From: a virus
Length of the DNA stretch: 41,271 nt
Reading direction: 5' to 3' (one strand)
Virus record (IMG/VR): IMGVR_UViG_3300035564_000013
Location: 1-41,271 of that record
The position numbers were made by a program, and so were the translations under genes. The notes beneath the pieces were generated by a model. That model was not told where the DNA came from. It was given only the letters and a program-made list of their open reading frames with translations, and made no database searches. Positions 1-41,271 of the stretch are shown piece after piece; within the stretch, counting starts at the first letter, position 1; every line of letters begins with the position of its first letter.

Positions 1-71
1 GTCGTGAGTTTACGTTGGCGAATCCTTTCCCACTTGGCCTGTTGTTCGAGGATCGCGGTCAGTTGGTTCAC
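1..71 (-). CDS. Partial copy of 45-aa hypothetical protein (5' part)
   Basis: This is the start of the gene that is complete at 41085-41222. It begins with GTG at 71, which overlaps the TGA stop of the upstream gene (GTGA), and it runs off the left edge. After circularisation it is a single gene, not a second copy. Confidence 0.7.
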   Translation of the reverse strand, partial: MNQLTAILEQQAKWERIRQRKLT

Positions 72-120
72 TTGTCCACCTCAACCGAGAGAGGGCCGAA
101 ACGAATTTCCTGAAATCCTA
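1..120. repeat. Terminal direct repeat, left copy
   Basis: These 120 bases are identical to 41152-41271. This is the pattern of a circular genome, or a circularly permuted one, assembled with an overlap. The repeat cuts through two genes that become intact when the ends are joined. A true short direct terminal repeat is possible, but the gene-internal position and the round length favour an assembly overlap. Confidence 0.95.
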
Positions 121-457
121 CTGCTCGCATCATTTTTACTCTGGTTGGCTGGCAGAGTTCAAGAAAGAAAAAGCTTGCAGTACCGAACAATACCGGATTA
201 TCTTCGTTCTCCGAGGCAAGTTTGAGTTCCAAATCATAAAGTTTCATCAATGATTGGCAGCGCAGGACCTCCCGCATCGAATTACGCGCAAGCCTAAGAA
301 GCTCTTCCCCAACACAACTGATTTTGTTATCTATCAGCGCAGCATCAGCCATCCGCCGATAGTCTTCAAGTTCGCGCAAGTTATCAGCTTTCTTCGTCAG
401 GTCTAGGATTCGACGATATTCCTTCAATTGTGCGCAGTATTGATCGGCTTCGGTCAT
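68..457 (-). CDS. Hypothetical protein, 129 aa, helical N-terminus
   Basis: The ATG overlaps the stop of the preceding gene by four bases (ATGA), which suggests translational coupling. The first 80 residues are rich in charged helix-forming residues (Lys, Glu, Arg, Leu) and could form a coiled coil. The C-terminal 45 residues look beta-rich. No family was recognised. It belongs to the small-gene operon driven from the promoter near 1390. Confidence 0.65.
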   Translation of the reverse strand: MTEADQYCAQLKEYRRILDLTKKADNLRELEDYRRMADAALIDNKISCVGEELLRLARNSMREVLRCQSLMKLYDLELKLASENEDNPVLFGTASFFFLELCQPTRVKMMRAVGFQEIRFGPLSVEVDK

Positions 458-1074
458 GATGGATTCTTTCGATTAGCCGCGAGTGCGGCAGCATTCTTTT
501 CATTGGCATTGGGATAAAACCAAGGAATGAATACTTGTTCGCCTTTTCGGCAATGTGCATGAAGCCCCTTGGGGAGTTCACCCTGAGAATTGTATCCGTT
601 GCTTTGCGTAGTGTGTTCGCAATCATCGCAGAGAGGTGCGCCGCAAACGAGAGCCATTGTTTCGGAACAAGTACGTGTTGCTTGAGTACCACAGACGCAA
701 CACTTTTCCTTGCCATGTTCCCGACAGAAACCAGATTCATCGGCTTCTTTATCACATTCGCCAATCCATGCTCTTGAAAATTTACAGGTCATTGTCGTCT
801 CCCTATTTGAGTTTGATTCTGCGGGTTTCGGTTCTGCAAGCACGACTGATGGACCTTTTCCGCTATCATCTGCGGTGTCCCAAATGAATCCGTATTTGTC
901 TCCGAGCCTCCGCCAGACATCCATAACAGATTCGCGGGCATGATCGGCCCACGATCTGACTTCTTCCGGTTTCTGTCCTGGCATCGGTGTGTAGATGACA
1001 GGAGTTGCCGCGGCATGTTTCGAGGCTTCAATCAGTTCGCGGGTTTCTTCTTCGGTGAGTTGATATTCTTTCAT
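454..1074 (-). CDS. Two-part hypothetical protein with C-terminal zinc-binding cysteines, 206 aa
   Basis: The start at 1074 has an AGGAG sequence nine bases upstream. Residues 1-80 form an acidic helical part containing the segment DVWRRLGDKYGFIWDTA. A polar linker follows, then a Cys/His-rich half (CKF, CDKE, CREHGKEKCCVCG, CGAPLCDDCEH) that should bind one or two zinc ions. An in-frame ATG at residue 94 has its own GGGAG six bases upstream, so a short zinc-only product of about 113 aa may also be made. The function is unknown. Confidence 0.65.
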   Translation of the reverse strand: MKEYQLTEEETRELIEASKHAAATPVIYTPMPGQKPEEVRSWADHARESVMDVWRRLGDKYGFIWDTADDSGKGPSVVLAEPKPAESNSNRETTMTCKFSRAWIGECDKEADESGFCREHGKEKCCVCGTQATRTCSETMALVCGAPLCDDCEHTTQSNGYNSQGELPKGLHAHCRKGEQVFIPWFYPNANEKNAAALAANRKNPS

Positions 1075-1086
1075 GATTATTGGCTC

Positions 1087-1311
1087 CTATCTGTCTGTGG
1101 GTTGGGGAGGGGATTCGCCTGTTTGATCTTTTCCAAGACTCACAACATCATTCGCAAGTGACCAAGCGAGAAGCACCGAATGCGCCTCAGAGAGTTTTTT
1201 GCCTGATGGACTTGTTAGGATAACGAATCCGTCCCGAGTCTTCTTGCAATAGGCTTTCGGGTATTTCCTGCGGACGGTCATTCCTAGAATTCCATATCTT
1301 GGCGATCTCAT
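1087..1311 (-). CDS. Hypothetical basic protein, 74 aa
   Basis: This is the first gene after the putative promoter at 1365-1393. Its ATG at 1311 has GAGG six bases upstream. The N-terminal half is rich in Arg and Lys (RRKYPKAYCKKTRDG), and the middle could form a short amphipathic helix (LLAWSLAND). Its position as the first gene of the operon, and its basic charge, would fit a small nucleic-acid-binding or host-takeover protein, but that is inference. No family was recognised. Confidence 0.6.
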   Translation of the reverse strand: MRSPRYGILGMTVRRKYPKAYCKKTRDGFVILTSPSGKKLSEAHSVLLAWSLANDVVSLGKDQTGESPPQPTDR

Positions 1312-1364
1312 ATTTTCCTCGACGTGCGCTGGAGTTGGGTAGGTTGCTCTGATTGCGTGGGTAT

Positions 1365-1393
1365 AAGATATATTGGCAGAACCACAAAGTCAA
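1365..1393 (-). promoter_or_regulatory. Putative sigma70-type promoter for the small-gene operon
   Basis: On the minus strand TTGACT (1388-1393) is followed after exactly 17 bases by TATCTT (1365-1370). It lies between the late-operon terminator and the first gene of the next operon, at about 50 bases from that start codon. The -35 box is good and the -10 box is moderate (4 of 6). Confidence 0.5.
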
Positions 1394-1487
1394 TAGAAAA
1401 GTTATTTATTTTCCAGCAATAATCCTCAATGAAATCAATGCTTTTGCGATGTTCGTCTGAAATGTTATAGAAATATGATTGACGGGA

Positions 1488-1521
1488 AATAAAAAGCCCC
1501 CTGCCAGCGGGCGCCGACAGG
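1488..1521 (-). terminator. Rho-independent terminator at the end of the late operon
   Basis: On the minus strand a 9-bp GC-rich stem (1500-1521, with two G-T wobbles and a 4-base loop) is followed by GGGC and a T-rich tract (TTTTTATTT). It lies just downstream of the last late gene, whose stop is at 1572. Confidence 0.75.
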
Positions 1522-1534
1522 AGGCGGGAGGACA

Positions 1535-1561
1535 TCGCGCCGGGTCCAGCTCCCGACGCGA
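1535..1561 (-). terminator. Second hairpin in tandem with the late terminator
   Basis: A 10-bp stem (1535-1544 paired with 1552-1561, one G-T wobble) has a 7-base loop and lies between the last late-gene stop and the terminator. It has no T-run of its own. It may stabilise the mRNA 3' end or support termination at the following hairpin. Confidence 0.5.
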
Positions 1562-1571
1562 GCCATTGAAG

Positions 1572-2204
1572 CTATTTCAGAAATTCTATTGCAAGTTTGA
1601 CGACGATTAAAATCCCTTCTCCAATTGCAACCCATTTCCAGAATGAGGAAGGTTTCTCAATGTAAGCCGATAGGTCAATCGCAAACTCTGCACTTGTAAC
1701 TTTGATGTATGGATTGTGAGTCTGTGCGTAACCATAGACAATATCGTTGACTGACTTGGTAACGACGACCGAGATTGAGTCGCGTAATTCGATATTCGTC
1801 ATTAGAACGCTTGCGGAATCAATGATACCCTGAAGGTTAAACCATTGATTCGTTGTATCGAACATCGTCCTACCGGCTGAAACGTAGGTCGGTATTTTCA
1901 CCGAATCTATTCTTGCCGTAACGTTCACGCTTGCAAGGGCTAGAATCTTTTGATCCTTCTCTTTGATTGTTCTGGCAAGTTGTGAATTCTTCGCAAGAGA
2001 CTTGTCCAAGTCCTCTCCGATGGTCGCTACCCTTACTCCAAGCGAGTCTGAGATATGTTTGTAGGGCATCAATGAGGCGAGTTCATTATTTGCCCTGATG
2101 AATTTCCCATCTTGTTGCGCCGCGTAGATGAAATGATAAACCAGAACCGCAACCAACGCGGCACAAAGCCCGGCGATGATTTTCTCTGACGTTGTGAGAG
2201 TCAT
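1572..2204 (-). CDS. Membrane-anchored spanin-like protein, 210 aa
   Basis: It has a hydrophobic segment at residues 8-28, a charged helical stretch of about 70-90 residues (DLDKSLAKNSQLARTIKEKDQ) suggesting a coiled coil, a beta-rich middle, and a second hydrophobic segment at about 187-208. It overlaps the endolysin gene by four bases (ATGA) and is the last late gene, the usual place for outer-membrane disruption (Rz-like) proteins. The two membrane segments are not typical of a classical Rz. The spanin role is therefore inferred from position and topology, not homology. Confidence 0.6.
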   Translation of the reverse strand: MTLTTSEKIIAGLCAALVAVLVYHFIYAAQQDGKFIRANNELASLMPYKHISDSLGVRVATIGEDLDKSLAKNSQLARTIKEKDQKILALASVNVTARIDSVKIPTYVSAGRTMFDTTNQWFNLQGIIDSASVLMTNIELRDSISVVVTKSVNDIVYGYAQTHNPYIKVTSAEFAIDLSAYIEKPSSFWKWVAIGEGILIVVKLAIEFLK

Positions 2205-2674
2205 AAGCCCTCACCCTTATCGTTCGCACGCGTGAGCCAACCGTTGAGGAATTTCTTTTGAGACGGACTTCGAAGTGCTATACCGTTATATCGAATAGCT
2301 TGAATGATTGCGAGAGAATCGACAATGAAGTCTTCAGGAATTGCGTTGACCATTGAAACGGTTTTCGCACCGATCACACCGTCAGGAGGAGCACCAACAA
2401 CAAGTTGCAACATCACTGCGCCCGTTTTCTGTCCTGCGTTTACGCCAATGTCAAAGACTTTCCAGCGGACTCGCTTTGAATCTATCCCGGCAAGATTCAT
2501 CGCATTGAAGAAATCTCTCTCATAAATGACCGTAGCGGCTTCCGGGGTAAGCGATTTGATATCTACGTTAGGATATTGTCGCTTGGAAATTCCGAAGTTC
2601 GTTTCTCCGCCTGCGTCATTGAGATTGTTTGAATACCCACCCTCGTACCAAAGAGTCTTTTCGATCTCTGTCAT
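2201..2674 (-). CDS. Endolysin, glycoside hydrolase family 108 (N-acetylmuramidase)
   Basis: The N-terminus carries the GH108 signature: WYEGGYSNNLNDAGGETNFGIS at residues 9-30, with the catalytic Glu in EGGY. A segment WKVFDIGVNAG and a C-terminal peptidoglycan-binding-like half (GAPPDGVIGAKTV) follow. At 157 aa it is close to the family's phage members (about 160-190 aa). It would hydrolyse the glycan backbone of peptidoglycan after holin opening. No signal peptide is visible. It is coupled to the holin-like gene upstream and the spanin-like gene downstream by ATGA overlaps, forming a lysis cassette. Confidence 0.9.
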   Translation of the reverse strand: MTEIEKTLWYEGGYSNNLNDAGGETNFGISKRQYPNVDIKSLTPEAATVIYERDFFNAMNLAGIDSKRVRWKVFDIGVNAGQKTGAVMLQLVVGAPPDGVIGAKTVSMVNAIPEDFIVDSLAIIQAIRYNGIALRSPSQKKFLNGWLTRANDKGEGL

Positions 2675-3177
2675 TGTCTCACCTCGCTAATGCTTGAGGT
2701 TCTTTTTACAGTCTGTTCCTCGGTTGTTATAGAGCCGGTTTGCGTGAGTTTCTGTGCCAGTGCTTTCGCGGCAATTGCTTTTTCAGTTAGCATCGCTAGC
2801 AAATCGTAAACCTGGACCGCTCCAAGTCTGATAATTGAAGCCGTCAAAATGTAGTCTGTATAACTCGCCCATTTGCCCTTTTCCTCAACGCCATACTGCA
2901 CGATATCCTTGATGGCGCCATAATCGAATACAATGCACATCCAAAAGGCTACACTGAAAGCAATGAACTTTGAGGCCGTGGCTGAGAATACGTTGGTTTC
3001 TGGAGAAATTACTTTCCGGACAGCTCTGAACTTGTTGGCAATCTTATTCACGAGTACAAGCCAGAAATAGAAAACATCTTTAAAGACTTCAACACCCCCG
3101 GTACAGAAAAAAGCCATGATGACCATAAGAATCACCGATAGCCCCATCTGTGACCAATTGAACTGGTTATCCATCAT
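2671..3177 (-). CDS. Holin-like membrane protein, 168 aa
   Basis: Three likely transmembrane segments (residues about 10-28, 33-47 and 70-88) are followed by a soluble, charged C-terminus. It is immediately upstream of the endolysin with a four-base overlap and has a strong AGGAGG site. Position and topology indicate the protein that forms the lethal inner-membrane lesion. It is longer than small class holins. No specific holin family was recognised. Confidence 0.65.
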   Translation of the reverse strand: MMDNQFNWSQMGLSVILMVIMAFFCTGGVEVFKDVFYFWLVLVNKIANKFRAVRKVISPETNVFSATASKFIAFSVAFWMCIVFDYGAIKDIVQYGVEEKGKWASYTDYILTASIIRLGAVQVYDLLAMLTEKAIAAKALAQKLTQTGSITTEEQTVKRTSSISEVRQ

Positions 3178-3223
3178 GTCCTCCTATGAAATGATTGGTT
3201 TCTTAAGGCGTTTCATCTATTCG

Positions 3224-3610
3224 CTACTTTTGAAGACTGCTCACTTTTTTTTTGAGCGCGTCGATCTCTCCCTGGAATCTGTCTTCTGTCACCTGACGAT
3301 TGTACATCGTGTGCGTCATGTTGTTGAGTGACTCAAGCAACGCCTTATTATCCGAAACGGCTCTCAAGATTGCTGTATTCGATATGATGATTTGGTCAAG
3401 TGCTAAATTCGTTTGCTGCAACGTCACAACGAGCTTACTAGCCGTTTGATTAATGTCCTGCGTTTGGATGTCCGGCCTCTTTCCTTCCAGCAATTGCGGG
3501 TACTTGATCGTCCAATCGAGTATCGTTGTGACAAGATAGACTACTAGAAATAGGGTGAAAAGAACCTGAATACCTTTGGATTGTTTGAGCCATTCAATGT
3601 TTAATCCCAC
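3224..3610 (-). CDS. Single-pass membrane protein with coiled coil, 128 aa
   Basis: The GTG start at 3610 has GGAGG five bases upstream. A hydrophobic segment at residues 14-33 (QVLFTLFLVVYLVTTILDW) is followed by a Gln/Asn/Leu-rich helical region ending in a heptad-like DRFQGEIDALKKKVSSLQK. The layout resembles an inner-membrane spanin or a virion-associated anchor. It overlaps the stop of the gene upstream and belongs to the lysis-proximal cluster. No homologous family was recognised. Confidence 0.6.
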   Translation of the reverse strand: MGLNIEWLKQSKGIQVLFTLFLVVYLVTTILDWTIKYPQLLEGKRPDIQTQDINQTASKLVVTLQQTNLALDQIIISNTAILRAVSDNKALLESLNNMTHTMYNRQVTEDRFQGEIDALKKKVSSLQK

Positions 3611-3953
3611 GAGGCCCTCCGATTGCTTCTTGAATTGAGTCCTTCTGAAGCTTCAGTATCTCAGCCTTGTGCAGTGCATCCCATTCGAGTCTCCGGATAC
3701 TATCCGCCGTGAATTGTTTTTGCCATGCATTGACGCGTTGAGAAGATGCAATCTTTCGAGTGGTCAATTCGTCGCTGAGAGAATTGAATCTTAAAAGCAA
3801 ATTGACAAACGCAACCAACAGAGCGACAAGGAATACCATGAGAACCTTGTTGATTAACGCCTGTCGTTCGTAAGTTGTAGGGTCTAGCACAGAAAGAAAA
3901 AGAAATCTGCGCGCGAAGTATTGCACCTTCTCTGTCATCTTCTTATAGGTCAT
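3594..3953 (-). CDS. Single-pass membrane protein with charged C-terminal helix, 119 aa
   Basis: A basic N-terminus (YKKMTEKVQYFARRF) precedes a hydrophobic segment at about residues 35-55 (INKVLMVFLVALLVAFVNLLL). A long charged helix rich in Lys, Glu, Asp and Arg follows. Positive-inside topology predicts the C-terminus in the periplasm. This matches an i-spanin layout, but so does the neighbouring 128-aa protein. The start could be the ATG at 3938 instead, since neither has a strong ribosome site. Confidence 0.55.
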   Translation of the reverse strand: MTYKKMTEKVQYFARRFLFLSVLDPTTYERQALINKVLMVFLVALLVAFVNLLLRFNSLSDELTTRKIASSQRVNAWQKQFTADSIRRLEWDALHKAEILKLQKDSIQEAIGGPRGIKH

Positions 3954-4176
3954 CGTCAGGCGGTGGAACGCTTCCGGGAGGTGGAGGTGGCTCTATGCTT
4001 TCCATTGGTTGAATGTCAGCCGCTTCCTGAAAGTCCTCCGCCAACCGTTTCAACTTTCGATGCAATACTCTCATTCGCTTGAGATAGGCGTCTGATTTGC
4101 CCTCTGGATTCATTTGATCCAGGTATTCCTTGATTGCTTGATATTCGAGTGCAATGATAAGTTGCTTGGTGTTCAT
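3943..4176 (-). CDS. Hypothetical helical protein with proline-rich tail, 77 aa
   Basis: Residues 1-55 are charged and helical. The last 20 residues are proline-rich and acidic (EPPPPPGSVPPPDDDL). The ATG at 4176 has an AGGAGG-like site upstream. It is a cytoplasmic small protein with no recognised family, between the secreted 94-aa protein and the membrane proteins of the lysis region. Confidence 0.55.
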   Translation of the reverse strand: MNTKQLIIALEYQAIKEYLDQMNPEGKSDAYLKRMRVLHRKLKRLAEDFQEAADIQPMESIEPPPPPGSVPPPDDDL

Positions 4177-4232
4177 TGATACCTCCTATGGGTTAAAAGT
4201 TCAGCTACGGGCATCCTGATCATGAATTTTGG

Positions 4233-4517
4233 CTACTGTGCGCCTGCGTTGTGGAATACTGCTTTCTTGACACGAACCGAGTCGCTTGTTTGCACTTCTA
4301 GGCCACCGATCCAACCCCGAAGGCTGGCAATGTCGATATTGGCCTGATTCTGCACCTGTTCGACTTGTTTCTGAAGTAGGTTAATGAGAGCCGTTCTTGA
4401 TACCAGTGTGTCAACCGAGACTTGTGGCACCTTTGTTGTTTTGGCCTTTGTCGTGTCCTTCGCCTGTGCGAAAATGAACACGGGCAAAAAGATCATCAGA
4501 ATGAGTGCTGGTTTCAT
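4233..4517 (-). CDS. Small secreted protein with Sec signal peptide, 94 aa
   Basis: The ATG at 4517 has GGAGG six bases upstream. Upstream in-frame codons lack a ribosome site, so this start is preferred. Residues 1-18 form a signal peptide (MKPALILMIFLPVFIFAQ) whose AQ end resembles signal peptidase I sites in Bacteroidota-type hosts. There is no lipobox cysteine. The mature part is Lys/Thr-rich and then helical (LLQKQVEQVQNQANIDIASL). Next to the lysis genes it may be a periplasmic lysis partner, but that is inference. Confidence 0.6.
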   Translation of the reverse strand: MKPALILMIFLPVFIFAQAKDTTKAKTTKVPQVSVDTLVSRTALINLLQKQVEQVQNQANIDIASLRGWIGGLEVQTSDSVRVKKAVFHNAGAQ

Positions 4518-4922
4518 TGCTGTCCTCCATTTTTCTATTGACTTTGATGCTGTGGATTGCGAACTTGTATGCGGACGTAATAGAATAACATAGGCTTTGA
4601 TTACCGACCCGCCATCGCTGGCTTTTTCTGTTACGTCCAAGTTTCACAGCGTTGAGCGGGTCTTCTGTTGGGATGGTCCGCCCCCAAACTTTTGCGCTCC
4701 AGCAAGCCATTGGATCAGGCATTCTATGTTTTTGATTCACAATATTCATCGGAGCAATAGAGTATCCCACCGAGTTAATCCAATAGGGCCTCTCCGGGGG
4801 GAATCAAAAACCACCGCGAAGATAGAAGACTCTTTCCGGGCCAGTTTCCAGAATCAAAAAAAGAATAAGACGCGGCGAGCGAAGTAAGCCGCCGGTGCTT
4901 CTCAACCGATCTTTGAGGCGTT
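4518..4922. other. Gene-poor stretch between tail fibre and lysis genes
   Basis: Minus-strand reading frames here (for example 4775-5032 and 4411-4770) lack ribosome sites and protein-like composition. The only structure seen is a terminator-like hairpin at 4856-4893. The stretch may contain a promoter for the lysis genes, but no convincing boxes were found. Confidence 0.5.
4856..4893 (-). terminator. Terminator-like hairpin after the tail fibre gene
   Basis: On the minus strand GCGGC (4888-4892) and GCCGC (4872-4876) form a short GC stem with an 11-base loop. A T-rich tract including seven consecutive T follows about nine bases later. It would attenuate transcription from the tail genes into the lysis genes. 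The stem is short and the T-run is slightly distant, so this is a moderate call. Confidence 0.4.
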
Positions 4923-5042
4923 ATGAATTGTCTACTCATTCTCTCTATATGGTTTGTTGTTTCTGCAATCCTTGCAATCTGTCTTGGTAGGTTTTTCAAA
5001 AAACTAGACCGCGAAATATCAAATTCAATCAAAGGATCTTAG
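4923..5042 (+). CDS. Tiny plus-strand membrane protein, 39 aa
   Basis: The ATG has GAGG five bases upstream on the plus strand. The product has one hydrophobic segment at residues 3-22 (CLLILSIWFVVSAILAICLG) and a basic/amphipathic tail (RFFKKLDREISNSIKGS). Its stop codon overlaps the stop of the convergent tail fibre gene. It is the only plausible gene found on the plus strand. It could be a small toxin, an exclusion peptide or a lysis-associated peptide, but no family is recognisable at this length. Confidence 0.45.
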   Translation: MNCLLILSIWFVVSAILAICLGRFFKKLDREISNSIKGS

Positions 5043-7084
5043 GGCGTATCGCCAACAAGAACTTTCCGCGTAACCCCGTTAATCGTTTGATTTGAATAAT
5101 AGAGTTCCCTCGTTACAACCCCACCAGAAGATGCCGCAACAAATAATCCAGAAGCCGTTAACGTTCCCCATACTGAAGTCGGATAGCCGGCACTACTCAA
5201 AATGAAACTCGACGGGGAGTAGCTTTGCCACGTCCCTTTTAAATCATTGAATGCGTCTACAACGACAGTCGTGTTATAGAGGCAATAGCTTTGGAAATAT
5301 GCCGTACCGCTACTGTCTACGCGTGCATCTTCTGTCCCCTGACCACCAGATGGTCCCCAGCGATTGAATGTAACCAAATCTCTTACAGTCCTAGAACCTC
5401 GGACTGCGATTCTTGTCGTTGCCGATATATTGTCTGTCCCAAGTCCTATCGGCGCTAGGTTATTCCCGGCAATATTGATCTGAGAAGAACTGCCCGAACG
5501 CAAGTATAGGTTGCCAACATTCTGAATGACATACCCAGATAACTGCGTGATGTCGGCGACATTCGAAACCGCACCGCTGTTCATCGTCACACCGCCGAAA
5601 CTCGACGCGGTTGCGGCCCCGCTTAGATTCATACCAACACCATGCAATACTCCCGTCGAATCCATCGTTGCCATTTCAACACCGTTGCCATTCGTTCCCC
5701 ATCTGTACCAAGATTGGATATTGAACAATGTTCTGTGACCGAAGGCGGTGACTTTTGCGCTACCCGAAACACTTGCACCCAAAGCTATTTGAGCGCCATT
5801 ATTGTCACCAATCATGATTGGGTAAGCATCGCCCGCAGAACGGAAGTAAGCATTTCCCTTGCTTTTGTAAACCGAACCTGCGTCCATACTGATATCTTGA
5901 ACGCTTGTGATTGCTCCACTCGACAGAACAACGCCATCGAATGAACTGCCGTGATATCTTCCGTTTGTGTCAACGGTCGCAACCGTAGCCCCGCTTGTCA
6001 TCTGGATCACTTGCAATACAGTCGGTCCAGATCCATTTCTAAGTTGAAGTTCCCCGTCGTCTATCCGCATAGCTTTTTGGGGAGGATTAAAAGCAACAAA
6101 ATTTGCGCCGCCCGTAGTCGCTTGGATTGTTATCAGGTTTCCAGAGAGCGTGGTTTGAATATAGTCTTTATACGCTCCACTGGTATTCCTATAAATCAAA
6201 ATGTCAATCGGTCGAAAACTTGCACCCGCAGTAGAATAATATTGCAAAACGTGTGCTTCTACAACCGAATCGGCAGCGTTGTTTCTATAGAAAGTCTCAT
6301 ACCATCTTCCAATCCCTATATCAGCCGTATTTATGCGGACACCGCTTGAGGTTGCATTGTATCCATCGCCCCATACAACATTCTGCCGTGTTTCACCGAA
6401 ACCGTTTAGAGAACTATGAACCGTTAATTGAAACGGACTTCCTTCGGAAGTATATCTCTGGTATTTCATTTTCACAGCTTTTCCCCAACTCGAATCAACA
6501 ACATATCCTTGAGCATGCATGGTATCTGTCGGAATGGCCATTGAGACAGAACCACCGGCACGTGTCAAGAATTGAGTAACACCCGTTGCAAGCGTGTCCC
6601 TTGTACCGTTGCTGCGCGTGATAAAGACATGGTTCCCGTCAAATTCAAATAATCCAACGATAGGGGTTGCGAGAAGCGCATTGACAGATAACTTTATCGG
6701 CTTCAAAAATACACTTGAGTCACCAGTGATTTTGATCCACTCTTCCAACCCACCAATTCTTATGGAACTATCAGCAAGTGACCGAATGTAAGAAATGATT
6801 GTCGTTCCGTTTTGCCCTCTTGCTTCAATGCCTCGATAAATATTCGATTCCGAACGTCCAAGCGAACGAACATAATCGACGATGCTGAATCTATCGCCCG
6901 TGATGACTCGATGCCCAATTGCGCCCTTCAGGCTGTCGTTTTTCCAGAACACAATAAATGGATCTATGCTTGTTGTCACCGAATCTTTGACCTTCGATGG
7001 CGCTGTCATCATAGACGGTTTGGCTGGTGTCCATTGTCCGAACAATTGAGAAGCAAAGAGCATCAGAAACATAATACATTTCAT
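5039..7084 (-). CDS. Tail fibre / receptor-binding protein with N-terminal signal-like segment, 681 aa
   Basis: The ATG at 7084 is chosen over the longer frame (to 7159) because GAGGTGG lies just upstream and the longer frame overlaps the previous gene. Residues 1-17 look like a Sec signal peptide ending in FGQ. The body is beta-rich, Ser/Thr/Gly-rich and Cys-poor, as in fibres. Two tandem repeats of about 105 residues (about 380-480 and 492-597) share the features NAYFRS/NLYLRS, GDNNGAQIALG/GNNLAPIGLG and YRWG/FNRWG. There is no chaperone or enzymatic domain. Position at the end of the tail module fits host recognition. Confidence 0.7.
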   Translation of the reverse strand: MKCIMFLMLFASQLFGQWTPAKPSMMTAPSKVKDSVTTSIDPFIVFWKNDSLKGAIGHRVITGDRFSIVDYVRSLGRSESNIYRGIEARGQNGTTIISYIRSLADSSIRIGGLEEWIKITGDSSVFLKPIKLSVNALLATPIVGLFEFDGNHVFITRSNGTRDTLATGVTQFLTRAGGSVSMAIPTDTMHAQGYVVDSSWGKAVKMKYQRYTSEGSPFQLTVHSSLNGFGETRQNVVWGDGYNATSSGVRINTADIGIGRWYETFYRNNAADSVVEAHVLQYYSTAGASFRPIDILIYRNTSGAYKDYIQTTLSGNLITIQATTGGANFVAFNPPQKAMRIDDGELQLRNGSGPTVLQVIQMTSGATVATVDTNGRYHGSSFDGVVLSSGAITSVQDISMDAGSVYKSKGNAYFRSAGDAYPIMIGDNNGAQIALGASVSGSAKVTAFGHRTLFNIQSWYRWGTNGNGVEMATMDSTGVLHGVGMNLSGAATASSFGGVTMNSGAVSNVADITQLSGYVIQNVGNLYLRSGSSSQINIAGNNLAPIGLGTDNISATTRIAVRGSRTVRDLVTFNRWGPSGGQGTEDARVDSSGTAYFQSYCLYNTTVVVDAFNDLKGTWQSYSPSSFILSSAGYPTSVWGTLTASGLFVAASSGGVVTRELYYSNQTINGVTRKVLVGDTP

Positions 7085-7091
7085 AACCACC

Positions 7092-7808
7092 TCATACCGG
7101 TTGCAACCATACTGCAAAATTTGCATGAAGCTTGCCATCAGCGGCAGGCGAAAATCCATTGGCTGGAAATGTTGTAAAAGTTAGATTCCCAGCAACTACC
7201 GAAATCGTGCCTATCGGATAATCAGCCGAAGATCCCAAAGCAGACTTGAAATGCACAAAGAATTTGTGAGTCGATGAATTGAACACTGGGAATGGAAATC
7301 CCGTTTCCATCAAAGCAAGCTGTCCAACATTCGTTGTAAATGTCTCGGGGCTTGCCTCGGTTGCATCCTGACTCATTTCTATGTTGAGCTTGATATACAT
7401 ATCTTCGTCCGTGACTATTCCATCGTTCCAAGCATAGTAGACGTGTTCATCGAACAAGAGAACGGTAAAATTCCGGTTGAGTTCGCAGTCATAAAGCCAG
7501 GATGAAATGAGCTTGTCGTCTGTGACCCCTTCGGAAATGTAGTTGCCATAGATGATTCGCTTTGATGCTGCACAAAACCACCGCGTGAGAAATCGTGTAT
7601 CTTGCGGAGAAAACGGTGGTCTGAACTCAATCTCAATAGGCTCTTTGCGAAAGCCGTTGACTTGCTCATCCAAGACACCATTGAGACACTCGTGAATAAT
7701 TTGATTTTTGTGAAGTCTGTCAGGTTCATCCAAGCCTTTAAGCGAAAGCGTCTGGAATGTCCTTGAGTAGCTTGTGCCTGAGTAGTCGTATGAGAGTATG
7801 ATAGCCAC
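7092..7808 (-). CDS. Tail-tip-associated protein, paralogue of 8133-8831 product, 238 aa
   Basis: It starts at GTG 7808, directly after the stop of the upstream gene. Residues 25-70 contain EPDRLHKNQIIHECLNGVLDEQV, closely matching EPDHLEKSGLVHEMMNGTISEQI in the gene two places upstream, so the two are paralogues in their N-terminal region. The C-terminal half is a separate beta-rich region. It lies between the tail hub and the fibre and is probably part of the distal tail. The exact role is unknown. Confidence 0.6.
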   Translation of the reverse strand: MAIILSYDYSGTSYSRTFQTLSLKGLDEPDRLHKNQIIHECLNGVLDEQVNGFRKEPIEIEFRPPFSPQDTRFLTRWFCAASKRIIYGNYISEGVTDDKLISSWLYDCELNRNFTVLLFDEHVYYAWNDGIVTDEDMYIKLNIEMSQDATEASPETFTTNVGQLALMETGFPFPVFNSSTHKFFVHFKSALGSSADYPIGTISVVAGNLTFTTFPANGFSPAADGKLHANFAVWLQPV

Positions 7809-7809
7809 A

Positions 7810-8121
7810 CTATCTGATTCTCACATAAAAAGCATGATCCATTTTCGGATCTGCGCCACAATTCATCGCTTCTTGGTTCCAATCATTGACGCGCTTTTTC
7901 ATCTTCCGCAAGGAATATTCTGTTCCTGCATAAGCATCGTATTCCTTTGTCTCGCCACGCATTGTTATTTTTAATTTCATCTGATACATCGGGAGAAAAC
8001 CCTGCAACCAAGCAATCAGATTTCTCATTGGCATTCTCAACGCGTCTACTATGCTTTGTTGAAGTGGCGGCAAGAGTTCGTAATATGATGGTATGGTTTC
8101 TATTCTGTTCGCTGGTTTCAT
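7810..8121 (-). CDS. Hypothetical tail-region protein, 103 aa
   Basis: The ATG at 8121 has AGAGGG upstream. It is mixed alpha/beta and basic, with no cysteine cluster and no membrane segment. It sits between two paralogous tail genes and is presumably co-expressed with them. No family was recognised. Confidence 0.6.
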   Translation of the reverse strand: MKPANRIETIPSYYELLPPLQQSIVDALRMPMRNLIAWLQGFLPMYQMKLKITMRGETKEYDAYAGTEYSLRKMKKRVNDWNQEAMNCGADPKMDHAFYVRIR

Positions 8122-8132
8122 TTCGCCCTCTG

Positions 8133-8831
8133 TTAGATTGGGAAACCCGCACTGGGTAGAAAGATCGACGCCTCCCTGAGTTCCAATGTCAGCATTCTTG
8201 CCAGTTCAGTTTCATACCCCCACTGGAACTCAAGCGTGTTTGTCGTGATGACTGCGATTTGTGTTGCTGCAGCCGGCGGAGTCACAGCCGCCCGGTAAGT
8301 ATTGTTCGGATCTGAATAGCTGTTGACAAGTGAATAATCCACCAAATCCCAGACAGAATACGGTGATATGCTCCTGTAAATCTTGTAGTATCGGAATGGT
8401 GACGTGGCGTTTGTCCAAGCCAAATCGCACCCCTGAACGCCAAGCGTCACCGCATCAGACGCGGTCCCGCAAGCACTCTCCCCTATCATATCGACTGTGG
8501 AGATTTTGTATTTGAAATCCCCATTCAGTGTCCCCGCGCCCGTCGGCGTACAGGTCGGCTTCCCGGGTGCAGTCGCAAGGCAGACTATCAGTCGGTTAGG
8601 ATCAAGCCACCAATCGACGACCTTGCGACGATTGAGCGCGGTCATAACCTGGAAATCTATCTTCGGGCACCGCCTACTGCCTGCGATCTGTTCGGAAATC
8701 GTCCCGTTCATCATTTCGTGAACGAGTCCGGACTTTTCAAGGTGATCCGGTTCCGCGATACCATAGACTTTCAGCACGTCAAGGTTGACCGTGAGCGAGG
8801 TTTGATATTTTAACTGTGCTTGGTCTGGCAC
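8133..8831 (-). CDS. Tail-tip-associated protein with FN3-like insert, 232 aa
   Basis: The GTG start at 8831 follows AAGGTG. The N-terminal 85 residues are paralogous to the product of 7092-7808. Residues about 90-185 (FKYKISTVDMIGESACG ... FRYYKIYRSISPYSVWDLV) resemble a fibronectin-type-III or Ig-like beta-sandwich. The C-terminus (FQWGYETELARMLTLELREAS) returns to the core domain. Surface-exposed Ig-like inserts in phage tail proteins often contact the cell surface. Confidence 0.6.
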   Translation of the reverse strand: MPDQAQLKYQTSLTVNLDVLKVYGIAEPDHLEKSGLVHEMMNGTISEQIAGSRRCPKIDFQVMTALNRRKVVDWWLDPNRLIVCLATAPGKPTCTPTGAGTLNGDFKYKISTVDMIGESACGTASDAVTLGVQGCDLAWTNATSPFRYYKIYRSISPYSVWDLVDYSLVNSYSDPNNTYRAAVTPPAAATQIAVITTNTLEFQWGYETELARMLTLELREASIFLPSAGFPI

Positions 8832-8839
8832 AATTCACC

Positions 8840-9811
8840 TTAACTACAGATTGTTCCGATGGTAGCCTGCAAAGTCTTTCCCTTGAACGTCAACCTGACT
8901 GCACGGTTCTTGTCCATATTGCCAACGGACTCGAAGTTGGTTTCCAAGCCCGTCTGATTGTCGAATGTGAAGGCTTCTGAATCAAGGAATGTGAAAATGG
9001 CCTTCACGTCAGCCGCAGAGGCGTTGCCAAGCAAGAGAAGATCAGAGTTCTTCGTTGCCATCCAATCCACTTCGACATTAATGTCAAGTGCAACCGGCAA
9101 GAAACGCCTCTTGCTGTCAGGAACCGCAAGCATCTCAAGCGTGAACTTGATGTTATTGATCGGTGAAATCGTGTCAGGGCTTGACAGTCCGGCACCGTCC
9201 AGCGTCATCGAAGAAATTCCGCAAGGGACAATGTGAGAGTTTGTCGGGGAACCGCCATCAGTCGCTGCCGTATAAGTCCCGATACCGTGGAATGTCCCGC
9301 CCGAGCCCGTGGCTTCAAAGTCTGTTGCCTGAAGCGTCGGGGTATAAAGCAGGATTTCATTCGCATCGGATTTGAATATTGATCCCTGCCATTCAAGTTG
9401 AATCTGACGCTCTTTGTCTGGAGAACCGTCAGCAACTACCTTCGCTTTTGGTGTTGCGTTCACACCGTCGAACTCCACCCATCCGGCAGAGGCCACGGGT
9501 GAACCAGTGATTGCGACAGCATCAGAGAGTTTGAACAGAAAATCATTCCCGCCAGAACAGATATTGTCAACAAGTTTCAATTCTGTCGATGCACACTGCA
9601 TCATATTGCACTTGGCAGTCAGGTCATAGGAATTGATTGCCTTGTTTCTTGTGAGTGAATCCGGCGCAGCAAAGTCTTTGATGTTCAGGACTCCATCAGT
9701 AATGGCACCCAGCGTCTGCCACTTCTCACCTGAGCCGGCACGAATATAGACCGCAGTAAATGTCGCGGGGTAAATGTAGGCGACTCCGCCTGTCAAACCT
9801 TTCCAAGCCAT
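8840..9811 (-). CDS. Probable tail tube or tail structural protein, 323 aa
   Basis: It has a strong AAGGAGG site before the ATG at 9811. It is beta-rich and Gly/Thr/Ser-rich, and ends with RLTFKGKTLQATIGTICS, a beta-strand ending seen in tube-like proteins. It contains an N-terminal region (ITDGVLNIKDFAAPDSL) faintly similar to the EPD region of the two paralogues downstream. A classical major tail protein gene before the chaperones is missing, so this is the best candidate for the tube subunit despite its position after the tape measure gene. Confidence 0.5.
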   Translation of the reverse strand: MAWKGLTGGVAYIYPATFTAVYIRAGSGEKWQTLGAITDGVLNIKDFAAPDSLTRNKAINSYDLTAKCNMMQCASTELKLVDNICSGGNDFLFKLSDAVAITGSPVASAGWVEFDGVNATPKAKVVADGSPDKERQIQLEWQGSIFKSDANEILLYTPTLQATDFEATGSGGTFHGIGTYTAATDGGSPTNSHIVPCGISSMTLDGAGLSSPDTISPINNIKFTLEMLAVPDSKRRFLPVALDINVEVDWMATKNSDLLLLGNASAADVKAIFTFLDSEAFTFDNQTGLETNFESVGNMDKNRAVRLTFKGKTLQATIGTICS

Positions 9812-9827
9812 AGATACCTCCTTAGTG

Positions 9828-11315
9828 TTATGGTAAATCCTCTTGTAACCACTCTATCGTCACTTCGGCACTCATCGGCTTCTTTGTGACTGAGTTGGCG
9901 AAATAATACTCGTTTGTGGCAAGATCGTTGATTTGCGTACGTCTCATAATGCTTAGGTGTTCGTGAGTCGTTGTTGAGCCATCGTTGGCTTCCATCCGCG
10001 CGTAAGTCCTCGTGATGGATCTGAACTCCTGCGTGAATCGTTCATACTGATATTCACAAACTGCGTCCTGCATTTTCAATGGATTGGAACTCAGGGCCTC
10101 AGTCATTAATCCGGAAATCGTGCTGTAGTATCTCACGCCCGTCATATAGACTGCAGCGTTTCCGGCCCCGGCCCATTTCAAGATAGAATGATTGGAAGCA
10201 TTGATACCCGCAGCGCTGACGATGAAAATACATCGGGCATCAACATCGAACTTAACGACCTGGGGTGGTGCGTTCGGACTTGGAAACCGTCCGTATTTTT
10301 TCGATTGCCAAATGAGATTAGTCGATACCGTCAAGTCAGCGGCGCGAATTGCATCCCCAATCAGAATCGTTGCCCCCTTGATGTTACTCGGTTGTTTTTC
10401 ACGGTTTCCGAACGTCAAGGTTCCTGTATAAACATCGTGCCGATGCATCAGTTTGATAAGATGCCTGTCACTGGCGAGGTTGAAATCCATCCGCATCAAT
10501 AGCCCGAAATTCGTGAGTAAATCGGTCAACAACGCCTTCAGTGTATCGTAGTAACCAGAACCATCGGACTGTTGAGCCAGACAGTTGGCATTTGTCGTGT
10601 CGAAATACTGAATCTTCGTGAACACCGTTGGACCCGTTGAGGAAACGTATTGCACCGGGAGATAGATTTGATCGACGCGGTAATGTCCTATCCCCTCTCC
10701 AAAATCTATTTCTGCCTGAGATCCGTAGACAAGTGTCACATCAGAGGCATCGTAAGTCGCATTAAGCCCCGAGGCTGTGAGCATACATTCAAACATCTCG
10801 GTTAGCTTCATAACGTGGGATGCTTCGCCCAGTGTATCTACTCCCACCGCTGACTTATTCGCAAGAACATCAGTAATCCAGGCATTGACATCAGTCTGAA
10901 ACAGTTTCGAGGACATTGCAAGTATCGTGAATTGACAAGTCCTGATTGTACCGTCAGCCGTTATAGAGAACTCAGACCAATTAATAGTTAGATTATCTAC
11001 AATCCCGAAGAAATAGAACGTATCTCCTGCGCCTTCGTCAAGATAAATCTTCAGCCAGCACTCACCCTTAAGGGCTTTGAACCAAAACCCCTCAGTATGA
11101 TTTGCGAAGTCTTCTCTCACCGAAATAGACATATTGCCTATTTCAGAAATGCCTATCATCACGCTTGCTTTTTCCGTTGTATCACCGAGTTCTTTGATTG
11201 TCTGAATTGACGGGGCTACCAAATCATTGAACTCAGAAAACAGGAACATACTAAATGTCCCGTTGACGGTCCTGATTGTCGGCAAGGTATAACTATATGC
11301 CGTGGCAGTTGTCAC
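9828..11315 (-). CDS. Tail hub / distal tail protein, 495 aa
   Basis: The GTG start overlaps the tape measure stop (GTGA). The position immediately after the tape measure gene is that of distal-tail or hub proteins in siphophages. The N-terminal third has repeated beta strands (ISISVREDFANHTEGFWFKAL, FYFFGIVDNLTI) compatible with a Dit-like or gp27-like domain. The remainder is a mix of helices and strands. No enzymatic motif was seen. The assignment rests mainly on gene order. Confidence 0.55.
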   Translation of the reverse strand: MTTATAYSYTLPTIRTVNGTFSMFLFSEFNDLVAPSIQTIKELGDTTEKASVMIGISEIGNMSISVREDFANHTEGFWFKALKGECWLKIYLDEGAGDTFYFFGIVDNLTINWSEFSITADGTIRTCQFTILAMSSKLFQTDVNAWITDVLANKSAVGVDTLGEASHVMKLTEMFECMLTASGLNATYDASDVTLVYGSQAEIDFGEGIGHYRVDQIYLPVQYVSSTGPTVFTKIQYFDTTNANCLAQQSDGSGYYDTLKALLTDLLTNFGLLMRMDFNLASDRHLIKLMHRHDVYTGTLTFGNREKQPSNIKGATILIGDAIRAADLTVSTNLIWQSKKYGRFPSPNAPPQVVKFDVDARCIFIVSAAGINASNHSILKWAGAGNAAVYMTGVRYYSTISGLMTEALSSNPLKMQDAVCEYQYERFTQEFRSITRTYARMEANDGSTTTHEHLSIMRRTQINDLATNEYYFANSVTKKPMSAEVTIEWLQEDLP

Positions 11316-13201
11316 TTCCCGCCTCCGACACGTCTACGAGAATTTGTAATATTTCCTCGTTCGACAACCGTGGCGATTCCGCCCTCATCGAAAGTATTAT
11401 TGATGATGAAAACGGGTTTCTGTCCGCCTCCATAACGTGAAGCCTGAGCCATTTGATTCATATTCGCAAGATGTTCCGGTCCTTGATCCGCGATCATGTG
11501 AAATTGTTTGGTTCTGGTATCCATCGCAATCGTTGGATTTGTGAACCAGTAATCTCCTGACGCGTGTGCTGTGATTGTTTTTGCAGCACCGAATAGAGCC
11601 GTGGGCGCTAGGCTAACGCCTCCGGTCGCAATCGCAGTGCCTATATTGAAAATCCCGCTAAGAATATCCCAAAGTCCCGAACCTGCTTTTGCCGCTGCGA
11701 ACTGAGTTAAACCCGACAAGATCGTTGCGAAGAAATTCCCCACCAAGTTATTGGCAAGTCCGAAAGTTTTTCGCAGCTCGTCAGCCAGCGTAGTTGTGGC
11801 TTGTGTGAAACTGTTCTTCATTGTCTCGCCAAGCATTTCGGCGTCATTTTTCCCTTTTTCGAACTGCGGATGGAACACTCCCTCTTCGCCAAGCCATCCA
11901 TGTTGCAATTGCGGCTTCCCCATTCCCCAAATATTACCACGTCCACCAAGGATTTGAGATGGTGTAAGAGATTCGCCGGGAGCACTTACATGAATATCTT
12001 TCTGCATCCGTTCTGCGAGTTGTTCCCGTGTTTCGCTGAGCTGTTTTACTGCTTTCTGAACCAACTCAAGTGCTTTTGTATATCTGAACCATATTTCAGT
12101 TCCGGCTTTTGTAATCGCTAATTGATCAGTCAATCCCTTTGTAAGCGCAGCAAGTTCTTCGCTTGTAAATCCAGCAGCCAAAACCTTTCTCATTTGGTCC
12201 ATGTTCACGGATTGAGAAAGTTGAACAAACTCCCTCACAAGCTTCGCGTGTTCCCTTAGCTTCCCTTCTTGATATTCAAAATATTGCCGCGTTGATTCGC
12301 GAAGTTTTGTAAGTCTCCCTAGTTCTGTATCTTGTCCAAACAACGTAAGCGCGCCACCGCTCTTTTCTTTCTCTGCCTTGATTTGTTCATCGATTTCCTT
12401 GAGCTGATCGTTGATGCTTTTCTTCATATCAACTATTATCTCAAGTGTCCGCTTGCCCCCTGGAAATGCATTGTCTAATTCGTTTGATAATTTGCGGATC
12501 TTCTCCGCGAGTTGCTCAACTTGTTCAGCGTGTTTTTTGGTTGCCTCGGCAGCCTTCTCGGTGTCGTCTTTTGAACCTTTCAATAAATCCTTTATAACAG
12601 TTGCAAGGCCAATAAATATCGCAAATGGTAACGCAATCTTGATAGCAGATCCACCCATCATGTCGAGGGCGAATTTCATGCCAAAAGCTGCAGAAGCACC
12701 ATCTGTCATTGTTTTTGCTAAAGCAGATTCTCCGCCAATCAATGAGCCAACAGCAGCAGTACTCTCGCGAACGGCAAACATTCCCATGCGCCGCTCTTGC
12801 CGTCCGGATCGAATTTTATTAGCAAGTGTGTCTTCTTTCGCTCCCATTTCATCGGCGGCCAACCCTCCGAAAAGCATCGTGCGATTATACTCACGCAACT
12901 GAGTCCCGGCTTCAAAATATGTCTTGTGAAGTCTTCCGGTCGCACCCGTAAGCGGATCAATACCTTGCTCTTTAAGATTTTTCGTTGTCGCGATTGTGGC
13001 AGCAAAATCCTGATTGAGTTTTCGCGTTTCACCATCGAAAGAACTCCAAAGAGCAGTCCCCTTTTTGATGAATTCCGCTTGTTCGGCAATGCTTGCGGTC
13101 CCGGCCCGAATCTTTGAATCTAATTCTTGGAGTCGTGCAATTGTTACACGAATACCTGCATCATCGGTCGTTGTAACGATATGTAGGGTTGCATCAGGCA
13201 T
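11312..13201 (-). CDS. Tape measure protein, 629 aa
   Basis: This is the second-longest gene of the genome, directly downstream of the chaperone pair. Residues 1-130 are helical. Hydrophobic segments lie at about residues 180-205 (IKIALPFAIFIGLATVIKDLL) and 520-565. A long Lys/Glu/Gln-rich coiled-coil region spans about 210-400, and the C-terminus is Gly-rich and basic. At about 1.5 Angstrom per residue it would set a tail of roughly 90 nm. Its start overlaps the stop of the upstream -1 frame (TAATG). The helical, hydrophobic, coiled composition and context make the call strong. Confidence 0.8.
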   Translation of the reverse strand: MPDATLHIVTTTDDAGIRVTIARLQELDSKIRAGTASIAEQAEFIKKGTALWSSFDGETRKLNQDFAATIATTKNLKEQGIDPLTGATGRLHKTYFEAGTQLREYNRTMLFGGLAADEMGAKEDTLANKIRSGRQERRMGMFAVRESTAAVGSLIGGESALAKTMTDGASAAFGMKFALDMMGGSAIKIALPFAIFIGLATVIKDLLKGSKDDTEKAAEATKKHAEQVEQLAEKIRKLSNELDNAFPGGKRTLEIIVDMKKSINDQLKEIDEQIKAEKEKSGGALTLFGQDTELGRLTKLRESTRQYFEYQEGKLREHAKLVREFVQLSQSVNMDQMRKVLAAGFTSEELAALTKGLTDQLAITKAGTEIWFRYTKALELVQKAVKQLSETREQLAERMQKDIHVSAPGESLTPSQILGGRGNIWGMGKPQLQHGWLGEEGVFHPQFEKGKNDAEMLGETMKNSFTQATTTLADELRKTFGLANNLVGNFFATILSGLTQFAAAKAGSGLWDILSGIFNIGTAIATGGVSLAPTALFGAAKTITAHASGDYWFTNPTIAMDTRTKQFHMIADQGPEHLANMNQMAQASRYGGGQKPVFIINNTFDEGGIATVVERGNITNSRRRVGGGK

Positions 13202-13470
13202 TAGCTTTTTGGCATTAACTCGCGATCAACATAGTTGTCGTGAAGATCCATTGCGTTTCTCTCAACAATTTCAGCGAAGGTATATTCTTCTTTCACTTGT
13301 GTTTCGGTGATTCCTAGCTTCTTTGCCATACCGTAAATCTGATAATCGTCGTTCAGTTCCGGTGGAAGTTGTTTCAACCGCCTTACTTTATTGATTCGGT
13401 CACTGTCCGCGTATTGTTCACAGAGGGAATAAGCTCGCTGAATTCTTTCCGAGCTTCGGCTACGTAGGCG
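13201..13470 (-). CDS. Tail assembly chaperone T extension, reached by -1 frameshift
   Basis: This frame is -1 relative to the 131-aa gene upstream and is open without a stop from the slippery heptamer at 13470-13476 to 13201. It adds 89 residues (EQYADSDRINKVRRLKQLPP ... VDRELMPKS) to the first 103 residues, giving a 192-aa GT fusion. It has no good start codon of its own. Its stop overlaps the tape measure start codon. This matches the G/GT arrangement of lambda-like and Mu-like siphophages, in which GT recruits tail protein to the tape measure. Confidence 0.7.
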   Translation of the reverse strand, partial: RLRSRSSERIQRAYSLCEQYADSDRINKVRRLKQLPPELNDDYQIYGMAKKLGITETQVKEEYTFAEIVERNAMDLHDNYVDRELMPKS

Positions 13471-13778
13471 AAAAAATCTACCTGTATTCCTCCTGCAACT
13501 TGGATCTTGATTTCAGAGCATCGCAGTTCTTTGGGAATTATCCCGAAATACTTCCACTTCCAATCTTTCTCGAATGCTATCCTTCTGACCTTCTTCCATG
13601 CCCGCTTGTTTGCTGTCAGAGGAAAGTAATGGTCAAGGATTCGGCCAATATACGGCCAATGTGGAAGAAATCTGTTGATGATCTTCGGTTCATTGGCTAC
13701 TGATACTCGAATAAACGGAAATCTTTTCCCATTGATTTCCGCCCCCTCGAATGCTGGATTGTCCACTTTGTCCTCCAT
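13383..13778 (-). CDS. Tail assembly chaperone G-like protein, 131 aa
   Basis: Its ATG overlaps the stop of the gpG-like morphogenesis gene (TAATG), and it lies just upstream of the tape measure gene. The product is mixed and rather basic (RVSVANEPKIINRFLPHW, AWKKVRRIAFEKDWKWKYFG). No strong family match was seen by eye. The evidence for its role is the position and the -1 slip site T TTT TTC within codons 102-103, which links it to the T extension. Frame-0 translation ends 28 codons after the slip site. Confidence 0.6.
   Translation of the reverse strand: MEDKVDNPAFEGAEINGKRFPFIRVSVANEPKIINRFLPHWPYIGRILDHYFPLTANKRAWKKVRRIAFEKDWKWKYFGIIPKELRCSEIKIQVAGGIQVDFFAYVAEARKEFSELIPSVNNTRTVTESIK
13470..13476 (-). 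promoter_or_regulatory. Programmed -1 ribosomal frameshift site
   Basis: On the minus strand the heptamer T TTT TTC is in the correct X XXY YYZ phase for the G frame. Shifting back one base enters the open T frame, which continues to 13201. The long open -1 frame, the position just before the tape measure gene and the heptamer phase agree with each other. Confidence 0.75.
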
Positions 13779-14269
13779 TAGTGAATTGGTTCGCTGGTTG
13801 TAAAGATTGCATTTGATAACACCTGCAAGATTGCAGTTTTGTCCTGTTCCTGAAAGATCATGAATGCGAACGGTCCGAGATGAAATCCTTTCCGGCTATA
13901 AGTGAAGATCGTCTTTCCCTCGAATTCAAATACCATCAGTTTTCCTTCTACTGGAGGAACTTCTGCGCCAAAGTTGAGGGCTGCTGGGTAGAAGAAACCT
14001 TTAGAAGATCTAACAGACGGGTCCATGTAGACCGTGGCTGAACGTCCGTCGTGCATTCCTTGAATGCCCGCATACATTCTACCCGAACCGACAAGCGGTG
14101 TCTCGTTTGGATTTTTGACTGCGAAAGGATTTGGACGACCCCCCATCATGATGTTCATCTGAACAGACTGAAGCATAATGTCTTGGATGCTCGCCATTGC
14201 TGGTTCAAGGTTCTCATTCACTTTTGGCAGCGTGCCTGTCAGTTCGATATTGAGCAACGGTTGAGACAT
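13778..14269 (-). CDS. Virion morphogenesis protein, Mu gpG / HK97 gp10-like, 163 aa
   Basis: The C-terminal half carries the family pattern: YPAALNFGAEVPP, then FEFEGKTIFTYSRKGFHLGPFAFM, then a helix starting QEQDKTAILQVL. The N-terminus (MSQPLLNIELTGTLPKVNENL) is strand-rich. This family acts at head-tail completion. It is located between the DUF1834 protein and the tail chaperones, as in other Mu-like and B3-like phages. Length is typical (about 150-170 aa). Confidence 0.75.
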   Translation of the reverse strand: MSQPLLNIELTGTLPKVNENLEPAMASIQDIMLQSVQMNIMMGGRPNPFAVKNPNETPLVGSGRMYAGIQGMHDGRSATVYMDPSVRSSKGFFYPAALNFGAEVPPVEGKLMVFEFEGKTIFTYSRKGFHLGPFAFMIFQEQDKTAILQVLSNAIFTTSEPIH

Positions 14270-14270
14270 C

Positions 14271-14810
14271 TTATGCCAAGATTTTTAATTCGTAGTCGCT
14301 GCTATAGACAATGATTGACGGCAGATTAACGACAATCGATTCATCAGCCCCTTCAATCGAATATAGCGGACCTTGAATGACTGCGCCTGCTGTGAGAGCA
14401 TTCCCACTCATCGGAGTATAGCCTGGAAGTTGCTGAGGGCTTGTCACAGGCACTTTGGCGTTCAAATCGTCATAGAGTGCCGAGATGTAGTCATAAGCCC
14501 CTCGTGCAGCGTCTTTCGTGGCGCGTCGTGACTGTGCGCCTGTGTAAATGCGGAACCTCGGTTTATGGATGCGCGTCTTTCCGCTTGCATCCCAATCGGC
14601 TCGTATCGTTGTCCGGCCTTGATAGGACACAAGAACGAACGGCAACAACGCCAAAGCACCCTGCATATATTCTGGATTGAAGAACATTTGAGGATTTATC
14701 TGCCCCGCAAATGTGTCAAGTTTCTTCAGAGTCCCAGCACCGAAATTTGTTGTATCGGCTGCTATCGTGGCGAGGATTTGGTCCTCAATCTCTGAGATTT
14801 TATAGTGCAT
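14271..14810 (-). CDS. Head-tail connector, Mu gp37-like (DUF1834), 179 aa
   Basis: The start MHYKISEIEDQILATI, then a run with VLVSYQGRTTIRADWDASGK, then ARGAYDYISALYDDLNAKV match the layout of Mu gp37-type proteins (N-terminal helix, central strands, the helix with YD.I..LYDDL). The protein probably sits at the neck and links the head-completion protein to the tail terminator. It follows the DUF1320 gene with two small genes in between. The ribosome site is AAGGAAA. Confidence 0.7.
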   Translation of the reverse strand: MHYKISEIEDQILATIAADTTNFGAGTLKKLDTFAGQINPQMFFNPEYMQGALALLPFVLVSYQGRTTIRADWDASGKTRIHKPRFRIYTGAQSRRATKDAARGAYDYISALYDDLNAKVPVTSPQQLPGYTPMSGNALTAGAVIQGPLYSIEGADESIVVNLPSIIVYSSDYELKILA

Positions 14811-15039
14811 CGATTTCCTTTGGCATATCGTTTTGAATCGCTTGCAGTGCTTCGATAAGTTCCTTTAATTTGTCAGGATCAAAGAGAACTCGCGTGACAT
14901 CATGATGATCTCCTCTGTGAGAAGCCAGCACAAGAGAGCAAAGACTCCAATCATCAGGGCAATTCGCCGCTGCAATGGAATATGAATATGGGGCAGAATC
15001 CCAACATAGAAAGATTTTCTCAAATGGCTTTCCCATCAA
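14800..15039 (-). CDS. Hypothetical small protein, 79 aa
   Basis: It overlaps its neighbours at both ends within the head-tail connector block. The last 25 residues form a likely helix (DPDKLKELIEALQAIQNDMP). The first half contains several cysteines and aromatics without a clear CxxC pair. No family was recognised. Confidence 0.55.
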   Translation of the reverse strand: MMGKPFEKIFLCWDSAPYSYSIAAANCPDDWSLCSLVLASHRGDHHDVTRVLFDPDKLKELIEALQAIQNDMPKEIDAL

Positions 15040-15284
15040 TGCACCTGAACGCTTGTATTCACGCCATCAGTCCCGCAAGTGATGATTGGATAACCGGGAT
15101 ATGGTTGATACGGAGACGGCAGATACGGTTGGACCGGAACTTGCGGCATCTGAGGAATGTAGATCGGATATGGAACCGTGATTGGTGCCGCTTCCGGTTG
15201 CTCGTCTCTCCAAAGTTTCCCGCAATCCTTACAGCGTGCTGATTTGAATGCTGGTGAATACTCAAGATTCTTATGCTCACACAT
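15036..15284 (-). CDS. Zinc-ribbon protein with Pro/Tyr-rich tail, 82 aa
   Basis: Residues 2-21 show Cys-His and CKDCG elements (CEHKNL ... CKDCGKLW) that suggest a small zinc site. Residues 35-66 are a low-complexity Pro/Tyr-rich region with repeated PYPxxP and QPYxPxPY units. The ATG has GGGGGAC upstream. It is an unusual insertion in a connector module. It could be a capsid decoration or assembly factor, but no function can be assigned. Confidence 0.6.
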   Translation of the reverse strand: MCEHKNLEYSPAFKSARCKDCGKLWRDEQPEAAPITVPYPIYIPQMPQVPVQPYLPSPYQPYPGYPIITCGTDGVNTSVQVH

Positions 15285-15294
15285 ATTGTCCCCC

Positions 15295-16020
15295 TTAGTA
15301 TATGCTCATTCCATTGTTCACGTCGTAGAAATCAACTACCGGGCTTGCTGTTGGTGTGACGATGTTTGACTCTGTGCTGGCTACTGTCTGTGATGTGGAG
15401 AGCCTTAAGAGTTCGTTGGAAATGTCTTCCAAGTCTTTCAGTGCTTGCTTGTTTGCATCGTCCCACTCCTTCGGCATCGCCACGCCTGCAGGACGACGCT
15501 GCATAATCGCAAAGCAAGCCAGGTCAATGGCTATCTGCTTTACCTTCGGTTCAGGCATCGTCAAGGGAATGGTATAGACCTGTCCTGCTTTGGCGTCAAT
15601 GATCGCATCGACATTCGCAAGAGTTGATTCAATTACCGTGGGATCTGGTATAGTTGGGTTTGTTGTGTCTTTGGTGTACTGTGAAAGAATCTCACGGCTG
15701 ATTCGTCTCTCAAGATCGAACTGATTGCAGTAGTGAGTCGAGACGAGGATCTGAACCTCGCGATTTGTTAGTTTCCCATCACCGTTGGTTGTGATCGTAA
15801 CAGAATTAATATCTGTGACAACCGCAGAAACAATATCCGTCATTACCGGGATTGCAATCGTCGTTGAGGCTAACGGACTGAAAGCACCCGCCAAAGTCCC
15901 GACATATACACTAGAACCGGAACGCGACCACACAGGAGAACCGAGTGAATTCTCAAGTTCTGTCGCTACTGGAGCATTGGTGCCGGTTTGGGTGAGAGTC
16001 GCGATGTAAATTTTATCCAT
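15295..16020 (-). CDS. Head-tail connector DUF1320 (Mu gp36-like) with extra N-terminal domain, 241 aa
   Basis: Residues about 88-200 contain the DUF1320 core (YCNQFDLERRISREILSQYT, VDAIIDAKAGQVYTIPL, PKVKQIAIDLACFAIMQRRP). The first 85 residues (IYIATLTQTGTNAPVATELEN, beta-rich) resemble a small phage structural domain that usually occurs alone. DUF1320 proteins are normally about 130-150 aa, so this is a fusion. It acts at the portal-neck interface. It is preceded by the beta-helix protein gene. Confidence 0.7.
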   Translation of the reverse strand: MDKIYIATLTQTGTNAPVATELENSLGSPVWSRSGSSVYVGTLAGAFSPLASTTIAIPVMTDIVSAVVTDINSVTITTNGDGKLTNREVQILVSTHYCNQFDLERRISREILSQYTKDTTNPTIPDPTVIESTLANVDAIIDAKAGQVYTIPLTMPEPKVKQIAIDLACFAIMQRRPAGVAMPKEWDDANKQALKDLEDISNELLRLSTSQTVASTESNIVTPTASPVVDFYDVNNGMSIY

Positions 16021-16083
16021 TGCTGGCCTTTATGAAGTGAGCGAATGCGGGAATCTAACGATTCCCGCATTCGATTGAAGATG

Positions 16084-17298
16084 TTACGTATACATTAAAC
16101 CAGCGGCTTGAGAATTTACTTCGCCACTGATCCAGAATACAGCATCATTGGACAATGCCGCATAGCCCGGATATGTGCAATCTACCAACCACACAAAATC
16201 ACAGTTTCCGGTAGATCCACCCATATATGCGCAGTTTGCATTTCCACCCGCGGTATTCCAAACACTGAAAACACAATTCTTGAACAGTGTCGGTCGTCCA
16301 CCTGTAGTTGTGCTGGCATACACTGCAAGGCATCCCGTCCCGGTTGTTGACTGCCGGATTGTCTCGCAATCGAAGAACTTATTGCGAGCAACCGCGCCCG
16401 AAAGTAGGATGTCGTATGTCGCCACTCCGCCACGGTCCACAGTGTCAAGGCCGAACGTGCAACCCCTGAGCGTGTTTTCCTGACAGGCTGAAAGCAACAG
16501 ACTGTACGTGATGGTTGTATTCGCATCTGCCACCCCAACCCCGGCGTGAACGTTCTGGAAGTAGTTGCGATTTCCAGAGACCTTCAATGCGTTGAGTTCC
16601 AAGATGTCTGTTCCTTCGTGAACCATAAGAAGGTTGTAGAAGGAATTATTCGACCCTGAAATATCAACGAGGTTTGGAATATACGAATGGAATACATTCG
16701 TCACAGACTGCGCTGCGGTCTGAATCGTAAACGCCGCAGTCGTTGCCGTGATTGTCGTTGCCGTCACCGTATCGACGATAAACGTCACGCCGTCATTTGA
16801 ATTGGCCGTGCCGCCGCTACACGCACACTTTCCCTTTGCACCGGCAATCCATCCATCAGTCAGGAACGAACCTGAATCCTGACGGACGATTGTGCTTGTG
16901 CTTGGGAATGTACAATAACTTGCAGTCGGGGAACTGGTCACGGTCTTATTCGCAATCCTTGCCCGTTGGAACGTTGTCGTCGGGGCGCAGACTCCAAACA
17001 CAGTGATCGAATTCTTTGACCAAGCCAATGACTTCACCTGATGGGAAGTCGTATTAGCGGAGGTCGTTGCATCGGCCGAAAGCACCGCGATGCCATCACC
17101 GACATTCGTTGTACATTTGCCATAAGCCGTTTGAAGATCAGCGACTGCGGTGTACGGAGTGAGTCCGTCGTTTGAATTTGAACCCGCGAGTGGATCGACA
17201 AAAAACCATGTTCCTCGAATAGCTGGAAGCCCAAGGGCCATCATCTTTGCGAAACCCACGGAATCAATATCGACATTTGGAGATGTTGAGAATGACAT
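16084..17298 (-). CDS. Right-handed beta-helix protein next to the major capsid gene, 404 aa
   Basis: It contains repeated short strands with Asn/Asp turns characteristic of a parallel beta-helix (NSFYNLLMVHEG, NRNYFQNVHAGV, ENTLRGCTFGL, RNKFFDCETI, PTLFKNCVFSV). It opens with WFFVDPLAGSNSNDGLTPYTAV, the common entry to pectate-lyase-like folds. It is placed between the capsid and connector genes, with an AAGGAGG site. Most beta-helix proteins of phages are tail spikes, so this position suggests a capsid decoration or head fibre. No catalytic triad was identified. Confidence 0.7.
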   Translation of the reverse strand: MSFSTSPNVDIDSVGFAKMMALGLPAIRGTWFFVDPLAGSNSNDGLTPYTAVADLQTAYGKCTTNVGDGIAVLSADATTSANTTSHQVKSLAWSKNSITVFGVCAPTTTFQRARIANKTVTSSPTASYCTFPSTSTIVRQDSGSFLTDGWIAGAKGKCACSGGTANSNDGVTFIVDTVTATTITATTAAFTIQTAAQSVTNVFHSYIPNLVDISGSNNSFYNLLMVHEGTDILELNALKVSGNRNYFQNVHAGVGVADANTTITYSLLLSACQENTLRGCTFGLDTVDRGGVATYDILLSGAVARNKFFDCETIRQSTTGTGCLAVYASTTTGGRPTLFKNCVFSVWNTAGGNANCAYMGGSTGNCDFVWLVDCTYPGYAALSNDAVFWISGEVNSQAAGLMYT

Positions 17299-17310
17299 GA
17301 TCGATCCTCC

Positions 17311-18432
17311 TTATGCGATGGAATACAGCATAGCACCAGCTGTATTCAGTGTGATTGCAGGATCGAAGAAATGTTCGTAGTCCCACACTTGGGACTTCGT
17401 TTGATTCTCATAATACAACTCGACCACGGGGGAGTTCATCCGCTCCCATGTGTAACCGAACGCAGGCTCAATCCCACCGCCAGTACCAACCACGGTCACA
17501 CCAGCCGCGCTTGCATTGACTGACTCCCAAATGTATCCGTCGGTCGGTGCGGCTTTCAGCGGAGCACCGTCAGTGATCGTCGCCAGCGCATCGGTTGCAT
17601 AGGTCGCATAACCTACGTTGAACTCATCCAACTCAAGAATGTCAGCGAAAGCCTTCTGAGTGATCTGTGCAGGAACTGCAGGTGTTCCACCATAGCGGAT
17701 GGTTTTCATTACAGAATTGTTTGTCCGAATGAGCCTCCACGCTGTTGGTGTGGCCCAACCCTTGTTTGGGCGTTGACCTGCAGATTTTGTGACTGCAAAG
17801 ATCATGTCCAGGAAATCCCCGATTGGGTTTCCAGTAGATCCCCATGCCTTTGAAGCACCGGAAAGCCCGAGACCAGTTCCATAGTACGAATATGTGGTGA
17901 GCAACGTGGCTTGAAGCTGCTCACGTTTTCGTGCCACGCGACCGTTGATGACATCAAGTTTCGATGTAATGAGTTGGTCCCTTGTTCCAGCCCAGTCATT
18001 AAATTCCCTGTTCTCAATTCCAACGCCCTGCGCATACTCTGAAAGCGACTGAAGGACATACCCGTTTTGTGTGTTGACACGCTGCACTGGCTGCCCGAGG
18101 TCTCGTTTCAGATTGTAGGGGATGAACATTGCCTCTTTGCCAAATGCCGGGAAGCGTCCGGTTTCCTTTGCCATCCTGACAGGCGTGAAAAGCTTGTCGC
18201 CAATCGTTGCAGGAAGCTTGTAGCCCTGAATAAGTCCCGTCTGAACGGGATCTGCGATACGGAGCAAGGAAAGGTCAGCATTTGCACCGGAGAACTCTTT
18301 GAGAGTTACGCCTTCTGAACTTCCATCGTGAATACGTCCGAAAGCTCCATCCCAGTACTTGTAACTTTGAATCTTTTCGGTGCTCTCTTTGAATTCGAGT
18401 GCACCAGCGGTATTTCGATAAAGGAGTTTCAT
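17311..18432 (-). CDS. Major capsid protein, HK97-fold, 373 aa
   Basis: It lies directly downstream of the decoration-protein gene in the conserved protease-decoration-capsid order. The N-terminal arm is charged. The middle contains an E-loop-like region and a spine-helix-like segment (RVARKREQLQATLLTTYSYYG). The C-terminal part holds strands (PVVELYYENQTKSQVWDYEHFFD) seen in capsid proteins of Mu/E-type families. Length of about 370 is typical. No signal for a delta-domain cleavage was determined. Confidence 0.75.
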   Translation of the reverse strand: MKLLYRNTAGALEFKESTEKIQSYKYWDGAFGRIHDGSSEGVTLKEFSGANADLSLLRIADPVQTGLIQGYKLPATIGDKLFTPVRMAKETGRFPAFGKEAMFIPYNLKRDLGQPVQRVNTQNGYVLQSLSEYAQGVGIENREFNDWAGTRDQLITSKLDVINGRVARKREQLQATLLTTYSYYGTGLGLSGASKAWGSTGNPIGDFLDMIFAVTKSAGQRPNKGWATPTAWRLIRTNNSVMKTIRYGGTPAVPAQITQKAFADILELDEFNVGYATYATDALATITDGAPLKAAPTDGYIWESVNASAAGVTVVGTGGGIEPAFGYTWERMNSPVVELYYENQTKSQVWDYEHFFDPAITLNTAGAMLYSIA

Positions 18433-18857
18433 TATGCAATCGCTCCTTTCTGGAACACACCCCAGTTAACGAGAACTGTTCCACCGGCATCGCTAGACGT
18501 CATCGCTTGACCAACCGGGAAACCAGAAGCAAGATTCATCACGCCCGCGGCAGTTGTGACCGCGGTTGAGACACCGTTGATATCAGCATAAATCGTATAG
18601 ACATACGCCTCAACCAACTGTCCTGCTGTGACAGTTCCGGTCGCGATAACTTCAAGAATCGAACCGATACCATTTTTCACTGTTGCAACTTCGCCGCTAG
18701 GGGTGTCTTTTGAAACGACCCCCATGATACTTCCAGCCGCAGCCGCTGGCGCAGATCCAGTCCAGCACACGAGGGTCTTGCCGCAAAGATTTTGCCCCGC
18801 TGTGACGTGATCCGTATTGAGGACTTTTCTGTCCCCACCTACTGAATAGATAGCCAT
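18432..18857 (-). CDS. Head decoration-like protein (DUF2190-like), 141 aa
   Basis: The product is small, Ala/Gly/Val/Thr-rich and beta-rich (VKNGIGSILEVIATGTVTAGQLV, MGVVSKDTPSGEVATV), with an A-rich linker. The order is protease, decoration, capsid, with no gap to the capsid gene. Proteins of this type bind the capsid exterior and stabilise it. A good AAAGGG site precedes the ATG. Confidence 0.65.
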   Translation of the reverse strand: MAIYSVGGDRKVLNTDHVTAGQNLCGKTLVCWTGSAPAAAAGSIMGVVSKDTPSGEVATVKNGIGSILEVIATGTVTAGQLVEAYVYTIYADINGVSTAVTTAAGVMNLASGFPVGQAMTSSDAGGTVLVNWGVFQKGAIA

Positions 18858-18927
18858 TGCAAATCCCTTTCAATTATGGCTGTGAATTATTGCTCCGCAC
18901 AATTGTGTTCGACCCGGAGCTGTCGAA

Positions 18928-20388
18928 TTACACTTTCTTATCAAGGATCGCCTTGCGCCTTGCCTGCGCCTGGGTAAGTTCTTTGAACTCGGCAGGATGC
19001 TCCTTGATAAACTTGTCCGCCTTGACGAAAATGTCTTCCTCAGGCGGCTTTCCTACACCCTGGTTGATATCCACTTCACCCAATGGAACCACGGGGAGCT
19101 TGTATTTCTGTTGGAACGACTTCAAGGCATCCGCGTTGGTCTTTGAAAGTTCAAACATAATTGGTTCATCGACTTCGCGCATTGCTGGGGTCATCTTGCC
19201 CGCCGCGATTGTAGTATCGCAGAACGTCTTGATTTCTGTTTTCTTGGCTTCCTCTGCCGCTGTCTTTTCAGCCGCAAGCCTTGCCGTCTCTGCCGCTTGT
19301 TTGGCTTCTGTTTCTACCCGTTCCTTTTCCTCGAACTGGGTCACTTTCCCCTTGAGTGACACGATCTGGGTTTTGTAATCTTGTTCTTTCTGCGCGTCCA
19401 CGTTGGACTCCTTTCGTGTTATGATGGATTGATAAATTCTGGCGAGTATGCCCTTCTTCTCGGAGAGTTCTACTTCGCCTTCCTTATGTTCCTCGATATT
19501 CTCAAGTTTCTCCTGAAACATCCAGTGCATATTCAATGTGTTGTAGACTTCGTTTGACAAATCAGACGCAGCAAGCGAGCATCGTTGTTTTACTGTGTCA
19601 TAGTCTGTGCCTGACGACAAGGCATCGGTGATCTTCGAGATGAATGTAGCGCAGGACTCGGACAAATCGGTTATTGTATCCTCGGTCCCCATTTCCTCAA
19701 CTGTGTCAATCACATCTCCATCAACTTCAACCTCGGCATCCATCTCTTGCATTTCGATTGCGCCAACAGAAAGAGTGACAGTCTTGAGCGCATACTTAAC
19801 AATTCCCTCGCTGAATTGAATACCCTCAAGCCCCTTGACTGCCGGGGGTGTTCCACCCAAGAAGGCCAGATGGTGCAGGTGCCACTTTCCGGGCGTTGGG
19901 TTGTTGGGATCATCCGGTTGGTAGAGTGCAACCGATACCTTTTTGAAAGTACCGTCCTTATACCACTGCTTCAGTTCATCCGAGAACTGAGAAGCAATCA
20001 ACTTGAGATGCGTGCCAACCTTTTTCACTGCACCGATCCAACCAAAAGCGGGGATCTCGGGGAGTCCTTTGTATTTCGAGACGTGCTGAACGATGATTGG
20101 TGCCTCATAGACTGTCGGGTCATAGGTTGATTCAATCTCTGAGAGTTCCTTCGCACCAAACTTGCCTTGAGGATAGTCACCTTCTTTGAAAGCATCGATA
20201 ACGATCTCTTCCATTTCGGCTTTCTTCGGCACCCACTTCCCGCCAACCTTTTTATATTTGGCCTTTGCCGCTGCCCAAGCCGCTTGAGAAGCCCTTGTCT
20301 TATCGCCTTTGTATTCTTTGAGTGCGGCTGCATAGGCAGTCTCAAGGATCTTATTCAGTCCTTCGGGTGCTCCGCTAACTTGTGGCAT
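18928..20388 (-). CDS. Prohead protease-scaffold fusion, Mu gpI-like with ChaB-like N-terminus, 486 aa
   Basis: The ATG at 20388 has GAGGAG eight bases upstream and is preferred over the TTG at 20403. Residues 1-50 resemble a ChaB domain (LETAYAAALKEYKGDKTRASQAAWAAAKAKYKK). Residues 55-220 form the protease-like part with WHLHHLAFLGGTPPAVKGL, a hallmark of Mu I-type proteases. The rest is a long Glu/Lys/Ala coiled coil that fits a scaffold (GKVTQFEEKERVETEAKQAA). It cleaves itself and the capsid proteins during maturation. It overlaps the portal gene by 14 bases. Confidence 0.75.
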   Translation of the reverse strand: MPQVSGAPEGLNKILETAYAAALKEYKGDKTRASQAAWAAAKAKYKKVGGKWVPKKAEMEEIVIDAFKEGDYPQGKFGAKELSEIESTYDPTVYEAPIIVQHVSKYKGLPEIPAFGWIGAVKKVGTHLKLIASQFSDELKQWYKDGTFKKVSVALYQPDDPNNPTPGKWHLHHLAFLGGTPPAVKGLEGIQFSEGIVKYALKTVTLSVGAIEMQEMDAEVEVDGDVIDTVEEMGTEDTITDLSESCATFISKITDALSSGTDYDTVKQRCSLAASDLSNEVYNTLNMHWMFQEKLENIEEHKEGEVELSEKKGILARIYQSIITRKESNVDAQKEQDYKTQIVSLKGKVTQFEEKERVETEAKQAAETARLAAEKTAAEEAKKTEIKTFCDTTIAAGKMTPAMREVDEPIMFELSKTNADALKSFQQKYKLPVVPLGEVDINQGVGKPPEEDIFVKADKFIKEHPAEFKELTQAQARRKAILDKKV

Positions 20389-21778
20389 CGGTAGGCTCCT
20401 CAATTGGTTTTTCTGGTTCGCCTTCGGGCAACGCTGGCTTTCCCAGTTCTAATGGCTTGGCTTCTTTCTTCTTGATCGTATAGTTGAACTTCTCACCGAT
20501 TTCTAACGGGTCAAATTCAAACTGTCCTGTGTCGGAAAGGTTCTTGATAATCTGAGACTCTTGTACTAAGTCTTCAGGATCTTCAAGGTCGAATCTGAAC
20601 TGTGGGTAGCCGTCTACATTGGCAAAATTGAAACCAACTAGCCATTTGACAAGCGTTGAATTGATCGTTGCCTGAAGCCCACGCGCACGAAATACAACGC
20701 GTTGGTTCATCGTGCCTTGATGAATCTTGCCCTGTGCATGTGTGCCTGTCCCGGTAGAACTTGAGGCTTCTGTCGTCAATGTCTGCCCATTAACGCACTT
20801 TGACATTTGATCGTCGCACATTCGGATGAACATATTGTAGCCTTCTGTGGCAGATAGAGCGTTCTTAGACTCTGCCCAAATGACTTCAAAGTTGTCCGGT
20901 ATGCGTCCGTAAGCCCCACCGCGGAGCATCTTCGCTATTTCAAGAGCCTGATCCTTAAGTTCTTTATTCGCCGACGCGGGGTGCTTCACAAGCGGGATCG
21001 GTGCGGCTGCGGTCTGAAGATGTTGTAACCAGAACTTGATTCCGGTTTTCTTGAACAACCACATCCAATACAATGACTGATCTAGCGCGTCACCAAATGG
21101 ATTTGAGTTCTTCGCAGAGCAACGATGGACGATGAATTTCTTCTTCGGAAGTGAGATACCGAAATATGGGGCTTCAATTGTCCTTAGTTTCAACGAACGG
21201 TCCAGAACATCGAACTGGAATCTTCGCGGGTCACGAGAAAGAATATCCCTGATAGTCACGCCCTTAATTGGATCGGGCCGGTTGTAAAGTATTTCCCCGA
21301 CCGAGTAACCCATTCCAAGCGCACCCATCATCTCATACAAATGTTGAGGCAATGCCCAGACAATTCCCTCTGAATCATCAGCCGGACCGGAGTTCAATAA
21401 CGCGTCCTTGATAAAATCAGCAATCGCCTGATTCCTTGTGGATGGCTTCTTTTCGCTTCCCTTCAACCACGGGTCAACATCCCACGGTATACCAGCCACG
21501 TCAAGCTTGGCAGATCCCATGACAGCTTCAACGTGTGGATCTCGTTCAACCTCTGCATACAAAGGATACCAAGCTAATTCTTGATATGATTGTGTGTTGA
21601 GAACGCGGTCCTTATTGAGCACAATGCCATTATTTGGTATGCTCCCAACCCATCCGCGGATATAGTCATTGAGATAGTTGGCCGTCTCATTGACCATAAC
21701 AGAAATCAACTCTCCGTATTCAGGAAGTCTGTCCGGTCGCGTTTCAAGTTGATTTGACGGGGATCTGCGCTTGGCCAT
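20375..21778 (-). CDS. Portal protein, Mu gp29-like (DUF935), 467 aa
   Basis: It has the expected length and order after terminase. Characteristic segments include YAEVERDPHVEAVMGSAKLD near residue 75, GYSVGEILYNRP near 160, FIVHRCSAKNSNPFGDAL near 215-235, and a C-terminal Ala/Glu/Pro-rich tail. DUF935 portals form the dodecameric DNA channel at one capsid vertex and recruit terminase. No Mu gp30 (gpF)-like minor head gene follows, which is unusual. Confidence 0.85.
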   Translation of the reverse strand: MAKRRSPSNQLETRPDRLPEYGELISVMVNETANYLNDYIRGWVGSIPNNGIVLNKDRVLNTQSYQELAWYPLYAEVERDPHVEAVMGSAKLDVAGIPWDVDPWLKGSEKKPSTRNQAIADFIKDALLNSGPADDSEGIVWALPQHLYEMMGALGMGYSVGEILYNRPDPIKGVTIRDILSRDPRRFQFDVLDRSLKLRTIEAPYFGISLPKKKFIVHRCSAKNSNPFGDALDQSLYWMWLFKKTGIKFWLQHLQTAAAPIPLVKHPASANKELKDQALEIAKMLRGGAYGRIPDNFEVIWAESKNALSATEGYNMFIRMCDDQMSKCVNGQTLTTEASSSTGTGTHAQGKIHQGTMNQRVVFRARGLQATINSTLVKWLVGFNFANVDGYPQFRFDLEDPEDLVQESQIIKNLSDTGQFEFDPLEIGEKFNYTIKKKEAKPLELGKPALPEGEPEKPIEEPTDATS

Positions 21779-21780
21779 TG

Positions 21781-21966
21781 TTAGTTCTTATGTTGCTTTG
21801 TTTTCTCGCGGTAGAACACTTCCACTCGGAAATCATCTTCATACGTCAGAAGCCCGGCAACAATATAACCTGAACCCAACCGTTTACGAACTGCGAGAAT
21901 CATGTCATCTCTCAGATCCTGTGGAGCCTTGTTGGGAACATGGACAATGACGATTTCCTTCTGCAT
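21781..21966 (-). CDS. Hypothetical small protein between terminase and portal, 61 aa
   Basis: A strong GGAGG site lies before the ATG. The product is compact alpha/beta (KEIVIVHVPNKAPQDLRDDM ... LTYEDDFRVEVFYREK). It is conserved in position only by inference. It is probably a virion-assembly accessory. No family was recognised. Confidence 0.65.
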   Translation of the reverse strand: MQKEIVIVHVPNKAPQDLRDDMILAVRKRLGSGYIVAGLLTYEDDFRVEVFYREKTKQHKN

Positions 21967-21985
21967 ATATCCTCCTACTTGCTGG

Positions 21986-23266
21986 TTAGTAGTTACTCAC
22001 TATGCTTACCGCTTCGCCTTCTTCTACTTCAACACTTTTTGCATCGCTCAGAGTTAAGATGCCCGCCATTCCCCTAAGCACGCCTTCGATGCAATACCGC
22101 ATCGCATCCATAAGATGGTCTTTGTATTTCACTGGTTCATCAAGTAAGATGTCTTTGAACTTGCGCCATCGATAGACTCTGACCTCCTTGATTCCATTCA
22201 CATCGCCACGCAAGAAGTGGAGCTTGCAACGTTGAACGATATCAATCCCATCTTTGACAGACTTCGGGCCTTTTTCGCAGGGATAGACACAGAACATTCC
22301 GCCATGCTCACCATTGGGAAGATTTGAGCGCCGATAGTCGATGAATTCCTTAATGCAGGTAGGCTGCGCACTGTCGGCATAAATTTCAGGATTGCGTTCC
22401 TTAATCAGCGCATCAGCACGTTGCATAAATTGCGCGTTCGTCAATCCGCCTTCATAAATCAACTCTTCGATCCATACCTCCAATCCTTTGAATCTGCATT
22501 CTACCAACACACTGGGAGAGACTTCACCAAAGTCAATTCCGTATGCAATCTTGTCATAAGTATTGGGCATCGAATCAACGATGTCCCAGTTTGTGTAGAT
22601 AAGTTCACTTGAGGCGGCACGTTTGCCTAACCCATAGATCGTCCAATGTGTGTCGGATTGCTCTTTGAGTCCTTCGATTTTCTGAATTAGTTGAGGCGAA
22701 TTGAAAGGGTTGTCAAGATAGGTCGAATGGATCATCGTCACTTTATCAGGCGGGAGTTCGTAAATCCATAGATTCAAATCTGACGGGTTGTAATCCAGGT
22801 AGATCTGCCCATCGGTTCGGATATTCAACTGAATGAAATCTTCTTCGTCCAGTTCGTTGGCTTCATTGATCCACAAGTAATGTCGTTTACGTCCCCTGAC
22901 CTTTTGCGGCTCATCAAGTCCAAAGAACTCAATCTCACAACTTCCCATCCGGTAAATGTTGTCTGTCTTGTTATGCTGCTTCTCGTTGTAGATTCCTTCA
23001 GCTTTGAGGATATTGAAGAAATCCTTCATTGCAGAGGACCTCAAGGCGGGCATCGTTTTGCGGACAACCGAGAATACGAGCGGCTCTTTACGCTTCTCAT
23101 GTCTATGCTCAAGCATTCTGCCAATGAACAATTGGCATAGACTCCAAGTCTTACTTGATCGACTGCCACCTTCATTTACAACAAACGGAGTAGTGGCCGC
23201 CGCTGTCTCTGCAAGCACGCGGGTAGACTTGAATTCAAGCGTTCGTGTCTGTTTTTGGTTGGACAA
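21986..23266 (-). CDS. Terminase large subunit, PBSX-type (Terminase_3), 426 aa
   Basis: The Walker A region is GGSRSSKTWSL near residues 33-43. The Walker B region is YLWINEANELDEEDF, with acidic residues at about 133-136. The nuclease half contains IAYGIDFGEVSPSVLVE (first acidic), EIYADSAQPTCIKEF (second) and DHLMDAMRYCIEGVL (third). It powers DNA packaging and cuts the concatemer. Length is typical (about 420). It starts at TTG and overlaps the small subunit gene by 32 bases. The start codon is somewhat uncertain. Confidence 0.9.
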   Translation of the reverse strand: MSNQKQTRTLEFKSTRVLAETAAATTPFVVNEGGSRSSKTWSLCQLFIGRMLEHRHEKRKEPLVFSVVRKTMPALRSSAMKDFFNILKAEGIYNEKQHNKTDNIYRMGSCEIEFFGLDEPQKVRGRKRHYLWINEANELDEEDFIQLNIRTDGQIYLDYNPSDLNLWIYELPPDKVTMIHSTYLDNPFNSPQLIQKIEGLKEQSDTHWTIYGLGKRAASSELIYTNWDIVDSMPNTYDKIAYGIDFGEVSPSVLVECRFKGLEVWIEELIYEGGLTNAQFMQRADALIKERNPEIYADSAQPTCIKEFIDYRRSNLPNGEHGGMFCVYPCEKGPKSVKDGIDIVQRCKLHFLRGDVNGIKEVRVYRWRKFKDILLDEPVKYKDHLMDAMRYCIEGVLRGMAGILTLSDAKSVEVEEGEAVSIVSNY

Positions 23267-23666
23267 TCTTGAAAACTACCTTTCCGATTTCAAGTTCCTT
23301 GCCATCAGCCCCGGTAATCTCTTGCCTATCCTTCCATCCGAGCTGTTTCAGAGAGAACACGGCCATCGTCTTATCGATCTTACCGGCAAGACCATCCCTC
23401 TCAAGATTCGCTTCCTTTTTCTGAATGAGTTGTTTTATAGCGTCAGAAATTTCCTCATTCGTCTCGGCGATTTGATACAGGTATTCCCTGATCCATTGAT
23501 TGAGATAACAGACCTCAACTAGGATTGGGATTTGTGTTTGTTCAGTGTAGGATTTTAACGTAGCGAGAATGAACTCGGGCTTATATTGCGGCTTGCCTTT
23601 TGGTCCACGTTTGGCCTGATGTTTCTTACTGCTTAGTTTCTGTGCTCCCAAAGAAAGCACTCCCAC
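23235..23666 (-). CDS. Terminase small subunit, 143 aa
   Basis: The N-terminus is basic (KKHQAKRGPKGKPQYKPEF). An HTH-like region follows (ILVEVCYLNQWIREYLYQIAE), then a helical region (KQLIQKKEANLERDGLAGKI), then the end segment TMAVFSLKQLGWKDRQEITG. The last pattern, a helix leading into LGWKD, is typical of PBSX/gp3-type small subunits. It lies directly upstream of the large subunit and starts the late operon. It binds the packaging site and hands DNA to the large subunit. Confidence 0.8.
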   Translation of the reverse strand: MGVLSLGAQKLSSKKHQAKRGPKGKPQYKPEFILATLKSYTEQTQIPILVEVCYLNQWIREYLYQIAETNEEISDAIKQLIQKKEANLERDGLAGKIDKTMAVFSLKQLGWKDRQEITGADGKELEIGKVVFKIVQPKTDTNA

Positions 23667-23740
23667 CTGAGTTGACGCATCAGTTTAAGGAATTGAGAAA
23701 GTTCTGCGGGTTGCAGCAGTATGACTTGGTTCTGAGGCAT
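23633..23740 (-). CDS. Possible small protein upstream of terminase, 35 aa
   Basis: An open frame starting at ATG 23740 encodes a protein-like sequence (QNQVILLQPAELSQFLKL) with an HTH-helix look. Its end overlaps the terminase small-subunit start by 34 bases. There is no obvious ribosome site upstream of the ATG. It may be a leader peptide or spurious. Confidence 0.35.
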   Translation of the reverse strand: MPQNQVILLQPAELSQFLKLMRQLRWECFLWEHRN

Positions 23741-23769
23741 GGCTGGAACAAATAAACAGAATCGGGGAA

Positions 23770-24105
23770 TTACTTGCAAGAGGTGGATAAGCCTTGAGGT
23801 GAGTATTGATCCTGAAATTGACGCATTGTTAGGCCGGTGTGTCGCTTGAAGAGTGTCATTGCAGAGTGTAGGCCATAATCTGTTTCTGATACAGCAACCT
23901 TGATTATCTTCCCTTCTATCAGGGCTTTTTTCATCTTTTCGATTGCGAGGAACTGCTTGAGTTTTGTCTTATAGTTGCCCCGCACCTTGATACCAATTGG
24001 CTTTCGTTCGCCATTCCGACTATTTTGTTCCAATTTCGATTTTTTAATCTCAAAGAAACGAAGGTTTTGAATCTGTTTGAAATTCCTATCTACCTCGATA
24101 CTCAT
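23770..24105 (-). CDS. AraC-type HTH protein, 111 aa
   Basis: Residues 62-104 (IIKVAVSETDYGLHSAMTLF, then KRHTGLTMRQFQDQY) resemble the second HTH of AraC-family regulators, where the pattern is a GF/S..F..FK...G.t...yR helix pair. The N-terminal half is basic (KIKKSKL, NGERKPIGIKVRGNYKTKLKQF). The full AraC DNA-binding domain is about 100 aa, so only the final part is recognisable. It lies alone between accessory genes and terminase and could be the late-gene regulator. The low complexity of the N-terminus is noted. Confidence 0.5.
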   Translation of the reverse strand: MSIEVDRNFKQIQNLRFFEIKKSKLEQNSRNGERKPIGIKVRGNYKTKLKQFLAIEKMKKALIEGKIIKVAVSETDYGLHSAMTLFKRHTGLTMRQFQDQYSPQGLSTSCK

Positions 24106-24532
24106 TGGCGTACTTAGGACTTGTTTTTTCTTGGATGGCAGTCAAGAAAAACGATTCGGTGAGTTGTGCGAGTGTAGCCAAAACAGAATGGGAACTTGGT
24201 TATCAACAATTCATCTCGCAATTCCAAGTTGGGCCGGAAACAAGTCCTGAGAAGAAAACCGGTCGTTCCCAAAGTTTTGTGCAAGCATTTTCAGGAGAAT
24301 GGCATCGATTGAAGCAGAGCCGAATCGGGTTGCATCCTGAGTGCTTTTCCCTCACTGTCTCGTTGCTATAGCGGGTGAGCGAGGTTGATCCCTAGGAACA
24401 ATCTTACAAGACTTCTTGCCTGCATCAAGTTAATTTGATACTGAAATTCAATTCTAGCGTAAACATCACACTATCAACAGGTTAGAATTTTGCAAAAACC
24501 AACGATAAGCGACATATTTGTCACATTTGTGC
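24106..24532. other. Gene-free stretch upstream of the AraC-like gene
   Basis: No frame here has both a ribosome site and protein-like composition. The plus-strand frame 24105-24371 lacks both. An inverted repeat at 24125-24151 is the only clear structure. It is a likely regulatory region for the AraC-like gene and the late operon, but no consensus promoter was found. Confidence 0.5.
24125..24151. repeat. Perfect 9-bp inverted repeat, possible operator
   Basis: TTTTTCTTG (24125-24133) and CAAGAAAAA (24143-24151) flank a 9-base spacer, about 20-45 bases upstream of the AraC-like start. Symmetry and position fit an operator for a regulator, though a weak transcription attenuator is an alternative. 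Confidence 0.35.
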
Positions 24533-24757
24533 TCACAACGATTCTCCATAGTCAAATTCATCCCAATCAATACCTGTAACCCACTCTTGCCTCTTCTCCG
24601 GGTGCATCCATTGCCAGAGTTCTTCGGCTTCCTTTTGGAGTTCAATGAGTTTCGCCTGTATGGGATCGGTAGCAACTAGCCTTCCTTTTGTATCCCATTC
24701 GTTCCCGTAGCTATCGACATAAGTCAATCTGAAATCCATGTTCATATCGTATGCCAT
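24533..24757 (-). CDS. Hypothetical acidic protein, 74 aa
   Basis: The ATG at 24757 has GGAAAGG upstream. The product is acidic with aromatic patches (MDFRLTYVDSYGNEWDTKGR, EEAEELWQWMHPEKRQEW). The tail is DWDEFDYGESL, rich in Asp and Glu. It is probably the last gene of the accessory operon. A small acidic protein like this could mimic DNA, but that is speculation. Confidence 0.6.
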   Translation of the reverse strand: MAYDMNMDFRLTYVDSYGNEWDTKGRLVATDPIQAKLIELQKEAEELWQWMHPEKRQEWVTGIDWDEFDYGESL

Positions 24758-24811
24758 TGCTTTCCTTTCCGGTAGATTCGGGCGGCCATGTCAGCCTCTT
24801 GACTCCCGATT

Positions 24812-24925
24812 TCATTCGGGCCGCTTTGCCCGGCACAACCGCCCTGGATGTTCTTCAATTTCGGCAGTGGCGAAAGGCTCGCTCCATTGCGAAAACCACT
24901 GTTCCCCGGAGAACTGAAAGAACAT
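24812..24925 (-). CDS. Possible small protein, 37 aa
   Basis: The ATG at 24925 is preceded by GGTGG, and the frame reads FFQFSGEQWFSQWSEPF with charged residues after it, ending RAKRPE. It fills most of the gap between neighbouring genes. Composition is reasonable, but length gives little certainty. Confidence 0.35.
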   Translation of the reverse strand: MFFQFSGEQWFSQWSEPFATAEIEEHPGRLCRAKRPE

Positions 24926-24936
24926 TCTACCACCGA

Positions 24937-25149
24937 TCAACGAATTAATGGTTCGTAGATTTTCTTTCCGGCTTCCATTCCTTCCTCGAATCCCTCAACA
25001 CTTCCCTTCACTTTGCCTTCCGAGAATCCCATTTCGTGACCGTCGGCAAATCCACGCTGATAAGCCGCGCGTGACTCTTGAAATCTCTCGAAGGCGCGCC
25101 TATCGCTTTCAAAGAAATCTACAAACCAAGCAGCAAGTTTCATTGTCAC
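24937..25149 (-). CDS. Small protein with GX3 repeat region, 70 aa
   Basis: Residues 31-62 contain eight glycines spaced exactly four residues apart (GFADGHEMGFSEGKVKGSVE, then GFEEGMEAG). This is the signature of Yae1-type deca-GX3 proteins. In eukaryotes Yae1/Lto1 are Fe-S cluster delivery adaptors. In bacteria and phages the motif appears in uncharacterised helical proteins. It overlaps the upstream gene by four bases. Confidence 0.6.
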   Translation of the reverse strand: MTMKLAAWFVDFFESDRRAFERFQESRAAYQRGFADGHEMGFSEGKVKGSVEGFEEGMEAGKKIYEPLIR

Positions 25150-25550
25150 AGTCCTCTCAACTTGCGAGTCGGCGGCGGTTCTGGTTTCTCGCGTGCAAAC
25201 TCTGCCAGCTGCGTTGGCACATTCATCTCCGTCATGACTCTCGGTGCGTCCATCCGTTGCTTAAAGCGGTCAACAACGAATGATTGTCGCGGTTCGGGTA
25301 TATTTGGGACTTTATGCAATTCCCTGTAATGCTCGACGGCTGCTTTGATTCCTTCATCACTTGTGATGGTGTTTAGAATGTTTATGACAAATTTCTCTAT
25401 CAACTTTTGTCCCAAGTGAGATGACTGTGCAAATCCGTCCTGCAATTCAGCTCTCCGTATCGCCACTTTCCATTTTGATAGAAACCAACCAGCGCAGAAA
25501 ATGAGTGCAGCGACTACGAAGAGAATTAGGATAGCAACCATACGCTCCAT
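25146..25550 (-). CDS. Membrane-anchored hypothetical protein, 134 aa
   Basis: One hydrophobic segment at residues 3-26 (MVAILILFVVAALIFCAGWF) is followed by a soluble, largely helical domain and a Pro-rich end (REKPEPPPTRKLRGL). The gene starts inside the upstream 89-aa gene and overlaps it by about 100 bases in another frame. Function unknown. Confidence 0.55.
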   Translation of the reverse strand: MERMVAILILFVVAALIFCAGWFLSKWKVAIRRAELQDGFAQSSHLGQKLIEKFVINILNTITSDEGIKAAVEHYRELHKVPNIPEPRQSFVVDRFKQRMDAPRVMTEMNVPTQLAEFAREKPEPPPTRKLRGL

Positions 25551-25716
25551 TGTCTTTCCCTTTCAGTTTGTCCATCCAGAACTTGCGCTCTTTGTCCCAT
25601 TGGGGTTGCATCCAGTGATGATAGGATTCATCCATTGACGGTTGATATTCAATATCATCCCAAAACTCACAAGGCGGACCATCGACAAGCGTTCGCGTTT
25701 CATCAAAGTATTTCAC
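25447..25716 (-). CDS. Hypothetical acidic/aromatic protein, 89 aa
   Basis: Its start overlaps the stop of the GNAT-methyltransferase gene by four bases. Residues 1-50 are acidic and aromatic (WDDIEYQPSMDESYHHWMQP) and look genuine. The last 35 residues overlap the next gene and may be a by-product of the overlap. It is cotranscribed with the candidate modification genes. Confidence 0.5.
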   Translation of the reverse strand: MKYFDETRTLVDGPPCEFWDDIEYQPSMDESYHHWMQPQWDKERKFWMDKLKGKDNGAYGCYPNSLRSRCTHFLRWLVSIKMESGDTES

Positions 25717-27065
25717 AATCTTCCTATCGGAGCATAAAAGTCTTTGATTGCCGAGATATCCCCCTTATACGCGACGATTACCTTCTGTTCTCGCTTAGGG
25801 AATTTACGATAATGGAGGGTTTTCTTCGCCTGCGCCAATCGCGTGAACTCTGCCTCAAGATACACGATCTTGTTGTAGACATGAAGACCATTTTCCTTGA
25901 AAAATAATTCCGTTTCGGATTCAGAGCAATGGTATGCACCGTGTTTGTCTCTGCTATCGCCCGTCATCACAACGAAAAAACAATTGTCATTTAGGTGAGC
26001 GATTGCTTTTTTGTATCCAGCGAATAGCGCATCTCGAAATTCTTCATACGTCCCGAGTGAATTGATTTCGCCCTCCGGAGAATTGCCGTCATAGTCAACA
26101 TATCGTTCTACTCTGTAATACGGCGGACAAGTGAAAACAAGATCAAACATTCCCTCCGGCTCATATGTTGAACTATCACCTTGAATCCATTTGACACCAG
26201 GGAAATCGCTGCATAGTTTGTTGTTCGCATCGCACTGATTTTGCCGGATTTCGCTCGCGACATATTCATATCCACAGGCACCCGTTACGAATCCGAATTG
26301 AACACCGCCCCCAAATGGATTGTAGACTTTTTTACCGTCTTTCGGGATGAAAAATCTCAGAATGACTTCACACGCCGTTGGATCAAGCACGGATGCGTTG
26401 CCGTTGTGGGAATGTCCCGTTACAACATTGGCGAATCCACTTTCACCCTGCCAACATCCCTCGCGTGTCGCAAAAGTCGGATTTGGTATACCCTGTTTTT
26501 CTCCGGCCTCGTCGATTTGGCGGTTCCACTCCTTTTTGATCTTGAGCCACTCACCCCTTACAGAATCCCAAACATTCGTCATCGTGATATGCGCGAGGAG
26601 CTTCATTCTTACATCAGATAACTTGCCGTGAACCATGTAGCAAAATCCCGACATTGCGAGATAGGTTTGAAATCCCATGCTTTCAAAAAGTTTCGGAGTC
26701 TCAAACTTGCTCTTCGGATTTGTCGTCATAATTGCCGGATAGTTGTTGATGTTTTTTGCAATCACCTCAAGCACCATTTGCTTGTATAGGTCGTCACTAT
26801 AATGATCGGGACTGATGACAGATTGCAGCAAACAAAACTCCCGACTGATATCATTGTTCTGAAAAGTCATAAACCCAGCGAACTCGTCATTGATCTTCAG
26901 GATCACGGCAGAATGAATCTGCATATTTTTCCTTGCTGCTCGGTGCGCTATTCCGTCTTCGAGTGCGAGTTTCGCAACATCGGCTTCAAACCCCGAACCG
27001 ATCACACTTTCAATGTGGACAAATTCAATCTTTTCTTCAAAGAGCGGTTGCTGGACTGCGCTCAT
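25713..27065 (-). CDS. GNAT-fold / DNA methyltransferase fusion, candidate DNA modification enzyme, 450 aa
   Basis: The ATG at 27065 has GGAG eight bases upstream and lies one base after the upstream stop. Residues about 15-150 resemble a GNAT acyltransferase (EFAGFMTFQNN, CLLQSVISPDHYSDDLYKQ, ending FESMGF). Residues about 230-450 are an N4/N6-type DNA methyltransferase with the AdoMet motif YNPFGGG at about 248-254, an acidic strand YEYVASEI, and the catalytic TCPPYY at 312-317. A GNAT domain alone makes the hypermodified adenine in phage Mu (Mom). Fusing it to a methyltransferase suggests two-step base modification. Which base is modified cannot be told from sequence. Confidence 0.75.
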   Translation of the reverse strand: MSAVQQPLFEEKIEFVHIESVIGSGFEADVAKLALEDGIAHRAARKNMQIHSAVILKINDEFAGFMTFQNNDISREFCLLQSVISPDHYSDDLYKQMVLEVIAKNINNYPAIMTTNPKSKFETPKLFESMGFQTYLAMSGFCYMVHGKLSDVRMKLLAHITMTNVWDSVRGEWLKIKKEWNRQIDEAGEKQGIPNPTFATREGCWQGESGFANVVTGHSHNGNASVLDPTACEVILRFFIPKDGKKVYNPFGGGVQFGFVTGACGYEYVASEIRQNQCDANNKLCSDFPGVKWIQGDSSTYEPEGMFDLVFTCPPYYRVERYVDYDGNSPEGEINSLGTYEEFRDALFAGYKKAIAHLNDNCFFVVMTGDSRDKHGAYHCSESETELFFKENGLHVYNKIVYLEAEFTRLAQAKKTLHYRKFPKREQKVIVAYKGDISAIKDFYAPIGRL

Positions 27066-27066
27066 T

Positions 27067-27948
27067 TTATACTCCGATCCGTAATTGATCACTTGTATTT
27101 TTGCGGTTAGAATTAGTTTCAAATCCGCATTGTTCTGAACATCCATCGCAGGAACCAAGATGCGTGGTCGGTGAATGGAGCGAAACGTATTTACCTCCTA
27201 TACAATAATTCCTTTTTGTCACAATGATATCGCCATTTACTACGCGAGTATTGAACTTCCCGACACGGAATGGGTTGTCAATGATTGGTGTTTTCGACAT
27301 CAGATATTCTTGCTTTTCAGCACAAGCTCTGCCCCATTCTGAAAACCCATAATTACAGGTGACAACACGGCAAATACTTTTTACTCCAAACTCCCTGATT
27401 CTCTCAAGTTGTTCGGTCCTGTGCTTTATTTCTGAATCCGTATCCATCCCGCTTGTCGATGTGTTTATCACGGCACCGAACTTTCGGAGTTCGCTTATTT
27501 GACTATCCGATAGCGTCTTCCAATGCTTTGTAACTATGACCGGTATTTTCTCTGTATGTCTCAACGCACGACAAACAACCAAGGTATTATGCCAATCATG
27601 ACTCGGATCTCCAGACGTTCCAATGCGATACCACGAGGTGCGATAATAATTCATCAGGCGAATAATCGTTCCCGCATGTTCACGGTCCAGAAATTTTCGG
27701 CTTACTGATTTTCCGAAGTCAAAATTGAATCTATTCGCAATCCTTTGGGCGTAACATTCTCCATAACAGCCCCCTTGAGGATGAGATTTCATTCCCATTT
27801 CGCAACCCTTCACAGTATCAACATCCAAGATACCTTTTTGATTTTGAGAAACAGTTAAGACCGAACTATATGGTTGTTTCTTTCCATCGCCTGTAGACTT
27901 CCCTGTAAAGCTCCATAAGTCGATCTGCATCGAAGAGTTCTGTTTCAT
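27067..27948 (-). CDS. Radical-SAM-like cysteine-rich protein, candidate modification enzyme, 293 aa
   Basis: A cluster GCEMGMKSHPQGGCYGECYA (near residues 48-67) gives cysteines with spacing C-x11-C-x3-C, as in phage radical-SAM-like families (compare DUF5131: GC...GC..CYA). A second cluster CDGCSEQCG lies near the C-terminus. The core shows IGTSGDPSHDW, PVIVTKHW and VINTSTSGMD, fitting a TIM-barrel-like fold. The canonical CxxxCxxC is not present. It is immediately upstream of the GNAT-methyltransferase with one base between them. The start may also be ATG 27930 or TTG 27957. Confidence 0.65.
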   Translation of the reverse strand: MKQNSSMQIDLWSFTGKSTGDGKKQPYSSVLTVSQNQKGILDVDTVKGCEMGMKSHPQGGCYGECYAQRIANRFNFDFGKSVSRKFLDREHAGTIIRLMNYYRTSWYRIGTSGDPSHDWHNTLVVCRALRHTEKIPVIVTKHWKTLSDSQISELRKFGAVINTSTSGMDTDSEIKHRTEQLERIREFGVKSICRVVTCNYGFSEWGRACAEKQEYLMSKTPIIDNPFRVGKFNTRVVNGDIIVTKRNYCIGGKYVSLHSPTTHLGSCDGCSEQCGFETNSNRKNTSDQLRIGV

Positions 27949-27997
27949 CAAGTTCAATCCTCAGTTCTTTATCGGTCATTTCACTTGCTGATTTCAC
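27866..27997 (-). CDS. Small helical protein at the head of the modification operon, 43 aa
   Basis: The GTG at 27997 has a strong GGAGG seven bases upstream, the best ribosome site of this operon. The product is charged and helical (EMTDKELRIELDETELFDAD). It overlaps the radical-SAM-like gene by about 80 bases in another frame, so its translation probably couples to the next gene. It could equally be a regulatory leader. Confidence 0.55.
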   Translation of the reverse strand: MKSASEMTDKELRIELDETELFDADRLMELYREVYRRWKETTI

Positions 27998-28010
27998 TTT
28001 GTTCCTCCTT

Positions 28011-28070
28011 CCCCGCCGAATCCCCGGTTATTCAAGAGCCTGTCCTTTACCCTCCGAAGATTCAGCGGGG
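28011..28070 (-). promoter_or_regulatory. Stable hairpin in the 5' leader of the modification operon
   Basis: A 12-bp stem (28011-28022 paired with 28059-28070, one G-T wobble) with a 36-base loop lies just before the GGAGG of the 43-aa gene. It has no T-run, so it is not a terminator. It may control access to the ribosome site or stabilise the mRNA. Confidence 0.5.
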
Positions 28071-28072
28071 TA

Positions 28073-28150
28073 TTATATGAATCGTCTATCTGTCTTTTCC
28101 TGCCCCATCGCAGTCAAGGTGAACAAAATCAAGAGAATTGCTGTTTTCAT
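28073..28150 (-). CDS. Signal-peptide-like micro-ORF, 25 aa
   Basis: The ATG at 28150 has GAGG seven bases upstream. The product begins with a Sec-type leader (MKTAILLILFTLTAMGQ) followed by eight polar residues and a stop. It lies inside the end of the preceding gene in another frame. The GQ end matches the leaders of the tail fibre and the small secreted protein. It may be a secreted micropeptide or a remnant. Confidence 0.4.
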   Translation of the reverse strand: MKTAILLILFTLTAMGQEKTDRRFI

Positions 28151-28370
28151 CTTCTTTCCTCTGTGATAAGGGGGATCGTGGTTTGACCTCCCAATCAGTG
28201 GCGAGAATATCATGTACTGAGAAATTGTGGGCGAGAAGTTGGTCGTCATCGTTATCGTCCTCAATTCTCAAAACATACCAAGCATAGCGCATCCCAGCTT
28301 TTTTATACCTCTCTACTTCATTCGCGCGTCTGAATGGTTTCCCCGACTTGATAGCTTCTTGGATTGTCAT
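28086..28370 (-). CDS. Tad2-like (DUF2829-like) small protein, 94 aa
   Basis: The N-terminus MTIQEAIKSGKPFRRANEVE, then YAWYVLRIE, then FSVHDILATDWEVKP follow the layout of DUF2829 proteins, whose phage members include the Thoeris anti-defence protein Tad2. Tad2 sequesters a signalling molecule. The match is by pattern only. The last 25 residues extend beyond the usual end and overlap the micro-ORF. The ATG overlaps the upstream stop (ATGA). Confidence 0.5.
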   Translation of the reverse strand: MTIQEAIKSGKPFRRANEVERYKKAGMRYAWYVLRIEDDNDDDQLLAHNFSVHDILATDWEVKPRSPLSQRKEDENSNSLDFVHLDCDGAGKDR

Positions 28371-28981
28371 GGTTTGACCTCAAGAAGTCTAAGCGGATAT
28401 TCCTTTCCGCCGTCGGATATATAAATATCTTGTCGCATTGGCATCAAGATGACGCGGACGCCATCGTTGAACATGATCCAATGTGCGTGAGCGACATTTC
28501 CATCGTACGATAGTTCAATTTGCACGTTCCCAAGCATCTCCGCGACCTTTAGCACGATCTCCAAATACCGCACGGCAAAGACTGTATTGCGAATGCGAAT
28601 TTTCGTATTCGGGGGATAGACCTTTACCTTCCCGGTTCCATCGCAATTCGGGCATTTGCCTTCGTTGCAGTGGGAGCACCGGCAATCTCCGAAGCATTCA
28701 TCACAATTCTCCTCCCGGATTACTCGCTCACCTTCTGGGATGGATTTGATTGTTCCTGACAGAGCCTCAACGTCAATCGTCCATCGTTCTGTAATGTTCT
28801 TAGGAAATACTACTTCAATGTCTGTCTTGACGGTAGAATATTCGGCCTCTTCTCCCGGAATCAGAACGAGTATATGTCCGTTCGTTGCGCCAACACGCCC
28901 CTTCCAATTCCACGGAACCGTCATCCACTCGCGGAGTTCATCATCGCTGACGAACATTTTAAGAATTTCTTGCTTGTTCAT
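28367..28981 (-). CDS. Sliding-clamp-like protein with zinc insert, 204 aa
   Basis: Residues about 28-40 (VGATNGHILVLIPG) and the end (HWIMFNDGVRVILMPMRQ) resemble the start and finish of a DNA polymerase III beta-clamp domain, whose C-terminus ends in a VLMPMR-type motif. A four-cysteine-pair insert (CDECFGDCRCSHCNEGKCPNC) lies at about residues 92-112. Length is about half of a bacterial clamp. It could replace or redirect the host clamp. It overlaps both neighbours by four bases. Confidence 0.55.
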   Translation of the reverse strand: MNKQEILKMFVSDDELREWMTVPWNWKGRVGATNGHILVLIPGEEAEYSTVKTDIEVVFPKNITERWTIDVEALSGTIKSIPEGERVIREENCDECFGDCRCSHCNEGKCPNCDGTGKVKVYPPNTKIRIRNTVFAVRYLEIVLKVAEMLGNVQIELSYDGNVAHAHWIMFNDGVRVILMPMRQDIYISDGGKEYPLRLLEVKP

Positions 28982-29187
28982 TGTTTTCCGTCCGGTTTTA
29001 GTATCAGTGAGAGTTTTCCCATATCCGCATACAACTTGAAAGCATCGTCATGTTTCAACGAAACGCAAATGTACGGGGCATGGCTTACGGGATCTTCGGA
29101 GAGATGATAGAGCCCAGAGAGCTTAACTGATGCTTGCTGGCCATCTGGAAGCTCAAGAATCAAGTTCTTGACGATTGGCTTGCTCAT
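28978..29187 (-). CDS. Hypothetical protein, 69 aa
   Basis: A small, mostly beta protein (VKNLILELPDGQQASVKLSG) with both neighbours coupled by ATGA overlaps. No cysteine or membrane features. Family not recognised. Confidence 0.55.
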   Translation of the reverse strand: MSKPIVKNLILELPDGQQASVKLSGLYHLSEDPVSHAPYICVSLKHDDAFKLYADMGKLSLILKPDGKQ

Positions 29188-29561
29188 GGTTTCCCCTCCT
29201 CCCCATTCTGTTCACAAATTGCTGAGTTCTTCGCAAGATACGATTGGAGACTCTTTGCATCTCCGAGATAGTCCGCTAATCGGATTGACTTGTCGTCCTG
29301 CAAAACTCTCCGAACGCATATAACGAAATCCCCGGCGTCATTCGACTGCCAAAGATTATGAATGCTGAAGCCCGCCGCGCGCAACTTTTCACAGACTGCG
29401 CCACGGTCATCAACGTGACAGTATGCGAATGATTCCTCCATGATCCTCCGTCGCACCATACAAGGAATCTGCATATTCTCAAGATCGAGCGACAATTCGA
29501 CCCGGCCATCGTCAGTTAGATTCAGGTCCTCTTGTGCCGGCGATTTCACGATTTGCGTCAT
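29184..29561 (-). CDS. Hypothetical protein, 125 aa
   Basis: Mixed alpha/beta, with an acidic first 30 residues (LNLTDDGRVELSLDLENM). The last third (LADYLGDAKSLQSYLAKN) is helical. ATGA overlaps at both ends place it in the coupled operon. No motif or family was recognised. Confidence 0.55.
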   Translation of the reverse strand: MTQIVKSPAQEDLNLTDDGRVELSLDLENMQIPCMVRRRIMEESFAYCHVDDRGAVCEKLRAAGFSIHNLWQSNDAGDFVICVRRVLQDDKSIRLADYLGDAKSLQSYLAKNSAICEQNGEEGKP

Positions 29562-30094
29562 TTCTGTTCTCCCAGCTTGAGGACGGAAAGAACGGTGTCC
29601 ATGAAATCGATTGGGAAGTGAGTATCGAGATAAACCTTGTTCCAGATGTGCTGATACGCTTCGGATAGGCGGGAACGGAGAGAGGACAACTGAATCTTGT
29701 AACTATTCACAGTCGTCTCAAAAAAAGCGTCCCCCTTATCAGATTCCTTCGTCAGTCTCTCCACCTCTGCCTTGAAATCGTCGGATTTCTTCCGCCATTC
29801 AAGAAGTTCTCCTATGAATCCCTCCTTGTCTCGCTTAAGTCCTTCAATCTCCTTCTCCTTCTCGGAGAGTTGACGGGCAAGATTTATGACATTGACCGAT
29901 TGCCGATTCGCCGCTTTCTCCCATCCAAGCAGATTCTCCTTTGCTTCTCCCAGTTCCGACTGGAGAAATCGGATAGTTTCAAATAGTTTTCCGACGGGAA
30001 GACTGTCTGGATGATTAATTGCATGCAATCTCCTTCCGCCGAACATGTTTTCGTATATCTCAATCTGTTCTACTGTCAATTTTTCAGTGGGCAT
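29558..30094 (-). CDS. Coiled-coil protein, 178 aa
   Basis: Residues about 45-125 form a continuous heptad-rich helix (NLARQLSEKEKEIEGLKRDK ... KSDDFKAEVERLTKESD). A strong AGGAGG site precedes the ATG. It is probably an oligomeric accessory protein. No family was recognised. Confidence 0.6.
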   Translation of the reverse strand: MPTEKLTVEQIEIYENMFGGRRLHAINHPDSLPVGKLFETIRFLQSELGEAKENLLGWEKAANRQSVNVINLARQLSEKEKEIEGLKRDKEGFIGELLEWRKKSDDFKAEVERLTKESDKGDAFFETTVNSYKIQLSSLRSRLSEAYQHIWNKVYLDTHFPIDFMDTVLSVLKLGEQK

Positions 30095-30458
30095 TGTGTT
30101 CCTCCTTAGTGGCGACGGATTCCAGATATTTAACGGGCTTGCTGTGAGCTATTGCATATTCAATCTCACTCTGCGTTGAGTTTCCGATATAACCACCCAC
30201 ATTCACGACAAAGATTTCGTCGGCGAGGTCGATCTTGCGCTTGTGGAGTTCGTCCATGTCAACGGCGCATCCCTCCATTTCAGCAAGATGATCGTAGTTC
30301 GCCGGATAGCCTTTCGCCTGACCGTATTGCGGCGGCATGAAGTGAAGTCCGAGCGAAATACACCCCTGCTTCTCAAACTCCCACATTAAGATTGCCATTT
30401 CGACGATGAAGCGGCTTGAGCCGCAGAGACATACTATTTTTGGTTTTGGCTTCTTCAT
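30084..30458 (-). CDS. Nucleoside 2-deoxyribosyltransferase-like protein, 124 aa
   Basis: It opens with a Rossmann-like strand and glycine loop (KIVCLCGSSRF). The middle (MDELHKRKIDLADEIFVVNV) and the segment GGYIGNSTQSEIEYAIAHSKPVKYLE match nucleoside deoxyribosyltransferase/DUF4406 proteins, which cleave or exchange nucleoside bases. Length fits the family. In a phage it may take part in nucleotide salvage or in the production of unusual nucleosides, a link to the modification operon that is only speculative. Confidence 0.65.
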   Translation of the reverse strand: MKKPKPKIVCLCGSSRFIVEMAILMWEFEKQGCISLGLHFMPPQYGQAKGYPANYDHLAEMEGCAVDMDELHKRKIDLADEIFVVNVGGYIGNSTQSEIEYAIAHSKPVKYLESVATKEEHNAH

Positions 30459-30733
30459 TCCCTTACCTCCTTAGTGGAAATGGCGGAGCGTTTCCTTTTG
30501 ATGATCTCAACGAGTTCTCGCGGACTAACTTCTTTCGCTCCGTGATAGATTGCGGCAACGCGTTTCGTCCGGCAAATGTCAAAATGCTCGTCGGGTTTCC
30601 CTTCCTTTTGAATCCACTGCCGCTTCACGCCGATTAAGTCCACCATAGCCAACAGTTCTTTGTGGGTATCCGCAAGCAGGTGACTCATTCGCATACGACC
30701 GAAACCGATCCGCACATTGTCAACGTATGTCAC
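30455..30733 (-). CDS. DUF4031 protein, 92 aa
   Basis: It starts with GTG after GGAGGTG. The sequence MTYVDNVRIGFGRMRMSHLL, then WIQKEGKPDEHFDICRTKRV, then AIYHGAKEVSPREL matches DUF4031, a short family common in phages whose function is unknown. His, Asp and Cys residues in HFDICRTKR are conserved and could form an active site. Confidence 0.75.
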   Translation of the reverse strand: MTYVDNVRIGFGRMRMSHLLADTHKELLAMVDLIGVKRQWIQKEGKPDEHFDICRTKRVAAIYHGAKEVSPRELVEIIKRKRSAISTKEVRE

Positions 30734-30986
30734 CCTTCACCTCCTTAGTGGATGGGGAGAGGGCAGAAGTGACGAATTGTCCGATGCGAGCCTCTCTTGC
30801 CAGTTTTGCATCTCTCACTTTAGAAAGTAGCCCATTGGCTATATGCTCTACGGCAAAATCCGCCCATACCCTGCTGACGATTTCGATGACTTCCGGGTCA
30901 TTGATATCGTCATCATTCAGTAGTTCTTCCAGTAGTTTAATTTTGCTCTCCTTGCTGAGAGACGATAAATTAAGTTCGATTTTCAT
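30720..30986 (-). CDS. Hypothetical acidic protein, 88 aa
   Basis: It is helical and acidic (LLEELLNDDDINDPEVIEIV) followed by a basic segment (LLSKVRDAKLAREARIGQF). The charge division could suit a protein-nucleic acid adaptor. It is coupled to neighbours by overlaps. No family was recognised. Confidence 0.5.
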   Translation of the reverse strand: MKIELNLSSLSKESKIKLLEELLNDDDINDPEVIEIVSRVWADFAVEHIANGLLSKVRDAKLAREARIGQFVTSALSPSTKEVKGDIR

Positions 30987-31273
30987 TTCTCCTCCTGCTT
31001 GCTGGCGATAGACTCAATAGCGAGAAGGAGAGTGGGGGCGGTAACAAGTGGACGGTCTGGATTAAAGTATAAAATCCGAATCTCTCCATCCCAATAGATT
31101 GTAACTGGACATTTCTTGCTCTCTGCGTCCAACTTCTCCATCGCCTCGCTGTCTCGTTTCCACTTGAGGATGGCGGGGTCGTCGGCACGGATTACCTCTG
31201 TATCAGTGTCCCAAACTCGCACATCTGAAAAACCGCCACTATCAGTAAAGTATCGTTTCGGTTCTGCGCTCAT
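30983..31273 (-). CDS. Hypothetical protein, 96 aa
   Basis: Mixed alpha/beta (YFTDSGGFSDVRVWDTDTEV, then a helical EAMEKLDAESKK and a beta strand CPVTIYWDGEIRIL). It is coupled to its neighbours by ATGA overlaps. No family was recognised. Confidence 0.5.
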   Translation of the reverse strand: MSAEPKRYFTDSGGFSDVRVWDTDTEVIRADDPAILKWKRDSEAMEKLDAESKKCPVTIYWDGEIRILYFNPDRPLVTAPTLLLAIESIASKQEEK

Positions 31274-31512
31274 CGCGGTTCCTCCTGGGAGATGGAATCG
31301 GGCTTGTTAATTACGTGCCAGAGAAATTCACCCATTCGTTTCTGTTTGTTGATATGTCGATTCGAGAAGTCATTTGTCAGCCAACTTGCGACCGTTTCAG
31401 CGGCATCCCTTATCTTCTCCATTCTCTCCCACTCCTTTACTATCCCCTCCCTTTCATCTTCGGATAAATTAGGGCAACGGGTGAGGAGGGAACGAAGATC
31501 TGAGGTGGTCAT
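31270..31512 (-). CDS. Hypothetical helical protein, 80 aa
   Basis: Charged helices (SEDEREGIVKEWERMEKIRD). Its ATG overlaps the stop of the methyltransferase C-terminal frame by four bases. That is part of the argument that the -1 frame upstream is translated. No family was recognised. Confidence 0.5.
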   Translation of the reverse strand: MTTSDLRSLLTRCPNLSEDEREGIVKEWERMEKIRDAAETVASWLTNDFSNRHINKQKRMGEFLWHVINKPDSISQEEPR

Positions 31513-31595
31513 AGGTCAGAGTCCTTTATGGCTTTCATAATTTCATAAGCTACTTGGGGGACGATGGCGTTTCCGAGTCCTTTAAGTCTGTCCAC
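31509..31595 (-). pseudogene. Cytosine methyltransferase C-terminal fragment, -1 frame, 28 aa
   Basis: The frame encodes VDRLKGLGNAIVPQVAYEIM, the standard C-terminal end of C5-cytosine methyltransferases (GNAVVPQ motif). It overlaps the end of the 81-aa gene in the -1 frame and ends in an ATGA overlap with the next gene. The enzyme core (PCQ catalytic loop) is absent. It is a remnant, or a tail reached by frameshift at an A-AAG tetramer near 31580. Confidence 0.55.
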
Positions 31596-31795
31596 CCGAT
31601 TGGGTACCCCATCATCCACTCTACAAAGGCGGGTTGCAACTTCAAGCCAGCTTTCGGACCAACTATCGCGTTCAGGGGTGGTGTGTTGCGATCGTATTGA
31701 CTCGGCCCCCCGTTGTTCTCTCTGTCTTGTCCTGTCGGGGTTGGAATCAGATAACTCATTGTCCGCGGGGTTGTTCTTGGGGTTTTGATTAGCAT
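31550..31795 (-). pseudogene. Methyltransferase-like fragment, 81 aa
   Basis: The ATG at 31795 is chosen because the longer frame overlaps the upstream gene. Residues about 52-71 (KLQPAFVEWMMGYPIGWTDL) match the segment that precedes the C-terminal motif of phage cytosine methyltransferases. No PCQ or ENV motif is present, so it cannot methylate alone. Its natural continuation is the -1 frame at 31509-31595. Confidence 0.5.
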
Positions 31796-31809
31796 TTCTT
31801 CTCTCCCTC

Positions 31810-32742
31810 TTAGGGGTGATACACCATATCCATGATTGTCATTCCAATATCGTCGGGAACGGAACCCTCTTCGTAGAGCTTGCAAAGTTTCGTGATTTTC
31901 AGTGCAAGCTCAACGCGGTTCTCCCCCTCTAACTCTGTGGGGAAAACGCGGGAACGGAGCCACTTTGAGCGCATTTCCTTCATGCCACAGACGTAACTAA
32001 ACCGAGCTTCAATACCTTCTTTCGTTTCCCTGTCGCTATGATACTTGGCGGCTTCGTCAATCTCCTCGTCTGTCGGCAATCCCACGGGAGGGGCGGACAG
32101 AAAGGATCTTGCGGTATCACACGGCCACGGAACGCCACAAACAATACAGTAACCGTGTATTTTCCCATTCTCTGGATCATGTTCGGCTGAATGGCAAGCA
32201 CGATGCGCTATCGCTGCGGCGATCATTTTATTGGTCTCTTCCCCTTGTTCGGGGAGACGGGGGGAGGAGACGGTTACACCCGTTCCGTCGCAAGCATCGC
32301 ACTCATCAAAGTTCGCACTCTGATTCCCTTCGAGAATCGATGGTGTACTTCCTGTTCCATTGCATTGTTCGCATTGCACTCTTGTCTCTTCCCCCTTACC
32401 TGTGTCGGGGGAGGAAAGAGACAATACGAAGGAAACTATGGAACACATTCCCGATGTCTGGCTTTCAATCCAGTATTTTCTCTTTTCGGGGTCGGATGGC
32501 TCTGGTTCATGATAGTATCGTTCGTGTCGCTCGCAAACGAGTTTTCGTGCGATTCTGAAAACCTCTTCACTCACACCGTAGCAGAACTTGTGGCAATTAT
32601 TGCATCCAGGCCAAAAAGTAGGGCTTCCGGCGTTGTCAACCGTTTCGATTGGCTCAATTTTACCGCCGCAACCGTTACAAACACCGTGAATAGTTGTCTG
32701 GCAATGCTCTTTTGTGATTTCGTATTTCGGTTTCTGTTCCAT
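31810..32742 (-). CDS. Multi-zinc-finger hypothetical protein, 310 aa
   Basis: At least three cysteine clusters are visible: CNGCGGKIEP and CNNCHKFC near residues 20-55, CEQCNGTGSTP and CDACDGTGVTV (DnaJ-like CxxCxGxG pairs) near 124-157, and CIVCGVPWPC near 200-208. Between them are charged helices. DnaJ-like pairs bind two zinc ions and often contact unfolded or partner proteins. The AAAGGG site supports the start. The function is unknown. Confidence 0.65.
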   Translation of the reverse strand: MEQKPKYEITKEHCQTTIHGVCNGCGGKIEPIETVDNAGSPTFWPGCNNCHKFCYGVSEEVFRIARKLVCERHERYYHEPEPSDPEKRKYWIESQTSGMCSIVSFVLSLSSPDTGKGEETRVQCEQCNGTGSTPSILEGNQSANFDECDACDGTGVTVSSPRLPEQGEETNKMIAAAIAHRACHSAEHDPENGKIHGYCIVCGVPWPCDTARSFLSAPPVGLPTDEEIDEAAKYHSDRETKEGIEARFSYVCGMKEMRSKWLRSRVFPTELEGENRVELALKITKLCKLYEEGSVPDDIGMTIMDMVYHP

Positions 32743-32763
32743 AACTTCCCTTTCAAGATGGGG

Positions 32764-32997
32764 CTACTTGGCGATTTTCTTGTTAATATTCTCTTGCACA
32801 TTGAACTCGGTATCAATTCGGTTGACAAGTCGTTGCCGCGTCCGGCGCGCGGTTGAGTCGTTCATCAGCCCGCGGACATGAAGCCTTGTGATTGCGTCAG
32901 CATCGAGGTCGTAATGGCGTAGAGATTTCTTTGAGAGATGCGTGAGTTTCAACTGTTCGCTAATCTTTGGGCTAAGTGCTCCGAATTTCAGTTCCAT
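32764..32997 (-). CDS. Hypothetical basic protein, 77 aa
   Basis: The ATG at 32997 has a strong AGGAGG. The longer frame to 33063 has no ribosome site. The product is basic and helical (LTHLSKKSLRHYDLDADAI, STARRTRQRLVNRI) and could be a small nucleic-acid-binding protein. No family was recognised. Confidence 0.55.
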   Translation of the reverse strand: MELKFGALSPKISEQLKLTHLSKKSLRHYDLDADAITRLHVRGLMNDSTARRTRQRLVNRIDTEFNVQENINKKIAK

Positions 32998-33059
32998 CTT
33001 TCTCCTCCTTGTTTGTTTGTCTCCCCGAATGAGGGGGCTAAGAAGTTTATTCAGTAAAA

Positions 33060-33413
33060 TCAATATCTCTCGATTATCGACTCGTAAAAATCTCTTCCAA
33101 CCTTGATTATGTTCTTTTCTGCGTGAAGCTCAGTGAGTATCTGTGGCCCAAAGTCACGGACAAGATTCGCTGCATAAACCGTGAGATTGCCTGAGAGAAA
33201 ATGATTGCACCGGATGCACTGACAATGGACATTTCTCTCGTCATAGTAACTCACGGGATACTTTGAACCGTGAATGAAATGTCCGGCCTGTTGTTCTCGC
33301 CAGGGCTTGGTATCTCCGCAAGTGTAACAAATTCCCTTGTCTCGTTCGCGAATAAACGCTGAGAACTTCTTCCAAGCCAATCCCTTCAATATTCTTAACT
33401 GTTGCTTTCTCAT
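33060..33413 (-). CDS. ninG: NinG-like recombination protein, 117 aa
   Basis: It contains the family pattern AWKKFSAFIRERD, CYTCGDTKPWREQQAGHFIHG, then RNVHCQCIRCNHFLSGN. This is the HNH-like zinc core of lambda NinG (Rap), a structure-specific endonuclease that resolves recombination intermediates. At 117 aa it is shorter than lambda NinG (about 200 aa). It is coupled to its neighbours by overlaps. Confidence 0.75.
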   Translation of the reverse strand: MRKQQLRILKGLAWKKFSAFIRERDKGICYTCGDTKPWREQQAGHFIHGSKYPVSYYDERNVHCQCIRCNHFLSGNLTVYAANLVRDFGPQILTELHAEKNIIKVGRDFYESIIERY

Positions 33414-33625
33414 TGCATCCCCTCAATCCTCTTGGCGTGTTGCTTGCAATAGAGTTTTCCCGGACCGTGGCCGTTCTTTCGTGAACACTGTGGAAAGCGT
33501 CGTCTCTTGAAATCACAAATCTCTTCAGCACATCGGCCTCCCTCATATTGATTCCCCAACGAGGTCATTCCGCTTACATCGTATCGATATTTCTTTGCTT
33601 CTTTGAGCGTGCGTATGATTGCCAT
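33410..33625 (-). CDS. Small zinc-binding protein, 71 aa
   Basis: CAEEICDFKRRRFPQCS and YCKQHAKR show Cys/His spaced as a single zinc site on a basic background. It overlaps NinG by four bases and could be a cofactor of it. No family was recognised. Confidence 0.55.
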   Translation of the reverse strand: MAIIRTLKEAKKYRYDVSGMTSLGNQYEGGRCAEEICDFKRRRFPQCSRKNGHGPGKLYCKQHAKRIEGMQ

Positions 33626-33653
33626 TGTTTCGCCTCTACTGGACGGGGATCGA

Positions 33654-34094
33654 TCACTTTTTCGTTGGCTCTTCGTTGTCCGGTCCTATCGTCTTCACAA
33701 GTGGTATTCCATTCGTACCAACAGGGATATAAATTTGTGTATGGTTCGGACTTCCAGCCATTTTGAGTTGTGCCTGGATCGCTTCGTGTTGTAAATATCG
33801 GTCGGTCAGTGTGGCGTTGATGATCCGTTGTGAGGCCGCGATGCCTTCCGCTTCCTGAACGCGAATTTGCGCCTTTTGCTTTTCTACGGTCACAAGTTGT
33901 TCTGTTTGACGGATCTGAATTTCATTCACAGCGACCTGATTCTCTGCGTTCATTCTATTTTGGTATCGGTCATAAGCTGGACATCCCCACATCAAAACGA
34001 CGACCAAAATAAGAAGTAACGATGTGATTGAAACAGCCCAATTGCGGACCGTGCTCTTTGCTTCAAGAATACTTTTCGCATCATAAATATCCAT
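33654..34094 (-). CDS. SPFH-tail-like membrane protein, 146 aa
   Basis: A transmembrane segment lies at residues 20-37 (AVSITSLLLILVVVLMWG). A coiled coil follows (QIRQTEQLVTVEKQKAQIRV). The sequence QEAEGIAASQRIINATLTDR, then YLQHEAIQAQ, then SPNHTQIYIPVG matches the C-terminal part of prohibitin/SPFH (band 7) proteins. The SPFH head domain is missing, so it is a short form. It may insert into or poison host SPFH oligomers, for example those controlling the FtsH protease. That is inference. Confidence 0.6.
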   Translation of the reverse strand: MDIYDAKSILEAKSTVRNWAVSITSLLLILVVVLMWGCPAYDRYQNRMNAENQVAVNEIQIRQTEQLVTVEKQKAQIRVQEAEGIAASQRIINATLTDRYLQHEAIQAQLKMAGSPNHTQIYIPVGTNGIPLVKTIGPDNEEPTKK

Positions 34095-34140
34095 TGTGTC
34101 CTCCTATTGTTTTGTTGTTTGCTGGATTTGTGGACAGGGA

Positions 34141-34323
34141 TTACTGAAAATCAGGATCATTAATCAATGAAATCAATGTTGGTTTATACCGCGACAATCT
34201 TTGTTCTTTGCATCTTGGACAATAGAAATCACATAAAACACTTTCAAGTTCGATGTCCGATATTAAATATCCGCAATGATCGCACTGCCACAGAACTTTC
34301 TCGGGTTTATCGTTTCCATTCAT
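34141..34323 (-). CDS. Zinc-ribbon protein, 60 aa
   Basis: CDHCGYLISDIELESVLCDF and YCPRCKEQ form a zinc ribbon. The ATG at 34323 overlaps the upstream stop (ATGA) and is preferred to the longer frame. No function assigned. Confidence 0.6.
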   Translation of the reverse strand: MNGNDKPEKVLWQCDHCGYLISDIELESVLCDFYCPRCKEQRLSRYKPTLISLINDPDFQ

Positions 34324-34697
34324 TTCTCTACCTGTGGACAGGGATCGTTCATTCCGTGACTCGTGCCGCAAGACATACACTCTATCATGCGCTTGCGCTT
34401 GACAGTCTCAACTACTTTCTTCGGAACAAATGTCCCGTAATTTCTAAGCAAGCCCCAACAGGGATGATTCTGATTTACCCACGCCTCGTGATTGCTTTTC
34501 AAGTATTCTATTGCGTGTTCTTGAAAACTGATCATCCCATCATCATCGAAAATGTCGGGATGCAATTGGATGAATAACTTGGCTTCGTGCAAGTCCCGAT
34601 TCCCTGCGTCGTATTGCATTCCCTTGTAACGATTCGAGGCCATCCACACAGGACCGAACAAGTGATAAAGTAAATTGAAGGGAGGGGATTTGCTCAT
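34320..34697 (-). CDS. Hypothetical protein with C-terminal Cys pair, 125 aa
   Basis: Aromatic-rich N-terminus (NLLYHLFGPVWMASNRYKG) followed by a helical part (SFQEHAIEYLKSNHEAWVNQ) and a short CMSCGTSHGMNDPC site that may bind zinc. Coupled by ATGA overlaps. No family was recognised. Confidence 0.55.
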   Translation of the reverse strand: MSKSPPFNLLYHLFGPVWMASNRYKGMQYDAGNRDLHEAKLFIQLHPDIFDDDGMISFQEHAIEYLKSNHEAWVNQNHPCWGLLRNYGTFVPKKVVETVKRKRMIECMSCGTSHGMNDPCPQVEK

Positions 34698-34954
34698 TTT
34701 GCTATCTCGAAAAACTCTTCAACATCCTCTACTTCTTTTGCTTCAATCATAGATGCCGGTTGATATCGGAAAATAGTCCCCGCATATTTATCAGCACCAA
34801 TTGGCTCGTCTGGTTGAATTCGATATTTCTTTGACTTCCGCCCTTGCTTGTCTGGAAGTATCTCAAGAATCTTCCCCGTAACACTTTTATTTGGATGAAA
34901 CATCAATTTGAATCTCACACCGTCGCCTATTTTTCCTTCTGTCTTTGTTTCCAT
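34694..34954 (-). CDS. Hypothetical protein, 86 aa
   Basis: The ATG at 34954 has a strong AGGAGG and is preferred to an upstream start. The product has a beta-rich basic core (VRFKLMFHPNKSVTGKILEI, KSKKYRIQPDEPIG) that could be a small SH3- or Tudor-like barrel. The tail is acidic. Function unknown. Confidence 0.55.
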   Translation of the reverse strand: METKTEGKIGDGVRFKLMFHPNKSVTGKILEILPDKQGRKSKKYRIQPDEPIGADKYAGTIFRYQPASMIEAKEVEDVEEFFEIAK

Positions 34955-34982
34955 TTTCTCCTCCTGATTTTTGTGATGCTCA

Positions 34983-35192
34983 CTAAGAAACTTGCTCAAG
35001 TTTCACAGCATAGAAACACCGGCTTGTTTTTGCTTTCACCAACGTGCACCAGCATCCGACATATCCACCTCTGACGGTAGCGTGTGGAATGTCTCGTGGC
35101 CGGATTTCCTTGCCGATGTATTTCTCTCTCCACTTGTACCAACCGTCAGCCCGGCTCATTGCGATTATTTTGTATGTTGGCTTCTTCTTCAT
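34983..35192 (-). CDS. Hypothetical basic protein, 69 aa
   Basis: A strong AGGAGG precedes the ATG. The product is basic and aromatic (ADGWYKWREKYIGKEIRPRD), with a mainly strand second half (GGYVGCWCTLVKAKTSRCFY). No family was recognised. Confidence 0.55.
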   Translation of the reverse strand: MKKKPTYKIIAMSRADGWYKWREKYIGKEIRPRDIPHATVRGGYVGCWCTLVKAKTSRCFYAVKLEQVS

Positions 35193-35210
35193 TCTTTCCT
35201 CCTAGTGACA

Positions 35211-35441
35211 CTACGCCTTTATTCCGAATCTTTTCTTGTTTGGTATCTCAACAATCTGGGTGACTTCATCCTTCTTGCGGTTCCATCTCAGCTTAATTCC
35301 AAAAAGTTCGAGAATAGATTTCTGTGTTTCATAACGTAGCCACAGATCGAATCTCTTTGCCGGATCTTTCTCAGTAACAAGTTGACTTTTGAGTGCGCTA
35401 AGAACGGGATCGTGAATTATCAATAAGTGTTTCCTCTTCAT
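35211..35441 (-). CDS. Hypothetical protein, first gene after the RNA block, 76 aa
   Basis: The ATG at 35441 is preferred over the TTG at 35531. The product is basic and helical (PAKRFDLWLRYETQKSILEL, then RWNRKKDEVTQIVEI). It is the first gene downstream of the structured noncoding region and starts the accessory operon. No family was recognised. Confidence 0.5.
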   Translation of the reverse strand: MKRKHLLIIHDPVLSALKSQLVTEKDPAKRFDLWLRYETQKSILELFGIKLRWNRKKDEVTQIVEIPNKKRFGIKA

Positions 35442-35501
35442 TGTTTTTCTCTCTCGTTCACACTCCACCTTTTTCTTCCTGCGAGTAGGGCAGGATTCAA
35501 T

Positions 35502-35527
35502 CTGAGTATATCTCAGGCGGTACTCAG
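35502..35527 (-). repeat. 7-bp inverted repeat in the leader of the accessory operon
   Basis: CTGAGTA (35502-35508) pairs with TACTCAG (35521-35527) around a 12-base spacer. A second small stem (35478-35494) follows. They lie 40-90 bases upstream of the first start codon and may be an operator or leader structure. Confidence 0.35.
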
Positions 35528-35794
35528 ACAAGCTCTCTTTGCATCACTGTTCTTCCTGATGGTTCCAGCGACGGAATACAACCATCTTAGTATTGCAGTC
35601 AATCGGTGAAAAATCGCGACGAATCGCACTCGCAGGAGGCCTTGTCCGGTGAGGTGGTCGCACCCACGGCCATTGTTCCGATTGTCAAAGAGAACAGAAA
35701 ATAAACATTGCAGCTCGTTCCTTGACTTGCCAGCCAAGAGGTGAGCTTGCGAGAGATCCCTGTTATGTGAGATTGAAACGGATGGGAAAACATA

Positions 35795-35884
35795 GGTTGC
35801 TGGCAGGTTCTCTCTGTTCCTCGCGATGGAACCGAGCAAAAAGACGTGAGCACCGTTCCCTGCTGGGGACACGCCACAGCAACC
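35795..35884. ncRNA. Multi-branch structured element
   Basis: A closing stem of 8 bp (GGTTGCTG at 35795-35802 with CAGCAACC at 35877-35884) encloses two hairpins: GTTCC/GGAAC (35816-35820 with 35828-35832) and GTTCCC/GGGGAC (35855-35860 with 35865-35870). A three-way junction of this kind suggests a folded RNA. The strand is not certain. Confidence 0.4.
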
Positions 35885-35894
35885 CGGAAACAAA

Positions 35895-35975
35895 ACGGCC
35901 GCGTCTCGGGGCACTCGAATTGCTCCGACCGAGAAAACTCTATCGAGCAAAGAGTGGCAACCGAGACGCGGCCGT
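35895..35975 (-). ncRNA. Extended hairpin with T-rich 3' end
   Basis: A perfect 15-bp stem (35895-35909 with 35961-35975) continues inward through CACTC/GAGTG and TTGCTC/GAGCAA to an AGAG/CTC-type tip. On the minus strand it is followed by TTTTGTTT, so it can terminate transcription. The arm length is far beyond a normal terminator. Confidence 0.5.
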
Positions 35976-35976
35976 A

Positions 35977-36111
35977 AAATAAAAATGCCCCCGACAAAGT
36001 AGCAAAACCCATCCTGCGAGAGATGAATTTGTCCCTTGACGGGGACAGACTTTCGGGGGCAAAAGTATGATTTCGAGTATTCATTTCTCGCAGAGACTGA
36101 TTGGTTTTGCT
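35977..36111 (-). ncRNA. Candidate structured small RNA with own promoter
   Basis: The minus strand would be transcribed from about 36110. A 9-bp terminal stem (36103-36111 with 36001-36009) encloses a 15-bp stem (36079-36093 with 36014-36028, one G-U), which encloses a loop with a 6-bp hairpin (36030-36035 with 36042-36047). GCCCCCGA in that loop (36053-36060) pairs with TCGGGGGC downstream of the terminal stem (35987-35994), forming a pseudoknot or an alternative terminator followed by ATTTTTATTTT. No protein reading frame with a ribosome site is present. The RNA is about 130 nt. No known RNA family was recognised. Confidence 0.6.
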
Positions 36112-36116
36112 GATTC

Positions 36117-36145
36117 AATATAGAAACGAGGGCCATCATTGTCAA
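36117..36145 (-). promoter_or_regulatory. Consensus sigma70-type promoter of the small RNA
   Basis: On the minus strand a perfect TTGACA (36140-36145) is followed by exactly 17 bases and TATATT (36117-36122). The expected start near 36110 falls on the first base of the terminal stem of the small RNA. This is the strongest promoter match in the window. Confidence 0.7.
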
Positions 36146-36146
36146 A

Positions 36147-36338
36147 TTAATTCTCAACTTTCTTTCGTTTACTCTTCCCCTCGAAAAGTTCCCGTATCTC
36201 ACAAATTGTTCTGAGTTGTCCCCTGTGATAGTCGGCGGTAGACATCCACTGTTCAGGCTTTTTGAAGTGCCGTTCCATCATCTGAGCGTGTTTCTCGGTT
36301 TCCTGCAGGTATTGCTCAAGGCGTTTGGGGATTTTCAT
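36147..36338 (-). CDS. Hypothetical basic helical protein, 63 aa
   Basis: Helical and basic (KRLEQYLQETEKHAQMMERH, ending GKSKRKKVEN). It is the last gene before the RNA block and overlaps the upstream gene by 23 bases. No family was recognised. Confidence 0.55.
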   Translation of the reverse strand: MKIPKRLEQYLQETEKHAQMMERHFKKPEQWMSTADYHRGQLRTICEIRELFEGKSKRKKVEN

Positions 36339-36639
36339 TTTCGATCAATTTCGATTTGTCTTTCGCCCAAGAATCGTTATAAATTATCCACTCAACCGGC
36401 CCGATTTCGTCGATGTATTGCTTTGCTTCTATGAGTAGTTTACGAAGGGATGTTCCGCTAAATTCCAGAGTGACTGGACAAGATTCTTGTCGTGTCATCC
36501 GACCAAGCATCGGAATTGGTTTCTCAAGTTCTGGCGTGAGTATAACTCTGTAATGCCTTGCGGAGATTGTAAACTCACGGAAACCATGAAACCGAACGTG
36601 AACATTTTCGATTTTGAGATACCAATTCTTGTAAGTCAC
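36316..36639 (-). CDS. Hypothetical protein, 107 aa
   Basis: Strand-rich first part (WYLKIENVHVRFHGFREFTI) then helix (SLRKLLIEAKQYIDEIG). The ATG overlaps the upstream stop by four bases. No family was recognised. Confidence 0.55.
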   Translation of the reverse strand: MTYKNWYLKIENVHVRFHGFREFTISARHYRVILTPELEKPIPMLGRMTRQESCPVTLEFSGTSLRKLLIEAKQYIDEIGPVEWIIYNDSWAKDKSKLIENENPQTP

Positions 36640-37190
36640 AGCGCACTCACTAATTTTTCGAGTTTCTGCATCTCAACTTCCCGTGCGGAACCCTCTGGGA
36701 TTTTCTCGTCTTTGTGAGGGAAACGACACACTACATACCGTTCTCGTTTTGCAATGTGCCGGGCCTTCGGATTCTCGTGGGTTTTCAGAAGATAGTAATC
36801 ATCACGCGGAAATGATTTTGCAAAATTGATAGCCTCAACTCGTGAAAGATTTGCACTGATAAGCCACACCATAACATGAGTCGCCGCAGTCGGTTTTTCA
36901 GTTATGGGTTGATTCTGGGGTTTAGTCTTTGCGACGGGTTTGTCGTTTGGGTCTTTGCGCCATTGCCATCGTTTCGGTTCAATCTCTTCATATCCGGCAT
37001 CTGCGAGATAAAATTCGGTCAGACCAAACCACGAAGCATCTGGATCGTTCTCTTTGCCGTCTTCATAACCGCAGAGAAATTGCGAGAACCGTTCAAGCGG
37101 AAACGTTTGCAGAGATTGGACAAATGCTTTTTCGATAGATTCAGCCTCAAGGCAAAATTTTACATCCCCAGATATGACGTGATATTTCAC
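36636..37190 (-). CDS. Hypothetical protein, 184 aa
   Basis: The start is GTG at 37190, overlapping the stop of the small membrane gene (GTGA). The longer frame runs across that gene and is rejected. N-terminal part contains FLCGYEDGKENDPDASWFGL and AGYEEIEPKRWQWRKD. A Lys/Pro-rich linker then leads to a C-terminal basic domain. No family was recognised. Confidence 0.6.
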   Translation of the reverse strand: MKYHVISGDVKFCLEAESIEKAFVQSLQTFPLERFSQFLCGYEDGKENDPDASWFGLTEFYLADAGYEEIEPKRWQWRKDPNDKPVAKTKPQNQPITEKPTAATHVMVWLISANLSRVEAINFAKSFPRDDYYLLKTHENPKARHIAKRERYVVCRFPHKDEKIPEGSAREVEMQKLEKLVSAL

Positions 37191-37336
37191 AGCGCACCTC
37201 TCAGCAATCCAGACAGCAACCACAAGACAAACGCAACCCCGCCGATCACCGCAGTCAGGACGAGCACCGCAAAGGCAATGAACAATAGCGCAATCGGGAA
37301 CCGTATCAAGATTGACATATCGGCAAGGGGCTTCAC
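37187..37336 (-). CDS. Small membrane protein, 49 aa
   Basis: The GTG start overlaps the upstream stop, and the stop overlaps the next GTG start. The product is almost all hydrophobic (PIALLFIAFAVLVLTAVIGG, FVLWLLSGLL) with one or two membrane segments and a short basic end. It could be an exclusion or host-membrane effector. No homology can be judged at this length. Confidence 0.55.
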   Translation of the reverse strand: MKPLADMSILIRFPIALLFIAFAVLVLTAVIGGVAFVLWLLSGLLRGAL

Positions 37337-38034
37337 TCTTCCACCTCGTAGGTGCATTTGATGTTCTTGGCATTGGGATCGACAACAAATACAACAACTT
37401 CACCGTCTGGATTGCGGACCTTAAATCTGCCGCCGGGTAATTCAGTGGTTTGCATTTCAAGTCCCCAGCGTTTCGCCTCTTTCGTCACCGTCTTCTTGGA
37501 CTGAGGAAATAATTTATCAATCAACACTTTGCTTCCCTCTTGGGTGAAATCGATCGCCTCACAAGAGACCGACTGTTTGCCGAAATCTATTTCAATGGCA
37601 AGCAGTTCATCTTCTGCAATGTCTCTTTTCGCTATTCCGATTGGGGTGCCTTCTTTTTTCGGTGCAGGAATCCACTCGTTGCACTTCTGGCATTGTCTGC
37701 TACCGTCGGGGCGGATGTGACACTTGCAAAGTGGCATAGTGCAGAACGCATGTTGGCATTCGGGTTTATTGAGATTGGATTTCTGTCGCTGCAAATCTAT
37801 GAGTGACTCTAGTCCCTTGCCGGAATTCCAAAATTCTTCTACATTCCGATAGAATAGTGTCAACAATTTAACATTTGAATCCCAGTTGAGTTGCACTATG
37901 TCTTTTCCCTTTCCCGTCTCCTCCACGGGGATTGCGCCGATGAATCGCGCAGTTTGTCCGTCTTGACAAATAACCGGTCCAGCACTTTCAAAATACTGTA
38001 TCCTGCCGTCAATACTCCATGCGTACAGTTTCAT
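37333..38034 (-). CDS. Hypothetical protein with central zinc site, 233 aa
   Basis: The N-terminal half is beta-rich (LYAWSIDGRIQYFESAGPVI) and the centre holds CQHAFCTMPLCKCHIRPDGS plus CQKCNEW, a likely zinc cluster. The C-terminal half is alpha/beta. AGGAGG precedes the ATG. No family was recognised. Confidence 0.6.
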   Translation of the reverse strand: MKLYAWSIDGRIQYFESAGPVICQDGQTARFIGAIPVEETGKGKDIVQLNWDSNVKLLTLFYRNVEEFWNSGKGLESLIDLQRQKSNLNKPECQHAFCTMPLCKCHIRPDGSRQCQKCNEWIPAPKKEGTPIGIAKRDIAEDELLAIEIDFGKQSVSCEAIDFTQEGSKVLIDKLFPQSKKTVTKEAKRWGLEMQTTELPGGRFKVRNPDGEVVVFVVDPNAKNIKCTYEVEE

Positions 38035-38043
38035 TCTGTCCTC

Positions 38044-38169
38044 CTATTTCAAAGCTAGTTGTTGAAAGAAGTTCGCCAACACAGTCAAAGCAAATACAAT
38101 CACAAGCCATAACAGACCTATCCCGATGTTGCACAAGATTTCTCTTCGTGTCGGGGGCCAGTTGCTCAC
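38044..38169 (-). CDS. Small membrane protein, 41 aa
   Basis: GTG at 38169 with GAGG eight bases upstream. One hydrophobic segment (IGIGLLWLVIVFALTVLANF) after a short basic N-terminus predicts an inner-membrane single-pass protein. It is similar in plan to the 49-aa membrane gene downstream. Function unknown. Confidence 0.5.
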   Translation of the reverse strand: MSNWPPTRREILCNIGIGLLWLVIVFALTVLANFFQQLALK

Positions 38170-38170
38170 G

Positions 38171-38392
38171 TTATTGCCTCACTATCTTGTATTCATAGTT
38201 GGTTGACGACAGACGTTTTACGCGGATCTTCCATCTCTTAGCGAGTTTCTGACGAATGAGAGAGATGTATTTCCTGTATTCGGCACTTAGCGTAGTTCGG
38301 AGAAACCCGCGCGTCGTCTGTCCGACTTTCAACATGGCAAATGTCCTCTGCTTACCGGTCATTGCCCTCAGCGTATTGATTTCAAGTTCCAT
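38171..38392 (-). CDS. Hypothetical basic protein, 73 aa
   Basis: Very basic (KYISLIRQKLAKRWKIRVKR) with a possible helix-turn-helix. GAGG lies six bases before the ATG. It probably binds nucleic acid. No family was recognised. Confidence 0.55.
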   Translation of the reverse strand: MELEINTLRAMTGKQRTFAMLKVGQTTRGFLRTTLSAEYRKYISLIRQKLAKRWKIRVKRLSSTNYEYKIVRQ

Positions 38393-38399
38393 AGAGTCC

Positions 38400-38426
38400 T
38401 CACAATTTTGCTGGTTGTTCTTGCAT
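38400..38426 (-). CDS. Possible 8-codon leader peptide
   Basis: A strong CGGAGGACACA site precedes ATG at 38426, and the frame encodes MQEQPAKL then stops. The following gene begins eight bases later. It may be a leader that couples translation to the basic 73-aa protein. Given its length the call is tentative. Confidence 0.25.
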   Translation of the reverse strand: MQEQPAKL

Positions 38427-38437
38427 TGTGTCCTCCG

Positions 38438-38836
38438 TTATTTTCCACCAATCAGATGAAAGTATTCTTGTTCTTTCGGGAAATTGGCTTCCAAAAATTC
38501 CAGTATTTCATCTGCCTTGTCTGAGAAAATCTTAAATTCTGCGCCTGTCATCCTCTTTGTGCTGCCACCAACCGTCCTCATCTCGCCGGTGAAAATGTCA
38601 GGCACCTGTTTTGGGTTGTTCCTAAACTTTAGATATTCATGGACATCTTCTTTGCTCATGCCGGTCATTTCGGAAATCTTACGAACCTTTGCACCGAAGT
38701 AATAACGGTTGGCTTTCAACGTTCTTAGCTTTGGAACCATTTCGATAGTAACAATAACAGGCGTCCCATCTTTGACATTGAGAAGGACTTCGATCTTGCC
38801 ATCCGTCACCTTCAATATGCGCTCTGTCAAAAACAT
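38438..38836 (-). CDS. NinB-like conserved phage protein, 132 aa
   Basis: The N-terminal strand (FLTERILKVTDGKIEVLLNV) and the segment LRTLKANRYYFGAKVRKISEM, then EDVHEYLKFRNNP, then STKRMTGAEFKIFSDKADEI resemble a group of phage recombination-associated proteins including NinB/Orf. NinB binds ssDNA and assists recombination. The similarity is by pattern and uncertain. It lies next to a RecB-type nuclease and an ssDNA-binding-like gene. Confidence 0.5.
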   Translation of the reverse strand: MFLTERILKVTDGKIEVLLNVKDGTPVIVTIEMVPKLRTLKANRYYFGAKVRKISEMTGMSKEDVHEYLKFRNNPKQVPDIFTGEMRTVGGSTKRMTGAEFKIFSDKADEILEFLEANFPKEQEYFHLIGGK

Positions 38837-38843
38837 TCAATCC

Positions 38844-39188
38844 TCAGAAGGGCAGATCGTCAACTTTTGATTTCGGAGCGCGGACACGAATACCGCCAAC
38901 CATATCGTTCCCGAATTGGACTTCTTCATCCCAGAAAACGACGATTTGTTTCCCGATCCAATCGTCGGTATTATCTGAACCGAAAGCCTTTTCCATCCGT
39001 TTGATATTTGTGGCGTTCAGGGAAAGACATTTTGGAGTCTCTTTGAAATACGCAACCCATTTCATTTCAGCATCTTCGCCTCTCCCGATTTGTTCGTGAA
39101 CGATTTTCTCAATCGTCCAGAGTTGGCCCGGCGTAACATCTACTTGCTTAACAAATCTTGAAGGAATCATTTCGCTGGTTCTTGGCAT
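38844..39188 (-). CDS. Probable ssDNA-binding-like conserved phage protein, 114 aa
   Basis: The ATG at 39188 has GGAGG five bases upstream. The longer frame overlaps the nuclease gene and is rejected. The segment KWVAYFKETPKCLSLNATNI, then DWIGKQIVVFWDEEVQFG, ending GGIRVRAPK matches a phage family that commonly accompanies RecB-type nucleases and is likely an OB-fold. It may protect or present single strands to the nuclease. Confidence 0.6.
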   Translation of the reverse strand: MPRTSEMIPSRFVKQVDVTPGQLWTIEKIVHEQIGRGEDAEMKWVAYFKETPKCLSLNATNIKRMEKAFGSDNTDDWIGKQIVVFWDEEVQFGNDMVGGIRVRAPKSKVDDLPF

Positions 39189-39198
39189 AGAGCCTCCA

Positions 39199-39921
39199 TT
39201 AGAGTGATATTTGTGCAGGGTAGTCTTTTTGGCGTGGGAATACTCCGTCGTTTTCATTATGCCACATCTTCTTGCAGGCAAGGAACAAGTCGAATTTGTC
39301 ATCAACCTCCGTGAATTTGAAGCCCTTCTTGTTCTTTCCATAACCGACTTGCAGAATTGCCATTTTCTGCGCGGGCCTCGACAATGCGTGGTTGTATGCC
39401 GAAAGTTGAATCTCCATCGATGGCCAGACGTTCGGGGATGTTTTGAAATCCACAAGATAAGGAATCCCGCCGATCTCACAAACCATGTCCAGCGTCCCTG
39501 CGTATTCGTATTCGTCGTTAAAAACCACTTGCTCGTTGGCTATAAGCGTCGGATTGGTTTCTTTCCACCAAGCAGCGAATGAAATCACAGCATCGTATTC
39601 CTGAACCGTCAAGGGAGATTCTTTCCCGTCTGAATCAGTGAGAATCTCGTCCATCAAAACCGTTCCCCGTTGTAAGAGTTTCTCGATTGCGTGGTGGACC
39701 TTAGAGCCTCGATTTCCAGCGACGGCCTTGATTGACTCGGCTTCATCCCATCCCTTATCGGCAAGCCATTTGTAGAATCCGATTCCCTTCGGATAGTAAT
39801 CTGTAATCCAGGTAACCGAGGGATAGAAGCCTAAAGTCTTTGGATGTTGATACCAGCGTTCATCCGTTGTTGTGATTTGAATGATTCCGTCTGGTTTGAT
39901 TGCGCGAAGTTCGATTTTCAC
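39199..39921 (-). CDS. RecB/Cas4-type PD-(D/E)XK nuclease, 240 aa
   Basis: Motifs in order: NRGSKVHHAIEKLL with the conserved His at about residue 75, GTLDMV with Asp, YLVDFKTS with the catalytic Asp and Lys, and QLSAYNHA with Gln and Tyr. This is the RecB/Cas4 nuclease motif set. No cysteine cluster as in Cas4 was seen. It likely acts as a 5'-3' exonuclease or in recombination of phage ends. It is coupled to its neighbours. Confidence 0.75.
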   Translation of the reverse strand: MKIELRAIKPDGIIQITTTDERWYQHPKTLGFYPSVTWITDYYPKGIGFYKWLADKGWDEAESIKAVAGNRGSKVHHAIEKLLQRGTVLMDEILTDSDGKESPLTVQEYDAVISFAAWWKETNPTLIANEQVVFNDEYEYAGTLDMVCEIGGIPYLVDFKTSPNVWPSMEIQLSAYNHALSRPAQKMAILQVGYGKNKKGFKFTEVDDKFDLFLACKKMWHNENDGVFPRQKDYPAQISL

Positions 39922-40118
39922 TTGTCCTCCAATTGTTTTTCATATTCACCGAACAGCATACCGATTTCAATTACGATAACTTCAGCGCAATCAAAATACC
40001 GATTGACCTGAGCGTTGATTCGTTTCTGACAGACGCAACAAGCCCGGCCGTGGAGTGTTTGGGTGGTCGAGTTGCAGATTCCACAATTATGGACTTCCGA
40101 GGGTTGCTTGAACATCAT
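39918..40118 (-). CDS. Small zinc-finger protein, 66 aa
   Basis: HNCGICNSTTQTLHGRACCV followed by CQKR gives two Cys pairs, a treble-clef or ribbon zinc site. The tail is acidic and helical. It is directly upstream of the nuclease with a four-base overlap and may be its partner. No family was recognised. Confidence 0.55.
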   Translation of the reverse strand: MMFKQPSEVHNCGICNSTTQTLHGRACCVCQKRINAQVNRYFDCAEVIVIEIGMLFGEYEKQLEDK

Positions 40119-40318
40119 TTCGCCTTCGGTTTATCGGGATTGGCAGTAAAATTGCAATTCTGGATCACCGAATGATTGACGCTGCCAACCGATACAAAGG
40201 CTTCCAGTGCTTTCTGTTTTGTTGATTCATCGGCGTCGGCGTTAAGGATATCAAGAATCGACTTGCGAGCTGCAAGTAATCCTTCTTTTTCGGGTCCCAA
40301 GTGAAATAGTGAGTTCAT
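40115..40318 (-). CDS. Hypothetical protein, 67 aa
   Basis: A strong GAGGAGG lies eight bases before the ATG. Helical first two-thirds (EKEGLLAARKSILDILNADA) with a polar tail. Four-base overlap with the zinc-finger gene. No family was recognised. Confidence 0.55.
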   Translation of the reverse strand: MNSLFHLGPEKEGLLAARKSILDILNADADESTKQKALEAFVSVGSVNHSVIQNCNFTANPDKPKAK

Positions 40319-40347
40319 GCTGATTCCTCCTCTTTTGGTTTGTGAGT

Positions 40348-40527
40348 TTATAATTTCCCATTCCGTGTTGCAAGTCTGGCACCCCGCCTAGAGAGCGACC
40401 GTGCCGCCTCGGCTATTTTCTTCGTTCCGAGTTTGGCCTTTTCGATGTCGATGTGCTTCACAAGCGGATCTTCACTCTTGAGTGGGAATGAAACATTGAC
40501 ATACTTCTTTTTTAGCTTTGACTCCAT
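40348..40527 (-). CDS. Hypothetical basic protein, 59 aa
   Basis: The ATG overlaps the stop of the upstream gene (TAATG). The product is strongly basic, with KSKLKKKYVNV-like and SRRGARLATRNGKL ends. It is probably nucleic-acid-binding. No family was recognised. Confidence 0.5.
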   Translation of the reverse strand: MESKLKKKYVNVSFPLKSEDPLVKHIDIEKAKLGTKKIAEAARSLSRRGARLATRNGKL

Positions 40528-40799
40528 TAGTTTTCCTTTCTGTCTACGAATTTCGACCTTGAGCGTTCGACCATCATCGCTATCGTCTCACCGGGATGGA
40601 GCAGCATAGTCGTTTTTGTTTTCAGATCATTGAATGTCGGCACCGGATCATGTCCAGTTTCTTGCATCCCAATGAACGAACATCCGACATCCTCCAATAC
40701 AATCCCGCAGCGGGTGCAGAGATGTTTTCCGTTCTCTGGTATGACTTCCACCATGTTGCTCAACCAACAATTGGGACAAGAAAGATCGGGAAGGCTCAT
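40527..40799 (-). CDS. Zinc-ribbon protein, 90 aa
   Basis: CPNCWLSNMVEVIPENGKHL and CTRCGIVLEDVGC form a typical zinc ribbon, like those of transcription-related proteins. The rest is helical and charged. The ATG overlaps the upstream stop. A role in host transcription or translation takeover is possible but only inferred. Confidence 0.6.
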   Translation of the reverse strand: MSLPDLSCPNCWLSNMVEVIPENGKHLCTRCGIVLEDVGCSFIGMQETGHDPVPTFNDLKTKTTMLLHPGETIAMMVERSRSKFVDRKEN

Positions 40800-41074
40800 T
40801 GTAGCACCTCAAAAACGTGCCATACGAAAGTATCCTGATGGCTGAAAAATGTGCCGATGAATTCAATACGATTCTTCACGTGTTCCAATGGGATCGGATT
40901 CCCGGTTCCATAAATCGCGATCTTTCTGCTCTCATTTTCCTCGCTCGGATTGACCCATACCCACAAACATGGATTGTCATTTTGAACGTGGACGGATAAG
41001 ATCGCCGCGTTCTTCGGCATCACTATCATTTGTTCATCAGTTATCACCAATTGATACTTCCAAATAGTGCTCAC
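40796..41074 (-). CDS. DUF7352-like phage protein, 92 aa
   Basis: The sequence WKYQLVITDEQMIVMPKNA, then NDNPCLWVWVNP, then YGTGNPI, then IEFIGTFFSHQDTFVWHVFE follows the layout of a small phage family (DUF7352) with the recurring MPKGA, PCLWA and HVFE elements. Beta-rich; function unknown. GTG start with AGGGAGG upstream. Confidence 0.7.
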   Translation of the reverse strand: MSTIWKYQLVITDEQMIVMPKNAAILSVHVQNDNPCLWVWVNPSEENESRKIAIYGTGNPIPLEHVKNRIEFIGTFFSHQDTFVWHVFEVLQ

Positions 41075-41084
41075 AGTTTCCTCC

Positions 41085-41222
41085 CTAGTTCCATTCGACG
41101 TTCGTGAGTGCTTCCTCGATCAATTGATACCATTGCTTGGAGGTGCAAGGCGTCGTGAGTTTACGTTGGCGAATCCTTTCCCACTTGGCCTGTTGTTCGA
41201 GGATCGCGGTCAGTTGGTTCAC
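41085..41222 (-). CDS. Hypothetical protein spanning the terminal repeat, 45 aa
   Basis: The GTG at 41222 overlaps the stop of the gene seen at 68 after circularisation (GTGA). GAGG lies seven bases upstream. The product is helical (QLTAILEQQAKWERIRQRKL). It crosses the window junction, which supports joining the ends. No family was recognised. Confidence 0.6.
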   Translation of the reverse strand: MNQLTAILEQQAKWERIRQRKLTTPCTSKQWYQLIEEALTNVEWN

Positions 41223-41271
41223 TTGTCCACCTCAACCGAGAGAGGGCCGAAACGAATTTCCTGAAATCCTA
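41152..41271. repeat. Terminal direct repeat, right copy
   Basis: Exact copy of 1-120. Joining the copies restores the overlap between the 129-aa and 45-aa genes, so the molecule is circular or circularly permuted. Confidence 0.95.

Follow-up and report, generated by a model that had tools for sequence, protein, structure and literature searches.

RydC of enteric bacteria is a small RNA of about 64 nt that folds as an H-type pseudoknot, ends in a U-rich 3′ tail and exposes a seed at its 5′ end. It depends on the pseudoknot for its stability in vivo and touches Hfq through the U-tail (PMC4337610). Among phages, HK022 putL and putR are structured RNAs of ~70 nt directly behind early promoters, each with two stem-loops of conserved sequence, that suppress termination in cis on RNA polymerase (PMC9378689), while the gene 32 leader of T4 and T2 holds a pseudoknot with an A/U-rich single strand near a recombination/replication gene, is bound by gp32 and serves translation control, with no terminator within the knot (PMC3014915). 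The PR′-tR′ leader of P22 and lambda (P22 annotation) is a promoter followed at once by a terminator, and is the substrate of a Q-type protein. The HMP-PP (thiS) riboswitch is a ligand-binding cis switch upstream of bacterial thiamin genes whose terminator stem shares strands with a pseudoknotted structure, such that the pseudoknot disrupts the terminator (PMC6478431), and the ToxI RNA of type III toxin-antitoxin systems is a small pseudoknotted RNA of phage-bacteria conflict (PMC5772629), and it assembles with a co-encoded toxin.

Here we describe a locus in the window, by which we mean the whole IMG/VR virus record IMGVR_UViG_3300035564_000013 (41,271 bases) of an uncultured bacterial virus, where nearly all likely genes lie on the minus strand. 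The genome's largest non-coding gap (~705 nt, from ORF 36147–36338 to the probable start of ORF 35211–35441) holds a predicted RNA surrounded by recombination genes, including an exonuclease gene (39199–39921, phrog_298), and all likely genes downstream of this RNA are on its strand. The features, in the direction of transcription, are:

36117–36145, minus strand: promoter TTGACA-17-TATATT (TTGACA 36145–36140, 17-nt spacer, TATATT 36122–36117), directly after the stop codon of ORF 36147–36338; the sole 11/12 sigma70 match
35976–36111, minus strand: predicted small RNA of 136 nt, from +1 at the first base of P1 to an end in the T-tract; fold z −3.8; same architecture in other phages
36103–36111, minus strand: 5′ arm of P1, AGCAAAACC, 9 bp with 36001–36009
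36079–36093, minus strand: 5′ arm of P2, CTGCGAGAAATGAAT, 14 pairs and one A·C mismatch with 36014–36028
36061–36078, minus strand: single-stranded, A/U-rich loop segment, a candidate effector region
36053–36060, minus strand: loop arm of the crossing (pseudoknot) helix, GCCCCCGA, C-rich and complementary to TCGGGGGC
36030–36047, minus strand: 6-bp hairpin TGTCCC/GGGACA (arms 36047–36042 and 36035–36030)
36014–36028, minus strand: 3′ arm of P2, ATTCATCTCTCGCAG, pairing with 36079–36093
36001–36009, minus strand: 3′ arm of P1, GGTTTTGCT, pairing with 36103–36111
35987–35994, minus strand: tail arm of the crossing helix, TCGGGGGC, 6 nt downstream of the outer stem
35976–35986, minus strand: T-tract ATTTTTATTTT directly after TCGGGGGC, the first termination site as predicted from sequence
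35886–35975, minus strand: second terminator, a perfect 15-bp stem with a nested hairpin, then TTTGTTT

One site in the window has at least 11 of 12 sigma70 matches, where ~0.2 are expected per strand under a sigma70 model that may not fit the host. This is the near-perfect promoter that an earlier note on this DNA had reported without a strand, and it lies on the minus strand. That note had also set the transcript start at the first base of a 9-bp stem, and P1 does begin at the expected +1, 5 nt after the −10 box, and is lengthened by a further 3 bp. Its 6-bp hairpin was found again, as was its pairing of the loop with downstream sequence ahead of a T-rich tract, namely GCCCCCGA with TCGGGGGC (9 bp counting the flanking U-A) and then ATTTTTATTTT. 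The inner stem, given there as 15 bp, is present but consists of 14 Watson-Crick pairs and one A·C mismatch, and the claim of at most one G-U does not hold on the RNA strand, where this mismatch stands instead; a G-U at that place is seen on the opposite strand alone. Missing from the note was the second terminator, which lies directly behind the first and is very strong, stronger than the first. Finally, the statement that there is no reading frame is right as to coding signal, but a 229-codon open frame (35513–36202, minus strand) does cross the RNA and both terminators; with a codon score of −0.08, as in non-coding frames (training genes 0.05 to 0.34), it is probably a chance occurrence, and this score rules out the RNA region as a coding frame.

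The 136-nt RNA has a minimum free energy of −45.1 kcal/mol against −30.2 ± 3.9 kcal/mol for shuffles (z −3.8), the z falls to −9.2 when the second terminator is folded together with it, and a window-wide fold scan (1176 windows, both strands) returned the RNA region as the best z. A third block (35780–35895) has an ordinary folding energy. Elsewhere in the window, a strong hairpin (GAATGCGGGAATC/GATTCCCGCATTC, 16021–16083) lies between two late genes without a T-tract. Both strands of the RNA region fold well in the scan, and together with several long inverted repeats, the recombination-gene setting and the size of the gap this would suit a DNA element, either a replication origin or another cruciform, whose inverted repeats act as single-stranded DNA hairpins. 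We regard such an element as highly improbable, given the strand-specific promoter at the start of the stem and the T-tracts that follow both structures on the same strand; the stretch also holds no iteron array, and no skew turning point falls here.

We compared three folds of the RNA, obtaining −38.7 kcal/mol for the nested terminator, −45.1 kcal/mol for the stems alone and −55.9 kcal/mol, before any pseudoknot penalty, for the stems with the loop-tail helix, the pseudoknot energies being ViennaRNA sums without a calibrated penalty. By these values the pseudoknot would be favored, if sterically possible. The linker from P1 to the tail arm is only 6 nt, which makes the pseudoknot sterically tight, so that the crossing helix must sit beside the P1/P2 stack, an arrangement that a rough length count would permit, with the 18-nt loop on one side and ~6 nt plus the hairpin on the other. 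The earlier note had proposed that pairing of the loop and terminator arms could be a switch. The comparison does not support this for the window RNA: the nested terminator is ~6 kcal/mol worse than the stem fold, as both stems are lost, and the pseudoknot sum is lower still, so that such a switch is unlikely at equilibrium.

Searching for relatives, we found no Rfam 15 family at or above its gathering threshold for the window RNA, in line with the note's remark that no RNA family was recognized. There was likewise no match in blastn of the region against annotated phages, HK022 included, or in exact-motif scans of IMG/VR with the window RNA, though the records open to these searches may have lacked very close ones, and plain blastn of the region against exonuclease-sharing relatives gave chance matches only. 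Protein-anchored searches (NinG, a NinB-like protein and a 107-aa neighbor) each returned one relative or none, while the phrog_298 exonuclease has relatives of up to 57% identity on about 65 IMG/VR contigs, with no common gene order where checked. We found no matching published RNA class in the open-access literature, which does not prove that there is none.

Set beside the described systems, the window RNA may come nearest to RydC in its mode of action, both being small RNAs with an H-type pseudoknot, here a predicted one, and a 3′ tail rich in U. Unlike RydC with its exposed seed, it has a predicted 5′ end that is the paired first base of P1, and it is about twice as long (136 nt), lies in a phage and has no sequence match, membership being judged here from the absence of any Rfam 15 family match. 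HK022 put, the T4 gene 32 pseudoknot and the HMP-PP riboswitch would serve as functional comparisons only. The window stems are nested over 136 nt rather than set as two adjacent stem-loops, blastn gave no put match, and in contrast to put the window element itself ends in terminators and its counterparts are unrelated in sequence between phages; and where the HMP-PP pseudoknot disrupts a terminator, the terminator arm of the window RNA would complete the pseudoknot. As to ToxIN, the flanking ORFs show no match to a toxin family and the region holds no tandem RNA copies. The window RNA is far more structured than the P22/lambda leader, and the window shows neither a clear Q protein nor a clear Q site. 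Downstream of the RNA, ORF 31810–32742 has a 36-residue match to the Q-like antitermination family phrog_6060, possibly only a common zinc motif.

We then asked for architecture rather than sequence across about 59 phages with the same exonuclease (2.37 Mb, much of their contigs), the descriptor being a promoter, a stem near +1, a loop arm pairing across that stem with a tail arm, and then a T-tract. Descriptors were made after seeing the window, so the window's own match is by construction and no independent evidence, whereas matches in other phages are independent evidence, apart from threshold tuning. Look-alikes close to the exonuclease were already seen in a first loose scan. At scores of at least 35 there were five matches (the window, L016, L101 and two in L032) against 0.25 in a shuffled copy, with control rules on the same DNA giving one (mirror), one (complement) and two (direct repeat); at scores of at least 38 there were four real matches and none by any of these rules, while at lower scores the chance rules yield one or two. 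An energy-based search without the promoter recovered seven cases with a gain of at least 12 kcal/mol, against none in shuffles; six of the seven lie no more than 4 kb from the exonuclease, a zone of about a fifth of the DNA. Strong architecture matches lie at most 3.5 kb from the exonuclease, and the window RNA, 3.5 kb from the center of its exonuclease gene, falls inside the 4-kb limit set for the architectural class. The matching RNAs follow the same plan with sequences unrelated to that of the window RNA. Eight control stretches from other phages (302 kb) gave no match, a weak control as ~0.6 would be expected at the main-set rate. A loop motif common to L101 and L021, TTTTTTTATGYCAACAG, was not found in other loci or contigs searched, and a tandem-repeat stretch at a contig end (L032:13906–14253) adjoins the second pseudoknot RNA of L032.

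Two homologous pairs among these relatives allowed the helices to be examined for covariation, with arms matched by hand because a gap in L101 falls elsewhere when set by the sequence aligner. The two L101 copies (5213–5316 and ~12989–13085) are 73% identical, each lying behind a near-consensus promoter and before a ribosome-binding site and an ORF with HNH-like motifs, and between them 9 of 15 P1 pairs and 3 of 6 crossing pairs are changed on both sides with none broken. L010 and L014 are 73% identical over 99 nt, with compensatory changes in 7 of 14 P1 pairs and 2 of 10 crossing pairs, again with none broken. That so many compensatory changes are kept in both pairs points to selection on both crossing helices in those relatives and supports reading them as real RNA features in L101 and L010/L014, which does not imply that they form simultaneously. 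This covariation is seen in architectural relatives only; the window RNA itself has no sequence homolog, so its membership of the class is one of architecture and common descent is not shown.

Several observations accompany these pairs. The whole unit of promoter, pseudoknot RNA, ribosome-binding site and HNH-like ORF occurs twice in L101 (5173–5916 and 12953–13641) with wholly different stem sequences, and looks like a mobile cassette; Pfam searches of the ORFs next to the other instances returned only sub-threshold NUMOD3/HNH, for one L101 ORF. The homologous RNAs L010:9203–9330 and L014:4470–4590 share a conserved loop, GCTGGTGGTGC..AAGGCATTGCC.AGCAC, and in both the crossing helix is prolonged into a very long terminator hairpin. 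In L010, an Rfam abiF RNA (RF03085) above its gathering score (L010:8960–8995) lies some 240 nt upstream of this pseudoknot RNA, and no AbiF-like protein was recognized near it.

Covariation also bears on whether the locus is just a strong promoter and a compound terminator between two early gene blocks, its short RNA a by-product comparable to a phage leader that is terminated constitutively. This would fit the tandem of two terminator-like structures, the coding blocks on either side on one strand and the annotated P22 late promoter, with terminator tR′ following within ~40 nt. Yet termination can do without a stem anchored at +1, covariation is seen for both crossing helices in relatives, and there would be little point in a promoter that feeds just a terminator unless it gave a product or allowed read-through to be controlled. 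We consider this explanation quite unlikely.

More weight, though still on the unlikely side, goes to a cis leader or attenuator of the downstream early genes, in which a phage or host factor (an antitermination factor, a single-strand-binding protein or the ribosome being candidates) sets termination against read-through at the pseudoknot or the second terminator. Directly behind the T-tract in L021 and in both L101 copies come a GGAGG ribosome-binding site and an ORF, so that the mRNA of these genes must pass through the element, and in L016 the element begins the rightward early region. Precedents are the HK022 put RNAs, terminator suppressors located immediately after early promoters (PMC9378689), and the T4 gene 32 leader, whose pseudoknot controls its own translation (PMC3014915); in the window, too, all likely genes lie downstream on the same strand. 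Against this stand the very strong second terminator, ~440 non-coding nt before the next gene, the lack of a ribosome-binding site after the element, and the energetically disfavored nested-terminator switch. Given its position directly before a ribosome-binding site, a leader role is more likely than a free small RNA in L101 and L021, where the element would additionally be a 5′ leader.

For the window, we prefer the small RNA over the leader because of the second terminator, the ~440 non-coding nt to the next gene and the lack of a ribosome-binding site behind the element, and with about even confidence we predict from the sequence a phage small RNA, similar in kind to RydC, that is transcribed constitutively, terminates itself and folds as a pseudoknot. 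To this extent the earlier note's small RNA with promoter, nested stems and pseudoknot is upheld by the sequence, the fold statistics, the same architecture elsewhere and the covariation in two homologous pairs, its switch being the part that finds no support. Host RNA polymerase would start at 36111 and stop at 35976 or, failing that, near 35886. The tail arm supplies the 3′ strand of the terminator helix, so that termination itself would complete the pseudoknot, and the product, its 5′ end base-paired and its 3′ end knotted and U-ending, should be long-lived. Such an RNA may act in trans via its A/U-rich single-stranded loop (36078–36061) or its U-tail, either through base pairing or as the binding partner of a phage or host protein. 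Searched against the phage's own translation starts, its single-stranded parts found antisense targets no better than shuffled queries did.

The presence of similarly built but differently spelled RNAs near the exonuclease in several viruses hints at a kind of viral control RNA not described before. More tentatively, and with rather less than even confidence, these RNAs may form a broad undescribed phage class in which the helix of an intrinsic terminator doubles as one limb of a pseudoknot whose anchor lies at the transcript start or close to it, a class that recurs by the recombination exonuclease of unrelated phages with ever-changing sequence, is kept for its shape alone, and in one phage is placed before HNH-like endonuclease genes. 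Such a shape might serve, for instance, for ribonuclease resistance or for occupying a host RNA-binding or transcription protein. RNAs conserved in shape only escape sequence-based family searches, and if this architecture does mark a class, it would offer a simple route to such RNAs in uncultured phages and make directly testable why phages put a start-to-stop pseudoknot of a short transcript beside their recombination genes.
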